From contig CAMHSB010000001.1 of assembly GCA_946187695.1 (NCBI GenBank), forward strand, positions 237,606-301,605: a stretch of 64,000 nt of DNA, read 5' to 3'. Source of the DNA: an uncultured Bacteroidales bacterium. GTDB taxonomy: Bacteria; Bacteroidota; Bacteroidia; Bacteroidales; Paludibacteraceae. A program made the translations under genes and the position numbers. Shown here one piece after another: positions 1-64,000 of this stretch. The notes under the pieces are model-generated. The model was not told the origin of the DNA. It did not search any database and saw only the letters and a program-made list of their open reading frames with translations. Within the stretch, counting starts at the first letter, position 1. Each line of letters starts with the position of its first letter.

Positions 1-3000
1 GATTTGGTGCAACCGTTAGTGCGGCTGTGACCTATTGTGCGCCGAGTGCGTTCGGTTATAGTACCGCTACGGGTGGTGGATCGGCTACGCCGGTATTGGT
101 GTCCAGCGTGAGTCAACTGCAGAACGCCCTAAATAAGGGTAAGAACAAGGTAATCATCATTACCCAGGACTTGACGTTTACCACTTGTATGAAGGTACAG
201 GATGGCTCGAACGTAACGCTGATGGGTCTGCCGGGCGTGACGTTGACTAGTCTGCAACAAGATAAAACGAACTCGGGCATATTGTACGTAAAGCGATTCA
301 ATAACCTGATTATCCGTAACCTCACCTTTGTCGGCCCCGGTGCATATGACTGCGACGGATGGGACTTGTTGTGTTTCGAGAACGTCACGAACGCTTGGGT
401 CGATCACTGTGATTTCCAGGACGGCTGCGACGGTAACTTCGATAATAAAGCGGGCACGGATAATGTGACGGTTAGTTGGTGTCGTTTCCGCTACCTCAAA
501 GCGCCTAAATCCGGAGGCTCCGGTGGTACTGCGGATCACCGATTCACGAACCTCTTGGGCTCCTCTTCTTCCGACGCACCGTCTGACGGCACCTATAACT
601 TCACCTGGGCATACTGCTGGTGGGACAACGGCTGTAAGGAACGAATGATACGCTGCCGTAATGCGGAGTTGCATTTCCTGAACTGCTACTGGAACTCGTC
701 GGTGGCTAGCTATTATGTCGGTCCGGAGAACGCAAAAGCTTATTTCGAAGGCTGTACGTTTGAGGGGAAGGCCAATACGAAAGATAAGATTTTCAAGAGT
801 TACGGCGGTACGAACGCTTGTAAGTTTGTGGACTGCTCGGGTAACCTGCCGAGCAATTCGGGAACTGTTTCTAAACCGAGCTATTCTTACACGGCTTCCG
901 GTCGTGCTGAGGCCAAGACAGCAATAACGAATGCGACCTGCGGTGCGGGTGCCACACTGACGGTGACGACCGCCGGTGCGGTATCGAGCAGTTGTGACGG
1001 TGGTGCGCCGCTACCAACCGTTTATACGGTGACCTGGGATGCTGCGACAAACAGCGGTTCATGCGGAACGACCAGCACGCAGGTGACGGACGGTGTAGCG
1101 ATTGGTACCCTGCCGGAAGCGACCAAGGAGGGTTATAATTTTGACGGCTGGTACACCTTGCCGAGCGGCGGCACGAAGATCAATTCGACGACGACGGTGA
1201 CAGGCAATGTGACGTATTATGCGCAGTTCACCAGTGCGCCGGTGACGGTTTATTATACCGTGATTTGGGACGCCAACGGCGGCACGTGCGGTACTGCTTC
1301 ATCGACCATCGAGAGCGGGCAAGCAGTCGGTACGCTGCCAGATGCAACGAAAGCGGGCGACTATACATTTGACGGATGGTACACAGCGATCAACGGCGGA
1401 ACGAAGATATTGACGACCACGACGGTGTCGAGCAATGTGACGTACTATGCGCACTACACGGCTACCGGCGGTGGTGGCGGAGGAGACTGTTCCATTACGT
1501 TAACTCATTTCGGAAGGCAAATTAGAACAAGTGCTCCACGTCGCGGTTTTGCGTATGTGGGAAGTACTTCCGGGACAAAGTATATCATTGAGTCTAACAG
1601 CAGTGATGTAAAAAATATTGATAACGATTCATCCGCTATAAGGCTTCCTTATTCCAATAAGTTCTTAAAAGTGTTAGGACCCGGTGCAACAACAGATATC
1701 GAAGACTCTTTATTTACTGGAGTAACTCAGATTTCATTCAAATGGAAATATGCCGGTTCTACATCTAATTATACTACGGATTTAGATGTTTTGGTGGGCG
1801 GTGTTAAAGTAGCTACTAAAACTTTGACAGGAAACAAGAATGATGATTATGCAACAGCAACTATTTCTAGTATAGCATCTAAAAATGGAGCAGTAAAAAT
1901 CATCAATAAGGGATCTTCCAGCTCAAACCAGAAATTCGATATTGACGACATAGCAATTACATACACTTGCAGCGGTTCGACACCTCCGCCGGCAAGTTAT
2001 ACGCTGTCGTATGACGAGAATGGCGGAAAGGGAGAGCCGATGGAAGATCAAGTAGGAACGAGTCTAACCGTTGCAGCCAATACCTATACCCTCACCGGAT
2101 ATGCGTTCCAGAAATGGAGTACATCCAGAAACGGTGGTGGTGTGGATTATGCGGCCGGCGATCCCATCACGCTGACGGAAGACGTAACCTTGTACGCGAT
2201 CTGGCAGGCACAAAGTTACACCGTCACCTTTGACAAGCAAAGCGGTGATGGCGGATCGGCGAGCGTGACGGCTACGTTTGACGAGTCCATGCCGGATATA
2301 ACGGTTCCGAGTAGAGCCGGATATATCTTCAAGGGCTATTATTCCGAAGTAGATGGCGGTGGCACGCAGTACTACGACGAGAACGGTAGTAGCACGAATG
2401 CATGGAATCAGGCTGCTGCAACGACGCTGTACGCATATTGGGAAGCGGGATCGATTACGCCTGTATCCAGTGATCTGCATTTCTGGTTCTTTAAGGCAGC
2501 AGATGCGACCGCGAACGGCAAGACGAATGATGCAACGATGTTTGCAGACATGGTAAGCGATGCGAGCAATATGGCCGGTAGTATCACAATTGATGGTACA
2601 TCGTACAGCGTAACCCGCAGAACAGGTGACCATGCAACATTCGGTAGTTTCACGATTCCGAGCGGCAAGACGGGTGTCTTCTACGCTCTGGCTGTATCCT
2701 CCGGCGGTGGAGATAGACAGATTAACTTGGTGGGTGCAACTCAGACCTACGAGCTGGATGTGCCGGGCGGAAGCGATTCATACAAACGTCTTGAGAGCGA
2801 AGAGTTGCCGGCAGGTACGTACTCGATAGAGCGCGACGGAACCAGCAATGTACGTTTGAGCGTTGTGATCGTAAAACTCATCACCGCGCTTCCGCCTTCG
2901 GCTGCGCCGACGATCAGTGATCAACCGGATGGTGCGACCTATTGTGCGGGCGATGCAGTGAGTGCGTTGAGCGTGACGGCAACGGGAAGCGGAACGGTGA

Positions 3001-6000
3001 CCTACCAATGGAAGAAAGACGGTGCGGCTATACCGAGTGCGGAGGCTTATACGTATATGCCGACGGAATCGGGTACCTATCTGTGCGTGGTGACGAACAC
3101 CGAAGAAGGAAAAGCACCGAACTCATTGAACTCGCTTGAGGCGGTAGTGACCATTAACGGCGCGATTGCAGCTCCAACGATGAGTCAGACGGAGAACACG
3201 GTGAATATTACGACCGCTACAGCCGGTGCAACCATCTATTACACGACAGACGGAACCGACCCGACGACATCGAGTGCCTCGGGAACGAGCGTGACGATTT
3301 CGGAAAGCTGTACCGTGAAGGCCTATGCCGTTAAGGACGGATGTGCATCGACTGTGACGAGTTTTGTCGCGACGTACGATGCGGATGTTTGTACCGAGCC
3401 GGCTACGTTGACCAATGAGATTGCACGGTTCTTTGTTCCGTGCGATGTGGACAGGACGCAAGCATATAATGTTACGGATGAGCCGTACGGAACGACCAAT
3501 ACATTTACTACATCCAGTTTCGGCGGCACAGGTACCAACTGGTATTACAACGAGACCACCAAACTGTCGTATGGTAAAATGAATTCAAGCACTGGACTGA
3601 CAATTACCATCAAACTAAATACAGGTAATTTCCTTGCCGGTGATGTGGTGTATGTGTATGGCAATAGAAATAACACCTCAAAAGGAGGAGTAAAACTCCA
3701 TTCTTCTTCCGGCAACACGATAAGTCTGGCTTCTACTGCTTCCGGAGTAGAAGCAGAAGGAACATACATTTTGACTGCAGGCGATATAGAGTCTGACGGT
3801 TCGCTGAAGTTCTTCCGAGAGAATTCGAACTCGTATATCAACCGTATTATCATCACCCGTCCGGTATCGTATAGCATCACATATGACTGCGACGGAGCAG
3901 AAAGCGGATGTCCGAGCAATGTGGATGTTGCATACAGTTTGCCTGATCCTTTGCCGGATGCTCCGGTAAAGAGCGGTTTTGATTTTGAGGGCTGGTACAC
4001 CAATGCCGGCAAGACAGATGCGGCGGTAGCCGGTGCTCCCCTGACGGACGATATTACGCTCTATGCCAAATGGGTAGCAGCACGTCCGACTCCTACGTTT
4101 ACGTGGACGTATGCAGATCCGATGTCCGCCGGAGGACGCTATCCGATCAGCGTCTCTTCTACCGGCGATGCCGATGTAACGCTGTCGATTGTTTCGGCAG
4201 TAGGCGGCGTAGCTTTGAGTCAAACGACCGGAAATCCTGCAACGGGTACGATCTCGTTGAGTTCCAGCCCTGCGGCAACGACCTTTACGGTGCGCGCTTC
4301 TAGTGCGGCAACCGCTACCTATAAGGCACATTCGGAAGATAAACTGATTACTATTACGATCTGCGAAACGGCATATAATCTCGCCTACGGCGTGGGGTAC
4401 ATCGATGCAGGAAGCAGTTCTCATCCGCGGTACTATCATGAGACCACGGGTGTAGGACGACTCACGAAGAGTACCGGAGGTAGTTCGTATTTGGTTAGTG
4501 ATGCTTCGTGGACAGGAGAGGCCTGGATAACCAAGTCTAATAAGGATGGTTCTCATTTGCTGCAGACGTATATACCGAATGTGCATAAGATCGTGCTATA
4601 CGGTATGGCCGGAAGTAATAGTACGGTTATTAGTAAGTTGCGCATCAGCGATTCGTATATCTCCAGCGACACGCAAGGTGAAGACGGATTAGTCGGAGCA
4701 ACGATCGTGTATAATAACGATCCGGAGCAAGCGTCCATGACGAAGAATGTGCAAGAGACGGTGACGATTACCTTGGCTACGCCTCTCTCGGAGAATGATT
4801 TCGTATATGTCGTATTCTCCTCCAGCACGACGCTGTACGGCGTTAAGTTGTACCGTCCGGAGGGCTCTGTACCGACCTCCGTTGCTTATAGTGTTTCCGA
4901 GGATGTAAATAAGTTTGCCGGCGATCCGAACTTTACGAATGTGGCTACCCAGACAACAGCCGGTATTCCTTCCAACGGCGTGATAACCTATGCCTCTTCG
5001 GAAGAGATGGTAGCGACGGTGGATGCCCATACGGGCGAGGTGACGATCCAGGGAGTCGGTAGAGCGCGTATTACGGCTACCTTAAATGTCTGCGGATGTT
5101 TTGCCGCTTCCGAGGCAGCGTATAACCTGATTGTGAAACCTTGTACCGATTCGGAATGTACGATTGCAGTAACAAGCGGAGTGGCGAAGAAATGTACCGG
5201 AGCAAGTGTGACGCTGACGGCGACTGCCGATGCCGGCGCAAGCTTCCAATGGTATAAAGACGATGTGTTGATGGTTGGCGAGACTAATGCCACATTGACA
5301 ACCACGGAGCCTGGCGCTTATTATGCTACGGCGCGGAAAGTATGCTTACAAACCTCGAATACGATCACGGTGGCGAACTTGGAAGCGCCGACTGCTGAGG
5401 CTTTGCACGAGTACTATTATGTCAAGTCCGGACGAGTGACACCGGATATACCGCTGTTCCGCGTAACGAATACGACAAACTATACGATGTCTCATCCCGC
5501 GCCTTCGGGTTGTGCATACGAGTTGCGGGAAGATGATATTATTTATTTGACCGGTGTTCCGGCAAAAGGTTTGTCTGCTGCGAACTACACCTTAACCGTC
5601 ACTGCGGAGAATCCTTGCGGAGGAGCAAGTGCAAATGCCTCGATGACGTTCTATATGCTGGCAGAAACAACCAAACCGACAGTAGCATGGATCGGATGTA
5701 ATGGAGACGGCAAGAACCAACAAGCATTGCCGGGCTCATTGGCGGCATCACAAAGCACAAGCCATCCGCTTTACACCTATTTGCAGGACGACTTTATTTT
5801 AACTCCGGTGAATGCCTATTGCACGATAGATACAAAGAAAATCAGTGATTACTATTCACAATTTGATGTAGTATTGCTGACCGACTATCCGGATTCCCAT
5901 ATATGCCCGACTGGAGATATCAATCCTGAAACCGGAGAAAAATACAAAAAGACCGATGCCAATTCATATTCTAATGCTATCGGAAGTCTGATAGACCAGA

Positions 6001-8030
6001 AACCGATATTGACCTTTGAGGCTTTTGTGGCTGGTTTGCCGAACTGGGGAATCAATACAAAACCAGGTCCCACCAGTCCGACCGAAAAGGAGATCACCTT
6101 GTTGTGCTCTGCGCATAACATCTTTGAACATACGATACCGATAGACGAGAAGATACAGTTTGTTCAATCAACATCGTCTTCGGGATTGCAGGGCTTCGCC
6201 GGCTTGGAAGCTCCTTCCGGAATGATATTTATTGCTACCATCTCAGACGGCAGTGACGGTACCCGTGTTGTATGTTGCGAACGGCAGACTGTAGTTAAAG
6301 CACGTATGATGATCCTTGGTCTTAATCACAACGCAATGCAGGATGTGACAGAGGATGGCAAAATTATCATTAAACAAATCATTCAATATCTCCTTAGGAC
6401 AGTTAATATTGCGGATTGCGCAATGGTATTTGATAATCAAGCGGGTGACAAGAAGTGGTCCAATCCGGGCAACTGGGCTCCTAATCATAATGTGGTACCT
6501 TTGCCCTTCCAAGCCGTCCGTATAGAGCAAGACTGCAATGTAGATGTAACCAACGCTCACTGCTCGAGTATCCGACTCGTGAAAGGAACTATCGGAACCG
6601 ATGTTTATGATGCACACCTGACTATCAGTCCGTCCGGCGGTTTGACAGTAACCGACTATATCAAAGAAGTACATGGTGACAACTACATGACGACTTATCC
6701 GATATCGTCCTCCGATTTGCGGATACAATCTTCGTCTGAAGGCAACGGAGCATTAGTCTTCGGTAATGAATCAGAAGATTTGGAAGCTACTGTGGAGTTC
6801 TATAGCAAGGCTTCCGGTGCCGATACCGACAGTCCTGTATGGCAGTATATGGGTATTCCAGTCGCAGACCGCCCAATGGCAATCAACGCTTATTACCAGT
6901 CCTGGATGTGCAGTTGGGAGAATGTAGGTAATGTGAGCAGTAATTGGCGATGGGTGGAGAATGAGGACCGAATAACTCCGTTCAAAGGGTATTGTATAAC
7001 TCAGAATTCGGCAAAGGTATTCATCCATACAGGTACCCTTAATTCACCCGATACACTGTCGCTAGCCATCCAATATTTTAATAGTCCGGATGGAGAAGGA
7101 TTTAATATGTTCGCTAACTCGTGGGTCGCTCCGATAGACATCACGAAGATGGAAGTCGCAGATTTCGGAGCAGCTGCAGAGCCGACGATCTTTATCTATA
7201 ATGCAGGTTCGCATGCGGATTATGACGGAGGAGGCGAGCCCAGTAGTGCGGGTACCAATGCCGGAGCAGGTCAATATAATGCTATTCCGGTCGAAGCGGT
7301 ATCATTTATGGAGGGCTCTTTAACGAAGATTCCCTCGATGCAAGGGTTCTTCATAAAGGCGTCCAAGAATGGAACACTCACTCTCAATTACGACGCTCTC
7401 TGTTTTAATACGTCCACCTATGAGACAACGACAGAGCCGACACGTGCTCCGAAACGCATGGCAGAGAGCGAGGATATTGTGCCTGAGGTCATGCGTTTGG
7501 ATGTAAACGGTGCGCATTGGAGCGATCGGTTGTATATCCTGACTCATCCGGAGTTCTCGGGTGCGTTTAACTTAGGTTGGGACGGCACCAAGCAAGAGGG
7601 CGATGCAGAGGCTCCTATGTTGGCATTACCGGACGATGCGGGTCTGCTGGCGGTAGCAGCTATCGAGAGTGCCGAAGAGCACGAACTGCTCTTCCGCGCC
7701 GGCGAAGACAGCGCTTATACCTTCCGTTTTGACTATAGCGGCGAGACGATCTATCTGTACGACCGACTCACCGAGCAGGCTACGGAGATAAGGACCGGTA
7801 ACACCTATTCGTTTGTTGCCCGCAACAATACGGCGATGCCGCGCTTCCTTATCACGAAGAACCCGCCGAGAACGCCGACGGCTGTGGAGAATACAACATA
7901 CAGCGTTCAGAATACAGAAGCGCGGAAGATGATTATTGACGGCGTGCTGTATATCCTTCGCGACAATCGCTTCTACGATGCGCGTGGTGTCCGAGTAGCG
8001 GATCAAACAAGAAAGGAGGGTGCGCTATGA
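1..8030 (+). CDS. Giant secreted multidomain protein (5' truncated by window): pectate lyase family 1-like domain, about five Listeria-Bacteroides (InlB B-type) repeats, Ig-like and chitobiase-C-like modules, Bacteroidales-type C-terminal tail
   Basis: Frame is open to base 3 upstream of the listed GTG (FGATVSAA-VTYC, looks like the end of a signal peptide). PL1-like motifs VDHCDF..DGNFD..TDNVTVSWCRF and R-rich strand; repeats such as GYNFDGWYT...VTYYAQF; C-term KMIIDGVLYILRDNRFYDARGVRV. Confidence 0.85.
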   Translation, partial: FGATVSAAVTYCAPSAFGYSTATGGGSATPVLVSSVSQLQNALNKGKNKVIIITQDLTFTTCMKVQDGSNVTLMGLPGVTLTSLQQDKTNSGILYVKRFNNLIIRNLTFVGPGAYDCDGWDLLCFENVTNAWVDHCDFQDGCDGNFDNKAGTDNVTVSWCRFRYLKAPKSGGSGGTADHRFTNLLGSSSSDAPSDGTYNFTWAYCWWDNGCKERMIRCRNAELHFLNCYWNSSVASYYVGPENAKAYFEGCTFEGKANTKDKIFKSYGGTNACKFVDCSGNLPSNSGTVSKPSYSYTASGRAEAKTAITNATCGAGATLTVTTAGAVSSSCDGGAPLPTVYTVTWDAATNSGSCGTTSTQVTDGVAIGTLPEATKEGYNFDGWYTLPSGGTKINSTTTVTGNVTYYAQFTSAPVTVYYTVIWDANGGTCGTASSTIESGQAVGTLPDATKAGDYTFDGWYTAINGGTKILTTTTVSSNVTYYAHYTATGGGGGGDCSITLTHFGRQIRTSAPRRGFAYVGSTSGTKYIIESNSSDVKNIDNDSSAIRLPYSNKFLKVLGPGATTDIEDSLFTGVTQISFKWKYAGSTSNYTTDLDVLVGGVKVATKTLTGNKNDDYATATISSIASKNGAVKIINKGSSSSNQKFDIDDIAITYTCSGSTPPPASYTLSYDENGGKGEPMEDQVGTSLTVAANTYTLTGYAFQKWSTSRNGGGVDYAAGDPITLTEDVTLYAIWQAQSYTVTFDKQSGDGGSASVTATFDESMPDITVPSRAGYIFKGYYSEVDGGGTQYYDENGSSTNAWNQAAATTLYAYWEAGSITPVSSDLHFWFFKAADATANGKTNDATMFADMVSDASNMAGSITIDGTSYSVTRRTGDHATFGSFTIPSGKTGVFYALAVSSGGGDRQINLVGATQTYELDVPGGSDSYKRLESEELPAGTYSIERDGTSNVRLSVVIVKLITALPPSAAPTISDQPDGATYCAGDAVSALSVTATGSGTVTYQWKKDGAAIPSAEAYTYMPTESGTYLCVVTNTEEGKAPNSLNSLEAVVTINGAIAAPTMSQTENTVNITTATAGATIYYTTDGTDPTTSSASGTSVTISESCTVKAYAVKDGCASTVTSFVATYDADVCTEPATLTNEIARFFVPCDVDRTQAYNVTDEPYGTTNTFTTSSFGGTGTNWYYNETTKLSYGKMNSSTGLTITIKLNTGNFLAGDVVYVYGNRNNTSKGGVKLHSSSGNTISLASTASGVEAEGTYILTAGDIESDGSLKFFRENSNSYINRIIITRPVSYSITYDCDGAESGCPSNVDVAYSLPDPLPDAPVKSGFDFEGWYTNAGKTDAAVAGAPLTDDITLYAKWVAARPTPTFTWTYADPMSAGGRYPISVSSTGDADVTLSIVSAVGGVALSQTTGNPATGTISLSSSPAATTFTVRASSAATATYKAHSEDKLITITICETAYNLAYGVGYIDAGSSSHPRYYHETTGVGRLTKSTGGSSYLVSDASWTGEAWITKSNKDGSHLLQTYIPNVHKIVLYGMAGSNSTVISKLRISDSYISSDTQGEDGLVGATIVYNNDPEQASMTKNVQETVTITLATPLSENDFVYVVFSSSTTLYGVKLYRPEGSVPTSVAYSVSEDVNKFAGDPNFTNVATQTTAGIPSNGVITYASSEEMVATVDAHTGEVTIQGVGRARITATLNVCGCFAASEAAYNLIVKPCTDSECTIAVTSGVAKKCTGASVTLTATADAGASFQWYKDDVLMVGETNATLTTTEPGAYYATARKVCLQTSNTITVANLEAPTAEALHEYYYVKSGRVTPDIPLFRVTNTTNYTMSHPAPSGCAYELREDDIIYLTGVPAKGLSAANYTLTVTAENPCGGASANASMTFYMLAETTKPTVAWIGCNGDGKNQQALPGSLAASQSTSHPLYTYLQDDFILTPVNAYCTIDTKKISDYYSQFDVVLLTDYPDSHICPTGDINPETGEKYKKTDANSYSNAIGSLIDQKPILTFEAFVAGLPNWGINTKPGPTSPTEKEITLLCSAHNIFEHTIPIDEKIQFVQSTSSSGLQGFAGLEAPSGMIFIATISDGSDGTRVVCCERQTVVKARMMILGLNHNAMQDVTEDGKIIIKQIIQYLLRTVNIADCAMVFDNQAGDKKWSNPGNWAPNHNVVPLPFQAVRIEQDCNVDVTNAHCSSIRLVKGTIGTDVYDAHLTISPSGGLTVTDYIKEVHGDNYMTTYPISSSDLRIQSSSEGNGALVFGNESEDLEATVEFYSKASGADTDSPVWQYMGIPVADRPMAINAYYQSWMCSWENVGNVSSNWRWVENEDRITPFKGYCITQNSAKVFIHTGTLNSPDTLSLAIQYFNSPDGEGFNMFANSWVAPIDITKMEVADFGAAAEPTIFIYNAGSHADYDGGGEPSSAGTNAGAGQYNAIPVEAVSFMEGSLTKIPSMQGFFIKASKNGTLTLNYDALCFNTSTYETTTEPTRAPKRMAESEDIVPEVMRLDVNGAHWSDRLYILTHPEFSGAFNLGWDGTKQEGDAEAPMLALPDDAGLLAVAAIESAEEHELLFRAGEDSAYTFRFDYSGETIYLYDRLTEQATEIRTGNTYSFVARNNTAMPRFLITKNPPRTPTAVENTTYSVQNTEARKMIIDGVLYILRDNRFYDARGVRVADQTRKEGAL

Positions 8031-8686
8031 AAAAATTCCGGATACAACTGGTGATAGCGGCCGTGGTGTTTGTGTGCGGCGTGTCGCTATGCGGAATGAT
8101 CTATATCATCGGCAATAAGCCGGCGGTGTATGTGAGTCCGGGTATTGTAACGGCGCCCTCTCCGGCGGTAAGTCCCGTTCGGTATGTCCGTCCTCCTTTT
8201 ATAAAACCGTATAGCGGACATTACACTTCAACCGTTCAGTCTGCTATGCCGACGATGCATCCGTCGGCTGGAGCCGGTGCCTCGTCGTACCGCTTGTATG
8301 AGACCAGCAGCGCCACGATGAAGTCTATAGGCGGTGGTGGAAGCGGATACGGAATCGCTATGACCTCACACGGTTCTTCCTCGCGCGGCATCACGACCGG
8401 CGGCGGTAGTGTGGCGATGCCGGTAACGACGTTGGTATCTGTGGCTTCGAGTCGTCAGATGGCACAACCGGAGGCACAAGAGGCTCCTGAAGTGGCACAT
8501 GTGTTAGCGCGTAAAGCACCAGGACCACCGAATATAGACGGTCCGCTGCCGGATGAAAACCAACTGGTAGAGCAGCCGATAGGCAATGCGGTATGGCCTC
8601 TACTGCTCTTGGCAATCGGATATGCCGCTTATAGGCTAAGGGAAAAAAAAGAAGACTCGCGTGATGGCGAGTCTTTCTTTTCTTAG
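8027..8686 (+). CDS. Hypothetical membrane protein, Gly/Ser-rich, N-terminal TM and C-terminal PIGNAVWPLLLLAIGYAAYRLREKK tripartite tail
   Basis: ATGA overlap with upstream giant ORF; two hydrophobic segments. Confidence 0.75.
   Translation: MKKFRIQLVIAAVVFVCGVSLCGMIYIIGNKPAVYVSPGIVTAPSPAVSPVRYVRPPFIKPYSGHYTSTVQSAMPTMHPSAGAGASSYRLYETSSATMKSIGGGGSGYGIAMTSHGSSSRGITTGGGSVAMPVTTLVSVASSRQMAQPEAQEAPEVAHVLARKAPGPPNIDGPLPDENQLVEQPIGNAVWPLLLLAIGYAAYRLREKKEDSRDGESFFS
8643..8675 (-). terminator. Intrinsic terminator of the minus-strand OMP gene, inside the 3' end of the plus-strand CDS
   Basis: 9-bp stem AAGACTCGC/GCGAGTCTT (8652-8660 / 8667-8675) followed on the minus strand by T8 (8643-8650). Confidence 0.75.
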
Positions 8687-10458
8687 AAGCGGTAGGTGGC
8701 TCCGAGCAAGAAGGAGATACCTTGCGAACGATAGCCGTAATAGTACTCGTTCTTGTGATGCAGCCAGTTCTCCAACTCAAAGAAGAGCGTGAGGTTCGGC
8801 TTGGGCTCGGGCTTGAGAACGCCTGAATCCGGGCTCGCGGTTTTCTTTGCTTTTCCTACCCACATATTGTACTGAACGCCGGCATTGCACTCCATGATCG
8901 GACGGAGCGTATGCTCGATACCGTTTATATCAAGGGCGAGACGGTTGCCGACAAAGCGGTTAGCCGAATAGAGCGACCAGTGGCGGTCAATGCGGCCGTC
9001 CACGCGGACACCTAACTCCCATACGGGGCGATCGTATGCCGGGATGTTGCCTTTCCAGAAATAGTAGTCTCCATGGACGTTGATGCGCACCTTATCCTGC
9101 AGGTGGTAATTGATCTGACCACCCACTTTGCCACGCTGATAATCCGCGTACGCATAGTCGAGATCGCCTTTGAGGTCGGCGATGAGATATGTCTGGTTCA
9201 TCATATAGGCATAACCTCCGTGCAGCTCGATGAGCAGGTCGCGCACAGGACGGATGTGGAAACCGAGTTCGGCATCCACAGGCGTATATTCCGTAGCATG
9301 GTTATCGGCGATACCTGCCGGTACGCGGCGGTAACGGTTGGTTTCCATGAACTCCTGCAAACTACCCAGACCGTGGTGACCCATCACATCCGCATAGATA
9401 GTGAGCCATTGTTTGGCCACCTGCGCCTCAAAATTGATATGCGGCGAGGGAGCAAAGGAGATCTTTTCCGAACCGGAGAGCATCTGACCATGGCCGATAT
9501 TGAGGTCGAGGTTGACACCCGCATGCACGCGTACGCGCGTTCCTTCATAAGCATAATAAGGCTCAATGCGGAAGTTATGGCGGTTGCTCGCATACGCCGG
9601 GAAGCTGAAGTTATCGCCCGGTTGGAGGAAGTTATTCTGAATACTGATGTTGGTTCCTACATGGTGTGCCTCGGAATGCCAATCGAAACCACCCTTCGTG
9701 CGCAACTGATGCTCCGATACCGTGCCGGGTTTGGAGAAGAGCACGTAACCCGTCTGCACTTGCCACTGGATATCGTTCTTCGGATTAGACTTGACACCGA
9801 TAAACGCCTCTACAGACCAAAGAGAGGTGAGGTCGTAGTCATTGAACTTGTGCGGCTCAGGGTAGGCAACTTTGTTTTTCTCCCACCCGCCGAAATCACG
9901 ATTGGTCAGCGCATAATGGTTATAATTGTAGAAATGGCCGTACTTATGGTAGTACAGGTTTCCGCCGTTGACGCCGAAATAGAGATCGCAGGTAGAGAAG
10001 GGGTGGGTGAAATCGAGTCCCACTTTGGTCTTACTCAGCGTTGCGAGTCCCCATTCTGCTTTATGATGGGCATAGACATCGAGGATGGAACGTTTGCCGT
10101 CATCAAGGTGGTAGCCAAAATCAAAGAGCGTGTTGGGGTGACCGATTCCGCCGCGGATATAACCGTTATAGAGTCTTCCCGGCTCGAAGCGCGTAGGCTG
10201 CGAGAGGAGCGGATGGAAGGTCGAAGCGGGTTGAATATCCGCCGTGTACTCGGAGTACTCGATGGGTGCGGGTTCGATAGTGGTCTCCACAACCGCCGGT
10301 TTGGTCGATACCTTGCCTGCCGCCTGGATGACCGGCTGGAAATCACGCTCCACAGTAACCGAACGATTCAGTTCATCGCTCTGCGCGAGAGCGCACAAAG
10401 GCAGGATAAGTGCTATCCCGCTAATCAGTAATCGAAAATCGTTAATCGTTATCCTCAT
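8683..10458 (-). CDS. Outer-membrane beta-barrel protein (TonB-receptor-like barrel without an evident plug)
   Basis: Signal peptide, alternating aromatic strands, C-terminal ...LLGATYRF ending in Phe. Confidence 0.75.
   Translation of the reverse strand: MRITINDFRLLISGIALILPLCALAQSDELNRSVTVERDFQPVIQAAGKVSTKPAVVETTIEPAPIEYSEYTADIQPASTFHPLLSQPTRFEPGRLYNGYIRGGIGHPNTLFDFGYHLDDGKRSILDVYAHHKAEWGLATLSKTKVGLDFTHPFSTCDLYFGVNGGNLYYHKYGHFYNYNHYALTNRDFGGWEKNKVAYPEPHKFNDYDLTSLWSVEAFIGVKSNPKNDIQWQVQTGYVLFSKPGTVSEHQLRTKGGFDWHSEAHHVGTNISIQNNFLQPGDNFSFPAYASNRHNFRIEPYYAYEGTRVRVHAGVNLDLNIGHGQMLSGSEKISFAPSPHINFEAQVAKQWLTIYADVMGHHGLGSLQEFMETNRYRRVPAGIADNHATEYTPVDAELGFHIRPVRDLLIELHGGYAYMMNQTYLIADLKGDLDYAYADYQRGKVGGQINYHLQDKVRINVHGDYYFWKGNIPAYDRPVWELGVRVDGRIDRHWSLYSANRFVGNRLALDINGIEHTLRPIMECNAGVQYNMWVGKAKKTASPDSGVLKPEPKPNLTLFFELENWLHHKNEYYYGYRSQGISFLLGATYRF
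10420..10454. repeat. Heptanucleotide repeat array GCTAATC AGTAATC GAAAATC GTTAATC GTTATCC
   Basis: Five consecutive 7-bp units at the start of the OMP CDS (minus-strand signal peptide region). Confidence 0.7.
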
Positions 10459-13372
10459 CGTTCTCCTCCTTTCTTACGGGTTGTTCGAGTTGGTCGAGTG
10501 TGCTGATACGTTGGGCAATCAGCGCAGGTATATCGTCGTTGGTCGCCGTGTAGTTCTGCTGCAGCACGAGTAGATACTGCCGCGCTTGGAAGAGTTCGCC
10601 GCGTTCGCGGTTGATATCGCTGAGCAAGATCAGCGCGCGTGCCAACCAGTACTGCTGCTGGGTGTTACTCTGGGTGAACTCCATGATCTGCGTCTCTGCA
10701 GTATCGTAGTCTTTGAGCTCGTAGTACGACTGCGCGAGCAGGTATTTCGCTTCGGCGCCTTGGGCGGTACGTACCTCGGCAGAGAGAGTGGTCAGGTCCT
10801 CTTGCGCCTTGGTCCACTGCTTAAGAGCCACATACGCTTTTGCGCGACCGTAGAGTGCTTCCGCTTTCGTCTCCTCGCTCAACGGTTGGTCACTAAGAAT
10901 CTGCTCGGCGATGTCAATAGCCGCTTGATGACGACCCAAAGCTTGCGAACAACGCAGGATACCCAGACGGGCGATAGTCGTGTTCTCGCGGTTGGAGGCA
11001 AGGGCGTGCATGCGGTAGAACGCCTCGAGGGCACACGCATAATCCGCTTTGTCGTAACAGATCTCGGCTACACGGGTAGCTGCTTCTTCCTGATACGGGT
11101 TGGCGCTCATCTCCGCGAGCACTTTGTATTGCTCAAGTGCCTCGGTGTTCTGACCCAAACGATAGTAGGAGTCAGCGAGGTAATAACGCGCCGTCGTACA
11201 ATAGCGACCGCCGGCGCAGAACTTGGTGATATAGTTAGCGAGCGAGATGGTTGCTTTTTGGTAAGAAGCCTGCATGTACTGCATCTCCGCAGATGCATAA
11301 AGGAGCGAGTCCTCAGCGGTGGTGACGTTCATGTTCATCTTCGCCAAGTTCTTCGTGTAGGCCAGATACTCATTTACATTGCCTGTCTCCACATAGAGCG
11401 CCTGGAGTGCATCCAATGCGGTGTAGGCCTCTTCGGTAGCCGGGTATTTCTCGATCGTCTGCCGGTAAGCGGCAATCGCTTGCTCGTTCTGATGCAGATT
11501 GCGATAGAGCATCGCGCGCTCGAGGGAGGCTTTGCGTGCCAAGGTCGAGTGCGGATAGGTTGCGAGTAACTGCTCATAGGTGGCGATGGCATTGCGCTCA
11601 TCGTCCATCTGGAGCTGCGCACGGGCAATCTCATAGATACCGTCATCGGCATAATCGGACTTGGGATAACGGCTCACGAGCTCGCGGAGCACGGTTATCT
11701 TGTCGCTGTACTTATGCTGCAGACCGAGTGCATAGCCGCGCTGGAAGAGCGCATAGTCTGCACCGGAAGCCTGGAGCTTGGACACCTGCGCATAGTAGGT
11801 GATCGCCTGCGGGAACTGACGGGCATTGAAATAGCAGTCACCGATACGGTTGAGTGCATCGGCGTACGTCGGATCGGTTGCCAGAGAGGCATCGATATAG
11901 ATCGAGAACACCTCGCGGGCTTTGTCGTACTTGGCTTGCGAGAAAGCGGTATAGCCCTGCAGGTAGCGCGCGATCGTGTAGTTAGCCGATTGGCGGGCAT
12001 CCGGACGCGCAAAGAAATTATTGAGATCCTGCTCGCAGGCTGCGTAGTTACGCAAACGGTAGTTGGCTTCCGCACGGATGTAGAATGCCTCGGTGGTGTA
12101 CTTGTCCGACTCCGCTTTGTGGGCAATGACCTCGCTCATCCAATCGATGGATTGCTGCATCTTGCCTTGCAGGAAATGATCCGCACCGAGTTGGTAACGC
12201 AGGTATTGCTTGGTCTCCCGCATCTTCGGCGAGGGATTCGGAATCGAATCCAAGGTAGCAATCGCTGCGGCGTAGTTCTTACTCTGCATCAGGGCGTCGG
12301 AGAGCAACTGATAGATACGGCCCTCGTACTTGGAGTCGGGGTACTGCGTCAAGAAATCGTTGAAGGCGCGCACGGATTCGCCGAGGGCGCTGGACGATTG
12401 GTAGGTACAGAGCGTGTAGTTATATGCCGCTTCCTCCGTGATAGCCGGCGTGAGACCGTAGTTGGCTGCGGCTTGGAAGGAGAGCTTTGCCTGCTCGGGT
12501 TGGTCGAGTTGGACGTATGCGTTACCCATCGTGAGGCAGGTGGCTTCAGAGATGGTGTCGCGTTCCTGCTTGACCTGCTTGAGGTACTTCACAGCCTCCT
12601 CATGGCGACCCAGCCGGTAGTTGGAAGCGCCGAGCATATACATGTCGTTGCGCAGCAACTCCTCCTGTTGCTCTTTGGCCATCTTGGCATACTGACTCAA
12701 GTGATCCACCGCTGTAGCATAATACTGCTTGTTGTACGCGATCTCACCGAGTATGCGGTGGAGTTCCCCGTTGTTGAGGCTCTCCGGCTGCTCGGCCAGG
12801 ATCTTGTTGGCACGTTCTTCCACTTCTTCGATATTGCCATTCGCATACTCGATCTGCACGATGTAGAAAGGAACGGTCTTGGCGTATGCAGGGTTCGATT
12901 CCAACTGTTTGAGCGCCGGCAGCGCCTTGTCGTATTTCTGCAACTTGTACATGCAGTAAGCGTAGTAATAGTTGCCGCGTGTGGTGTAACGGCTCTCGCC
13001 TTTGGCGAGGATGCTGAAATAGATGGACGCGCGTTGGTACTCCTGCTGCATCAGGTAGGCGTAGCCGCGGTAGAACGCATAATCTTGCTGGTGCGGACGC
13101 GTGAGGGCGTGGATGTCCACCGGTTCGAGCACCTTAAGGGCCTGCTTGTAATGGCCTTTCTCCACCTGCAGCACACCTTGCATGAACTTGACTTCGTCCT
13201 GGAAGGTGGTGTAGGGGAAGGCTTGCAAGTAGGCCTTCAGATCGCGCTGTAAGAGCTTGTCTCGCCCATCAAAACGATTGGCGAGTGCGTTATAGCGCTG
13301 CTCCATCTCCGTCGTTTGGGCGCATAGGCACAAAGGCAGGAGAAGGACGAAAAATAAAGTTTTTATTCTCAT
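10442..13372 (-). CDS. Tetratricopeptide repeat protein, secreted
   Basis: Start at MRIKTLFF (13372) gives an ATGA overlap with potD; signal peptide and many TPR motifs. Confidence 0.85.
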   Translation of the reverse strand: MRIKTLFFVLLLPLCLCAQTTEMEQRYNALANRFDGRDKLLQRDLKAYLQAFPYTTFQDEVKFMQGVLQVEKGHYKQALKVLEPVDIHALTRPHQQDYAFYRGYAYLMQQEYQRASIYFSILAKGESRYTTRGNYYYAYCMYKLQKYDKALPALKQLESNPAYAKTVPFYIVQIEYANGNIEEVEERANKILAEQPESLNNGELHRILGEIAYNKQYYATAVDHLSQYAKMAKEQQEELLRNDMYMLGASNYRLGRHEEAVKYLKQVKQERDTISEATCLTMGNAYVQLDQPEQAKLSFQAAANYGLTPAITEEAAYNYTLCTYQSSSALGESVRAFNDFLTQYPDSKYEGRIYQLLSDALMQSKNYAAAIATLDSIPNPSPKMRETKQYLRYQLGADHFLQGKMQQSIDWMSEVIAHKAESDKYTTEAFYIRAEANYRLRNYAACEQDLNNFFARPDARQSANYTIARYLQGYTAFSQAKYDKAREVFSIYIDASLATDPTYADALNRIGDCYFNARQFPQAITYYAQVSKLQASGADYALFQRGYALGLQHKYSDKITVLRELVSRYPKSDYADDGIYEIARAQLQMDDERNAIATYEQLLATYPHSTLARKASLERAMLYRNLHQNEQAIAAYRQTIEKYPATEEAYTALDALQALYVETGNVNEYLAYTKNLAKMNMNVTTAEDSLLYASAEMQYMQASYQKATISLANYITKFCAGGRYCTTARYYLADSYYRLGQNTEALEQYKVLAEMSANPYQEEAATRVAEICYDKADYACALEAFYRMHALASNRENTTIARLGILRCSQALGRHQAAIDIAEQILSDQPLSEETKAEALYGRAKAYVALKQWTKAQEDLTTLSAEVRTAQGAEAKYLLAQSYYELKDYDTAETQIMEFTQSNTQQQYWLARALILLSDINRERGELFQARQYLLVLQQNYTATNDDIPALIAQRISTLDQLEQPVRKEENDEDND

Positions 13373-14613
13373 CGAGCTAATTTGATTTCGTTCCACATCT
13401 CGAGCAACATCTCTTGGCTGTCACCGGCGTCATGCATCAGTGCGCAGCGGTCGATGGTCGATTTGTCAGCATAGTAAACGGGGTTGAGGTGGAGAGCATG
13501 CGGGTCGAGCAGTTCGTCATCCACCAGGATAGGATCGTCTCCGAAGAAATACGAAGCATCCACGGTCTCCGGCCACTCTTCGTCATCGTTCTCTTCGTCG
13601 AGGATCTCAGCTGCGGCTTTCGGTCCGCCGGCGCAGGAAACATAACCGATCTCGTCCATGTTAGCCAATGCGTTCTCAGCCTTACACATGTAATCGATGA
13701 AATAGGTAGCGGCCTTGACGTTCTTGGCGTATTTGGGGATTACCCAACCGTCAAACCATACGTTCGAACCCTCTTGCGGAACGATATAATCGAGCATCAC
13801 GCCCATCTCGGCTGCCTCTTCGATAGCGAACTGTGCGTCGCCGGACCAGCTGAGGTTGAGCCATGCTTTGCCTTTGGTCATCTCTTCCTTACCGAAGTCT
13901 ACCTCCCAGCCACAGATCTGCTTCTTCGCTTCGAGCAGAATCTCTTTCACAGCAGCTACGCGCTCCGGGGTGATGTTACGAACCAACTCGTCGCGGTTGA
14001 CGGTTCCGGCCTCCAGTTGGTCGCGATAAGCGTAGAGTACGAGTACCGAATAGACATCGCGTACGGCATCTTTCATCAGGATGCGGTTCTCGAACTTAGG
14101 ATCGAGAATGGCAGCCCAAGAGGTGAGGTCCTCGCGGTTGACGAACTGCGGGTTGTAGATGAAACCGGTAGTGCCCCACATGTAACCAACCGTGTAATCG
14201 CTCACTTGCACATCGGCGTTAGGAGCCATCTGTTGGAACTTATTGAGCACGAACGGCGAGATATTGTCGAAATAGTAAATGCTATCCGGGATAAGCTCCT
14301 TCTGGATGGGGATAAGCAGGTTTTTCTTGAGCATACGCTCAATGATATACTCCGACGGACAGAATACATCGTAGTCCTCATGACCCACCTCGATCTTGGT
14401 GAGTGCGGTCTCGTTGATGTCGAAGGTCTCATAGACGAGTTGCACTTTCTCGCCTGTCTGGTCGAAATACCACTGCTCGAAGTCGGCTTTGACGTCCTCG
14501 TCAATGTAGTCGGCCCAGTTGAGCACTTTGAGTTGATGAGCGCGGTCTGCGCGGTTACACGAACAGAACACGATGGCTACAAAAGCCAGGATAGAAACTA
14601 AAACTTTTTTCAT
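13369..14613 (-). CDS. potD: Spermidine/putrescine ABC transporter substrate-binding lipoprotein
   Basis: Lipobox FCSCN; LKVLNWADYIDEDV..., WGTTGFIYNP. Confidence 0.92.
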   Translation of the reverse strand: MKKVLVSILAFVAIVFCSCNRADRAHQLKVLNWADYIDEDVKADFEQWYFDQTGEKVQLVYETFDINETALTKIEVGHEDYDVFCPSEYIIERMLKKNLLIPIQKELIPDSIYYFDNISPFVLNKFQQMAPNADVQVSDYTVGYMWGTTGFIYNPQFVNREDLTSWAAILDPKFENRILMKDAVRDVYSVLVLYAYRDQLEAGTVNRDELVRNITPERVAAVKEILLEAKKQICGWEVDFGKEEMTKGKAWLNLSWSGDAQFAIEEAAEMGVMLDYIVPQEGSNVWFDGWVIPKYAKNVKAATYFIDYMCKAENALANMDEIGYVSCAGGPKAAAEILDEENDDEEWPETVDASYFFGDDPILVDDELLDPHALHLNPVYYADKSTIDRCALMHDAGDSQEMLLEMWNEIKLAR

Positions 14614-15950
14614 TTCTCTTCTTGTTTAGATTTGCGTATGTTGATATAAATTAATACAGCCAGCATCACGAGCAAAATGATCGTGAAGAGCGGACGCAAC
14701 TCGGGGGTCAGACCACCTTTGCGTGCATCCGAATAAATAAAGGTACTGAGGGTCTCGAGTCCTCCGGAACCTTTGGTGAAGAATGTCACGCCGAAATCAT
14801 CGACGGAGAGGGTGAGTGCGAGGATGAAACCGGATAACATGCCGGGCCATAATTCCGGTAGCATCACCATGCGGAGAGCTTGTGCCGGCGTAGCACCCAG
14901 ATCCAGCGCCGCTTCGTAGGTGTTGGGGTTCATTCGGCTGAGTCGAGGCAGCACACTAAGTACCACGTACGGCGTACAGAACACCACATGGGCGATGCAT
15001 ACTGTTGCCAGACCCTGACTAAAACCGAGGGCTACGAAGAGCAGGAAAAGGGATATACCGGTGATGATATCCGGGTTGATCATCGGCACGGAGTTCAGCA
15101 GGCTGACCGCCTTGCGGCTGCGTGCCCGCATATTGTAGATACCGATAGCCGCGAGTGTACCCAGGATAGTTGAACAGATGGCTGCCACCAAGGCAATCAC
15201 CACCGTGTACCAGATAGCACTGTTCAAACCCGCATCGGCTTTTCCGGTAAACAGGTTGACGTACAGATCGAAGGAGAAACCGGTCCAGTTACCGAGGATC
15301 TTACTCTTGGTAAACGAGAAAACTGCAATAAGCGCGATCGGCGCATAGAGCACGAGCAGCAAGAGCCATAAGTAGAGTTGCGAACCGTAATGCCGGCGCA
15401 GACCCAGGCGTTTGCGGCGCAACATCTCCTGCTCCACCGGGGTGAGGTTCTTCTCTTTGCGACGCTGCGCGATATAGCCGATTGCAGAGACGATACCGGC
15501 CGCCAAGAGGATACCGGCGAAGACAAACCAGATCCAGCCTGTACTGCGTTTGGCTGCGGCCGTGTGCTCACGCACATACTGCTCGAAAGTCTTATAGGCA
15601 TTGGCTACCAAGACGCGTTGACCGCGGTTCTTGATCTCTTTGTTATTCCGCCAAATAGTCCAAAAAGTCCCGATTTCATCGGTATAACTATAGATCGAAT
15701 CGAACTTATCCGCAAGAGCCATCGGCTCACTCGCGAAGATAAAATCGAGGCCTTCCGTTTTGCTATTTGCTAAAGGCTCCACATGTATTGTGATATTGAT
15801 CTTCTCTCCGCTATAGGACTCCGGGAAGTCTGCTAATACCGTATTCTCGCCTGTTGTACCGACGCGCAGCTCGTAAGTGAGGTTGGATTGCGCAAAAGTA
15901 GCGAGACAAATGACCAATAACAAATGACAAATCACAAATGCTCTTCTCAT
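14610..15950 (-). CDS. potC: Spermidine/putrescine ABC permease PotC with about 170-aa N-terminal extension (signal peptide, extracytoplasmic segment, extra TM)
   Basis: C-terminal ~270 aa is PotC-like (EAALDLGATPAQALRMVMLPELWPGMLSGF); extension [21 protein letters not shown]... Confidence 0.88.
   Translation of the reverse strand: MRRAFVICHLLLVICLATFAQSNLTYELRVGTTGENTVLADFPESYSGEKINITIHVEPLANSKTEGLDFIFASEPMALADKFDSIYSYTDEIGTFWTIWRNNKEIKNRGQRVLVANAYKTFEQYVREHTAAAKRSTGWIWFVFAGILLAAGIVSAIGYIAQRRKEKNLTPVEQEMLRRKRLGLRRHYGSQLYLWLLLLVLYAPIALIAVFSFTKSKILGNWTGFSFDLYVNLFTGKADAGLNSAIWYTVVIALVAAICSTILGTLAAIGIYNMRARSRKAVSLLNSVPMINPDIITGISLFLLFVALGFSQGLATVCIAHVVFCTPYVVLSVLPRLSRMNPNTYEAALDLGATPAQALRMVMLPELWPGMLSGFILALTLSVDDFGVTFFTKGSGGLETLSTFIYSDARKGGLTPELRPLFTIILLVMLAVLIYINIRKSKQEEK
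15905..15939. repeat. Heptanucleotide repeat array GACAAAT GACCAAT AACAAAT GACAAAT CACAAAT
   Basis: Five consecutive 7-bp units encoding the PotC signal-peptide core FVICHLLLVIC on the minus strand. Confidence 0.85.
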
Positions 15951-16738
15951 ACCAAACCTCCTTCCTCTTTATCGTCGTGGTCACCAAAGAACGATGTCAG
16001 ACCAATGATGATCAGCAGCACGAGGCTGAGCACCGCTCCGTAGTTGAGCAGATCGGTCGTGGTGATATAATCCTGAATAAGGCTACCGAACAGTTTGATG
16101 TTATTATGTGTCAGCAACTCGGCGATAGCGAACGTGGAGACGGTCGGCATAAAGACCATCACGATGCCGCTATATACGCCGGGCATGGAGAGCGGAATAA
16201 TCACTTTCCAAAAACTCTGCCATCGGTTAGCACCCAAATCTTGCGCTGCTTCCACCAGCGAGTTATCCATCTTCTGCAGCGTGTTATAGATCGGGTAGAT
16301 CATGAAAGGCAGGTAGTCGTAGCACAAGCCGAAGAGCAATGCGCCTTCGCCCAAAGGCAGACCGCACATATTGAACAACTCAACGGTAGCGACGGTACGC
16401 AGCAGGAAATTGATCCACATCGGCAAGATGAAAAGCATCGCCATCACTTTGGGCGTTTTGAAATCCTCCTGCGCCATGATATATGCCGCCGGATAGCCGA
16501 TCAGCAGACAGATGACGGTGTTGAAAACCGCAATCATGAGCGAGTAGAGGAAAGTCTGAATGGCTTCGCTATGTGTGAAGAATTTCGCGAAATTACGCAG
16601 GGTGAAGTTGCCGTCAATGTCCGTAAAAGCATACACACCCACCAGAATGAGCGGCAGCACAACGAACATAGCCATGAACAGGATATACGGCCATGCCCAG
16701 GTACGACGCGAAGAAAATATCTGAACGAGTTTAGTCAT
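15947..16738 (-). CDS. potB: Spermidine/putrescine ABC permease
   Basis: [32 protein letters not shown] motif; 4-bp overlap with potC. Confidence 0.92.
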
Positions 16739-18200
16739 TTTCCCACTTGTCTATCTTGATCTTGTTCTTCGGAATGATGATACCTACGCGGTCGCCGTCG
16801 TCCCACACATCGTTGGTGTTGACATAGAGGTCGTTTCCTTCATCCGTACGGATGGTGAGCTGGAAATGGTTACCCTTAAAAAGAATGAAATGCACTTCTC
16901 CGGACAGCGTTCCTTCTTCCTCATAGTCCTGCAGATCGATGTCGCGGAACTTAACACGTACCTGCACCTTCTCGCCCGGCTCGAAGCCCTCGAGTTGTTT
17001 CTCTTCTACTTCCCATTCCGCATCCAGGAACCAAACTTTACCGTTCTTCAGCACTTCTCCTTCGAAATAGTTCCAGATATAGTGCTCTTTCTTCATGATC
17101 TGGATATCCTCGGGCTTTACCAGCATGCCGATCTCCGTGCCCGGCAAGTACTCGTGGTAATCCTGAATGAGGAACTCGTAGTTATCCGGAGTCAGTACAC
17201 GCATCTCGTAGTGCACGCCTTTGAAGATACAGCTCTGAACCTCGCCGTACCACTTGGTAAACTTACCCTTCGGCACGCGGTCTTCGGCATCGTCCTCTTC
17301 GTTGGCCACTACCTTACCGCGTTTCTCATCTTCCTTACGCCAGATATAGATATCTTCGGGGCGGATGACAACATCCACGGGGTTGTTTTCTCCGAAACCG
17401 GTATCGATACAATCGAATTCCTGTCCGCAGAACTCGACGCGTTTGTCGCGAATCATCGTACCGGAAAGGATGTTACTTTCTCCGATGAAATCGGCCACAA
17501 AGCAATTCTGAGGCTCGTTGTAGATATCGGTCGGGGTACCAATCTGCTGAATCTTTCCCTCACTCATTACCACCACGCGGTCGGAGAGCGTAAGCGCTTC
17601 CTCTTGGTCATGGGTGACGTAGATAAAAGTGATACCCAACTTCTCATGCAGCTCTTTCAGTTCGATCTGCATGTCGTGGCGCATCTTCAGGTCCAATGCA
17701 CTGAGCGGCTCATCCAACAGCAGCACTTCCGGCTTGTTGACGATAGCGCGCGCAATAGCCACACGCTGCTGCTGACCACCGGAGAGGGTGTCCACTTTAC
17801 GCTCCTCGTATCCGGTGAGGTTGGCCATCTTAAGTGCCTGACGCACTTTCTTCTTGATAGCCTCCGGATCTTCTTTTTTGAGCTTCAGACCAAAAGCAAC
17901 GTTGTTGAATACGTTAAGGTGGGGGAATAAAGCGTATTTCTGAAATACGGTGTTCACGGGACGCTGGTAAGGCGGTGTCTTGGTGACATCTTCGCCCTTT
18001 AGCAGGATATCTCCCGATGAAGCAACTTGAAAACCGGCGATACAACGCAACAGGGTTGTTTTGCCGCAGCCCGAAGGGCCTAAGATTGTGACGAACTCGC
18101 CTTTTTTGACTTTCAGACTGACGTCATTCAATGCAAACTTACCATCCTCGAACTGCTTCGAAACATGGTTGACCTCAATAATAAACTCCGATTTTGCCAT
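16731..18200 (-). CDS. potA: Spermidine/putrescine ABC ATPase with long C-terminal region
   Basis: Walker [29 protein letters not shown]; start reassigned to MAKSEF at 18200. Confidence 0.93.
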
Positions 18201-18243
18201 TTCTTTCCATAAATACACGCGCATACTCGCGCAAAATACGCCG

Positions 18244-18281
18244 CAAAGGTACAACAAAAAAATGACATACGCAAGCGTATG
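18244..18281 (-). promoter_or_regulatory. Putative potA promoter (TACCTTTG) whose -33 region lies in an inverted repeat CATACGC-AA-GCGTATG
   Basis: CAAAGGTA 18244-18251 (minus-strand TACCTTTG); inverted repeat 18266-18281; 19-bp spacing to minus-strand TTGC. Confidence 0.6.
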
Positions 18282-18315
18282 CCACTTTTTTTAAGCAAAT
18301 TAAGGTAAAAAAACC

Positions 18316-18804
18316 TTATTTTTGATTGATATTGATTACATCTCCCTCGCCAAACTGCGGTTGGTAGAGGTACGGAAGGATCTCTGTGCCGTGCATCAGG
18401 AGGTAGTTCTCGATCTGCTCGCGCGTGAAATCTTTCACTTGATTCATATCCTCAAGCGGTGTACGCGGGTTCATGTAATAGCCACCAAAACCGGTCAGGG
18501 TTGCGCGGTATTTCTTGCGCATTTTATGCGGACGGTACTGAATCTGATAAATCGGATCCACTACGATGTCGATGTTACCCGTGGTGATAGCCAGGTACTT
18601 GCACTCAGCCATCGCCTCTTCGCGAGACGGATGCCAGTTAGAAGTGGCATTGACACGCTTGGTGAAATCAGCACGTACATCCACGATGGTAGCCGTAGCC
18701 TGCATGTTCTGACGATTGATCGCTGCATCGCGACCGGTGTACTGATACATCGTGCAACTCGAAAGTGCAACAGCGCAAAGAGCAACAAATAATATCTTTT
18801 TCAT
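18316..18804 (-). CDS. Putative lipoprotein, YQYTxR family (paralogue of next gene)
   Basis: Lipobox LSSC; start MKKILFV; shares KKYRAT.xGFxGxY with 18817..19701. Confidence 0.75.
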   Translation of the reverse strand: MKKILFVALCAVALSSCTMYQYTGRDAAINRQNMQATATIVDVRADFTKRVNATSNWHPSREEAMAECKYLAITTGNIDIVVDPIYQIQYRPHKMRKKYRATLTGFGGYYMNPRTPLEDMNQVKDFTREQIENYLLMHGTEILPYLYQPQFGEGDVININQK

Positions 18805-18816
18805 AGCTGCCATCCA

Positions 18817-19701
18817 TTAGAAAGTAAGACCTAAACCAATTCCGTTCTTGCCGCTATTGAGCGTAAGATCCATTTTCTGAGCTTTCTTGCCCTTGTTATA
18901 GCGTGCGCCACCGACCGAGGCCATGATGATACCCGAAGCACCGGTTGCTGCTCCAACACTAACAAGCGTTAAACCGGCAACAATTCTGGTATCGTTGTCA
19001 TCTACGCAGAACAATACCGGCAGACCAACGCCCAGACATACTGCTACACCGGCGCCGAAAACACCACAACCGGCATTGCGCAACTTCTTAGCTTTGTACA
19101 TTTCTTCCGGATCCATCGGCTCAATCGGGCGTTTCGGCTCGTTCTTGAGCATCATCGATGTGCCGTGCTTCGGCTGAAGTGCCGGTTGCATGGCAGGAGC
19201 AGGCATAGCACCCGATTTGAAGTAATAATTGTGTACATCACCACCTGCGGGAGGAGTCTTCTGATAGTAGAACGGCATGAAGCTCGGATCGTACAGCAAC
19301 TTGAATTTCTCGATTTCCTCCAAGGTGTACTGCTTCGACTCGTCAAGCAGCGAAGGCTCGTCTTTGTACTTACCGGCAAAACCGATAACCGTTGCGCGGT
19401 ATTTCTTTTTCAGACGGCACGGATGGAACTCAATGCGATAAACGGGATCTACTACTACGTCGATCTTCTCTTGCTCAATGCACATAAACTCGGCTTCCGC
19501 AAGAGCCCCCTTGAGAGTGGGTTGGAAACCGGAAACGGCGGTCACTTTCTTGTCATAATTGACCTGAATGGAAGCACGTTGCTCTTTTGGCTCAATCGAG
19601 CGACGGTGAATGTCCGTGTGGCGCGACGTGTACTGATAACTTGTGCAACTGGAGAATAATACACCCAGCAGCAACAGAGGTAAGAAATGAGATTGTTTCA
19701 T
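18817..19701 (-). CDS. Putative lipoprotein, YQYTxR family with C-terminal TM segment
   Basis: Lipobox FSSC; DVVVDPVYRIEFHPCRLKKKYRATVIGFAGKY; tandem paralogue. Confidence 0.75.
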   Translation of the reverse strand: MKQSHFLPLLLLGVLFSSCTSYQYTSRHTDIHRRSIEPKEQRASIQVNYDKKVTAVSGFQPTLKGALAEAEFMCIEQEKIDVVVDPVYRIEFHPCRLKKKYRATVIGFAGKYKDEPSLLDESKQYTLEEIEKFKLLYDPSFMPFYYQKTPPAGGDVHNYYFKSGAMPAPAMQPALQPKHGTSMMLKNEPKRPIEPMDPEEMYKAKKLRNAGCGVFGAGVAVCLGVGLPVLFCVDDNDTRIVAGLTLVSVGAATGASGIIMASVGGARYNKGKKAQKMDLTLNSGKNGIGLGLTF

Positions 19702-19753
19702 GAGTGTTAGTAATTTGATTATCTGTTAAATTGATAATATGTAAAAAACCTCA

Positions 19754-19785
19754 CAAAAGTACTGCTTTTTTCTGATATATGCAAA
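19754..19785 (-). promoter_or_regulatory. Bacteroidetes-type promoter TTTGCATATATCA...TACTTTTG
   Basis: TTTG-N20-TACTTTTG on minus strand upstream of 19701. Confidence 0.8.
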
Positions 19786-19811
19786 TTTTTTAAAGAAAAA
19801 AGTGCAATTCT

Positions 19812-21155
19812 TTATGCTTTTACCAACTTTTTGTAAGAAGAAAGCAGTACAATGACAGCGGTGATAGCAGATAAGGTATCACTAATAGGGATAGACCACC
19901 AGACACCGTCTAACGGCTCCGTGAAGGCCAAGGGGAGAAGAAGAGTCAGTGGAATAAGATAAATCACTTGGCGGGTCAGGCTCAAGAAAATAGCCTTGCC
20001 GGCTTTACCGATAGAGGTAAAGAGGTTACCGGTTACCATCTGGAAACCGATAATCAGCATGCTGGAACAGATGATACGCATCGGTTTGATCGTCTGTGCA
20101 ATCAGTTCCGGATCGTGGGTGAACATCTTCGTTACTACCATCGGACAGCGCTCGCCAAGGAAGAACACAATACCCATTACTCCGGTAGCGTACGCACAGG
20201 TAAGGTAGAAAGATTTGAGCACACGGTCGTATTGCTTGGCACCGTAGTTATACCCGGCAATCGGTTGCATGCCTTGGTTCAAACCCATTACCATCATTGC
20301 GAATACAAACGTCAGGCGGTTGATGACACCATAGGAAGCGATTGCCATATCGCCGCCGAAAGTCTTCAGCTGATTATTGATAATGATGACTACAAAGCAG
20401 TGGGCAATATTGTATAAGAATGGCGACATACCGATGGCTAAGGCGCGGGAAGTAATATGCCGGTTGAGACGCCAAATTCCCCGATGAAATCGAACTAATT
20501 CATTCTTATTGGTGAATTTGGTTAGCTGCCAAACAACCGCTACCGCCTGGCTGATGACTGTTGCCAACGCGGCGCCTCGAACGCCCATCTCCATGCCGAA
20601 GATAAACAGCGGATCCAGGATAATATTGACCACCACTGCCACAATGGTTGCCGCCATCGAGAAACGCGGGTGACCTGACGATCGGAGCATCGCGTTGAGA
20701 CCAAAATAGATATGCGTCAGAATGTTACCATACAGAATGATCTCCATATAATCGTGCGCATAACCGAGGGTCGCTTCGCTTGCGCCAAAGGCCATCAGGA
20801 TCGGGTCTAACCAAATCAAACCCGCCGCCATCACAACCGCCGAAAGGATGACATTCATCACGATCACGTTCCCAAGAACGCGATTCGCGCGGTCATAATC
20901 TTTTTCTCCCAGATAAATAGCTAACAAAGAAGAAGCACCTACACCCACTAGGCTACCGAAAGCCGCGCAAATATCCATAAACGGCTTGGCAACGGTTAAC
21001 GCACCAAAAGCCAATGCGCCGCAACCATGACCGATATAGATACTATCGACGATGTTATAGAGCGAAGTGGCGGTCATCGCTATGATCGCCGGCATCGCAT
21101 ATTTGAAAAGCAGTTTATGAACGGGCGCTATGCCTAATTCTGTAGTTCGACTCAT
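19812..21155 (-). CDS. MATE family efflux transporter
   Basis: 12-TM; NIVDSIYIGHG.G, GMQPIAGYNYGAKQYDR. Confidence 0.92.
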   Translation of the reverse strand: MSRTTELGIAPVHKLLFKYAMPAIIAMTATSLYNIVDSIYIGHGCGALAFGALTVAKPFMDICAAFGSLVGVGASSLLAIYLGEKDYDRANRVLGNVIVMNVILSAVVMAAGLIWLDPILMAFGASEATLGYAHDYMEIILYGNILTHIYFGLNAMLRSSGHPRFSMAATIVAVVVNIILDPLFIFGMEMGVRGAALATVISQAVAVVWQLTKFTNKNELVRFHRGIWRLNRHITSRALAIGMSPFLYNIAHCFVVIIINNQLKTFGGDMAIASYGVINRLTFVFAMMVMGLNQGMQPIAGYNYGAKQYDRVLKSFYLTCAYATGVMGIVFFLGERCPMVVTKMFTHDPELIAQTIKPMRIICSSMLIIGFQMVTGNLFTSIGKAGKAIFLSLTRQVIYLIPLTLLLPLAFTEPLDGVWWSIPISDTLSAITAVIVLLSSYKKLVKA

Positions 21156-22186
21156 AGTTTTTGTGCGATTTCATCGAAGAAAATAGCGGCTGGATGACCT
21201 GCTTGTAAAACAATTGGAGTGCCCTCGTCTCCGCCCTCGCGAATAGACTGCACGAGCGGAATCTGACCGAGTAAGGGAATATGCAATTCTTCGGCTAATT
21301 GTTTGCCGCCGTCTTTGCCGAAAATATAGTATTTGTTGTTCGGCAATTCTGCAGGAGTAAACCATGCCATATTCTCGATGAGACCGAGGATATTTACATC
21401 CACTTTTTCATTTCGGAACATCTCCACGCCCTTGCGTGCATCCACCAACGCTACAGGCTGCGGAGTAGTAACCACGATGACGCCGGTGAGATGCAATTCG
21501 TTGATCAAAGTCAAATGAATATCGCTGGTGCCTGGCGGTAAATCAATCAAGAAATAATCCAACTCGCCCCAATGCGCATCTTCGATTAACTGCTTGATTG
21601 CATTGCTCGCCATGCCGCCTCGCCAAATAACCGCTTGCTCCGGATTTACGAAGAATCCGATTGACAGCATCTTGACACCGTATTGTTCAATGGGCTCGAT
21701 GAGGGTCCTTCCTTCGATTTCAACGGAATAAGGTCGGCATTCTTCAGTAGCAAACATCTTGGGCATCGATGGGCCATGTATATCTGCATCCAACAAACCA
21801 ACCTTATACCCTCTTTGTGCCAATGCAACTGCAAGATTCGCTGTCACGGTTGATTTACCCACACCGCCCTTGCCGCTATGAATGGCAATGATGTGTTTAG
21901 CGTTAATCTTCGGGCTTTCAACTGTCGGCTTTTGATTTTCGACTTTAAACCTGGTGTGTATATTTGCCGCTATATTCGGATCTACATAGGTTTGCAGCGC
22001 GACTTCTGTAGCTTTAACCACAGATTTCATGAACGGATCGTTATCCTTCGGAAAAATCAACGAGAAAGAAACCTCAAAACCTGAGATGCGGATGTCGTCT
22101 TCCAACATCCCGCTTTCTACCAAATCCTTTCCCGTTCCCGGGTAGCGCACATGCCGTAAAGCATCAATTATTTGTTGTGGATACAT
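21152..22186 (-). CDS. apbC: Mrp/NBP35-type P-loop Fe-S carrier ATPase
   Basis: SGKGGVGKSTVTANLAVALA; N-terminal MIP18/DUF59-like domain. Confidence 0.92.
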   Translation of the reverse strand: MYPQQIIDALRHVRYPGTGKDLVESGMLEDDIRISGFEVSFSLIFPKDNDPFMKSVVKATEVALQTYVDPNIAANIHTRFKVENQKPTVESPKINAKHIIAIHSGKGGVGKSTVTANLAVALAQRGYKVGLLDADIHGPSMPKMFATEECRPYSVEIEGRTLIEPIEQYGVKMLSIGFFVNPEQAVIWRGGMASNAIKQLIEDAHWGELDYFLIDLPPGTSDIHLTLINELHLTGVIVVTTPQPVALVDARKGVEMFRNEKVDVNILGLIENMAWFTPAELPNNKYYIFGKDGGKQLAEELHIPLLGQIPLVQSIREGGDEGTPIVLQAGHPAAIFFDEIAQKL

Positions 22187-22208
22187 AGCAAATTTTTCAA
22201 AAAACGTG

Positions 22209-22240
22209 CAAAATTACGAAAAAATTTTGATATATGCAAA
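22209..22240 (-). promoter_or_regulatory. apbC promoter TTTGCATATATCA-N-TAATTTTG
   Basis: TTTG-N20-TAATTTTG, overlaps divergent ileS promoter. Confidence 0.8.
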
Positions 22241-22256
22241 AAAAATCGTACCTTTG
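22226..22256 (+). promoter_or_regulatory. ileS promoter TTTG-N19-TACCTTTG
   Basis: Matches Bacteroidetes -33/-7 consensus. Confidence 0.8.
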
Positions 22257-22296
22257 CAGCCGTTTTTACGGCTAGCAAACTATTTAATACAACATA

Positions 22297-25200
22297 ATGA
22301 AGAAATTTAACGAGTACAAACGATTGGATTTGGCTGCGCTCAGCCGCGAGGTTCTGGCGCAGTGGGAACAGGAGAATCTATTTGAAAAGAGTGTATCTAC
22401 CCGTGAGGGACATCCTCAATTTTTGTTCTTTGAGGGACCTCCTTCGGCGAACGGAATGCCGGGTATTCACCACGTTATGGCACGTACCATCAAGGATACG
22501 TTCTGCCGTTTTAAAACGATGCAGGGTTATCAAGTGCGTCGTAAAGCTGGCTGGGATACTCACGGTCTGCCGGTAGAGTTGGGTGTGGAGAAAATGCTCG
22601 GTATTACCAAAGAAGATATCGGCAAAAAGATTTCCGTTGATGAATACAACGCAGCCTGCCGCCGCGAGGTAATGAAGTACACCAAGGAGTGGACCAACCT
22701 CACCAAGCAGATGGGCTACTGGGTTGACCTTGACGATCCCTATATCACCTACGACAACAAATACATCGAGACCCTGTGGTACTTGCTCAAAGAGCTCTAC
22801 AAGAAGGGTTACCTCTATAAAGGCTATACCATTCAGCCTTATTCACCGGCTGCCGGAACGGGTCTTTCGTCCCACGAACTCAACCAGCCCGGTTGCTATC
22901 GCGACGTCAAAGATCTCACCTGTACGGCAAAGTTCCATCTCAAGGACGGCCGTTACATCATAGCTTGGACGACCACCCCGTGGACCTTGCCTTCCAACAC
23001 CGCCCTCTGTGTAGGACCGAAAATTGACTATGTCGAAATCAAACTAGAGAGCGGCGAACACATCATTCTTGCCGAGGCACGTTTGTCCGCCTATTTCGAA
23101 AATGCTGAGATTGTAGCCCGTTATAAAGGAGCAGACCTCGTCGGCCTTGAGTACGATCCGCTTTTCCCGTGGGTTAACCCCGGTCCGGGTGCTTTCCGTG
23201 TCATCCCTGGTGACTATGTCACCACCGAAGACGGTACGGGTATCGTGCATATCGCGCCTACCTTTGGTGCGGATGATAAGAAAGTCGGTGACGCCGCCGG
23301 TGTTCCCGGTCTCTACATGCAGACCAAAGACTTCGGACCGCGTCCGATGGTCGATTTTACCGGAAAATATTGGAAGATAGAGGATCTTGATGAAGCATGG
23401 GTAAAGGATAACGTCAATACAGAACTCTACGGTAAATACGCCGGACGTTTTGTTAAGAATGCCTATGATCCGAATCTCACTGATAAAGATGAGTCGCTCG
23501 ACTTGCACCTCTGTCTGGAGATGAAAGCGGACGGTCGTCTGCTCAAAACCGAGAAGCATGTGCACTCGTACCCCCACTGCTGGCGAACCGACAAACCGGT
23601 CATTTATTACCCGCTTGACTCCTGGTTTATCCAATCAACCAAAGCGCGCGAGCAGATGATAGCGCTCAATAAGACCATCAACTGGCAACCGGAATCTACC
23701 GGTACGGGTCGTTTCGGTCAATGGCTCAATAACCTCAACGATTGGAACCTCAGCCGTTCGCGTTATTGGGGAACACCGCTGCCTATCTGGCGCACCGAAG
23801 ACGGCAAAGAGGAGATTTGCATCGGTTCGATCGCAGAATTATTCGATGAAATCGAGAAATCTGTGAAGGCAGGCTTCATGAAAGCGAACCCTTGGCCGAA
23901 CCATAAAGTGGGTGATTATTCCAAAGCGAACTATGATCCTTCTGTCATCGATCTCCATCGTCCGTACGTAGATTCGATCATTCTTGTCTCGCCTTCGGGC
24001 AAACCCATGAAGCGCGAACTCGATCTGATCGATGTATGGTTCGATTCGGGCGCCATGCCGTACGCACAGAATCACTATCCGTTTGAGAACGCAGACGCAC
24101 CGCGTACCGCCGACTTCATCTCCGAAGGTGTGGATCAGACCCGCGGATGGTTCTTTACGCTGCACGCTATCCACACGATGATCGAAGGCACGGTAGCCTA
24201 TAAAAACGTCATCTCCAACGGACTCGTGCTCGATAAAAACGGCAATAAGATGTCTAAACGTCTCGGCAACGCCGTCGATCCCTTCGGCGCATTGGAGACC
24301 TACGGCGCGGACCCCGTTCGCTGGTACATGCTGACGAACTCCAGCCCGTGGGAAAACCTCAAGTTCGATCCCGAAGGAGTGGATGAGGTGAGACGTAAAT
24401 TCTTCGGCACGCTCTATAATACCTATGGATTCTTTGCTCTCTATGCCAATGTCGATGGCTGGCAATATACGCCAAATCAGACTGACGAGACACAATCGAG
24501 AGAGAATCGAGTCGGGGGTATGTCGGTGGTAAATGCTGAGTATTCTGAGATCGACCGTTGGATACTCTCTAAACTAAACTCGTTGGTAAAAGAAGTAACC
24601 GAAGCCTACGAGGCCTATGAACCGACCAAAGCCGGTCGTGCTATCAGCGATTTCGTGCAAGACGATTTGAGTAACTGGTACGTACGTCTGAACCGCAAGC
24701 GTTTCTGGGGCGGAGAGATGGACGCCGACAAGCAAGCGGCGTACGAAACGCTCTATACATGTCTCAAGACGGTTGCTCAACTCATGGCACCGAACGCACC
24801 GTTCTATGCAGACCGTCTCTATCGTGATTTGACCGATGAAACCGTGCATTTAAGTGAGTGGCCTAAAGTAAACGAGGCGCTGATCGATCTTAATCTCGAG
24901 CGTCAGATGTACCTCGCACAACAGGCGACCTCTATGATCCTCTCGCTCCGTAAGCGCGCAGAGAAGAATGTACGTCAACCGTTGCAAAAGGCAGTTATTC
25001 CGACCCCGGACAAAGAGACCACCGACGCCCTGCTTCACGTAGCCGATCTGATTAAGAGCGAAGTGAACGTGAAGGAACTCGTTATCGTTCCGGCAGAGCA
25101 ATCGGAGATCAAGCTCGTCAAGAAAATCAAACCGCAGTTCAAGGTGCTGGGTAAGAAAGTGGGTGGTCAGATGAAGGCCCTCGCGGAGGCTATCAGCAAA

Positions 25201-25623
25201 ATGAGTCAGGACGACATCGCCAAGATGGAAGCGGATGGTCAGTTTACTTTATTGGATTATACGCTCGTGCCTGAAGATGTGGAAATCATTACTGAAGATA
25301 TGCCGGGTTGGTTGGTAGCGAACAACGGTATTTTGACCATCGCCCTCGATATCGAACTGACGGACGAACTGATCGAAGAAGGTATTGCGCGTGAACTCGT
25401 CAACCGTATCCAAAATCTCCGTAAGTCATCCGGTCTGGAGATCACCGATCGCATCAAAGTGGCTATCGAAGACAAAGCTGAGATCCATAACGCCGTACTC
25501 CACTGTAACGAGTATATCGCCGGTCAGGTACTGGCTACCTCGCTGCAACTGGCGGCTGATGTACAAGGCGAGAGCGTGGAGATGGACGGATATAATGTGA
25601 ACATCAAAATTGAAAAAGCATAA
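22297..25623 (+). CDS. ileS: Isoleucine--tRNA ligase, IleRS2-like, GXHH signature
   Basis: GWDTHGLPVE, NKMSKRLGN, 1108 aa; signature GIHH at residues 56-59. Confidence 0.95.
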   Translation: MKKFNEYKRLDLAALSREVLAQWEQENLFEKSVSTREGHPQFLFFEGPPSANGMPGIHHVMARTIKDTFCRFKTMQGYQVRRKAGWDTHGLPVELGVEKMLGITKEDIGKKISVDEYNAACRREVMKYTKEWTNLTKQMGYWVDLDDPYITYDNKYIETLWYLLKELYKKGYLYKGYTIQPYSPAAGTGLSSHELNQPGCYRDVKDLTCTAKFHLKDGRYIIAWTTTPWTLPSNTALCVGPKIDYVEIKLESGEHIILAEARLSAYFENAEIVARYKGADLVGLEYDPLFPWVNPGPGAFRVIPGDYVTTEDGTGIVHIAPTFGADDKKVGDAAGVPGLYMQTKDFGPRPMVDFTGKYWKIEDLDEAWVKDNVNTELYGKYAGRFVKNAYDPNLTDKDESLDLHLCLEMKADGRLLKTEKHVHSYPHCWRTDKPVIYYPLDSWFIQSTKAREQMIALNKTINWQPESTGTGRFGQWLNNLNDWNLSRSRYWGTPLPIWRTEDGKEEICIGSIAELFDEIEKSVKAGFMKANPWPNHKVGDYSKANYDPSVIDLHRPYVDSIILVSPSGKPMKRELDLIDVWFDSGAMPYAQNHYPFENADAPRTADFISEGVDQTRGWFFTLHAIHTMIEGTVAYKNVISNGLVLDKNGNKMSKRLGNAVDPFGALETYGADPVRWYMLTNSSPWENLKFDPEGVDEVRRKFFGTLYNTYGFFALYANVDGWQYTPNQTDETQSRENRVGGMSVVNAEYSEIDRWILSKLNSLVKEVTEAYEAYEPTKAGRAISDFVQDDLSNWYVRLNRKRFWGGEMDADKQAAYETLYTCLKTVAQLMAPNAPFYADRLYRDLTDETVHLSEWPKVNEALIDLNLERQMYLAQQATSMILSLRKRAEKNVRQPLQKAVIPTPDKETTDALLHVADLIKSEVNVKELVIVPAEQSEIKLVKKIKPQFKVLGKKVGGQMKALAEAISKMSQDDIAKMEADGQFTLLDYTLVPEDVEIITEDMPGWLVANNGILTIALDIELTDELIEEGIARELVNRIQNLRKSSGLEITDRIKVAIEDKAEIHNAVLHCNEYIAGQVLATSLQLAADVQGESVEMDGYNVNIKIEKA

Positions 25624-26069
25624 TGAGAAAATTCTATTATTTGGCGCTTGTTGCGCTGGTGGCTGTGGCGTTCAGTAGTTGTCAGAAGAACGAACCGACC
25701 TTTTATCTGCAAGACCTGCAAGGTTTGTGGCTGGAAAAAGGGGATACGGTAGTTGGACACTATGTTCGTTTTACGGACGAAAAGAGCGATGAGAATCCTT
25801 ATCTCTATGGTCGCGAGTGGACTGTAAAGGACGATAAACACGAAGAAGATCTGATCAATCAACGCACCAAAGACGGTCATCCTGGTAATGGTTGGTTTAA
25901 GTATGAGTTGAAAACTGACGGTACTCTAACCGAGATTCACCTTATGAAGAACGGAGGTGCCGAGATTCCGCAGGTGTTTGTAGTTTCTAAGTTGACAGCA
26001 ACGGCGTTGGAGTACTACGAGAAGGATAACAAGGATTGGAAATATTCATTCACCAGAGCAAAAGAATGA
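25623..26069 (+). CDS. Hypothetical lipoprotein (lipocalin-like length)
   Basis: Lipobox FSSCQ; 1-base junction with ileS stop. Confidence 0.65.
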   Translation: MRKFYYLALVALVAVAFSSCQKNEPTFYLQDLQGLWLEKGDTVVGHYVRFTDEKSDENPYLYGREWTVKDDKHEEDLINQRTKDGHPGNGWFKYELKTDGTLTEIHLMKNGGAEIPQVFVVSKLTATALEYYEKDNKDWKYSFTRAKE

Positions 26070-29011
26070 AAGCACTAAAAATTATAGGTTGGACGTTGCT
26101 TGGGCTCGTTGTGACATTCGTGGCGGTCGTTTGTATTGCCATGTACACGATCTTTGCACCGGCACATTTGACACCTATTGCCCGACAGGCTGCGGCGAAA
26201 TATATCACGTGTGAACACGAGATCGGAGAGGTGGAACTGACTTTCTTCTCCACTTTCCCTCGTTTTGGCCTGCGCGCAGACGGCCTTCTATTGATTAACC
26301 CCAAGGCAGGGGCACAAAACGACACAGTAGTAGATGCAAAACATCTTACCGCCACGGTCGATGTAATGGAGTTTATAAACAATAATAATCTCCATGTACA
26401 CGAAGCAGTTCTGGAGGATGCATCCGTGCATTTCTTCATTGCCGAAGACGGAACGACCAATCTGACAGATGTCTTTGTCACTTCTCCGGACACCACTCCT
26501 GACACCACGGCTTTTGCTTTACCGTTTGATGCGATCCGTGTGGACGGACTTCGCATAACTGCTAAAACCATCGATTTTATCGATAAAAAAGATACTATTG
26601 AGGCTTCGCTTGGTGAAACGGAACTGCGTGCCAAGGCGGAGGGGTGGAACGATATGCTGATGGCATTGGACGCTCATGACGTGTGTGCACGGTTAAAAGG
26701 TGAAACCTATGCCGATAGTCTACATGTTGAACTGAATGCACCGATGGCAATGAACCTTGATGACATGCATTTTGCGTTCGATGGGGCACGTTTGGCTATC
26801 AATGATTTTCAGGTGCGCTTAGAAGGAGATGTCGCGTTGGGTGACAGTATCGATATCGATGCCAAGATAGAAACGGGCAAATGGCAAATCCAACCTCTGC
26901 TTGAGTTAGTGCCTGCATCCTTCACTACGGCGCTCAAAGATATCAACGTAGATGGTGAGATTCAATTGAAAGCGACTGCCGAAGGTACGTATAGCGACAC
27001 GCAAATGCCGCTCATTCATGCACATCTGACACTGGAGGATGGCGAAGGAGCCTACAAGCCGCTGCCTTATACCTTGCGTGATTTGGCACTGGATGCGGAC
27101 GCCGCGCTGAATCTTAATGAAGGCGGTAAGTCCAGTGTAACCATCAATAAACTCGCAGCAAAAACCAAAGACAGTAAGGTGAGTGCGACCGGAAAGGTGA
27201 ATGACCTGTTAGGCGACATGTTACTGGATATGCAATTTAAACTGGATGCTCAGTTACCGGACTTCGCTTATTTTATCCCTGATTCGATGCGCCTAGATGG
27301 TGCAGCCAAGGGTTCTGCCAAACTCAAGATGCGTCTATCGGACCTCACCAACATGCGCCTGCATAAAGGTGCAATCAGTGCGGATATTGACTTGACGAAC
27401 TTGCGCTATGAGCAAGATTCTCTATTAGCGGTCTTGCCGCGAACGAATGTGAAAGTTCAACTCCCCAATAAACAACCACATCGAAAGTCCGTCAATTGGG
27501 TGGCAGTCGATTTGGATGCTGACAAGATAGACTTCACTATGGGCAAGGATCTGCACGCTATGATCGATGCGCCCAAAGTACATGCGGAGACAGCCAATAT
27601 TCTCAAAGACCAGCAGGAGTATTTTGCTTCCGTTCGTTTTGATGCGTTGGATGCCAAGTATGATACGATTCTTGCCGACATGAAAGCCTCTGAAATAGAG
27701 GCCTTCGTGGATGGAGGACAGAAAGTGAGCGCCAAACTCAAGACGGCGGCCCTCAATGCCAAGATGGGTGAAGAGTTGACCGCTAAAACAGAAGCCTTGG
27801 CGATAGAAGCCGCTTCGCGTTACAACAAAAAAGAGGAGAATGCCCTACTGAAATGGAATCCGCGGTTGAAGATAGACCTCAAGAACGGAGAACTCAATAT
27901 GCCGACACGTTTGCCGGAACCGGTGGTAATTCCTTCCATTGAGTTCAAGTACTCCAATCGCGAGATGACCATCGACAACAGTCGTATTGAGTTGGGACGT
28001 TCGGACTTGAACCTCAAGGGTAATGTGCGCAATATCGGCAAATGGTTCCGCCACAAAGATATCTTACAAGGTGAGTTGGAGATTGTTTCGAACCATTGTG
28101 ATGCCAACCAACTGCTCTCTTGGTTTAGTGCGGATCAGGGTAGCGAAGAAGAGCCTGCATCGGAGACAAAAGAAGATAACAAAGCCTCGAAGGAGGAATC
28201 GGATCCGTTCTTGGTTCCGACGGATGTCAATCTGGCGCTTAACACCCATATGAAAGAGGTGAAGATCTTCAACCAGAATGCCAAGGATCTGAAGGGTGGT
28301 ATATACGTTAAGGATGGTGTACTGATTTTGGATGAAGTGGGTTTTGTTTGCAGAGCAGCCAAACTGCAGTTGACGGCTATGTACGAGACTCCCAGACGAA
28401 ATGACCTCTATATGGGATTTGATTATCACATGATCGATGTGGATATAGATGAATTGTTGTCGATGATTCCGGAGTTGGAGCAGGTGGTACCGATGCTGAG
28501 CAGTTTCAAAGGCGATGCGCAGTTCCATTTGGCCGCAGAAACTTATCTCAATGCCAAATATGAGCCGAAGATGAGTACGCTGCGTGGTGCGGCATCACTC
28601 ACGGCGAAAGATTTGGTAGTGCTGGATGGCGAGACCTTCGATCAGATTGCCAAATTGCTCATGTTCAAGAAGAAGACGGAGAACAAGATCGACTCCATCA
28701 ATGCGGAAATCACCCTCTACAAGAACCAGATCGATATCTATCCGCTCTGCGTGCAGATGGATAATTACATGGTCGCACTCGGTGGAAGGCATCGTACTGA
28801 CATGACTTTTGACTATGATATCAACGTGCTTAGTCCTATTTATTTAGGCGTTCACGTGGGCGGAAACATGGATAACCTGAGTATCAAACTTGCCAAGTGT
28901 AAGTTTGCGCAGGATTTCCGACCGCATTGGTACCAGAAAGCCGATACACAATCGCTTGAACTAAGACAACGTATCAAGCAATCGATGGAGAAAAACGTAA
29001 GAATTCAATAG
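26066..29011 (+). CDS. AsmA family protein
   Basis: N-terminal TM then AsmA-like repetitive beta structure; start MKALKII with ATGA overlap. Confidence 0.8.
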   Translation: MKALKIIGWTLLGLVVTFVAVVCIAMYTIFAPAHLTPIARQAAAKYITCEHEIGEVELTFFSTFPRFGLRADGLLLINPKAGAQNDTVVDAKHLTATVDVMEFINNNNLHVHEAVLEDASVHFFIAEDGTTNLTDVFVTSPDTTPDTTAFALPFDAIRVDGLRITAKTIDFIDKKDTIEASLGETELRAKAEGWNDMLMALDAHDVCARLKGETYADSLHVELNAPMAMNLDDMHFAFDGARLAINDFQVRLEGDVALGDSIDIDAKIETGKWQIQPLLELVPASFTTALKDINVDGEIQLKATAEGTYSDTQMPLIHAHLTLEDGEGAYKPLPYTLRDLALDADAALNLNEGGKSSVTINKLAAKTKDSKVSATGKVNDLLGDMLLDMQFKLDAQLPDFAYFIPDSMRLDGAAKGSAKLKMRLSDLTNMRLHKGAISADIDLTNLRYEQDSLLAVLPRTNVKVQLPNKQPHRKSVNWVAVDLDADKIDFTMGKDLHAMIDAPKVHAETANILKDQQEYFASVRFDALDAKYDTILADMKASEIEAFVDGGQKVSAKLKTAALNAKMGEELTAKTEALAIEAASRYNKKEENALLKWNPRLKIDLKNGELNMPTRLPEPVVIPSIEFKYSNREMTIDNSRIELGRSDLNLKGNVRNIGKWFRHKDILQGELEIVSNHCDANQLLSWFSADQGSEEEPASETKEDNKASKEESDPFLVPTDVNLALNTHMKEVKIFNQNAKDLKGGIYVKDGVLILDEVGFVCRAAKLQLTAMYETPRRNDLYMGFDYHMIDVDIDELLSMIPELEQVVPMLSSFKGDAQFHLAAETYLNAKYEPKMSTLRGAASLTAKDLVVLDGETFDQIAKLLMFKKKTENKIDSINAEITLYKNQIDIYPLCVQMDNYMVALGGRHRTDMTFDYDINVLSPIYLGVHVGGNMDNLSIKLAKCKFAQDFRPHWYQKADTQSLELRQRIKQSMEKNVRIQ

Positions 29012-29013
29012 AT

Positions 29014-31107
29014 ATGAAAAAAGTGATTTTTTTAGGAGTTATGGCTATGAGTTTATTAGCATGTAACAACACCAACCCCTTGTTGAAACAACCGGCTACT
29101 CCCTTTGGCGTACCGGCTTTCGACAAAGTGAAGATCGAGCATTACCTCCCTGCTTTTGAAGAAGCAATAGCAGCGCAGAAAGCAGAAGTAGAGGCTATCG
29201 CCAACAACGAAGCCGAACCTACGTTCGAGAATACCATCGTCGCGCTGGATAGAACCGGTTTGCTGCTGGACCGCGTGACGGGTGTGTTCTTCAATGTCTT
29301 GGAGGCGGACGGTAATGACGAGATGAATGAGATTGCCGAAACCGTAAGCCCTATGCTGAGTGAACTTTCGGATGGTATCATTCTGAACGAAAAACTCTTC
29401 CAACGCGTTAAATTTGTCTATGACCAACGCAACCAATTGGGCCTTAATCCGGAACAGATGCGTTTGGTAACCGAGACCTACAAGCATTTTGCGGACAACG
29501 GTGCCAACTTGCCGGAGGACAAGAAAGAGCGTCTGAAAGAGATCAACCAAGAACTGGGCTTGCTCTCGCTTAAGTTCGGTAACAATGTAGTAGCAGAGAC
29601 CAATGCTTGCCAGCGTTTTGTGGCAGACGAAGCCATGCTCAAGGGACTTCCGGAAAGCGCAAAAGCTGCGGCTGCGGAAGAAGCTGCTGCGGCAGGTCAT
29701 CCGGGAGAGTGGTTGTTTACCCCGAAGCGTACCAGTTTCACCCCGGTACTCCAGTATTGCGAGAACCGCGAGTTGCGTAAACAATTGCTGATGGACTATA
29801 CTACGCGTGCCAACCATGACAACGAGAACGATAATAAAGCTGTTATCCTGCGTGAAATGGAGTTGCGTATTGAGAAGGCAAAACTGTTTGGCTACGACAA
29901 TCCTGCCGACTATATCCTTGCCGATTGCATGGCAAAGAACCATCAGACCGTGGATGCATTCCTCCAATCCGTTTGGGCTCCTTCTTTGGAGGCGGCAAAG
30001 CGTGAAGCAGCAGCTTTGCAAGAGCTGCTCGAACAAGATTATCCGGGTGAGAAACTGCAACCATGGGATTGGTGGTTCTACGCAGAGAAACTGCGTAAGG
30101 CCAAATATGCGCTGGACGAAGAAGAGATCAAACCCTACTTCGAGTTGGACAACGTACGTAAGGGTGCGTTTGGCGTAGCGACCAAGTTGTACGGTGTGCA
30201 GTTTGAGAAACTGGATAATATGCCGGTTTATAATCCGGAAGTGGAGGTGTTCAAAGTGACCGAAGCGGATGGTAGCCTTGTCGGTATCCTCTATACCGAT
30301 TATTTCCCGCGTGCTGGCAAACGTCCGGGCGCATGGATGAACAACATCCTGCCGCAGTATATCGATGCTGAAGGAGTCGATCATCGTCCGGTCATCATTA
30401 ACGTAGGTAACTTCAACAAACCGACTGCCGGTAATCCGTCGTTGCTCTCTATGGACGATGTGGAGACGCTCTTCCATGAGTTTGGTCATGCATTGCATGG
30501 TCTGCTCTCGAAAGCACACTACAAATCGCTGAGCGGAACGAATACCCCGCGTGATTTCGTGGAACTGCCCTCGCAGTTCATGGAGAACTATGCGTACGAA
30601 CCGGAGGTGTTGAAGACCTATGCTTTCCATTATCAGACCGGAGAACTTATTCCGGATAGCCTGATTGCAAAGATCAATGCTGCAGGTAAGTTTAATCAGG
30701 GTTTTGTGACGACCGAATTGCTTTCGGCATCTATTCTCGATATGGACTTCCACGAGTTGACCTCCGCAGAGGGTCTCGATCTCAACGCTTTTGAAGCGCA
30801 GAGTTTGGCGAAGATGGGAATGATTGATGAGATTATCGTGCGTTATCGTCCGACCTTCTACAATCATATCTTTACCACCGGATATGAGGCTGGATATTAC
30901 AGTTATACTTGGGCTGCGGTACTTGATGCCGATGCTTTTGCTGCTTTCAAAGAGACCGGAGACCTCTTCGAACCCGAAACCGCTAAACGTTTCCGTCACT
31001 TGTTAGAGCAAGGAGGTACACGCGATGCACAAGAACTGTACATCGAGTTCCGTGGCAAGGAAGCCGATCCGGCTAACTTGTTGAGAAGGAAAGGCTTTAT
31101 CGAATGA
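29014..31107 (+). CDS. M3 family metallopeptidase (Dcp-like peptidyl-dipeptidase)
   Basis: LFHEFGHALHGLLS zinc motif; lipoprotein-like N-term LLACN. Confidence 0.92.
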   Translation: MKKVIFLGVMAMSLLACNNTNPLLKQPATPFGVPAFDKVKIEHYLPAFEEAIAAQKAEVEAIANNEAEPTFENTIVALDRTGLLLDRVTGVFFNVLEADGNDEMNEIAETVSPMLSELSDGIILNEKLFQRVKFVYDQRNQLGLNPEQMRLVTETYKHFADNGANLPEDKKERLKEINQELGLLSLKFGNNVVAETNACQRFVADEAMLKGLPESAKAAAAEEAAAAGHPGEWLFTPKRTSFTPVLQYCENRELRKQLLMDYTTRANHDNENDNKAVILREMELRIEKAKLFGYDNPADYILADCMAKNHQTVDAFLQSVWAPSLEAAKREAAALQELLEQDYPGEKLQPWDWWFYAEKLRKAKYALDEEEIKPYFELDNVRKGAFGVATKLYGVQFEKLDNMPVYNPEVEVFKVTEADGSLVGILYTDYFPRAGKRPGAWMNNILPQYIDAEGVDHRPVIINVGNFNKPTAGNPSLLSMDDVETLFHEFGHALHGLLSKAHYKSLSGTNTPRDFVELPSQFMENYAYEPEVLKTYAFHYQTGELIPDSLIAKINAAGKFNQGFVTTELLSASILDMDFHELTSAEGLDLNAFEAQSLAKMGMIDEIIVRYRPTFYNHIFTTGYEAGYYSYTWAAVLDADAFAAFKETGDLFEPETAKRFRHLLEQGGTRDAQELYIEFRGKEADPANLLRRKGFIE

Positions 31108-31613
31108 AACGACACACGCAAGAATTGTTATACCACTTATTGCCGGTAATCTTTTGGTTGCTGGCGGTAAGTGGTAGTGTCTTGCCGCTCGTGTGGCTGC
31201 CTTTGCCGACGAACTATCTATGGGGTTTTCTTGTGATTGCTATCGTGCTCACCTGCATTACTATTCTCGGTCGCATCAAGCGCCATGAGAGTTCTGTGGA
31301 GCAATGCTTTCAGGTGGCGATATTGCTGGGAATAGCTTCTTATTGGTTACCGACCGTACTCTTCCTTATGCTCCCTATCTGGGGATATCTCTATTATCAC
31401 CACATCTTTGATTTGCGATCCTTGCTTTCCACGCTCATTGGCTTTGCATTCGTGGCTATTTGGGCGTCGGTATTTATTTATATGGGTTGGATTGCCAATC
31501 CGTGGGCTGACTTCTTTGCCAAAGAAAACGCCTGGGGATGGATTCCCACAGGCGCAATCTTATTCGCTTGGTTCGCTTCTACCATTGCACGACAAAACCT
31601 GCGTGTACGTTGA
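31104..31613 (+). CDS. Hypothetical integral membrane protein
   Basis: Several TM helices; ATGA overlap with M3 gene. Confidence 0.7.
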   Translation: MKRHTQELLYHLLPVIFWLLAVSGSVLPLVWLPLPTNYLWGFLVIAIVLTCITILGRIKRHESSVEQCFQVAILLGIASYWLPTVLFLMLPIWGYLYYHHIFDLRSLLSTLIGFAFVAIWASVFIYMGWIANPWADFFAKENAWGWIPTGAILFAWFASTIARQNLRVR

Positions 31614-33759
31614 TGCCCGCTTGCGGGAAATACCATACATACGTACCGTCTGTACCTCCGTTGTTCACGTATTTCGTGTCGAATAGATTATTGCACTGAC
31701 ATTTGAGCGTAATGTCAGGTATATTGCTGTTCTTTATTGGAAGTGCATATGTAAGCAGCAGGTTAGTCACTGTGTAGGCTTTTAACTGTGCGTTGGCATC
31801 TTCGTAATTGCCAAGGTATTGGCTGCTGACCACCAATGTCTGGATGTCGGCATTGAAGCCTGCGTAGTGAAAACTAAAGGTGTTACCTGCAGTCCAGTCC
31901 GGCGAGAAAGAGATAGTACGCCATGTATTGCCGTCTCTCCAACGGTTACGACTCCATGTGAGGTTGCCTCTCCATGCAAACCAAGGTGTCCAATCGACAC
32001 CAAACTGGAACTCTGCGCCGCAGCGATATGAATCCTTCACGTTCGTGGTGTTCAGATAACCGACACTGCTCACATCGCCTGTGGCGATTAACTGATTGTC
32101 GTAGTCCATGCAATAGAGGTTCAATCCGATGGTCCATGGCATCGCATAGCCGTTCTTGAGTACGCCCGGCGAAGAAAAACTATATCCCAACTCGTAGTCA
32201 AACAGCACCTCCGGCTTCGGATCTTCCGGCGCCGTGTTGGTCACGAAGTTATTACGCGTTGGTTCACGGTGCGCCATGGCAAAAGTGGCAGACAGACGGT
32301 GACCCTTGTTGTCGTATGTCAAACCGGCTTTCGGGTTAAAGAAATGCCAGGTGCGATGTTTGTTAATCGCATCTCTGGCGTCCAAATAACTGGTCTCTTC
32401 GTTATCGCCCCAGATCTTATAGTCCACCAAACGGTATTGTACATCGCCATAGAGGCTCAGTTTCTCGCGGCCGCGGTGCAGTACGCGCCAGTTGGCTTTG
32501 GCATAGATATTGGCGTCTGTCTTCAGGCCGTGACCCTCGTAGTAAGGAATAAAACTACGTTGAACCGAGAGGGTGGTGTCGATGTTGCCGTATTGTAGAC
32601 CGCGATATTGGTTGAAGGCGACACCCATCTGTACATCCACTTTTTCATGCACATATTTCGTGCTTAAGATACCTCCGTAGAAATGGTTACGCAAGCCTTT
32701 CTGGGTGATGTTATCTGCCTCGTAGGTAGTCCAATCCGTAATTAACATCTCGTAAAAACCGGTTCCGTAGGTGTAGTGCGCCGTGGCGGAAAGCGTCCAG
32801 TGCATATTGAAGCGGTGTCCTACATGCAGGTGGACATGGTGTTGCTGGTAGTTATCGGTCTGGTTGTCGTAATAGGCTATATTGCCGTTTTTGTCGATGT
32901 ACTCGCCGGCGGGATTATAGCGTCGCTCGGCTTCGTTCTGACTGTAGGCATGGGCATCATCCACGCCGTACCAAGCCATATAGGTCTTCTCTTTTCCGCC
33001 AAAAGCGGTGAGGGTAACGGCTGTCTTGCTGTTCTGCCAGCCTAACTCACCCTGATAGCTGAGCAGGTCTGACCAGGCGCGGTCGATGTAGCCGTCAGAG
33101 TTTACTTTGGAGAATCGTCCGCCGAGATGCCATGCGCCTTTCTTGGAAGCCCTGTCACCCCAGTAACCGTCTATCTTCACCATCTCGCGGAAGGTATTGT
33201 ACATACCGCCGTTGAAGTCTATTTCGCCGCGTATAGGACCGGGATGTGCGCTTTCGGGAATAGACGCGTCCAAGGTCCTGAGGTTGACACTGGCACCGAA
33301 ACTACTACCGCCATTGGCACTTGTTCCCACACCTCGTTGTACCTGCAAACTGCTCACACCGCTTGCCATATCGGTGAGGTTGACCCAGAAGACTGATTGG
33401 CTCTCGGCATCATTGAGCGGCACCTCGTTCATGGTCATGTTGATACGCGTCTGATCGGTACCGCGCACATGGAAATAGGTGTAGCCTACACCCAAACCGT
33501 CATCTGAGGTCACTACCATCGAAGGGGAGGTACTCAGCAGGTACGGCAGGTTCTGACCCGAGTTATCTCGGTTCAGTTGCTCATGGGTCATCTCCTGCTT
33601 ACTGATAGTGGTTTGCATCACTGGAGCACTTACCACTATATCGGCCATCTGTTTGCCGATAATGGTAATGGTGTCCTCACTCGTCTGCGCAAACGCAGAC
33701 ACAACTAACAAACATGCTGCGATGCAGCATGCTGTTCGATAAGATGATTTTATCTTCAT
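31579..33759 (-). CDS. TonB-dependent receptor, predicted thiamin/TPP uptake
   Basis: Plug motifs YTYFHVRGTDQTRINMTMNEVPLNDAESQSVFWVNL; start at MKIKSSYR; TPP riboswitch immediately upstream. Confidence 0.9.
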   Translation of the reverse strand: MKIKSSYRTACCIAACLLVVSAFAQTSEDTITIIGKQMADIVVSAPVMQTTISKQEMTHEQLNRDNSGQNLPYLLSTSPSMVVTSDDGLGVGYTYFHVRGTDQTRINMTMNEVPLNDAESQSVFWVNLTDMASGVSSLQVQRGVGTSANGGSSFGASVNLRTLDASIPESAHPGPIRGEIDFNGGMYNTFREMVKIDGYWGDRASKKGAWHLGGRFSKVNSDGYIDRAWSDLLSYQGELGWQNSKTAVTLTAFGGKEKTYMAWYGVDDAHAYSQNEAERRYNPAGEYIDKNGNIAYYDNQTDNYQQHHVHLHVGHRFNMHWTLSATAHYTYGTGFYEMLITDWTTYEADNITQKGLRNHFYGGILSTKYVHEKVDVQMGVAFNQYRGLQYGNIDTTLSVQRSFIPYYEGHGLKTDANIYAKANWRVLHRGREKLSLYGDVQYRLVDYKIWGDNEETSYLDARDAINKHRTWHFFNPKAGLTYDNKGHRLSATFAMAHREPTRNNFVTNTAPEDPKPEVLFDYELGYSFSSPGVLKNGYAMPWTIGLNLYCMDYDNQLIATGDVSSVGYLNTTNVKDSYRCGAEFQFGVDWTPWFAWRGNLTWSRNRWRDGNTWRTISFSPDWTAGNTFSFHYAGFNADIQTLVVSSQYLGNYEDANAQLKAYTVTNLLLTYALPIKNSNIPDITLKCQCNNLFDTKYVNNGGTDGTYVWYFPQAGINVHAGFVVQW

Positions 33760-33828
33760 TTCCTTTAACAGCATTATCTGTTCAAGTTCCAAGGGTATAA
33801 TCTCAGCCGAAGCACCCCTATTGGTATG
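33760..33828 (-). promoter_or_regulatory. TPP riboswitch (THI element)
   Basis: Minus strand: AATAGGGGTGCTTCGGCTGAGATTATACCCTTGGAACTTGAACAGATAATGCTGTTAAAGGAA; contains GGGGUGC, CUGAGA, ACCC, GAAC.UGA and AACAG-AUAAUG-CUGUU. Confidence 0.92.
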
Positions 33829-33841
33829 TCGACTGCTGAAT

Positions 33842-34405
33842 TTAGCGAACGCGCTCGCAATAACTACCGTCGCGGGTGTCAATGCGGATGATCTCGCCTT
33901 CGTTGATGAAGAGTGGAACGCGTACTTCTGCTCCGGTCTCAACGGTTGCCGGTTTGAGAGTGTTCGTAGCAGTATCGCCTTTTAGACCCGGCTCCGTATA
34001 GGTCACTGCCAACTCTACTTTGGTCGGGAGTTCTGCGAAGAGCACGGTGTCGCTCGATGCGTCGGAAACAACGTCTACTACCATACCTTCTTTGAGAAAG
34101 TCAACGCCGGTAATCAGATCGTGTCCGATAGGAACTTGTTCGAAGGTCTCGTTGTTCATGAAGATATAGTCCTCACCCTCTTTGTAGAGGAACTGATACG
34201 GACGGCGCTCTACGCGTACATCTTCCAATTTCTCGCCGATATTGAAGCGGCGCTCCAGAACGCGACCGTCCACAACATCTTTGAACTTAACACGCATAAT
34301 GGTGTTGCCCTTACCCGGCTTTACATGCAAAAACTCGATTACAAAATACAAACGGCCGTCCATGCGGATACATACGCCGTTCTTAATGTCTTGACTGTTA
34401 ATCAT
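33842..34405 (-). CDS. efp: Elongation factor P
   Basis: [35 protein letters not shown]...; start reset to MINSQDI (34405). Confidence 0.95.
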
Positions 34406-34457
34406 ATTCGTATAATTTATATATTTTCTTGAAATTCGCTGCAAAATTAGTAAAAAA

Positions 34458-34489
34458 TTTGCATATATGCAAGAATTTTTGTAATTTTG
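34458..34489 (+). promoter_or_regulatory. marC promoter TTTG-N20-TAATTTTG, with 14-bp palindrome TTGCATATATGCAA (34459-34472) shared with divergent efp promoter
   Basis: Motif spacing; minus-strand TAATTTTG for efp at 34442-34449. Confidence 0.75.
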
Positions 34490-34511
34490 CGGTCTAAAAC
34501 AGCAAAATACT

Positions 34512-35123
34512 ATGGAATCAATACTGAATTTCTTTGGCACAGTCGATATTTGGGAGGTTTTATCCTCGTTCATTTTCCTGATCGCCATCATTGACCCCTT
34601 CGGAAATATCCCCGTTACGATTGCGATGCAAGAGCGTGGCATAAAGATCAGTGCATGGCGTGTTTGTTTGGCCAGTTGGATCATTCTTATGGCTTTCCTC
34701 TTTTTGGGGGAGTGGATTCTCAAACTGTTCGGCGTACAGATAGAGTATTTCGCTATTGCCGGTGGTTTTGTGATTTTCCTTATGGCGCTGGAGATGATTT
34801 TGGATATTGTTATTTTCCAGAACGACAAGTTGGAAGGAGAAGTGGGGAGTGGTAGTTCGATCGTACCCTTGGCTTTTCCGATGTATGCCGGCCCGGGTGC
34901 TTTTACGGCGCTTTTGGCTATTACGGCGGAGTATAGTATTGCCAGTCTTTGTGTGTCGTTGCTGCTCTGTATGATCACGCTTTATCTTGTACTGATAGGA
35001 ACGAACTGGCTTACCAAATATTTAGGGCAGACATCGCTCTACATCATCCGTAAGTTCTTCGGTATTATTGTGCTGGCCATCGCTTGTAAGCTGATGTTCG
35101 GTAACTTGGCTGCGATTTTTTAA
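34512..35123 (+). CDS. MarC family integral membrane protein
   Basis: [21 protein letters not shown]. Confidence 0.9.
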
Positions 35124-35135
35124 ACCCATAAAGAT

Positions 35136-35585
35136 ATGAAAAGTTTTAGTGAAATGACCATCGCGTTGGCGAGCGACCACGCTGGTTTTCCGTTGAAAGA
35201 AAAAGTTCAGTTGTTCTTGGAGGACAATGGAGCTAAAGTAAAGGATTTCGGTTGCTTTAACACCGAGAGTTGTGATTATCCTGATTTCGCTCACCCGCTG
35301 GCTGAGGCTGTAGAGAAAGGTGAGTACGAGTTCGGTATCGTCATCTGTTCGACGGGTAACGGCATCTGCATGACCGCCAACAAGCACCAAGGTATTCGTG
35401 CTGCGCTGTGTTGGGAGCCGAGATTGGCAGAACTGGCGCGTGCACACAACAATGCGAACGTGTTAAGTCTTCCTGCTAATTTCGTTTCAGCTGTTCAGGC
35501 ATTGGATATCGTTCGTACGTTCTTCCAGACGGATTTTGAAGGCGGGCGTCATGAGCGTCGTATTAACAAGATCCCGTGTAAGTAA
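35136..35585 (+). CDS. rpiB: Ribose 5-phosphate isomerase B
   Basis: IALASDHAGFPLKE, CSTGNGICMTANK. Confidence 0.93.
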   Translation: MKSFSEMTIALASDHAGFPLKEKVQLFLEDNGAKVKDFGCFNTESCDYPDFAHPLAEAVEKGEYEFGIVICSTGNGICMTANKHQGIRAALCWEPRLAELARAHNNANVLSLPANFVSAVQALDIVRTFFQTDFEGGRHERRINKIPCK

Positions 35586-36525
35586 CGCCATTAAGTGCTA
35601 CTGGAATTACGCACTGAGTCTTTTGGGCTTAGTGCGTATTTCTCATGCACCGACTTTTATTAGTGTAGAACCGGCTTCCGTCTGTCAGTTGCGTTGCCCA
35701 GAGTGTCCGGTCGGGCAGCGGAATACCCACACCTCGACATCTCGAGATGTCAAAAGGACAATGTCGTTGGAAGTGTGGGAACGGGTACTGACAGAGGCAA
35801 AGGATTATGCGCATACCATACAGTTCTATTTTCAAGGAGAACCGCTATTAAACAATGACCTGCCGCAGATGATACGAGAAGCGCACGAAGCCGGGTTATA
35901 CACGATTGTATCGACCAATGCGCAAGCCCTTACTCTGGAACTGGCAAAGGCATTGGTGGAGGCCGGACTTAGCCGTATTATTGTCTCGATGGACGGTCTT
36001 ACGGAGAAATCGTACCATGCGTATCGTGTTGGGGGAAGTCTGGAAAAGACGAAAGCTGCATTGCACTATCTAAGGGAGGCGAAAGAACATCTGCATGGTC
36101 GAACGATCATCGAGTTGCAGGTATTGCGTTTGCGGACCAACGAGCACGAGTGGTCGGAGTTTGAAAAGCAATACAAGGCATTGGGTGCGGATCGATTAGT
36201 CTTTAAGACGGCTCAACTCTATGACTACCGTAACGGAAACCCGCTCATGCCTTCAGACCCTCGTTATAGCCGCTATGTCCAAGGAGAAGACGGACACTAT
36301 CATCGCCGAAAGTTGCGGAGGGCTTGTTTGCGTGTCTGGAGTGGAGTGGTTGTTACAACGACCGGAGAAGTCTTACCTTGTTGTTATGACAAATCGCACG
36401 CGCACGCGTACGGTAATATTAAGGAGTCATCCTTAAAGGATTTGTTTGCCAACGAAAAGGCCCTTGCTTTTCGTCGCGTGGCGTTAGCACAAACCCCTCA
36501 AATCTGTAAAGAATGCTGGAAATAA
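35551..36525 (+). CDS. Radical SAM / SPASM domain protein
   Basis: CQLRCPECPVG; C-terminal CCYDKSHAHAYGNI...CKECWK; overlaps rpiB by 35 bp. Confidence 0.88.
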   Translation: MSVVLTRSRVSNAIKCYWNYALSLLGLVRISHAPTFISVEPASVCQLRCPECPVGQRNTHTSTSRDVKRTMSLEVWERVLTEAKDYAHTIQFYFQGEPLLNNDLPQMIREAHEAGLYTIVSTNAQALTLELAKALVEAGLSRIIVSMDGLTEKSYHAYRVGGSLEKTKAALHYLREAKEHLHGRTIIELQVLRLRTNEHEWSEFEKQYKALGADRLVFKTAQLYDYRNGNPLMPSDPRYSRYVQGEDGHYHRRKLRRACLRVWSGVVVTTTGEVLPCCYDKSHAHAYGNIKESSLKDLFANEKALAFRRVALAQTPQICKECWK

Positions 36526-37118
36526 AATCTTTTACATTTGGTCCTTTTGCCACGAATACTTATGTTGTTTCGGATGAGCAAGGCAAGGCTTTATTGGTGG
36601 ATCCGGCGTGCCTGTATGCTTTTGAACAGCAAGAGTTGGGCTCTTACTTGAAAGATTATACCCTGCAAGCAATTATTGCCACGCATGGTCATTTGGATCA
36701 TCTGTGGGGCGCACCGTGGGCTTGTGAGCAATGGTCGTTACCGGTACTCATGCATGACGCTGATTTTCCGCTAGCGAAAGCAATGCAGCAACAATATGAT
36801 TTCTTTGGCATTCGTGCGCAAGCAAAGCCTTTCCCGATGGAAGCGCTAACGAATCGACCTTTACCTTTTACCGTTATTCATACTCCCGGACATACACCGG
36901 GTTCGGTTTGCTTGTATTGGGAAGAAGAAAAGGTGCTCCTTTCGGGAGACACCTTATTCCATATGGGCTACGGTCGCACGGATCTGCCGGGAGGTGATTT
37001 CTACCAACTGATGGACTCGTTGGATAAACTCTTTCACTTACCGGAGGCTACGCGCGTGTATCCCGGTCACGGTGAGCATACATCTCTTCGTAGTACTTCT
37101 CGTAGTCGCCTGATGTGA
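36513..37118 (+). CDS. MBL-fold metallo-hydrolase (glyoxalase II-like)
   Basis: THGHLDH, HTPGHTPGS, SGDTLF, YPGHGEHT. Confidence 0.9.
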   Translation: MLEIKSFTFGPFATNTYVVSDEQGKALLVDPACLYAFEQQELGSYLKDYTLQAIIATHGHLDHLWGAPWACEQWSLPVLMHDADFPLAKAMQQQYDFFGIRAQAKPFPMEALTNRPLPFTVIHTPGHTPGSVCLYWEEEKVLLSGDTLFHMGYGRTDLPGGDFYQLMDSLDKLFHLPEATRVYPGHGEHTSLRSTSRSRLM

Positions 37119-38199
37119 TATTATCAAGCCATTCTTGGTTATCGAGGTACCAGCGAACAGTTTTCTCGATGCCTTCTTCGAACTGGAGGCTTGGCTCCCA
37201 GCCTAACTCGCGTTGTAGTTTGGTCGAGTCGATGGCATAGCGCATATCGTGTCCGGCGCGATCGGTGACGTAGGTGATCAGATCGAGGTCTGCACCTTCG
37301 GGACGACCAAGCAGTTTGTCGACGGTCTTGATGATGGTCTTGATGATGTCGATGTTCTTCCACTCGTTGAATCCACCGATGTTATAGGTCTCTGCAATCT
37401 TACCGTTGTGGAAGATCATGTCGATCGCACGTGCGTGATCTACGACATAGAGCCAATCGCGTACGTTCTCGCCCTTGCCATAAACAGGCAGCGGTTTGCG
37501 ATGACGGATATTATTGATGAAGAGCGGAATCAGTTTCTCGGGGAACTGGTAGGGACCGTAATTGTTCGAACAGTTCGTCACGATGGTCGGCATGCCGTAG
37601 GTGTCATGGAAAGCACGCACGAAGTGGTCAGATGATGCTTTCGAAGCCGAGTACGGCGAATGCGGGTTGTATTTGGTGGTCTCGTAGAAGAAATCCTCAC
37701 CGTACGCAAGATGATGCTCCGCAGAGGAAGCAGTCGTCGTGAACGGCGGCTCGATACCTTCGGGATGGGTGAGCTGTAACGCGCCATATACCTCATCGGT
37801 CGAGATATGATAGAAACGCTTGCCTTCCCATTTCTCCGGCAGGGATTCCCAGTAGAGTTTGGCAGCTTGGAGCATAGAGAGCGTACCCATGACGTTCGTG
37901 CGGGCGAAAGTGAAGGGATCTTTGATCGAACGATCTACGTGGCTCTCGGCAGCGAGATGAATCACGCCGGTGACGTGCTCTTCTTTCATGAGCGCAAAGA
38001 TCGTATCGAAGTCGCAGATGTCTGCACGTACGAAACGGTAGTTGGGTTTGTCCTCGATATCCTTGAGGTTTGCCAGATTACCTGCGTAGGTTAACTTATC
38101 CACGTTGATGATCCGGTAGTCTGGGTACTTGTTAACAAACAAGCGCACTACATGACTTCCGATAAACCCGGCTCCGCCGGTGATAATGATAGATTTCAT
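37048..38199 (-). CDS. rfbB: dTDP-glucose 4,6-dehydratase
   Basis: GGAGFIGSHVVR, YHISTDEVYG, YSASKASSDHFVRA. Confidence 0.95.
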   Translation of the reverse strand: MKSIIITGGAGFIGSHVVRLFVNKYPDYRIINVDKLTYAGNLANLKDIEDKPNYRFVRADICDFDTIFALMKEEHVTGVIHLAAESHVDRSIKDPFTFARTNVMGTLSMLQAAKLYWESLPEKWEGKRFYHISTDEVYGALQLTHPEGIEPPFTTTASSAEHHLAYGEDFFYETTKYNPHSPYSASKASSDHFVRAFHDTYGMPTIVTNCSNNYGPYQFPEKLIPLFINNIRHRKPLPVYGKGENVRDWLYVVDHARAIDMIFHNGKIAETYNIGGFNEWKNIDIIKTIIKTVDKLLGRPEGADLDLITYVTDRAGHDMRYAIDSTKLQRELGWEPSLQFEEGIEKTVRWYLDNQEWLDNITSGDYEKYYEEMYAHRDRDTRA

Positions 38200-38876
38200 A
38201 AAATATATTTTATTTGTTTATATTCATATTGACGGATCTGACCGTTGGTGTCGCGCAGGACTATTTCGCCGGTAGGCAGGACATCTTGTATCGCCGCTTC
38301 AAACCTTCCCATTTTATCTTCGAACGGCCAGAATCCTTCTCGGCGATAGAGATGCGACTTATAGTACGCCCATACATTCTGTTCGGGTTCGCTGAGTACG
38401 CTATGTACTGCTTCGAGCAGTTGGTTCATCAAACGTTCGATATCGTATTCTTGCCCGCGAATCTGCTTAAGCGATATAGGATTCGGCGCGTCTGAAACAA
38501 ATGTTGTCTGGTTGACATTCAATCCGATGCCTGCTATCGAGTAGCGTATCTCATTTCCTATAAGGGCGTTTTCTACCAATATGCCTGCTACTTTCTTATC
38601 CCTGTAATAAATGTCATTCGGCCATTTGATCGTACAATCTTCGCCTATTATCCGAATCATCGCCACACCAACCGCTATATTGAGGAAGTAGAGGTTCTTG
38701 TTCGGGGGCAGTAGGATGGAGCACAATAAGTTTTTGTTCGCTTCGCTTTCCCAACTATTGCCTGTTTGTCCGCGACCGGCTGTTTGGTATCCTGCATAGA
38801 TAAACTCCGGCGGATTACCTTCGGCAGCCAATTGCTTGAGCAGCGTGTTCGTACTATTGGTGTTGGCGATATACAT
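38196..38876 (-). CDS. birA: Biotin--[acetyl-CoA-carboxylase] ligase
   Basis: AGRGQTGNSWESE, KWPNDIYYRDKKVAGIL. Confidence 0.9.
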   Translation of the reverse strand: MYIANTNSTNTLLKQLAAEGNPPEFIYAGYQTAGRGQTGNSWESEANKNLLCSILLPPNKNLYFLNIAVGVAMIRIIGEDCTIKWPNDIYYRDKKVAGILVENALIGNEIRYSIAGIGLNVNQTTFVSDAPNPISLKQIRGQEYDIERLMNQLLEAVHSVLSEPEQNVWAYYKSHLYRREGFWPFEDKMGRFEAAIQDVLPTGEIVLRDTNGQIRQYEYKQIKYIL

Positions 38877-40236
38877 CTAACAAGTATTGTTGAATCACCG
38901 TTTGTATGTTTCGTGCTTTGCCAGGGGCGGAGTTGATGAGGATCGCGAAGACCCAGGTCTCTCCGTTGGGCATATCGATGTAACCGGCGAAGTTCTTTGT
39001 GCCGGCAATTGTTCCGCTTTTGGCATGGATTCGACCTTCAAGTTCGGTCTTTGGGCACAGGCTCTTGAGTGTACCGCTTTGTCCGCTCACTGGGAGAGAG
39101 TTGATCCATGCCTCTTTGTTGTTACTGCGCGCCATGAAGGATAGCAGCTGCACGAAAGCTTTCGCACTCACGGCATCTTGCGGTGCGAGACCACAGCCGT
39201 CTTTGATGATGGCGTTTTGAACGGTCACTCCTCTCCGACGCCAAAAATCCCGAAGGAGGTCCTGGCTGTTATGAATCGTGCCGGGTAGGGTATAGCGTGT
39301 GCCTAAATAACGGAACAGCGCCTCGGCGTAGAGGTTGTTGCTATTGACGTTCGTCTCCTTGATGATTTCCGACAGCGGTTCGGAATAATGGATGTAGAGT
39401 TCCGTGCGGGGCGGTACAAGCGGGTTGTAGTCCGCTATATAATTGGCATCGCGTTTGACGGAGATACCCGCTTCGCGCAGCCGATTCGTGAAATGGCGTG
39501 CTAAAAGCAGTCCGGGATTCGGCAGGTCACCTTTGACACCGAACGTACCGAGGTTAGAAGGTACGGCGCCGGTGAGGTACCGTTCGCGGCTGTAGGGTAG
39601 TCCGCTCACAAAGGCTCCATCGTAGGTGATCTTGTCGCAGCGGATACGGTTGATGAAATAAACATCCTCCACGTAGGGTTCGGTCTTAACGACTTTCGCG
39701 ACCGTGCCGGGTTCTCCGCTCTGGAGCACGATGTTCATCGTATTGCCGTAGTAGTTAAGGGCAAAGATGCCCGGGGCATAGTAGTTACCGGCGTCCTCGC
39801 ATAGCCAGTTGGGGTTCTGCGCCTCGCCGTCTAACATCGTCATGTCGGCGATGATGCCGCCGTCAATGGTGGTGATGCCTGCTTTCTGAACGGCTTTGAG
39901 CCATTGGTCGAGAAAACCCGTGCGGCCTTTCCATCCCAAAGAGGGGTCACAACTGCCGTGGATATAGAGGTTGCCGTGTAAGACACCGTTCTCGATGGTA
40001 CCTGTATATTCGAGGACAGTCGGAAAACGGTATCCCGGGCCGAGTGTCTCGAGTGCCGCGCCGGTCGTCAGTAACTTCATAACCGACGCCGGCGGCACTA
40101 CGTGATCTGCACGGTAACTATCTATCACTTCGCCCGTCTGCATGTTTTGCACATAGACAGACATGTTGGCTTGGCCTGTGATCGGATGGGTCAACAGGAA
40201 ATTGATAGAGAGCAATATGGAAGCAAAGATACTCAC
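38854..40236 (-). CDS. dacB: D-alanyl-D-alanine carboxypeptidase/endopeptidase (PBP4 family)
   Basis: PPASVMKLLTTGAALETLG (SxxK), NNLYAE (SxN-like), HAKSGT (KSG). Confidence 0.9.
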   Translation of the reverse strand: MSIFASILLSINFLLTHPITGQANMSVYVQNMQTGEVIDSYRADHVVPPASVMKLLTTGAALETLGPGYRFPTVLEYTGTIENGVLHGNLYIHGSCDPSLGWKGRTGFLDQWLKAVQKAGITTIDGGIIADMTMLDGEAQNPNWLCEDAGNYYAPGIFALNYYGNTMNIVLQSGEPGTVAKVVKTEPYVEDVYFINRIRCDKITYDGAFVSGLPYSRERYLTGAVPSNLGTFGVKGDLPNPGLLLARHFTNRLREAGISVKRDANYIADYNPLVPPRTELYIHYSEPLSEIIKETNVNSNNLYAEALFRYLGTRYTLPGTIHNSQDLLRDFWRRRGVTVQNAIIKDGCGLAPQDAVSAKAFVQLLSFMARSNNKEAWINSLPVSGQSGTLKSLCPKTELEGRIHAKSGTIAGTKNFAGYIDMPNGETWVFAILINSAPGKARNIQTVIQQYLLDVYRQHQ

Positions 40237-42545
40237 TTGCTCAGATACTCATGCATGGCAGCTGCGGCTTTGCGGCCGTCCGACATAGCGAGAATGACGG
40301 TAGCACCTCCACGAACGATATCGCCTCCGGCGAAGATCATCGGCAGGTTGGATTGCATACCTTCGTTTACGACGATCGTACCTTTCTTTCCGATCTCGAG
40401 ACCTTCTACGGACGAAGGAATCAGCGGGTTCGGGCTAACGCCTACAGCAACGATGACGAGATCGACAGGGATCGTGACGGTCTTGCCTTCTACGGGCACC
40501 GGACTGCGACGACCGGATTCGTCGGGTTCGCCGAGTTCCATGACTTGGAGTACGGCTTCGCAAACACGTCCGTTCTCGTCGGCATGGTACTCAATCGGGT
40601 TGTGCAGGGTCATAAACTCGATGCCTTCTTGTTTGGCGTGATGTACCTCTTCGATACGCGCCGGCATCTCTTCTTCAGAGCGGCGGTAGATGATCATCGC
40701 ACGTTCTGCACCGAGCCGTTTGGCGGTACGCACCGCATCCATAGCGGTATTACCACCACCGATGATGGCTACGTTCTTTCCGTAGAGCAGCGGGGTGTCG
40801 GTCGCGGGGTTCGAAGCGTCCATGAGGTTGACGCGGGTCAGGTACTCGTTGGAGGACATGACGCCGTTGAGGTTCTCGCCCGGGATGTTCATGAAGCGGG
40901 GCAGACCTGCTCCAGAACCCACGAAGATACCTTTGAAACCTTGCTCTTCGAGTTCTTTGATCGAGATGGTCTTACCGATGATTGTGTCGGTATGGAACTG
41001 CACGCCCAAGGCACGCAGACCGTCTATCTCGATGTCCACGATGCGATTCGGCAGACGGAACTCCGGAATACCGTATTTGAGTACACCGCCGATCTCGTGC
41101 AGGGCTTCGAAGACATGTACCTCATAGCCGTACTTAGCGGCATCTCCGGCAAAGGTAAGACCTGCAGGGCCGGAACCAACCACCGCAATTTTAGCGCCGG
41201 TCGGCTTTTTATTTTCGACTTTTTTCTCTTGGCTGTTGGCAAAATCTGCGCAGAAACGCTCGAGGTAACCGATAGCAACTGCCGGATGACCCATCTTGAG
41301 ATGGATACACTGCGATTCACATTGTTTCTCTTGCGGGCATACACGACCGCAAACGGCGGGCAGAGAGGAAGACTCTTTGATAACCGCTGCAGCGCCGAGA
41401 ACGTCGCCTGTCTCAAGGGTTTTGATGAAGCCCGGGATATTGATGTTGACCGGACAGCCTTGTACGCAGGTCGGGTTCTTACAGTTCAGGCAACGATGAG
41501 ACTCCGTGATGGCTTGATCGAAGGTCAGACCTTGGTTAACTTCCTCGTGCAGGCTCTTTACACGCACTTCCGGACGCAGTTCGGGCATCTGAACACGTGG
41601 TATAGCGACGCGATCTTTCGGTTTGCCTTCGAAGGGCTCTACCGGCTTTACAGTAGCCTTACCTTGGCTTTGACCGTCGGTTGACTGTCGGTTGACCGTC
41701 GTTTGACCGTCGTTTTTGGAAGCCTTTTGGGCTTGATATGCTTCGAGCGCCTCCGCTTCTTCCGCTTTGTAGGATTTCATGCGGCTGAGCATCTCTGTCC
41801 AATCGACCTCGTGGGCGTCAAATTCAGGTCCATCGACGCAGACGAACTTCGTTTTGCCGCCTACGGTAACACGGCACGCGCCGCACATTCCTGTGCCATC
41901 GACCATGATCGTGTTGAGCGAAGCTTCGGTCGGGATATTGTATTTGGCGGTCGTGAGGGCAACGAACTTCATCATGATCGCCGGGCCGATCGTGATACAC
42001 TTATCGACCTGTTCGCGGTTGATGACTTGCTCGACACCTACGGTGACGACACCTTGTTGTCCGGCAGAACCATCGTCGGTCATGATGATCACTTCGTCCG
42101 ACCATTGTGCCAATTCATCGCGGAGGATGAGCAGGTCTTTGTTACGGGCTGCGAGAACGGTAATGACTTTATTGCCGGCTTTCTTGAGGGCTTCGGCGAT
42201 AGGCAACATAGGCGCAGCGCCTACACCACCGCACGCACAAACGACCGTACCGTATTTCTCAATACGAGTAGCGCGACCGAGCGGTCCGACCACGTCGTGG
42301 ATCGAATCGCCGGCGTTGAGAGCCAGCAGTTTGTGGGTGGAAGCACCTACTTGTTGAACGACAAGGGTGATAGTCCCTTTCTCGATGTCTGCGCCGGCGA
42401 TGGTCAAGGGCACACGCTCCGAGTTGGCATCCACGCGAATGATCACAAAATGGCCGGCACGACGACTGCGGGCAATAAGCGGAGCTTCAACTATGAGCTC
42501 CGCTACATTGTCCGAAAAGAATCTTTTGGAAATGATTTTATTCAT
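40233..42545 (-). CDS. Fused NfnA/sulfide dehydrogenase-like flavoprotein + GltD-like (NfnB/NADPH-dependent glutamate synthase small chain)
   Basis: N-half: FIIRVDANSERVPLTIAG, CGACRVTV; C-half: CxxCxxxCP clusters, GSGPAGLTFAGD, GGGNTAMDA. Confidence 0.9.
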   Translation of the reverse strand: MNKIISKRFFSDNVAELIVEAPLIARSRRAGHFVIIRVDANSERVPLTIAGADIEKGTITLVVQQVGASTHKLLALNAGDSIHDVVGPLGRATRIEKYGTVVCACGGVGAAPMLPIAEALKKAGNKVITVLAARNKDLLILRDELAQWSDEVIIMTDDGSAGQQGVVTVGVEQVINREQVDKCITIGPAIMMKFVALTTAKYNIPTEASLNTIMVDGTGMCGACRVTVGGKTKFVCVDGPEFDAHEVDWTEMLSRMKSYKAEEAEALEAYQAQKASKNDGQTTVNRQSTDGQSQGKATVKPVEPFEGKPKDRVAIPRVQMPELRPEVRVKSLHEEVNQGLTFDQAITESHRCLNCKNPTCVQGCPVNINIPGFIKTLETGDVLGAAAVIKESSSLPAVCGRVCPQEKQCESQCIHLKMGHPAVAIGYLERFCADFANSQEKKVENKKPTGAKIAVVGSGPAGLTFAGDAAKYGYEVHVFEALHEIGGVLKYGIPEFRLPNRIVDIEIDGLRALGVQFHTDTIIGKTISIKELEEQGFKGIFVGSGAGLPRFMNIPGENLNGVMSSNEYLTRVNLMDASNPATDTPLLYGKNVAIIGGGNTAMDAVRTAKRLGAERAMIIYRRSEEEMPARIEEVHHAKQEGIEFMTLHNPIEYHADENGRVCEAVLQVMELGEPDESGRRSPVPVEGKTVTIPVDLVIVAVGVSPNPLIPSSVEGLEIGKKGTIVVNEGMQSNLPMIFAGGDIVRGGATVILAMSDGRKAAAAMHEYLSK
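41672..41715. repeat. Four tandem copies of an 11-bp unit (gaccgtcggtt/gactgtcggtt/gaccgtcgttt/gaccgtcgttt) in the NfnA-NfnB linker
   Basis: Direct reading; at most 2 mismatches between units. Confidence 0.9.
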
Positions 42546-42555
42546 TAATTTCTTT

Positions 42556-43434
42556 TTAGAAATGTTTTGTTTCTTTGCCTACGATAGAGGAAAGGAGGTT
42601 GTTGGCCAGACGGGAAGCACCGAAACGGAACCACTCGTTGTTGAGCCATTCTTCGCCAAGGATCTCCTTGACGAGCGTGAAGTGCTGTACAGCCTCGTCG
42701 GTTGTCGAAACACCACCGGCGGGTTTGTAACCCATCTTGATACCTGCTTTCTCTTTCCATGCCTTGATGGCGTGGCACATGATGAATGTAGCCTCCGGCG
42801 TAGCGTTCACGCTGATCTTACCGGTCGAGGTCTTGATGAAATCGCAGCCTGCAGCCATCGAGAGGATGGAAGCTTTCCAGATGTTCTCTGCGGTCTTGAG
42901 GAGTCCGGTCTCGAGAATCACTTTGAGATGATGCTCTTTGCAAACGTCCTTGATCTCGCGGATCTCGTCGAAGCACTCCTGGTAACGGCCTTCGAGGAAC
43001 TTACCTACGGAAAGCACGATATCTACCTCGGTAGCACCCATCTTGAGGGCCATTGCGGTCTCGGCTACTTTAATCTCCGGGAAAGTCTGTGCAGCGGGGA
43101 AACCGGCACAGCAGCAAGCGATATTGAACTTCGGATCCTTGAGGGCTTTGCGTACGTACTCTGCCATAGCAGGATAAACGCAGATAGCGGCTACGTTGGG
43201 CACACCCGGGAATTTCGCCTCGAAGGTGTTAACAGCATTTGCCATGCTTTCTACTTTAGCAATCGTGTCGTCTGCACTCAGGGTGGTGTAGTCAATCTGG
43301 TGGAGGCACTCTTTCCATACCTCGATATTGTTGTTCTCTGCAAAATGTTTTGCTTCGATGTCAGCAACTTGAGCTTTTACTTGCTCATCGGTAAACGGGC
43401 AGGGGTACTGCGCAAATAATTCTTCAAAATTCAT
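42556..43434 (-). CDS. deoC: Deoxyribose-phosphate aldolase
   Basis: CVYPA, KTSTGKI, GYKPAGGVST. Confidence 0.93.
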   Translation of the reverse strand: MNFEELFAQYPCPFTDEQVKAQVADIEAKHFAENNNIEVWKECLHQIDYTTLSADDTIAKVESMANAVNTFEAKFPGVPNVAAICVYPAMAEYVRKALKDPKFNIACCCAGFPAAQTFPEIKVAETAMALKMGATEVDIVLSVGKFLEGRYQECFDEIREIKDVCKEHHLKVILETGLLKTAENIWKASILSMAAGCDFIKTSTGKISVNATPEATFIMCHAIKAWKEKAGIKMGYKPAGGVSTTDEAVQHFTLVKEILGEEWLNNEWFRFGASRLANNLLSSIVGKETKHF

Positions 43435-43452
43435 GGTTGTAAATTATTTAAG

Positions 43453-44178
43453 TTAAACATTTTTTGCTTTTGCTTTGGGCTTGGCAGCAGCTTTTGCCTT
43501 GGGCTCAACATCTGCGAGGCGACCGATAATGGTCTCGTTACCGCGCACGTGTTCCCCTACGGTGACGAACATCTCCGTGTCCAGCGGCAAGTACATATCC
43601 ACGCGCGAGCCGAGTTTAATGAAGCCGAGGTGGGTGTTACGATGCGCCTGATGACCGGGCTTGGCGTAAGTTACGATACGACGTGCCATAGCACCGGCGA
43701 TCTGTCGAAGGGCGATCTGCACTTTGTTCGGTGTCTCTATGACCACGAGCGAACGCTCGTTGTCCGTACTCGATTTGGGCAACCACGCACCCATGTGACG
43801 GCCTTTCTGATGCTCGCTTACCAAGACCGTACCCTCAATCGGGAACCAGTTAGCGTGCACATTGAACGGCGACATGAAGATGGAAACTTGCAGTTTCTGC
43901 TCATGGAAATACTCGTTCTCTTCGGTGGGTTCAACCACTACCACGCGACCATCCGCCGGGGCGATGATGAAATTCGGATCATCGATCTCCAGCACGCGCA
44001 CCGGATTGCGGAAGAAATAGGTAACGAACACGAGCAGTACCGCTGTCAGTACCAACGTGATAGCGAATACCCAATGGGGTTGCACAAACAAATAAATCGG
44101 TACGTTAATGATAAACAAGAGCAGCACCGTACCCATGATCAAGCCGCGTCCTTCTCTGTGTATTCTGGGAGTTTTCAT
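43453..44178 (-). CDS. psd: Phosphatidylserine decarboxylase-related protein
   Basis: IAPADGRVV, FMSPFNVHANW, IKLGSRVD (GS autocleavage site). Confidence 0.92.
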   Translation of the reverse strand: MKTPRIHREGRGLIMGTVLLLFIINVPIYLFVQPHWVFAITLVLTAVLLVFVTYFFRNPVRVLEIDDPNFIIAPADGRVVVVEPTEENEYFHEQKLQVSIFMSPFNVHANWFPIEGTVLVSEHQKGRHMGAWLPKSSTDNERSLVVIETPNKVQIALRQIAGAMARRIVTYAKPGHQAHRNTHLGFIKLGSRVDMYLPLDTEMFVTVGEHVRGNETIIGRLADVEPKAKAAAKPKAKAKNV

Positions 44179-44182
44179 AATC

Positions 44183-44614
44183 TTATTGCCACATTGCGTA
44201 GGGGAATTGCGCCAGCATGTCCGCTGCCTGGTCGAGCCCCGTTTGCAGTTTTTTCTCCAACATCATTTTGAACATAAAGGGGATATCCGCTTTGATGGTC
44301 AGTTTGAGCCGTGTGTCGGTCGGGCTCACTTCTTTCATCTGGATCCAGAAGTTGGCGTCCATCGGAATGCCTTCTGCGCCGAACTTGACGGTATCGTTCT
44401 CAATGCGATCGACGATAGCGATGGTGATTTTCTGCGCCAAGCCATCCACTTTGAGGCGTACACGATCCGGCTCGATTTCCATCTCCTGGATCTTGTCCTT
44501 CGGAATCATATCCTTCACGCGCTCCAGGTTCTGCATGTTGCTCAGCACACGATAAATCTGCGCTGCCGAACAGGGTGCGGATGTGATTTTGCTTTCGTAT
44601 TTTGATTCTGCCAT
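44183..44614 (-). CDS. SRPBCC family protein
   Basis: Polyketide-cyclase/START-like layout; 143 aa. Confidence 0.7.
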   Translation of the reverse strand: MAESKYESKITSAPCSAAQIYRVLSNMQNLERVKDMIPKDKIQEMEIEPDRVRLKVDGLAQKITIAIVDRIENDTVKFGAEGIPMDANFWIQMKEVSPTDTRLKLTIKADIPFMFKMMLEKKLQTGLDQAADMLAQFPYAMWQ

Positions 44615-44638
44615 ATTATTCCATTTTAATACCGGCTA

Positions 44639-44670
44639 CAAAATTACTGCTTTTTTTTGATATATGCAAA
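44639..44670 (-). promoter_or_regulatory. Promoter TTTGCATATATCA...TAATTTTG for 44614 gene
   Basis: TTTG-N20-TAATTTTG on minus strand. Confidence 0.8.
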
Positions 44671-44683
44671 TATTTTTGTATTT

Positions 44684-47641
44684 TTACTCTGCAACGACCT
44701 CCATATTACCATTTTCTGTCTTGCAGTTGACCGTTACTGTAATCGTATATGCGCCGGCTGTTTCCACATACGCATTGTTGCCCCATAAACCATACATTCC
44801 GATGTCAAACGAATCGATGTCTCCTTCTCCCATATTGGTGTAACGTGCCTTGAATTCACCTCCGGCGGTAAGCAAAACATGCTCTTTCTGCCAGATGTAA
44901 TTATCGCCATTCTTGGTCGGTGTACCCATAGATAACTTATTGCCCCAATTCCATATATCATCGGGTGTCGCACCTGTTTGATCTGCGATGCCGCTTCCGA
45001 CAAGCTCCAGTTCTACGTTACTATAATCAGCTCCATCATATTCTCGATTAAAGATGACTTCGTAAGAATAGGTGTTGGAGAGTTTGCCACTTGCCAAATG
45101 GTATTTCAGTTTTATTGTGTAATAACCGGCTTGGTTGATGGAAATGTTAGATCCATATGATTCCATATTTTCATTCAAGCACGTTGGGATACGGAGGTTG
45201 TCTTCGTCGTTGACAATAATCTTCCATACATTATTGTTTTTGAAGGCAAAAAGGCCGCTGGATTTGAACAGTACATCCGTCCACGTCCATTCGATCGTAT
45301 CGTTATTTGCGGATGCGTGCATTTCGGTATAATCTGCCGACCAGCCCCAACCGTTGTGACTGCCGCTAATACCCCACACTACGGGCGCAACAATAATGAT
45401 TGCTGTCGTTTTGTCATAGATGACATGATAGAGTCCGTCTTCGTTAACATGCATGGACTTTGTGCCGCTCATAACACCCTTGTAGCCGTCCACCGGATAA
45501 TAGTCCGTTTCCAAAGAAGTTGCCGAAAGCGTACCGCCGTAAACCGTTTTGTTTCCATTGGTCACCTGCGCTATATAAAACTTGTCCGTTGCGTGCAAAT
45601 AGATGTATTTCTCATAAAACCCTTCTCTCGGCGACCCCGTCCATTCATTGATCGCATTTGTCATGCCCATGAGCTGTTCCTCGTTGCGCTTGCCTTCCAT
45701 CACGATGTAGGTACCATCGGCATGTATGTCTGCGGCGAGAGCTAACAAGGGCAACGGACTAAGTTCATTGCCGGACTCGGTATTCTCCAAATAATCGATA
45801 TAGGTCGGGTCGTTGTATTTGCCGAAACGGATGAGGTCGCGCCGACGAACACATTCCCAATAGAACTCACGTCCGCGCTCGTTCAGTAACTCATCCAAGG
45901 TTAAGGATGTATAATAATCCACACCTGCACGCTGACGAATCTTGCGGAAAGAAGAATCTTGGAGCAGTTGGTTCAGATTACCGGTTCCGCCACGCAAGAT
46001 CGCTTCGGCTTTCATGTACAAAATATCGGCATAACGGAAGATAACAAAGTCATTCTCCATATATCGATAGGTACCGGTTTTGTCCACTTCGTACTTGATC
46101 ATTCGTGCACCATCACTCCACCTTGCATTCTCGATGGAAGAGACATTCGTTATAAGGATCACATCCTCCCAGTTATCGTCTCTTACTACAACGCCGTTGT
46201 TTTTGACCGGTCCTGCAAGCCAACCGTGTCCGTCACATCCATCGGATCCTTGGATCGTATCGCACAAGCCGCGTACGTCTCTGCCGTACTCGAAGCGGTT
46301 GAGGAATGATTTGGTGGCGCAGGCACCGTTCCATGGTTTTTCCAGCATGTTCCACACCTCCTGCATGGCATAAGGCAAAGTTACAAGCTGTAAACGCGAT
46401 TTGTTCATCATAGCGCCATCATAGCTACTCATCATATTGGAAGATCCATCTTCAATCAACACGAAGATATTTTCGCGGCTTGTCTCATTCTGAATCTTGA
46501 AATTCGTGAAATAGTTGTCTTCGATGCTATACGAGCCGGATTGAATGATCTTGTCGCAATAACGGACGGCCTCTGTGTAGAAGTTAGTACCGTTAGCGGT
46601 ACAACCGAAGGATTCTGCGTTGAGGTACAGACGTGCCAGCAAAGCATAGGCGAAGCCTTGCGTCGCTTGACCTACATATTGCAAGCGGTTGGCATTGGTG
46701 ACTTTGGGAAGCTGAGGCGCGATGCGCTCCAGACATGCCACCAGTTTGCTCCATATCTCCTGTGCCGATTGCGTCTTGCCGTTTTCTCCCGGCACATATT
46801 CGCTGTCTTCAAACGGGAACGATCCGAAACAATCCAGCATCATGTAACCATAGAAGCAGCGCATAGCCTCCAATTGCAAGATGTTATTTTCTTTCTCCGT
46901 ATCGGAGAGCGCGGAATAGCGGATGATATCAATAAGCCGGTTACATTCCAGAATGCCGTATGAAAGCATGTTGTAGAAACTTTCCGAAGCGGCAGGTGCG
47001 TTATGGGTATGGATGTTTCTCCAATAGCCATTGTCATTCCAATGACCTCCCGGATATCGGGTAGGAATAATACATTCGTCTGTTGTTATCTCACTGATTC
47101 CCCAATAGCTCCAATGATCCGCGATGCTCGCATTGAATCGGGATGTTATTTCTTCCCAATAATAGGGCAAACTCTCGGAAACATGGTCGCTCGCCCACAT
47201 CGGCAGTACCTCTACTTCTATCGTCTGTGTGTAGTCAGAAAATTGGGCGGTGATCGTAGTTGTTCCCACTCGCAAGCCTAAGATCTGACACGCTGACATA
47301 GCATAGGAGGAGGGCGTTATTTCCTTTAATTGGATGATGCTGTCGTTACCTACCGTCCATTTGGTTTTGGCATATCCTCCATTAAGACCATCCCACACAA
47401 AAGGATTAAATCCGATCGCTTGGGCTTCCAGTAGAGCATAATCGTCTTTATGTACAGACAGTTGATGCGGCGCCAAGTTGATACCCGTTTCCGGGGCCTC
47501 AAACATAACGCTGTCTATCATTGCAATCGGGTACGAGAAAATGTAACCGTTTGCATTGTAGATATACATTGTTCTCTCCTCCTCGGCCGCAAATGCGACG
47601 CATGAAAGCATAATACTGAGTGCTAAAAATAACTTTTTCAT
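44684..47641 (-). CDS. RagB/SusD-like protein with N-terminal Big2-like domain and C-terminal SusE/SusF-like starch-binding region
   Basis: SusD-like NRLID.IR, LEAMRCFYGYMMLDCFG, ALLARLYLNAE, LNERGREFYWECVRRRDLIRFG; WGISGSHNGWGWSAD in the C-terminus. Confidence 0.8.
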   Translation of the reverse strand: MKKLFLALSIMLSCVAFAAEEERTMYIYNANGYIFSYPIAMIDSVMFEAPETGINLAPHQLSVHKDDYALLEAQAIGFNPFVWDGLNGGYAKTKWTVGNDSIIQLKEITPSSYAMSACQILGLRVGTTTITAQFSDYTQTIEVEVLPMWASDHVSESLPYYWEEITSRFNASIADHWSYWGISEITTDECIIPTRYPGGHWNDNGYWRNIHTHNAPAASESFYNMLSYGILECNRLIDIIRYSALSDTEKENNILQLEAMRCFYGYMMLDCFGSFPFEDSEYVPGENGKTQSAQEIWSKLVACLERIAPQLPKVTNANRLQYVGQATQGFAYALLARLYLNAESFGCTANGTNFYTEAVRYCDKIIQSGSYSIEDNYFTNFKIQNETSRENIFVLIEDGSSNMMSSYDGAMMNKSRLQLVTLPYAMQEVWNMLEKPWNGACATKSFLNRFEYGRDVRGLCDTIQGSDGCDGHGWLAGPVKNNGVVVRDDNWEDVILITNVSSIENARWSDGARMIKYEVDKTGTYRYMENDFVIFRYADILYMKAEAILRGGTGNLNQLLQDSSFRKIRQRAGVDYYTSLTLDELLNERGREFYWECVRRRDLIRFGKYNDPTYIDYLENTESGNELSPLPLLALAADIHADGTYIVMEGKRNEEQLMGMTNAINEWTGSPREGFYEKYIYLHATDKFYIAQVTNGNKTVYGGTLSATSLETDYYPVDGYKGVMSGTKSMHVNEDGLYHVIYDKTTAIIIVAPVVWGISGSHNGWGWSADYTEMHASANNDTIEWTWTDVLFKSSGLFAFKNNNVWKIIVNDEDNLRIPTCLNENMESYGSNISINQAGYYTIKLKYHLASGKLSNTYSYEVIFNREYDGADYSNVELELVGSGIADQTGATPDDIWNWGNKLSMGTPTKNGDNYIWQKEHVLLTAGGEFKARYTNMGEGDIDSFDIGMYGLWGNNAYVETAGAYTITVTVNCKTENGNMEVVAE

Positions 47642-47644
47642 GGA

Positions 47645-48133
47645 TTATTTTTTTATGAATTTAACAATCGTTTGATTAACTAAAAGGAGATAAGAACCTT
47701 CTGCCAGAGAAGATACATCGATGGTAGCCGTGGTTTCGTTTTGCGCACTTGCGGTCATCATAATTTGTCCGTTCGATGAATAAATACGCATCGCTTGAAT
47801 CGGCTCATAATTCTCCACTTTAATTTGGTATGTAGCAGGGTTCGGGAATACTTTCAGAACCGGCTTTCCCTCTTGCACATTGTCTATGTCGGAAGTTATA
47901 TCTTGACCATCCGTGAACAATAGCACATGGACATTTGCTAACGCATTTTGGCTTACCAGTTGATTCGAAAAGTCATAAACAAAAATACTATCCGCCTTGA
48001 ATTTAAACTTGGCAAACGAAGAAATGTACTCTGTTTGTTCTTGAGGGGACAATTTGACAATCTCAAGCGTGTTTTCTGCCGAAACGCTCAGCCCGAAACA
48101 GCAGAGTAAGACATAGAGAATGATTTTTTTCAT
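47645..48133 (-). CDS. Small secreted protein with T9SS type A sorting domain
   Basis: LKVFPNPATYQIKVE...MRIYSSNGQIM...LAEGSYLLLVNQTIVKFIKK. Confidence 0.85.
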   Translation of the reverse strand: MKKIILYVLLCCFGLSVSAENTLEIVKLSPQEQTEYISSFAKFKFKADSIFVYDFSNQLVSQNALANVHVLLFTDGQDITSDIDNVQEGKPVLKVFPNPATYQIKVENYEPIQAMRIYSSNGQIMMTASAQNETTATIDVSSLAEGSYLLLVNQTIVKFIKK

Positions 48134-48149
48134 AAGTATTGAAATTTAA

Positions 48150-48611
48150 TTATTTTTGTAGGCGTTTTTGGTATTTTTGGACCTCTAAAGAGGTGCGTTG
48201 GATACGTTTTTCGAGTTCTTTGATGTCCGAAATGACAATTTGAAGGTGTTGCGCCTGATCGAGTTTGGGATCGTCGGTGGATTCGATACGCTTTCCGTTC
48301 CGGTAAAGCAGGATCTCTTTGCCGTCGTCGCGCACGAGGATACGCAGGCCGTTTTTGCCCGTGACAACATAGTTGCCGTGGTCCTGGTACTTGTCGTTCT
48401 TCTCATATTTGAAGAGCGCGATCAGGCTGTCTGCAACGGGCATCAGGCGTTCTAATTCGCCCTCGTAATACGCCAAACTGCGCACCTGTTCTTTTAGACA
48501 GATGCTGTCTTGAATATGTTTTTCGGCTTTGTGCTGCTCGACACGCGAAGGCTTGTTGCATCCCGCGAATGCAACTGCGCATAAGAGAATAAGGAATAAA
48601 GTTCTTCTCAT
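48150..48611 (-). CDS. Hypothetical lipoprotein with coiled coil
   Basis: Start MRRTLFLILL; lipobox FAGC. Confidence 0.65.
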   Translation of the reverse strand: MRRTLFLILLCAVAFAGCNKPSRVEQHKAEKHIQDSICLKEQVRSLAYYEGELERLMPVADSLIALFKYEKNDKYQDHGNYVVTGKNGLRILVRDDGKEILLYRNGKRIESTDDPKLDQAQHLQIVISDIKELEKRIQRTSLEVQKYQKRLQK

Positions 48612-48619
48612 ATCGGGCA

Positions 48620-48651
48620 CAAAGGTACGAAAAAAGATTGATATGCACAAA
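48620..48651 (-). promoter_or_regulatory. Promoter TTTGTGCATATCA...TACCTTTG
   Basis: TTTG-N20-TACCTTTG on minus strand. Confidence 0.75.
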
Positions 48652-48666
48652 TTTTTTTAATAAATA

Positions 48667-48698
48667 TTTGCACAATTCAAAAAAAAGTTGTAATTTTG
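48667..48698 (+). promoter_or_regulatory. Promoter TTTG-N20-TAATTTTG for 48736 gene
   Basis: Motif and spacing. Confidence 0.85.
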
Positions 48699-48735
48699 CA
48701 GCGAATTATGTGGATACACATACAAAACTAATTAT

Positions 48736-50427
48736 ATGCATATGAAAAAAGGTTTATTGTTTAGCCTCATTGCTGCTACAGTAGTGTTGGCATCGTGTAA
48801 CAAGACGTTACCGAATCCGGATCAGATTACAGTTAACCCGAATCCGCTGCAGTTGAAGGGTGGTAAGGTAGATGCAGAGATCACCGGAACATTCCCGCAG
48901 AAGAAATTTGCCAAGAAGGGTGTACTGGTTGTTACTCCGGTATTGAAGTTTGACGGTCAGGAAGTACTTGGCGAGCCGGTTGTTTACGTTGGTGAGAAAG
49001 CCAAAGAGAACGGTCGTACGGTAGATTACAAGTACGGTGGTACGTACAACCAGAGCTGCTCGTTTGACTTCGTTCCGGCTATGAGGCAATCGGAGTTGTA
49101 CCTGCGTTTTGAGGCACGTGTTGGTAAGAAAGTGATTGAGATTCCGGACCTGAAAGTGGCTGATGGTGTCGTTGTTACGGCTGAGTTGGCACAGGCAAAG
49201 GACAACAAGACCGCTACTACCCCGGATAAGTTCCAACGTGTTATCCAGGAGCTGACCGAGGCTGACATCAAGTTCTTGATCCAGAGCGCAGAGCTCCGTT
49301 CGTCTGAGACGAAGAGCGAGGGTGTAAAGGCTTTGCAGGCTGCCCTCAAGGACGCAAAGGACAACGAGAAGAAAGAGATCAATAAGATCGAGGTTGCCGG
49401 TTATGCATCTCCGGATGGTGGTATGGACCTGAACGAGAAATTGGCTCAAAACCGTCAGAAAGTAGCTGCCAACTTCCTCCAGAAAGACCTGAAGAAGAAC
49501 AAACAAGCGAATGCGATTGAGTCGAATATCACCGCTGAGGACTGGGCCGGTTTCCAGAAAGCAATGGAGAACAGCAATATCCAGGATAAGGACCTCGTAC
49601 TTCGCGTGTTGTCGATGTACAGCGATCCTGAGGAGCGCGAGGCACAAATCAAGAACCTGAGCGCTGTTTATAAGAACATCGCTGACGACATCCTCCCGGC
49701 ATTGCGTCGTAGCCGTCTGATTTTGACGACCGACCTGATCGGTAAGAGTGATGACGAGATCCGCGAGTTGGCAGCTAACGACCCGGCTCAACTGAGTGTA
49801 GAGGAGTTGCTCTATGCCGCTACGCTGACCGAGGACAAGGCAAAGAAGATGGCTATCTATCAGAAAGCTGCTGAGCTCTACAATGACTACCGCGCATGGA
49901 ACGGTATGGGTCAGTTGTATTTCGAGGCTGGTAACTATCCAGATGCAGGTCGTTGCTACCTGAAGGCATTGGAGATCCAACCGAACGATCCGGACGTAAA
50001 CTACAACGCAGGTGTGCTGTTCATCGCTGCAGGTGACTATGAGAAAGCAGAGTACCATCTGGGTAAGGCTGCAGGTACGAAGGGTAACCTGAGTGCTGCT
50101 ATGGGTACGCTCTACACGCAGAAGGGTGACTACGAGGCTGCTAAGAAAGCTTACGGTGAGAACGCAACGAACAACGCTGCTGTTCAGCAGATCCTGGACG
50201 AGGACTATGCTGCTGCATCGAAGACCCTCAACAACGTGAAGGAGCCGAATGCAACGACTGCTTATCTGAAAGCTGTTGTCGGTGCCCGTACGAACGACCG
50301 CGAGGCTGTTTATGCTCACCTCAAGTCGGCTGTGGCACAGGACGCTAACCTCAAAGCTCGCGCTGCGCACGATATCGAGTTTGCGAAGTTCGCTGAGGAG
50401 GCTGAGTTCCAAGCTATCGTTAAATAA
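48736..50427 (+). CDS. Lipoprotein with OmpA-like and TPR regions, probably highly expressed
   Basis: Lipobox LASC; IEVAGYASPDGGMDLNEKLAQNRQKVAANFL; TPRs; strongly biased codon use. Start may be 48742. Confidence 0.8.
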   Translation: MHMKKGLLFSLIAATVVLASCNKTLPNPDQITVNPNPLQLKGGKVDAEITGTFPQKKFAKKGVLVVTPVLKFDGQEVLGEPVVYVGEKAKENGRTVDYKYGGTYNQSCSFDFVPAMRQSELYLRFEARVGKKVIEIPDLKVADGVVVTAELAQAKDNKTATTPDKFQRVIQELTEADIKFLIQSAELRSSETKSEGVKALQAALKDAKDNEKKEINKIEVAGYASPDGGMDLNEKLAQNRQKVAANFLQKDLKKNKQANAIESNITAEDWAGFQKAMENSNIQDKDLVLRVLSMYSDPEEREAQIKNLSAVYKNIADDILPALRRSRLILTTDLIGKSDDEIRELAANDPAQLSVEELLYAATLTEDKAKKMAIYQKAAELYNDYRAWNGMGQLYFEAGNYPDAGRCYLKALEIQPNDPDVNYNAGVLFIAAGDYEKAEYHLGKAAGTKGNLSAAMGTLYTQKGDYEAAKKAYGENATNNAAVQQILDEDYAAASKTLNNVKEPNATTAYLKAVVGARTNDREAVYAHLKSAVAQDANLKARAAHDIEFAKFAEEAEFQAIVK

Positions 50428-50663
50428 TGTCGGTATTATTTCCGAAAGTAAATAAACCCCGTGAGTGGGACTATCGCCCCATTTACTTCGATGAGGAAAA
50501 GGAGGCGCGCAAGGATAAAAGACTTGCGCGTCTTCGTCGCGGGGCTTTCCGTGAGGAGCACGAGAAGAACATGACGGAGCTGCGCAAGAAGAAGCAATCG
50601 AAATTGGCGTTCTGGATTGTGCTGCTCGGGCTGCTTATTTTTGCGTTCTATTTCCTTTTATAA
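50427..50663 (+). CDS. Small conserved membrane protein upstream of mutL
   Basis: Basic/charged N-term and one C-terminal TM. Confidence 0.65.
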   Translation: MSVLFPKVNKPREWDYRPIYFDEEKEARKDKRLARLRRGAFREEHEKNMTELRKKKQSKLAFWIVLLGLLIFAFYFLL

Positions 50664-50687
50664 TACGCGCGTGTAGGCGCGGCACAT

Positions 50688-52478
50688 ATGGATATCATTC
50701 ATCTTTTACCGGACAGCGTAGCAAATCAGATTGCGGCGGGTGAGGTCATTCAGCGCCCGGCATCGTGTCTGAAGGAGCTGGTGGAGAACAGTCTGGACGC
50801 GGGCGCGACCCGTGTGCAGGTCATTGTTCGTGATGCCGGTCGTACGTTGCTGCAGGTGATCGATGACGGTATCGGAATGAGTGAGATGGACGCGCGTTTG
50901 GCGTTTGAGCGCCATGCGACGAGCAAGATCCGCGAGGCGCAGGACTTGTTCAGTTTGCGTACGATGGGTTTCCGCGGGGAGGCGCTAGCGAGCATATGCG
51001 CTGTGGCGCAAGTGGAGATGACGACCCGCCGCAAGGAGGATGAAACAGGTACCTTGATTGAGATTCACGGCTCGGACGTTGTGCGTCAGGAGCCTTGTGC
51101 GTGTCCGGTGGGAACGAATATCAAGGTGAGTAACCTGTTCTTTAATGTGCCGGTACGGCGCAAGTTCCTCAAGACCGACCAAACGGAGTTGCGCAATCTG
51201 CTGACCGAGTTCTACCACATCGTGCTGGTGTATCCGAAAGTGGCTTTCACGTTTGTGCACAACGACGAGATCATCCTGGAATTGCCAGCCGGCACGGAGA
51301 AACAGCGTATTGAGGCGGTGTTCGGCAACCCGAAGAAGAACGTTTATACCTCGGCGTTTGTGGAGGTGAAGACGGAGACGGAGTTGGTGTCCATTCGCGG
51401 CTTTGTGATCAAGCCGGAGAACGCTACAAAAAGGGCAGAGCAGTACTTCTTTGTGAACGGCCGTTACATGCGCCATCCTTACTTCCTGAAGGCCGTTCAG
51501 ACGGCTTATTCGGGGATGTTGACTGCAGACTATCAGCCCTCTTTCTTTATCTATTTTGATATCGCACCGGAGTCGATCGACGTCAATATTCATCCTACGA
51601 AGACGGAGATTAAGTTTGCCGATGAGCAGACTATTTTCCAGATCTTGATGGCTTCTGTCAGGGAGGCTTTGGGTAAGTTCAGCCTGGCGCCGACCATCGA
51701 TTTTGATACGCAGGGCAATATCAATATTCCGCTGCCCACGGATGCACCTGTGAGTCGTCCGCAGTTGACGGTGGACACGAGTTATAATCCTTTCCATACA
51801 CGCGGTGCAATCTATCCCGATCGTGCACCGAAGAACTGGGAGAGCCTGTATGACGGGCTGTCGGAAACTCGAGATCTTGAAATATCAACACCTCGAGAAA
51901 CCGCGATTCCTGATGCCGAGCATGCACCGATTTGGCAGTACGGCGGGAAGTATATTCTGATGCCGAGTGAGGAGGGTTTGATGCTGATCAACCAGCATCG
52001 TGCGCACACGGCGGTGTTGTACGCCCAGTTCATGGAGCAGTTGGGCAATGCGCAGGGCGCGATGCAGCAGTTGCTGTTCCCGGAAGTGATCAGCTTGCCG
52101 CAAGATGACATGATTTTGATGGAGCAGTTGCAACCAGATCTGCGGGCTATCGGCTTCGATCTGGAGCAGTTGAGTCCGGACAGCTATTCGATACAAGGTG
52201 TTCCGGCGCAATTAGCGCAACAGTCTCCTGTGCCGACGCTGCAACATATCCTGACGCAAGTGCGCGACCGAAATGCCGATACGCGTCAGGAATGGCGCGA
52301 GCAGATTGCGCTGACTTTGGCGCAGAATGCGGCTATTCCCTACGGGAAAACTTTGACGGAAACGGAGATGCGGGAGATTGTGGAGAAACTGTTCGCATTG
52401 CCGCAATTCCGTCGTACGAGCGATGGAAAAACCATCGTCTCGCTGATGACAGACGAAGAAATTAACAAACGATTCTAG
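50688..52478 (+). CDS. mutL: DNA mismatch repair protein MutL
   Basis: IAAGEVIQRPASCLKELVENSLDAGAT, DDGIGM, GFRGEALASI. Confidence 0.96.
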   Translation: MDIIHLLPDSVANQIAAGEVIQRPASCLKELVENSLDAGATRVQVIVRDAGRTLLQVIDDGIGMSEMDARLAFERHATSKIREAQDLFSLRTMGFRGEALASICAVAQVEMTTRRKEDETGTLIEIHGSDVVRQEPCACPVGTNIKVSNLFFNVPVRRKFLKTDQTELRNLLTEFYHIVLVYPKVAFTFVHNDEIILELPAGTEKQRIEAVFGNPKKNVYTSAFVEVKTETELVSIRGFVIKPENATKRAEQYFFVNGRYMRHPYFLKAVQTAYSGMLTADYQPSFFIYFDIAPESIDVNIHPTKTEIKFADEQTIFQILMASVREALGKFSLAPTIDFDTQGNINIPLPTDAPVSRPQLTVDTSYNPFHTRGAIYPDRAPKNWESLYDGLSETRDLEISTPRETAIPDAEHAPIWQYGGKYILMPSEEGLMLINQHRAHTAVLYAQFMEQLGNAQGAMQQLLFPEVISLPQDDMILMEQLQPDLRAIGFDLEQLSPDSYSIQGVPAQLAQQSPVPTLQHILTQVRDRNADTRQEWREQIALTLAQNAAIPYGKTLTETEMREIVEKLFALPQFRRTSDGKTIVSLMTDEEINKRF

Positions 52479-52481
52479 TAT

Positions 52482-53309
52482 ATGAGAAACGCTATTGTAT
52501 GCTGCATTTATGCAGCGTTGATGATTGCTTGCACGCCGCAAGATCATCTGACCATTCTGCACACGAACGACACGCATTCGCAGGTGGAGCCTAAGGCCAA
52601 CGATCAGGGTGGCTATGCCCGTCGTATGGGTATGATCCGTGAGGAACGTAAGGCAGACAAGCACCTGTTGCTGGTGGATGCCGGAGATTTTAGTCAGGGC
52701 ACGCCGTATTTCAATTTCTATAAGGGACGTGTGGAATTGCAGGCCATGAACAGGATGGGCTACGATGCCGGAACACTCGGAAATCATGAGTTTGATAACG
52801 GTCTCGATACCCTCGCTGAAGTCATTCGTTCGACGGCTAAATTCCCGATTGTATGTGCCAATTATGACTTCACTGGCACGGCGATGGAAGGGGTCGTGAA
52901 GCCTTATACCATCGTCCGTAAGGGCGGTTTGAAGATCGGTATTTTTGGACTCGGTTGTGATCCGAAGGGTATCATCTCGGACAAGAATTTCCAGCCGGCT
53001 GTTTATCTGGATCCTTATCCGGTTGCACAGGCGATGGCGGATACCCTTCGTGCGCAAAAATGCGACATTGTGGTGTGCCTGAGTCATATGGGAACTTACG
53101 GAAAAGCCCCCGAAGACGTGTGCGATGTGCAACTGGCGCAACATACACGCGGCATCGATGTTATTATCGGCGGACATACCCATAAATTATATGATAATTT
53201 ACGAGTGCCCAATTTGGATGGAGACAGTATTCCGGTGGCCCAAATGGGCAAGAGTGGAGTCTTTTTAGGCAAAATAATGCTACATTTAGGTGACAAAATC
53301 GAAAAATAA
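52482..53309 (+). CDS. Metallophosphatase, UshA-type N-terminal domain only (lipoprotein)
   Basis: LTILHTNDTHSQ, DAGDFSQGTP, GNHEFDNG, GGHTHK. Confidence 0.9.
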   Translation: MRNAIVCCIYAALMIACTPQDHLTILHTNDTHSQVEPKANDQGGYARRMGMIREERKADKHLLLVDAGDFSQGTPYFNFYKGRVELQAMNRMGYDAGTLGNHEFDNGLDTLAEVIRSTAKFPIVCANYDFTGTAMEGVVKPYTIVRKGGLKIGIFGLGCDPKGIISDKNFQPAVYLDPYPVAQAMADTLRAQKCDIVVCLSHMGTYGKAPEDVCDVQLAQHTRGIDVIIGGHTHKLYDNLRVPNLDGDSIPVAQMGKSGVFLGKIMLHLGDKIEK

Positions 53310-53319
53310 GACAAAAAAA

Positions 53320-53351
53320 TTTGGTCAATTCAAAAAATTGTAGTAATTTTG
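53320..53351 (+). promoter_or_regulatory. acpP promoter TTTG-N20-TAATTTTG
   Basis: Motif and spacing; ~80-nt leader to acpP. Confidence 0.85.
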
Positions 53352-53436
53352 TGCCGTTTTTCCGAAATGCGCGGAAATAGAAGAGTACGATATTTAATAA
53401 AAACACATAAATAATAACGCTAAAATTTTTAGTATT

Positions 53437-53676
53437 ATGGCAGAAATTGAAGCAAAAGTAAAAGCAATCATTGCTGATAAATTGGGTGTAGAAGAGTCTC
53501 AAATCACGAACGAGGCAAACTTCCAAACGGATCTGGGCGCTGATTCTCTTGACACGGTTGAGATGATCATGGAGTTCGAGAAAGAGTTCAACGTAGAGAT
53601 TCCGGACGAGGATACGCAGAAGATTGCTACCGTAGGCGATGCAATCGCTTATGTAGAGAAGAAAGCTGGTAAGTAA
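53437..53676 (+). CDS. acpP: Acyl carrier protein
   Basis: [16 protein letters not shown]. Confidence 0.97.
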
Positions 53677-53697
53677 TTTTCTTTTCATCTGAGTTTG

Positions 53698-53734
53698 CGA
53701 GTTTACGGGAAAACTGTAAACTCGTATCCTTTTT
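53698..53734 (+). terminator. Terminator/attenuator between acpP and fabF
   Basis: 9-bp perfect stem CGAGTTTAC/GTAAACTCG followed by TATCCTTTTT. Confidence 0.7.
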
Positions 53735-53755
53735 ATATTTGTACGAAGAAAAACT

Positions 53756-55015
53756 ATGCAATTAAAACGAGTTGTTATAACAGGATTAGGCGCGCTTACG
53801 CCCGTGGGAAACTCTGCGCCGGAAACATGGCAGGCATTGATTAATGGCGTGAGCGGAATAGCTCCGATCACCGCTTTTGATGCCACGAATTTTAAGACGC
53901 AATTTGCCGGAGAAGTGAAGAATTTTGATCCGACTCCGCTGATTGATCGCAAAGAGGCGCGCAAGATGGATCGCTATTCGCAGTTCTCTGTTTGGGTGGC
54001 TGACGAGGCACTTAAAGACAGCGGTCTCGACCTGGAGAAGGAAGATCGCAGCCGAGTAGGTGTTATCTGGGGCTCCGGTATGGGTGGCTTGCAGAGTACC
54101 GAATCGGAGATCATCGATTTCGCCAAAGGCGACGGTGTGCCGCGTTTCAATCCGTTCATGATCCCGAAGGCTATTCCGTCTATCGCAGCGGGTCAAATCT
54201 CGATCCGTTTCGGTCTCGGTGGCCCGAGTTACTCGGTGAGCACAGCTTGTTCGTCGTCGTCCCACGCAGTAGGTTCGGCTTTCGACCAGCTTCGTCTGGG
54301 CCATGCCGACGTGCTTCTGACAGGAGGCGCAGATGCGGATGTGACCTATACCGGTGTAGGCGGATTTAACTCGTTGCACGCATTGTCCACCAATAACGAG
54401 CATCCCGAGACCGCCAGCCGTCCGTTCTCCAAGAGTCGTGATGGATTCGTGCTGGGCGAAGGAGCGGCTTGCCTGATCATGGAGGAGTACGAGCATGCCA
54501 TAGCCCGCGGCGCGAAGATCTACGCAGAGATCGTGGGTGTCGGTATGACTTCGGATGCTTACCACATGACCGCCCCCGATCCCGAAGGAAAAGGTGCGGA
54601 GCGTGTGATGCGTCAGGCGCTCAAGGATGCGAACCTGGAGCCGGAGAAGATCGATTTTATCAACACGCACGGTACCTCGACGCCGCTTGGTGACGTGACC
54701 GAGGTGAAGGCTATCCAGCGTGTGTTCGGCGAGCATGTATATGATATGAATCTGGACTCGACCAAGTCCATGACCGGTCATCTGATCGGTGCAACGGGTG
54801 CAGTAGAGGCCTTAGCTTGTATTATGGCGTTGAAAGAAGGTATCATCCCGCCGACGATCAATCATGATCCGGAAGACAAGGACGAAGAGATCGATTATCG
54901 GATCAACTTCACTTTCGACAAGGCGCAGAAACGCGATATTCACTATGCGCTGAGCAATACCTTCGGTTTTGGCGGACACAATGCATGTCTGATCTTTAAG
55001 AAATGGGAAGAGTGA
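53756..55015 (+). CDS. fabF: Beta-ketoacyl-ACP synthase II
   Basis: VSTACSSSSHAVG, NTHGTSTPLGD, NTFGFGGHNACL. Confidence 0.96.
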   Translation: MQLKRVVITGLGALTPVGNSAPETWQALINGVSGIAPITAFDATNFKTQFAGEVKNFDPTPLIDRKEARKMDRYSQFSVWVADEALKDSGLDLEKEDRSRVGVIWGSGMGGLQSTESEIIDFAKGDGVPRFNPFMIPKAIPSIAAGQISIRFGLGGPSYSVSTACSSSSHAVGSAFDQLRLGHADVLLTGGADADVTYTGVGGFNSLHALSTNNEHPETASRPFSKSRDGFVLGEGAACLIMEEYEHAIARGAKIYAEIVGVGMTSDAYHMTAPDPEGKGAERVMRQALKDANLEPEKIDFINTHGTSTPLGDVTEVKAIQRVFGEHVYDMNLDSTKSMTGHLIGATGAVEALACIMALKEGIIPPTINHDPEDKDEEIDYRINFTFDKAQKRDIHYALSNTFGFGGHNACLIFKKWEE

Positions 55016-55060
55016 CCCATATATTCACTCGATTAGTCACATAAATTTATTTAAGGTATT

Positions 55061-55255
55061 ATGATCGCAAAAATTGGAGCAAACGCAGGCCTCGTATGGG
55101 GTGCGTTGCAGAATGGTGCCTTGGATTTGAAGGCCCTCAAAAAAGCTACCAAACTGAAGAACGACGAGTTGGCTTTCGCCCTCGGATGGCTCGCACGCGA
55201 GAACAAACTGACTTTCGCTGAGAAAGAAGGTGAGATCATCGTTTCTTTAGCATAA
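55061..55255 (+). CDS. Small winged helix-turn-helix domain protein
   Basis: 64 aa: [37 protein letters not shown]. Confidence 0.75.
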
Positions 55256-55257
55256 GT

Positions 55258-56262
55258 ATGGTAATTGCTATCGTAGGCGCCTCTGGCGCCGTCGGACAGG
55301 AGTTGCTGGCTGTTCTCGAACAGCGGCAATTCCCGCTCTCCGAACTACGATTATTCGGATCGGAGCGAAGTGCCGGCACAACATACCTGTTTCGTGGCAA
55401 AAAGTACGAAGTACAATTGTTACAACATAACGACGCTTTCAAGGGCGTCAATATTGCTTTTGTCTCCGCGGGTGCGAGCGTGTCACGTGCGTACGCGGAG
55501 GATATCACCCGTTTCGGAGCCATCATGATTGACAACTCATCCGCCTTCCGCATGGATGAGGACGTGCCGTTGGTGGTACCCGAAGTCAATGCTGCGGATG
55601 CACTCAATCGTCCGCGAAATATCATCGCCAACCCGAACTGTACGACGATCCAGATGGTGGTCGCCCTGCAGGCTATCGAAAACCTGAGTCATATCCGTCG
55701 GGTCCATGTAGCTACTTATCAGGCGGCTTCGGGCGCCGGGGCACAGGCGATGAAAGAGCTCGAGACCCAATACCGTCAGGTGCTGAACGGCGAAGAAGTG
55801 ACGGTCAATAAGTTCGCGTATCAGTTGGCGTATAATCTCATCCCGCATATCGATGTCTTCACTGACAACGGTTACACCAAAGAGGAGATGAAGATGTTCA
55901 ACGAGACGCGTAAGATCATGCACTCGGATGTCAAGGTCAGTGCGACCTGTGTGAGGGTGCCATCGCTCCGGGCACATAGCGAGAGCGTGTGGGTGGAGAC
56001 CGAACGACCAATCAGCGTCGAGGAAGCCAAAGCGGCTTTTGCGAAGGCGAAGGGCTGCGTGCTGATGGACGATCCGGAGAATAAGATTTACCCCATGCCG
56101 CTGTTCTTGAGCGGAAAAGATGAGGTCTTTATCGGTCGTATCCGTAAGGACCTGACCGACGAGAACGGACTCAGTTTCTGGTGTGTGAGTGACCAGATTC
56201 GTAAGGGCGCCGCACTCAATGCCGTACAAATAGCCGAATGGCTGATTGCCAATGACAAATGA
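55258..56262 (+). CDS. asd: Aspartate-semialdehyde dehydrogenase
   Basis: [34 protein letters not shown]. Confidence 0.95.
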
Positions 56263-56274
56263 CCAATCACAAAT
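56247..56274. repeat. Heptanucleotide repeat array TGCCAAT GACAAAT GACCAAT CACAAAT spanning asd stop and U32 start
   Basis: Four consecutive 7-bp units; shares GACAAATGACCAAT with 15905-15918. Confidence 0.85.
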
Positions 56275-57514
56275 AGAGATCATGGCTCCGGTGGGGTGCT
56301 GGGAGAGTTTGGCTGCGGCTATTCAGGCCGGGGCAACCAGCGTCTATTTCGGTATCGAGCACCTGAATATGCGTGCCCGCAGTTCGGTCAATTTCACGAC
56401 GGACGATATGTCCACCATTGTGGCAACATGCCGCGAAGCGGGTGTGAAGACCTATCTGACTGTTAACACGGTCATGTATCCTGAAGACCTGCCGCTGATG
56501 CGTGAGATCGTGGAAAAGGCCCACGCCGTTGGTGTCGATGCGGTCATCGCGAGCGATATTGCGGTCATGCAGTACGCTAATTCGATCGGTCAGGAGGTGC
56601 ATCTCTCTACCCAACTCAATATCGCCAACACCGAGTCGCTCAAGTTCTACGCGCAGTTTGCGGATGTCGTGGTCTTGGCGCGCGAACTGAACATGGAGCA
56701 GGTGGCGTCTGTCTATCGCGATATCCAAGCGCAACATATATGCGGCCGCGGCGGACAACCGATTCGTATCGAGATGTTCTGTCATGGTGCGCTCTGCATG
56801 GCGGTGAGCGGCAAATGCTATCTGAGCCTCAATAACTACGGCCTTTCCGCCAACCGCGGTGCCTGCGTGCAGGTCTGCCGTCGGGGTTATACGGTGAAGG
56901 ACAAGTCTTCGGATATGGAGCTCGATATCGACAACCAATACATCATGTCGCCCAAGGATCTGAAGACCATTCATTTCCTCAATAAGATGCTCGACGCTGG
57001 CGTTCGCGTGCTCAAGATCGAAGGCCGTGCCCGCGGAGCGGAGTACGTATCTACCGTAGTGAAGTGCTATAAAGAAGCCGTGGAGGCTTGGCAGAAAGGT
57101 GAGTACGCCCACGACGAGATCATCCTGCCCAAGATCGCCGATTGGAACGAACGATTGAGCCGCGTCTTCAACCGCGGTTTCTGGGACGGCTATTACCAAG
57201 GACAGAAATTGGGCGAATGGACACATTCGTACGGCAACAAAGCAACCCGCAAGAAGATCTATGCCGCCAAGTGCACCAATTTTTTCAAGAACCTGAGTGT
57301 GGCGGAGTTCCTTGTCGAGGCGGTGGACACTATCGAAGAGGGACAGGAGCTGCTGATCACCGGCGAGACCACCGGTGTGTATGAATGTAAGGCTGTGGGG
57401 CTGCGGGATACCGATGGTCACCCTACCAAACAAGTTAAACAAGGACAATTCTTCTCGCTTAAGACGGACACTTTGCTTCGTCGCGGCGATAAACTATATC
57501 TATGGACGGAGTAA
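56252..57514 (+). CDS. U32 family peptidase
   Basis: [43 protein letters not shown]. Confidence 0.92.
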
Positions 57515-58155
57515 TGCACATCGTATCGATGATGAGTGCCCCCTGGTGCGGATGGACGATGTTGGTACTGCTTCTTTTCGCAGTGCTGGCGGAGGTGACG
57601 CAGCCCGGGGTGATCACGCAGACACTCTCGTCCCTCACGGCCCGTACGGACCGTACGTACAAGGACTCGCCAACTACGTTCATGGGCCAGCTCTGTATAT
57701 CGCTGTTCCGTATCGGCACGCCGGCTGTGGCACTGTGCCTGTGCTTCTTGCCGGCGCAGCACGCCTCTTTTGTGGCATTCTGGGCCGTGTGCGGAGTCAT
57801 CTTAGCGGTGTTGTTGGTGAAGATGTTGTGCAACGTGTTGTTGGACTACACCTTCTCGTTCACCCGCCGTTTCGGTGACCCTTACGAGCATTACGGCAAT
57901 ATCGCGACACTCAGTACGGCCGTGCTCTATCCTGCACTCTTAGTGCTGTTGCGAATTCCGGACCAACAGATTGCACAATGGACGGTAGGCATCATCGCCT
58001 TGTTGTTCCTCTGCCTCTGGCTCTACCGTGCCGCCCGTACTTTTGTGGTCTCCCTGTCCGCTATCCTGTACCTCTTGCTGTACATCCTGACGTTGGAGGT
58101 CCTGCCGATGGTGGCTTGCATTTATTGTTCTGCAAAATTGATAATGATCCTATGA
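57502..58155 (+). CDS. DUF4271-like membrane protein
   Basis: Multiple TM; position directly upstream of hemD. Confidence 0.7.
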   Translation: MDGVMHIVSMMSAPWCGWTMLVLLLFAVLAEVTQPGVITQTLSSLTARTDRTYKDSPTTFMGQLCISLFRIGTPAVALCLCFLPAQHASFVAFWAVCGVILAVLLVKMLCNVLLDYTFSFTRRFGDPYEHYGNIATLSTAVLYPALLVLLRIPDQQIAQWTVGIIALLFLCLWLYRAARTFVVSLSAILYLLLYILTLEVLPMVACIYCSAKLIMIL

Positions 58156-58898
58156 TACAACGAATTCTTTTTTCTCAACCCCGCCCGACGACCGAGCATA
58201 ATCCCTACTCCCGATTGGAGGATCAGTTCGGTGTGAAGTGCGATTTCTACCAGTTCATTCATATCGAAGGACTGGAGGCGCGGGAGTTTCGGCAGCAACA
58301 CATTAACCCGCTCGATTACACGGCGGTGATCCTCAACTCCCGTCTGGGCGCTGAGCATTATTTCCGTCTTTGCGAGGAGATGCGTCTGAATGTGCCCGAC
58401 TCCATGCATTACTACTGTAACTCCGAACAGGTGGGGCTTTATTTGCAGAAATTCATTAACTACCGCAAACGGAAGGTCTTCTTCCCCGAGAGCGGCAATA
58501 AGTTTGAATCGCTCTTGCCGGCAATGCACCGTCGCCCGAATGAGAAATACCTCATGGTCCTCTCCGATATCCATACCGACGAGCAGATCAATATGTTTGC
58601 AGAGAACGGTGTGGAGGTGACGCCGGCGATCATGTACCGCACGGTGACCACTCCCTGGCCGGCAGACAAACCGTTTGACTACGACCTCATTGCCCTCTTT
58701 ACGCCGGCAGGTGTGACCTCGTTACGGGAGAATTTCCCCGATTGGAAACAAGGCAAGACGCTCATCGCTGCTTTCGGCGAGGGTACGATCCGTGCGCTCG
58801 AAGAGGCAGGTTACCGCGTGGATATAGAGGCCGGGCAAGGAAAAGAGTTTGCGTCGCTACCTATGGCGATCGCGGACTATCTGGATAAGAATGCCTAA
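58152..58898 (+). CDS. hemD: Uroporphyrinogen-III synthase
   Basis: Bacteroidetes-type HemD; start MIQRILFSQPRP with ATGA overlap. Confidence 0.85.
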   Translation: MIQRILFSQPRPTTEHNPYSRLEDQFGVKCDFYQFIHIEGLEAREFRQQHINPLDYTAVILNSRLGAEHYFRLCEEMRLNVPDSMHYYCNSEQVGLYLQKFINYRKRKVFFPESGNKFESLLPAMHRRPNEKYLMVLSDIHTDEQINMFAENGVEVTPAIMYRTVTTPWPADKPFDYDLIALFTPAGVTSLRENFPDWKQGKTLIAAFGEGTIRALEEAGYRVDIEAGQGKEFASLPMAIADYLDKNA

Positions 58899-59238
58899 TA
58901 CGTTCCCCAAACATAACAAACTCTGCGGACAGGAACGCATTGCGGCCCTGTACAAAGAAGGGAAACGTTTTACGGCGTGGCCGTTGCGGGTGACGTATCT
59001 GCCGATCGAGATGGATACCCAAATCCTCGTTTGGGCACCCAAATCGCTCTTCAAACGGGCGGTCAAACGCAATCACCTGCGTCGGCTGATGCGCGAGGCC
59101 TATCGTTTACACAAGGATATATTGGGCGATCAGCATTACCAGATTGCGTTTAACTATATGGACAAAGAGGAACAATCCTTTGCTGTGATCGAAAAAGCCA
59201 TATGCAAATCTCTAAAGAAGATATCCGAACAGTCGTAA
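58891..59238 (+). CDS. rnpA: Ribonuclease P protein component
   Basis: [20 protein letters not shown]; start reset to [11 protein letters not shown]. Confidence 0.93.
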
Positions 59239-59444
59239 GGAAGGCGTTTCTGTTGCCGGTTTATTTCTACCGCGTCTTCATCTCGCCCCTCACGCCTCCC
59301 TCGTGCCGATACACACCGACGTGCAGCCAGTACATGGTGGAAGCCGTCCTCAAACACGGTATCTTCAAAGGCGGTTGGCTTGGCATCAAACGTATCCTGC
59401 GTTGTCACCCCTGGGGCGGCTCCGGTTACGATCCTGTCCCTTAA
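59202..59444 (+). CDS. yidD: Membrane protein insertion efficiency factor YidD
   Basis: [19 protein letters not shown]...[14 protein letters not shown]. Confidence 0.95.
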
Positions 59445-59477
59445 AAATCAAAAATCATAAATCAAAAATCATCAATG
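59443..59477. repeat. Heptanucleotide repeat array AAAAATC AAAAATC ATAAATC AAAAATC ATCAATG filling the yidD-trmD gap
   Basis: Five consecutive 7-bp units; the last contains the trmD ATG. Confidence 0.85.
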
Positions 59478-60155
59478 AGGATTGATATCATTACATGTTG
59501 TCCCGAATTGTTGGAGTCGCCGCTCAATCATTCGATCATCCAGCGCGCAAAGGATAAAGGCCTTTGTGAGATATACGTGCATAACTTGCGCGATTGGACT
59601 CTCGATAAGCACCGCAAAGTTGATGATTATGCCTTCGGCTTCGGTGCGGGCATGGTCCTGCAGATCGAACCTATCGACCGTCTGATCACGCATCTCAAGT
59701 CCGAACGGGAATACGACGAGATTATCTTCACGGCTCCCGATGGAGAACGCTTTGACCAGAAAGCGGCGAATAATCTTTCGCTCAAGCAAAATATCATCAT
59801 CCTCTGCGGACACTACAAAGGAGTCGATCAACGCGTGCGCGATCATCTTATTACGCGCGAGTATAGTATCGGTGATTTCGTGCTTACCGGTGGTGAGATG
59901 CCGGCGGCAATGATGACCGACGCAATCGTGCGTCTACTGCCCGGTGCACTCGGCGATGTCGAGTCGGCTCTCAATGATTCATTTCAGGACGGACTGCTCG
60001 AAGCCGGCGTCTATACCCGTCCCGCGGACTACAAAGGATGGAAAGTGCCTGACATTCTTCTTTCCGGTCATCAGGCTAAAATCGAAGAGTGGATGTACGA
60101 GCAATCGCTCGAACATACCCGCGAGAGAAGACCGGATTTATTAGAAGAAAACTAA
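59475..60155 (+). CDS. trmD: tRNA (guanosine(37)-N1)-methyltransferase
   Basis: [37 protein letters not shown]. Confidence 0.96.
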
Positions 60156-60239
60156 AATATCGAAAAATGCGGTTTGAGGGGTAATTTTGACAATCAGACT
60201 TAGCAAAAATATGTTTTATAACATTTTTTTTGAAAAATA

Positions 60240-60271
60240 TTTGGTCATATTGTCAAAAAGCAGTACTTTTG
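60240..60271 (+). promoter_or_regulatory. Promoter TTTG-N20-TACTTTTG upstream of candidate small RNA
   Basis: Motif and spacing. Confidence 0.75.
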
Positions 60272-60275
60272 CACC

Positions 60276-60348
60276 GTGTTTTTCATGGTATTAGATTTAA
60301 GGTTAAGTAAAAAGATTGGGTTGTCGGGAGACAACCTTCTTTGTTTTA
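60276..60348 (+). ncRNA. Candidate ~70-nt small RNA
   Basis: Own promoter, 5' hairpin ACCGTG-TTTTT-CATGGT, 3' terminator stem GGTTGTC-GGGA-GACAACC + TTCTTTGTTTT. Confidence 0.45.
60318..60348 (+). terminator. Intrinsic terminator
   Basis: GGGTTGTC GGGA GACAACCT followed by U-rich tract. Confidence 0.7.
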
Positions 60349-60369
60349 TGTAGGTTTCCTTCTTTTTTA

Positions 60370-60401
60370 TTTGCGTATTTCAATTATTTTTTGTAATTTT
60401 G
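60370..60401 (+). promoter_or_regulatory. psuK promoter TTTG-N20-TAATTTTG
   Basis: Motif and spacing. Confidence 0.85.
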
Positions 60402-60421
60402 CAGCGCAAAACGAAATAATC

Positions 60422-61318
60422 ATGGAGACACTTATTTCTGTTATCGGTGGAGCAAACGTCGATCTGTCTGCGACGCTGAACGATGCGTTCATCGCAGCGG
60501 ACTCCAATCCCGGTCATATCGAGGTAGGTTACGGAGGCGTGGCACGTAATATCGCGCATAACTTGTCGTTGCTCGGTGCGCGTACGCAGTTATTGACCAT
60601 CTTCGGTGGAGATCTGTTTGGCGGTTTGTTGCATGACTACTGCAAGCAGCAGGGTATTGACCTGCACCTGTCCGATCACGTGAACGCCCAACGTTCCGGC
60701 ATCTACTTGTGCCTCAATAACCACGGCGGCGAGATGATTGCGGCGGTGGCAGACACCGAAGTGATCCGCAGCATCACGCCCGAATGGCTCGCCAAACGTA
60801 GCGGGGAGATTAACCTCTCTGACTACATCGTGGCGGACACCAATATCCCCGAAGACTCGATTCGCTGGCTGATGGAGAATGTGACCGCGCCGCTCTTTAT
60901 CGACGGCGTCAGTACGACCAAGGCCCATCGGGTGGTGAACGCACTCAGCAAAGCCAAACTGCCGTACCTCCATTCGCTCAAACTCAATCTCAAAGAGGCT
61001 CTGGCGGTTACTGAAACGGCTACCTATGCCGAAGCGGCGCAGAAACTGTTGGATCTCGGTGTGGCGCACGTCTATATCACACTCGGCAGCGAAGGCGTTT
61101 ATTGCCGTAATGCCGCCGAAGAATGGCTCTTCCCCGCGCTGCCCGGAGAGGTGGTGAACACCACCGGAGCCGGCGATGCGTTCCTCGCGGGCGTCGTCTA
61201 TGCACATTCCAAAGGCATCGACTTCCCGCAGACAGCCCAATACGGTCTCATGGCTGCACGCGCAACCCTGATGAGCCCCAAAGCCGTGAACCCTGATATC
61301 GCTAATATATTACTGTAA
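60422..61318 (+). CDS. psuK: PfkB family kinase, likely pseudouridine kinase
   Basis: VIGGANVDL, NTTGAGDAFLAGVVYA; adjacent to psuG; start reset to METLISV. Confidence 0.88.
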   Translation: METLISVIGGANVDLSATLNDAFIAADSNPGHIEVGYGGVARNIAHNLSLLGARTQLLTIFGGDLFGGLLHDYCKQQGIDLHLSDHVNAQRSGIYLCLNNHGGEMIAAVADTEVIRSITPEWLAKRSGEINLSDYIVADTNIPEDSIRWLMENVTAPLFIDGVSTTKAHRVVNALSKAKLPYLHSLKLNLKEALAVTETATYAEAAQKLLDLGVAHVYITLGSEGVYCRNAAEEWLFPALPGEVVNTTGAGDAFLAGVVYAHSKGIDFPQTAQYGLMAARATLMSPKAVNPDIANILL

Positions 61319-62232
61319 TGAATAAATATCTTTCTATTTCCAAAGAAGTGCAAGAAGCGCTCAATGCCGGCAAGCCGGTAGTAGCGCTTGAGTCAACCAT
61401 TATCTCGCACGGTATGCCGTATCCGCAGAACGTGGAAACAGCCCTCAACGTGGAGCAGACCATCCGCGAGAACGGCGCCGTGCCGGCAACGATCGCCATC
61501 ATCGGCGGTCAACTCAAAGCCGGTTGTACCCCCGAAGAGATCGAGTATCTCGGCAAGAAAGGTCAAGCGGTCATCAAGGCTTCGCGCCGTGACTTGCCTG
61601 TCCTCATTGCCCGCAAAGAGGATGGCGCTACGACCGTCACCACCACCATGATCATCGCGGCGATGGCAGGCATTAAGATCTTCGCAACCGGTGGTATCGG
61701 TGGTGTGCACCGCGGAGCGCAGCAGACTTTCGATATCTCTGCCGACCTTGAGGAGCTTGCCCAGACTCCCGTCATGGTTGTTTGTGCAGGTGCCAAGTCC
61801 ATTCTGGACCTCGGCCTCACGCTCGAGTATCTGGAGACCAAAGGTGTGCCCGTGATCGGTTACGGCACAGACGAACTGCCTGCTTTCTATACGCGTCACA
61901 GCGGTTTCGGTGTGGACTACCGCATTGACTCGCCCGAAGAACTGGCTGCGGCTTTCAAGGCCAAACTGGACTGCGGCCTGAAAGGTGGTATGCTTGTTAC
62001 CAATCCCATCCCCGAGGAGTACTCGATGCCCAAAGAGAAAATCGATACGGCGATCGCACAAGCCCTCAAAGAGATGGACGAAGCCGGCGTGCACGGCAAA
62101 CAATGTACGCCTTTCTTGCTCGCCAAGGTCAAAGACCTCACCGGCGGCGAGAGCCTGGCTTCCAATATTCAATTAGTTCTCAACAACGCCCGCCTTGCGG
62201 CGAAAACAGCAAAAGCCCTATGCGAAAAGTAA
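61318..62232 (+). CDS. psuG: Pseudouridine-5'-phosphate glycosidase
   Basis: VALESTIISHGMPYPQN, ATGGIGGVHRGA. Confidence 0.95.
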   Translation: MNKYLSISKEVQEALNAGKPVVALESTIISHGMPYPQNVETALNVEQTIRENGAVPATIAIIGGQLKAGCTPEEIEYLGKKGQAVIKASRRDLPVLIARKEDGATTVTTTMIIAAMAGIKIFATGGIGGVHRGAQQTFDISADLEELAQTPVMVVCAGAKSILDLGLTLEYLETKGVPVIGYGTDELPAFYTRHSGFGVDYRIDSPEELAAAFKAKLDCGLKGGMLVTNPIPEEYSMPKEKIDTAIAQALKEMDEAGVHGKQCTPFLLAKVKDLTGGESLASNIQLVLNNARLAAKTAKALCEK

Positions 62233-62957
62233 TTGTCTTTCTTCTTTGCGCCTTGTTCCTTCTGCCGGCTTGTCACAAGCAGGTGAAAGTGGTATCCGTT
62301 TCTACCGAAGCTCTTCCGGTAGATGCCTCTTCGGACGCCATTCAGGATACCGTCTATCTAAAACAATTGGCTCCGATCAAAGCCGATCTGGAGCAGCAGT
62401 TGAACGTGCAGATAGGCTACGCCCCCGAGCGTTTATGGGTGGGTGATCCCGAATGCCCGATGCTCAACTGGGCTACCGACGCCCTCTGGGAGGCAGCCAA
62501 AAAAGTGTATCCTGAGAAGGTGGATATCGCGATTGTCAACATGGGTGGTATGCGTTGCGAATGGCCTGCCGGCCCGATCACCAAAGAGAAGGTCTTCGAG
62601 CTGATGCCCTTCGATAACGAACTCGTCGTGCTGACACTCAAAGGCGAAGATATTATTTCCCTCTGCGAGTCCTTCGCGAAGTACGGTGGTCAGGGCGTCG
62701 CAGGTATGCGCGTGACGGTCATCGATGGAAACTTGGCTGATGTGCAGGTGGGCGGCAAAGCCGTTGACCCCAAAGCCCTCTATACCGTCGCTACCAGCGA
62801 TTATCTGTCTGGCGGAACGGACCACATGGAAGCACTCACACGGTATGTGGAGTACTGGAAGAGTGATTTGAAAATCCGGGATTTATATATGGAAGCCGTC
62901 CAGACGCAGGACACTCTCCGTGCCGCAGTCGATGGACGCATGACCATGAAGCCATAA
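62220..62957 (+). CDS. 5'-nucleotidase C-terminal domain protein (UshA C-half only, lipoprotein)
   Basis: Lipobox LPAC; NMGGMRCEWPAGPITKEKVFELMPFDNELVVLTLKG; ATSDYLSGGTDHM. Confidence 0.88.
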   Translation: MRKVIVFLLCALFLLPACHKQVKVVSVSTEALPVDASSDAIQDTVYLKQLAPIKADLEQQLNVQIGYAPERLWVGDPECPMLNWATDALWEAAKKVYPEKVDIAIVNMGGMRCEWPAGPITKEKVFELMPFDNELVVLTLKGEDIISLCESFAKYGGQGVAGMRVTVIDGNLADVQVGGKAVDPKALYTVATSDYLSGGTDHMEALTRYVEYWKSDLKIRDLYMEAVQTQDTLRAAVDGRMTMKP

Positions 62958-63758
62958 CGGAACGTTATGCTCCACGTGCCCGATCGGGGCATTGAAAAGA
63001 ACGGGGTAGTCGTAGTCAGCGACTGCCTCTTTTATTGTCTCATAGATCGACTCGCCCATCAGTTCATCGTCCTCGCAGTCGCTAAACTGTCCTACGATGA
63101 GTCCGCTCAAGTGCGCCAACACGCCGCTCAAACGCAGATTGCGCATCATCCGGTCAATATGATAATGCCGCTCGGCGATGTCTTCGATGAGTAGGATAGG
63201 GAATTGGTAACTCAACTTGCTCAGACCGTACGGCGTTCCCTGTAGCCCGTACAGCACGCTCAGGTTACCGCCTACGATAGGCGCGAAAGCCTGGCCGGGG
63301 CGGTTGAGAGGATGGCTCTCCCAGCGGTATTCCATCGGCTCGCCGGCTAACAGCTTACGCAGCGCCACCATCGGCTCGCTGTCTTCCGGCAGAGTTGCGA
63401 TATGCTTGCACATGATGCCGTGCAGCGAAGGCTGATGATGGATCCCCGACAACTGATGCAGCGCCGTGATGTCGCTGAAACCGAGGATCGGCTTTTTGAT
63501 CTCTGCTACCTTGTCGATGATCCGCTGCATCCCGTATCCGCCGCGCGAGCAAAGGATCATATCCACGCTCTCATCCTGCAGCGCTTCGTTGAGGTCCGCC
63601 AGCCGTTCCTCGTCCGTACCGGCGAAACGTCCGTGCGCGTCACGTGCGTGCGCGCCCTCGCTCACCTTATAACCCCACGCGCGTAGACGCGAAGTAGCCC
63701 CGTCGATGAACGGCGGGGCTATAACTCCTGAAGGTGATATGATGCGGATATGCTTCAT
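62883..63758 (-). CDS. LD-carboxypeptidase (S66 family)
   Basis: CSRGGYGMQRI, GFSDITALH, GGNLSVL, PIGHVEHNVPL. Confidence 0.92.
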   Translation of the reverse strand: MKHIRIISPSGVIAPPFIDGATSRLRAWGYKVSEGAHARDAHGRFAGTDEERLADLNEALQDESVDMILCSRGGYGMQRIIDKVAEIKKPILGFSDITALHQLSGIHHQPSLHGIMCKHIATLPEDSEPMVALRKLLAGEPMEYRWESHPLNRPGQAFAPIVGGNLSVLYGLQGTPYGLSKLSYQFPILLIEDIAERHYHIDRMMRNLRLSGVLAHLSGLIVGQFSDCEDDELMGESIYETIKEAVADYDYPVLFNAPIGHVEHNVPLWLHGHASIDCGTESVLRLDGFHI

Positions 63759-64000
63759 TTACATCTTCGGCGCACCTTCGTGCAGCACACGTGCGATGAT
63801 CTGAACCGCCTCGTCGATGATCGGCTCGGTATGGGTCGCCATCAAGGTCGTACGCAACAGGCACTCGCCTTCCACGCACGCCGGCGCAATAACCGGGTTC
63901 ACATACACACCCTCGTCGAACATCTTCTTGCCGAAATACAGCGTATCCAGCGTCTTGTACGTAAAGATCGGCACGATAGGCGTCGGAGCCTCGATGATCT
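63759..64000 (-). CDS. Alpha-oxoamine synthase / aminotransferase class I-II (C-terminal part, truncated by window)
   Basis: Open to window edge: IIEAPTPIVPIFTYKTLDTLYFGKKMFDEGVYVNPVIAPA...LLRTTLMATHT. Confidence 0.8.
   Translation of the reverse strand, partial: IIEAPTPIVPIFTYKTLDTLYFGKKMFDEGVYVNPVIAPACVEGECLLRTTLMATHTEPIIDEAVQIIARVLHEGAPKM

Follow-up and report, generated by a model that had tools for sequence, protein, structure and literature searches.

The window analysed here is a stretch of 64,000 nt from an uncultured Bacteroidales bacterium of the Paludibacteraceae (assembly GCA_946187695.1, contig CAMHSB010000001.1, positions 237,606-301,605). On its minus strand, the gene for elongation factor P (efp) is followed by a THI-box aptamer and a gene for a TonB-dependent receptor, whose start codon lies inside the aptamer (Table 1). 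The aptamer match begins 12 nt after the efp stop codon (33844-33842), where the original prediction gave about 15 nt.

Table 1. Features of the efp-receptor region, in window coordinates
Feature	Position	Strand	Basis
TAATTTTG, probable -7 box of the efp promoter, perhaps also serving the read-through transcript	34442..34449	-	fits TAnnTTTG box
efp (elongation factor P)	33842..34405	-	TIGR00038, 231.7 bits (cut-off 185.8)
THI-box aptamer with variant P4-P5 arm	33744..33829	-	full-length RF00059 match, 51.0 bits
P1 5' strand CCAAU	33820..33824	-	Rfam alignment
P2/P3 arm with pyrimidine-pocket motif CUGAGA (33806-33801)	33793..33819	-	read from sequence
P4-P5 arm CUU-G-AACAG-AUAAUG-CUGUU-A-AAG	33763..33786	-	arm parsing and Infernal alignment
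P1 3' strand AAUGA, including start codon AUG (33759-33757)	33756..33760	-	Rfam alignment
TonB-dependent receptor, probable OMthi type, 726 aa	31579..33759	-	Plug PF07715, E 4.3e-7; homologues follow TPP aptamers

A THI-box aptamer in the receptor leader

No riboswitch class is more widespread than that of TPP. In the receptor leader, cmscan returned a match to the Rfam TPP family (RF00059) that spans the full model length, with an E-value of 2.6e-9 for 351 bases. Its score of 51.0 bits does not reach the Rfam gathering score of 54.3 bits, so a scan of the window at the gathering threshold omits the aptamer, and we rejected such a scan as the sole test because it overlooks this element. A cmsearch run judged against the threshold had been proposed with the original prediction as its check; by that measure the score falls short, while the E-value and the matches across the genus speak for the aptamer. 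The only Rfam family above its gathering score in the window is the FopS small RNA (RF04319), located at 60276-60350 on the plus strand with 73.3 bits.

The leader holds the sole significant TPP match in the genome of the window's organism (2.22 Mb, 96.6% complete). Within the genus, 132 of the 151 species carry a TPP match (E <= 0.1), almost always a single one in the genome, and 33 of the 151 exceed the gathering score. For comparison we retrieved 101 genus loci and parsed 100 aptamers for the counts of P1 pairing and start-codon position; the named relatives are metagenome-assembled genomes labelled Paludibacteraceae or Bacteroidales, commonly of ruminant gut origin. At 87 of the 101 loci an open reading frame of receptor length (at least 600 aa) directly follows the aptamer, and this, together with the matches in 132 species, shows that the leader aptamer is not a chance match. 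Of three exceptional loci that were examined, one carries a gene for a TenA-family protein and the other two genes for a ThiM-type hydroxyethylthiazole kinase.

The THI-box segments listed in the original prediction were all found in place, namely GGGG (33818-33815), CUGAGA, ACCC (33796-33793), GAAC (33789-33786) and the AUAAUG loop (33777-33772), and the receptor ATG at 33759 was confirmed. Both the pyrimidine pocket CUGAGA and the P2 helix GGGG/CCC are present, and P3 consists of only two pairs capped by a UUCG loop; a P3 region of 6-7 nt occurs in 22 of the 100 genus aptamers. CUGAGA is conserved in 97, GGGG in 96 and G60 in 96 of 99 genus aptamers, and L5 is conserved alongside G60 and the pyrimidine pocket. 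The leader is a genuine THI-box aptamer, but to credit it with all core segments was an overstatement, since the dinucleotide through which canonical TPP aptamers touch the pyrophosphate is missing. A search of the open literature found no report of the TPP aptamer variant of this genus.

Loss of the pyrophosphate contacts in the P4-P5 arm

In TPP aptamers, C77 and G78 (these positions and G60 are numbered as in E. coli thiM) form hydrogen bonds with the TPP pyrophosphate and, together with G60, bind a metal ion (PMC7824784, PMC3764141); C77 and G78 are among the most conserved positions of the aptamer (PMC3764141). In the window, J4/5 consists of a single G.A mismatch, the equivalents of C77-G78 are U33768 and U33767, and the pyrophosphate contacts are thus missing. 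The same change was seen in 99 of the 101 genus aptamers, which lack one nucleotide on each side of J4/5 and have a P4-P5 arm shortened by a single base pair, the Infernal alignment placing an identical one-nucleotide deletion on both sides of the arm. The genus arm follows the consensus CYU-G-NNNNN-RUAAUG-NNNNN-A-ARG, and G78 is present in none of its 99 variant arms.

Across 38 distinct arms from the genus and the family, 97.4% of cells pair, and compensatory changes are seen. At the new 61-78 pair, AU, CG, GC, GU, UA and UG are all represented, with a covariation score of 1.12 versus 0.23 when shuffled for genus and family combined, but within the genus alone the result is less decisive, as a slid control scores nearly equally. 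Outside the family, 29 of 30 order-level aptamers read CG at C77-G78. A loss extending to the whole family was considered and rejected, because 7 of the 25 well-parsed family variants read CG at these positions and 16 of the 25 retain G78, which confines the loss to the genus. Since the pyrophosphate contacts are lost throughout the genus, the assignment of TPP as the ligand is doubtful, while the identification of a THI-box riboswitch in the original prediction stands; thiamin or TMP would be candidate ligands.

Among aptamers of the family from outside the genus, 29 of the 31 that precede OMthi are non-canonical, versus 5 of the 24 others (Fisher p 2.4e-8, uncorrected for relatedness and with 14 loci classed by hand). 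Four genomes (G181, G193, G198 and G207) contain one canonical and one variant aptamer each, and in them it is the variant that precedes OMthi. Variant arms were also found upstream of ThiC and ThiG, as identified from the protein sequences, an arrangement that fits TPP feedback equally.

The start codon of the receptor lies within P1

The Rfam alignment places the receptor start codon of the window within the 3' strand of P1, so the aptamer overlaps the ATG instead of ending a few bases before it, as had been proposed. The ATG stands exactly three bases after P4 in 63 of the 100 parsed genus aptamers. All five P1 pairs are present in 49 of these 63, versus 3% in shifted controls, and the whole AUG is paired in 51, mostly with UUCAUU; the P1 5' strand reads UCAUU in 48 of the 63 species, and the 63 aptamers are preceded by 41 distinct upstream 20-mers. 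At most loci outside the genus, in related genera and families, tens to hundreds of further bases precede the start codon, so the layout with the AUG in P1 is derived. With its 3' strand held constant by the start codon, P1 is conserved and does not covary, and for the same reason we rejected it as covariation evidence.

The initiation region is rich in A: relative to the start codon, the 3' end of the aptamer provides this base at -1, -2 and -6 in 63 of 63 and at -3 in 45 of 63. Bacteroidota initiate translation without reliance on Shine-Dalgarno sequences, and mRNA structure and an A at -3 matter for initiation (PMC6847099). A start codon no more than 15 nt from the aptamer end has been used as the mark of a direct translational riboswitch (Barrick and Breaker 2007, PMC2258182); the window AUG, overlapping P1, falls within this distance, and the same position is found in 63 of 100 genus aptamers.

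In the window itself, P1 (CCAAU against AAUGA) retains three of five pairs, U-A, A-U and C-G only; the A of the AUG is unpaired in P1, leaving the start codon two of its three P1 pairs. The P1 of near relatives is likewise non-standard (UUUGAGUU). RNAfold did not separate the free from the aptamer-enforced state, and folding with and without the enforced aptamer was dropped as a test of masking because it did not discriminate. On the window, the in-register P1 was not predicted, and the AUG was unpaired at 0.75 and 0.58 in the two modelled states. A competing 5' hairpin in the window was considered as an anti-aptamer and is not claimed, its z being only -0.78.

Direct translational control is the likely mode of regulation, in which P1 would mask the start codon in a ligand-dependent manner. 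In the window's own species this masking may be weak, as P1 is eroded there. The direct masking of initiation put forward in the original prediction thus survives as likely translational control, but with the AUG inside P1 and with a P1 that, in this species, is poorly preserved.

The receptor and the supply of thiamin

The receptor carries a TonB plug domain and has the length of an outer-membrane receptor; no curated barrel profile matched it above cut-off, and a sequence comparison with proteins of known structure found no relative. Its homologues follow TPP aptamers in the genus, the family and the order. The plug, the length and the aptamer association make the receptor a probable OMthi-type thiamin importer, and thiamin-linked control of this importer is well supported. 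The earlier reading of the receptor as a thiamin transporter is borne out by these homologues across the order, OMthi being a known transporter in B. thetaiotaomicron (PMC5613172).

No ThiC, ThiE or TPK_catalytic domain was detected in the window's genome, which does encode DXS, a TPP-using enzyme, together with ThiL and two PnuC-family transporters; with this combination, the organism is probably auxotrophic for thiamin and dependent on its import. TPK_catalytic (thiamin pyrophosphokinase) was found in none of the 61 genus genomes searched; import of TMP or TPP is a possibility.

Several further observations concern the receptor gene. The AUG of loop L5 (33774-33772) shares the reading frame of the receptor and stands 15 nt before the assigned start, which makes it a possible alternative start. 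At L103 and L104 the riboswitch leaders are near-identical, yet the receptors behind them show 48% and 93% identity to that of the window; receptor alleles may therefore be exchanged while the switch in front of them is conserved. Nucleotides 12-62 of the receptor coding sequence (window 33700-33751; L034-L133) fold unusually well against the two controls used, with a mean z of -2.0, and 54% of the receptor starts lie below z -2, versus 8% of 36 other window genes and 3% inside the same genes; at the start of the window's receptor, CATGCTGCATCGCAGCATG forms an 8-bp hairpin. In four loci (L072, L129, L131 and L116), the first receptor codons contain 7-nt tandem repeats, such as (AAAGTCG)3 and (GTTTATC)4, in which a change of copy number would shift the receptor frame, making phase variation possible.

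The junction between efp and the receptor leader

Among the 101 genus loci, no retrieved locus other than the window has efp adjoining the receptor aptamer, and in 29 sampled genus species efp is followed by other sequence. The outer flanks are the same in relatives and window, with a convergent small ORF and a peptidase gene after the receptor and a marC-type gene on the other side of efp. We rejected a conserved efp-receptor operon, the junction being found, among the genomes sampled, in the window's species only; the efp linkage suggested in the original prediction is not conserved.

The junction looks like a rearrangement breakpoint. Where the relative L136 reads TTTTGCAGTCGATTTGAGTTAGGGG, the window reads TTCAGCAGTCGACATACCAATAGGGG, and the breakpoint thus appears to fall within the former promoter. 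A TAnnTTTG box lies no more than 150 nt upstream of the aptamer core in 33 of the 101 genus loci (background 0.07 per 150 nt); none was found over this distance in the window, in agreement with the scant room for a promoter noted in the original prediction. We infer that the receptor is transcribed by read-through from efp.

Comparison with known systems

The variant resembles the TPP riboswitch of RF00059 in its three-way junction P1/P2/P4, its CUGAGA pocket, its conserved L5 and its thiamin-gene context, and it differs in the P4-P5 arm, one base pair shorter and without the C77-G78 contacts, as well as, in the window, in a P3 of two pairs with UUCG and a score under the gathering score. In B. 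thetaiotaomicron, deletion of OMthi (BT2390) impairs thiamine-dependent growth, and the OMthi operon and transport operons show no response to thiamine at the RNA level (PMC5613172), as would be expected under translational control. BT2390, an outer-membrane TonB-dependent transporter of thiamin, is likewise preceded by a TPP-type aptamer (PMC5613172, PMC7366714), whereas the AUG inside P1 and the altered pyrophosphate arm set our locus apart in a comparison made with BT2390 by description only.

As in direct translational riboswitches, no separate expression platform is present; in the TPP riboswitches of this type, however, the purine-rich 3' end serves as the ribosome binding site (PMC2258182), whereas here the AUG itself belongs to a P1 strand. 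Riboswitch variants with an altered ligand, such as those of the guanine aptamer (PMC9295807) and the spermidine variant of the SAM aptamer (PMC10853860), likewise confine the change to one contact region and coexist with the parent in some genomes at different genes; unlike in those cases, a change of ligand is hypothesised here from sequence.

Proposed mechanism and alternative explanations

On balance, we lean towards a reading in which a THI-box-derived RNA controls OMthi translation through the AUG in P1, with its ligand shifted from TPP and with efp read-through in the window's species. Ligand binding would close the three-way junction and zip P1, whose 3' strand, in the genus, is the initiation region itself, comprising the A-rich stretch and the AUG, so that the aptamer would act as its own expression platform. 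The start codon would then be buried in ligand-replete cells, and the importer would be translated in starved ones. The pyrimidine half of the pocket has been kept and the pyrophosphate half (J4/5, C77-G78) turned into a nearly continuous arm with one G.A mismatch; TPP has probably lost ground as the ligand, in specificity or affinity, with thiamin or TMP its most likely successors. A rearrangement in the window's species would have placed the module directly behind efp; given an eroded P1 and the lack of a recognisable promoter box, expression would probably proceed by efp read-through and repression would probably be weaker. Bacteroides TPP riboswitches that regulate transcription or translation are reportedly the subject of a bioRxiv preprint from 2019 (Costliow, Degnan and Vanderpool), which could overlap with the translational part of this reading.

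A serious possibility, to which we give a little less than an even chance, is an ordinary TPP riboswitch whose compacted J4/5 still binds TPP, about as tightly as before or less so, and which is unusual in its expression platform only. The gene contexts do remain thiamin-related, including ThiC, ThiG, ThiM and TenA, G60, L5 and the pyrimidine pocket are conserved, and some family variants retain the C77-G78 letters. Such a riboswitch would nevertheless have dispensed with G78 in 99 of 99 genus arms, although C77 and G78 bond the pyrophosphate directly (PMC7824784) and are highly conserved (PMC3764141); the presence of canonical and variant aptamers at different genes of one genome also speaks against it.

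Two other explanations concern the window alone. Its element could be decaying, no longer regulating since the rearrangement behind efp, with the receptor expressed constitutively by read-through; a P1 down to three of five pairs, the lack of a TAnnTTTG box within 150 nt, a junction unique to this species and an AUG left largely unpaired by either model (0.75 and 0.58) would all agree with decay. We consider it rather unlikely, given that P2, P3, P4, P5 and CUGAGA are intact, a long retention that is unexpected of a decaying element, that the start codon keeps two of three P1 pairs, and that the near relatives also have a non-standard P1. It is quite improbable that the efp-receptor junction is an assembly error hiding a native leader with its own promoter and P1 5' strand. 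Although the relatives that bear names were assembled from metagenomes and the junction recurs in none of the other genomes sampled, it is internal to a 301.6-kb contig, and GCAGTCGA, just upstream of the aptamer, matches the L136 region (TTTTGCAGTCGATTTGAGTTAGGGG), which argues that native sequence continues across P1.

Returning to the ligand-shifted translational switch, we tentatively extend it to the family, as a possibility suggested by the sequences compared: Paludibacteraceae may possess a variant class that senses thiamin or TMP and not TPP, its pyrophosphate pocket having been lost, of which one genus would fold the OMthi AUG into P1, while canonical aptamers persist at other genes. 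With G78 gone and an importer gene behind it, the genus-wide aptamer is a candidate in which a changed ligand can be tested directly, and its architecture suggests translational switching, in a phylum without Shine-Dalgarno use, through a start codon placed inside the closing helix of the aptamer.
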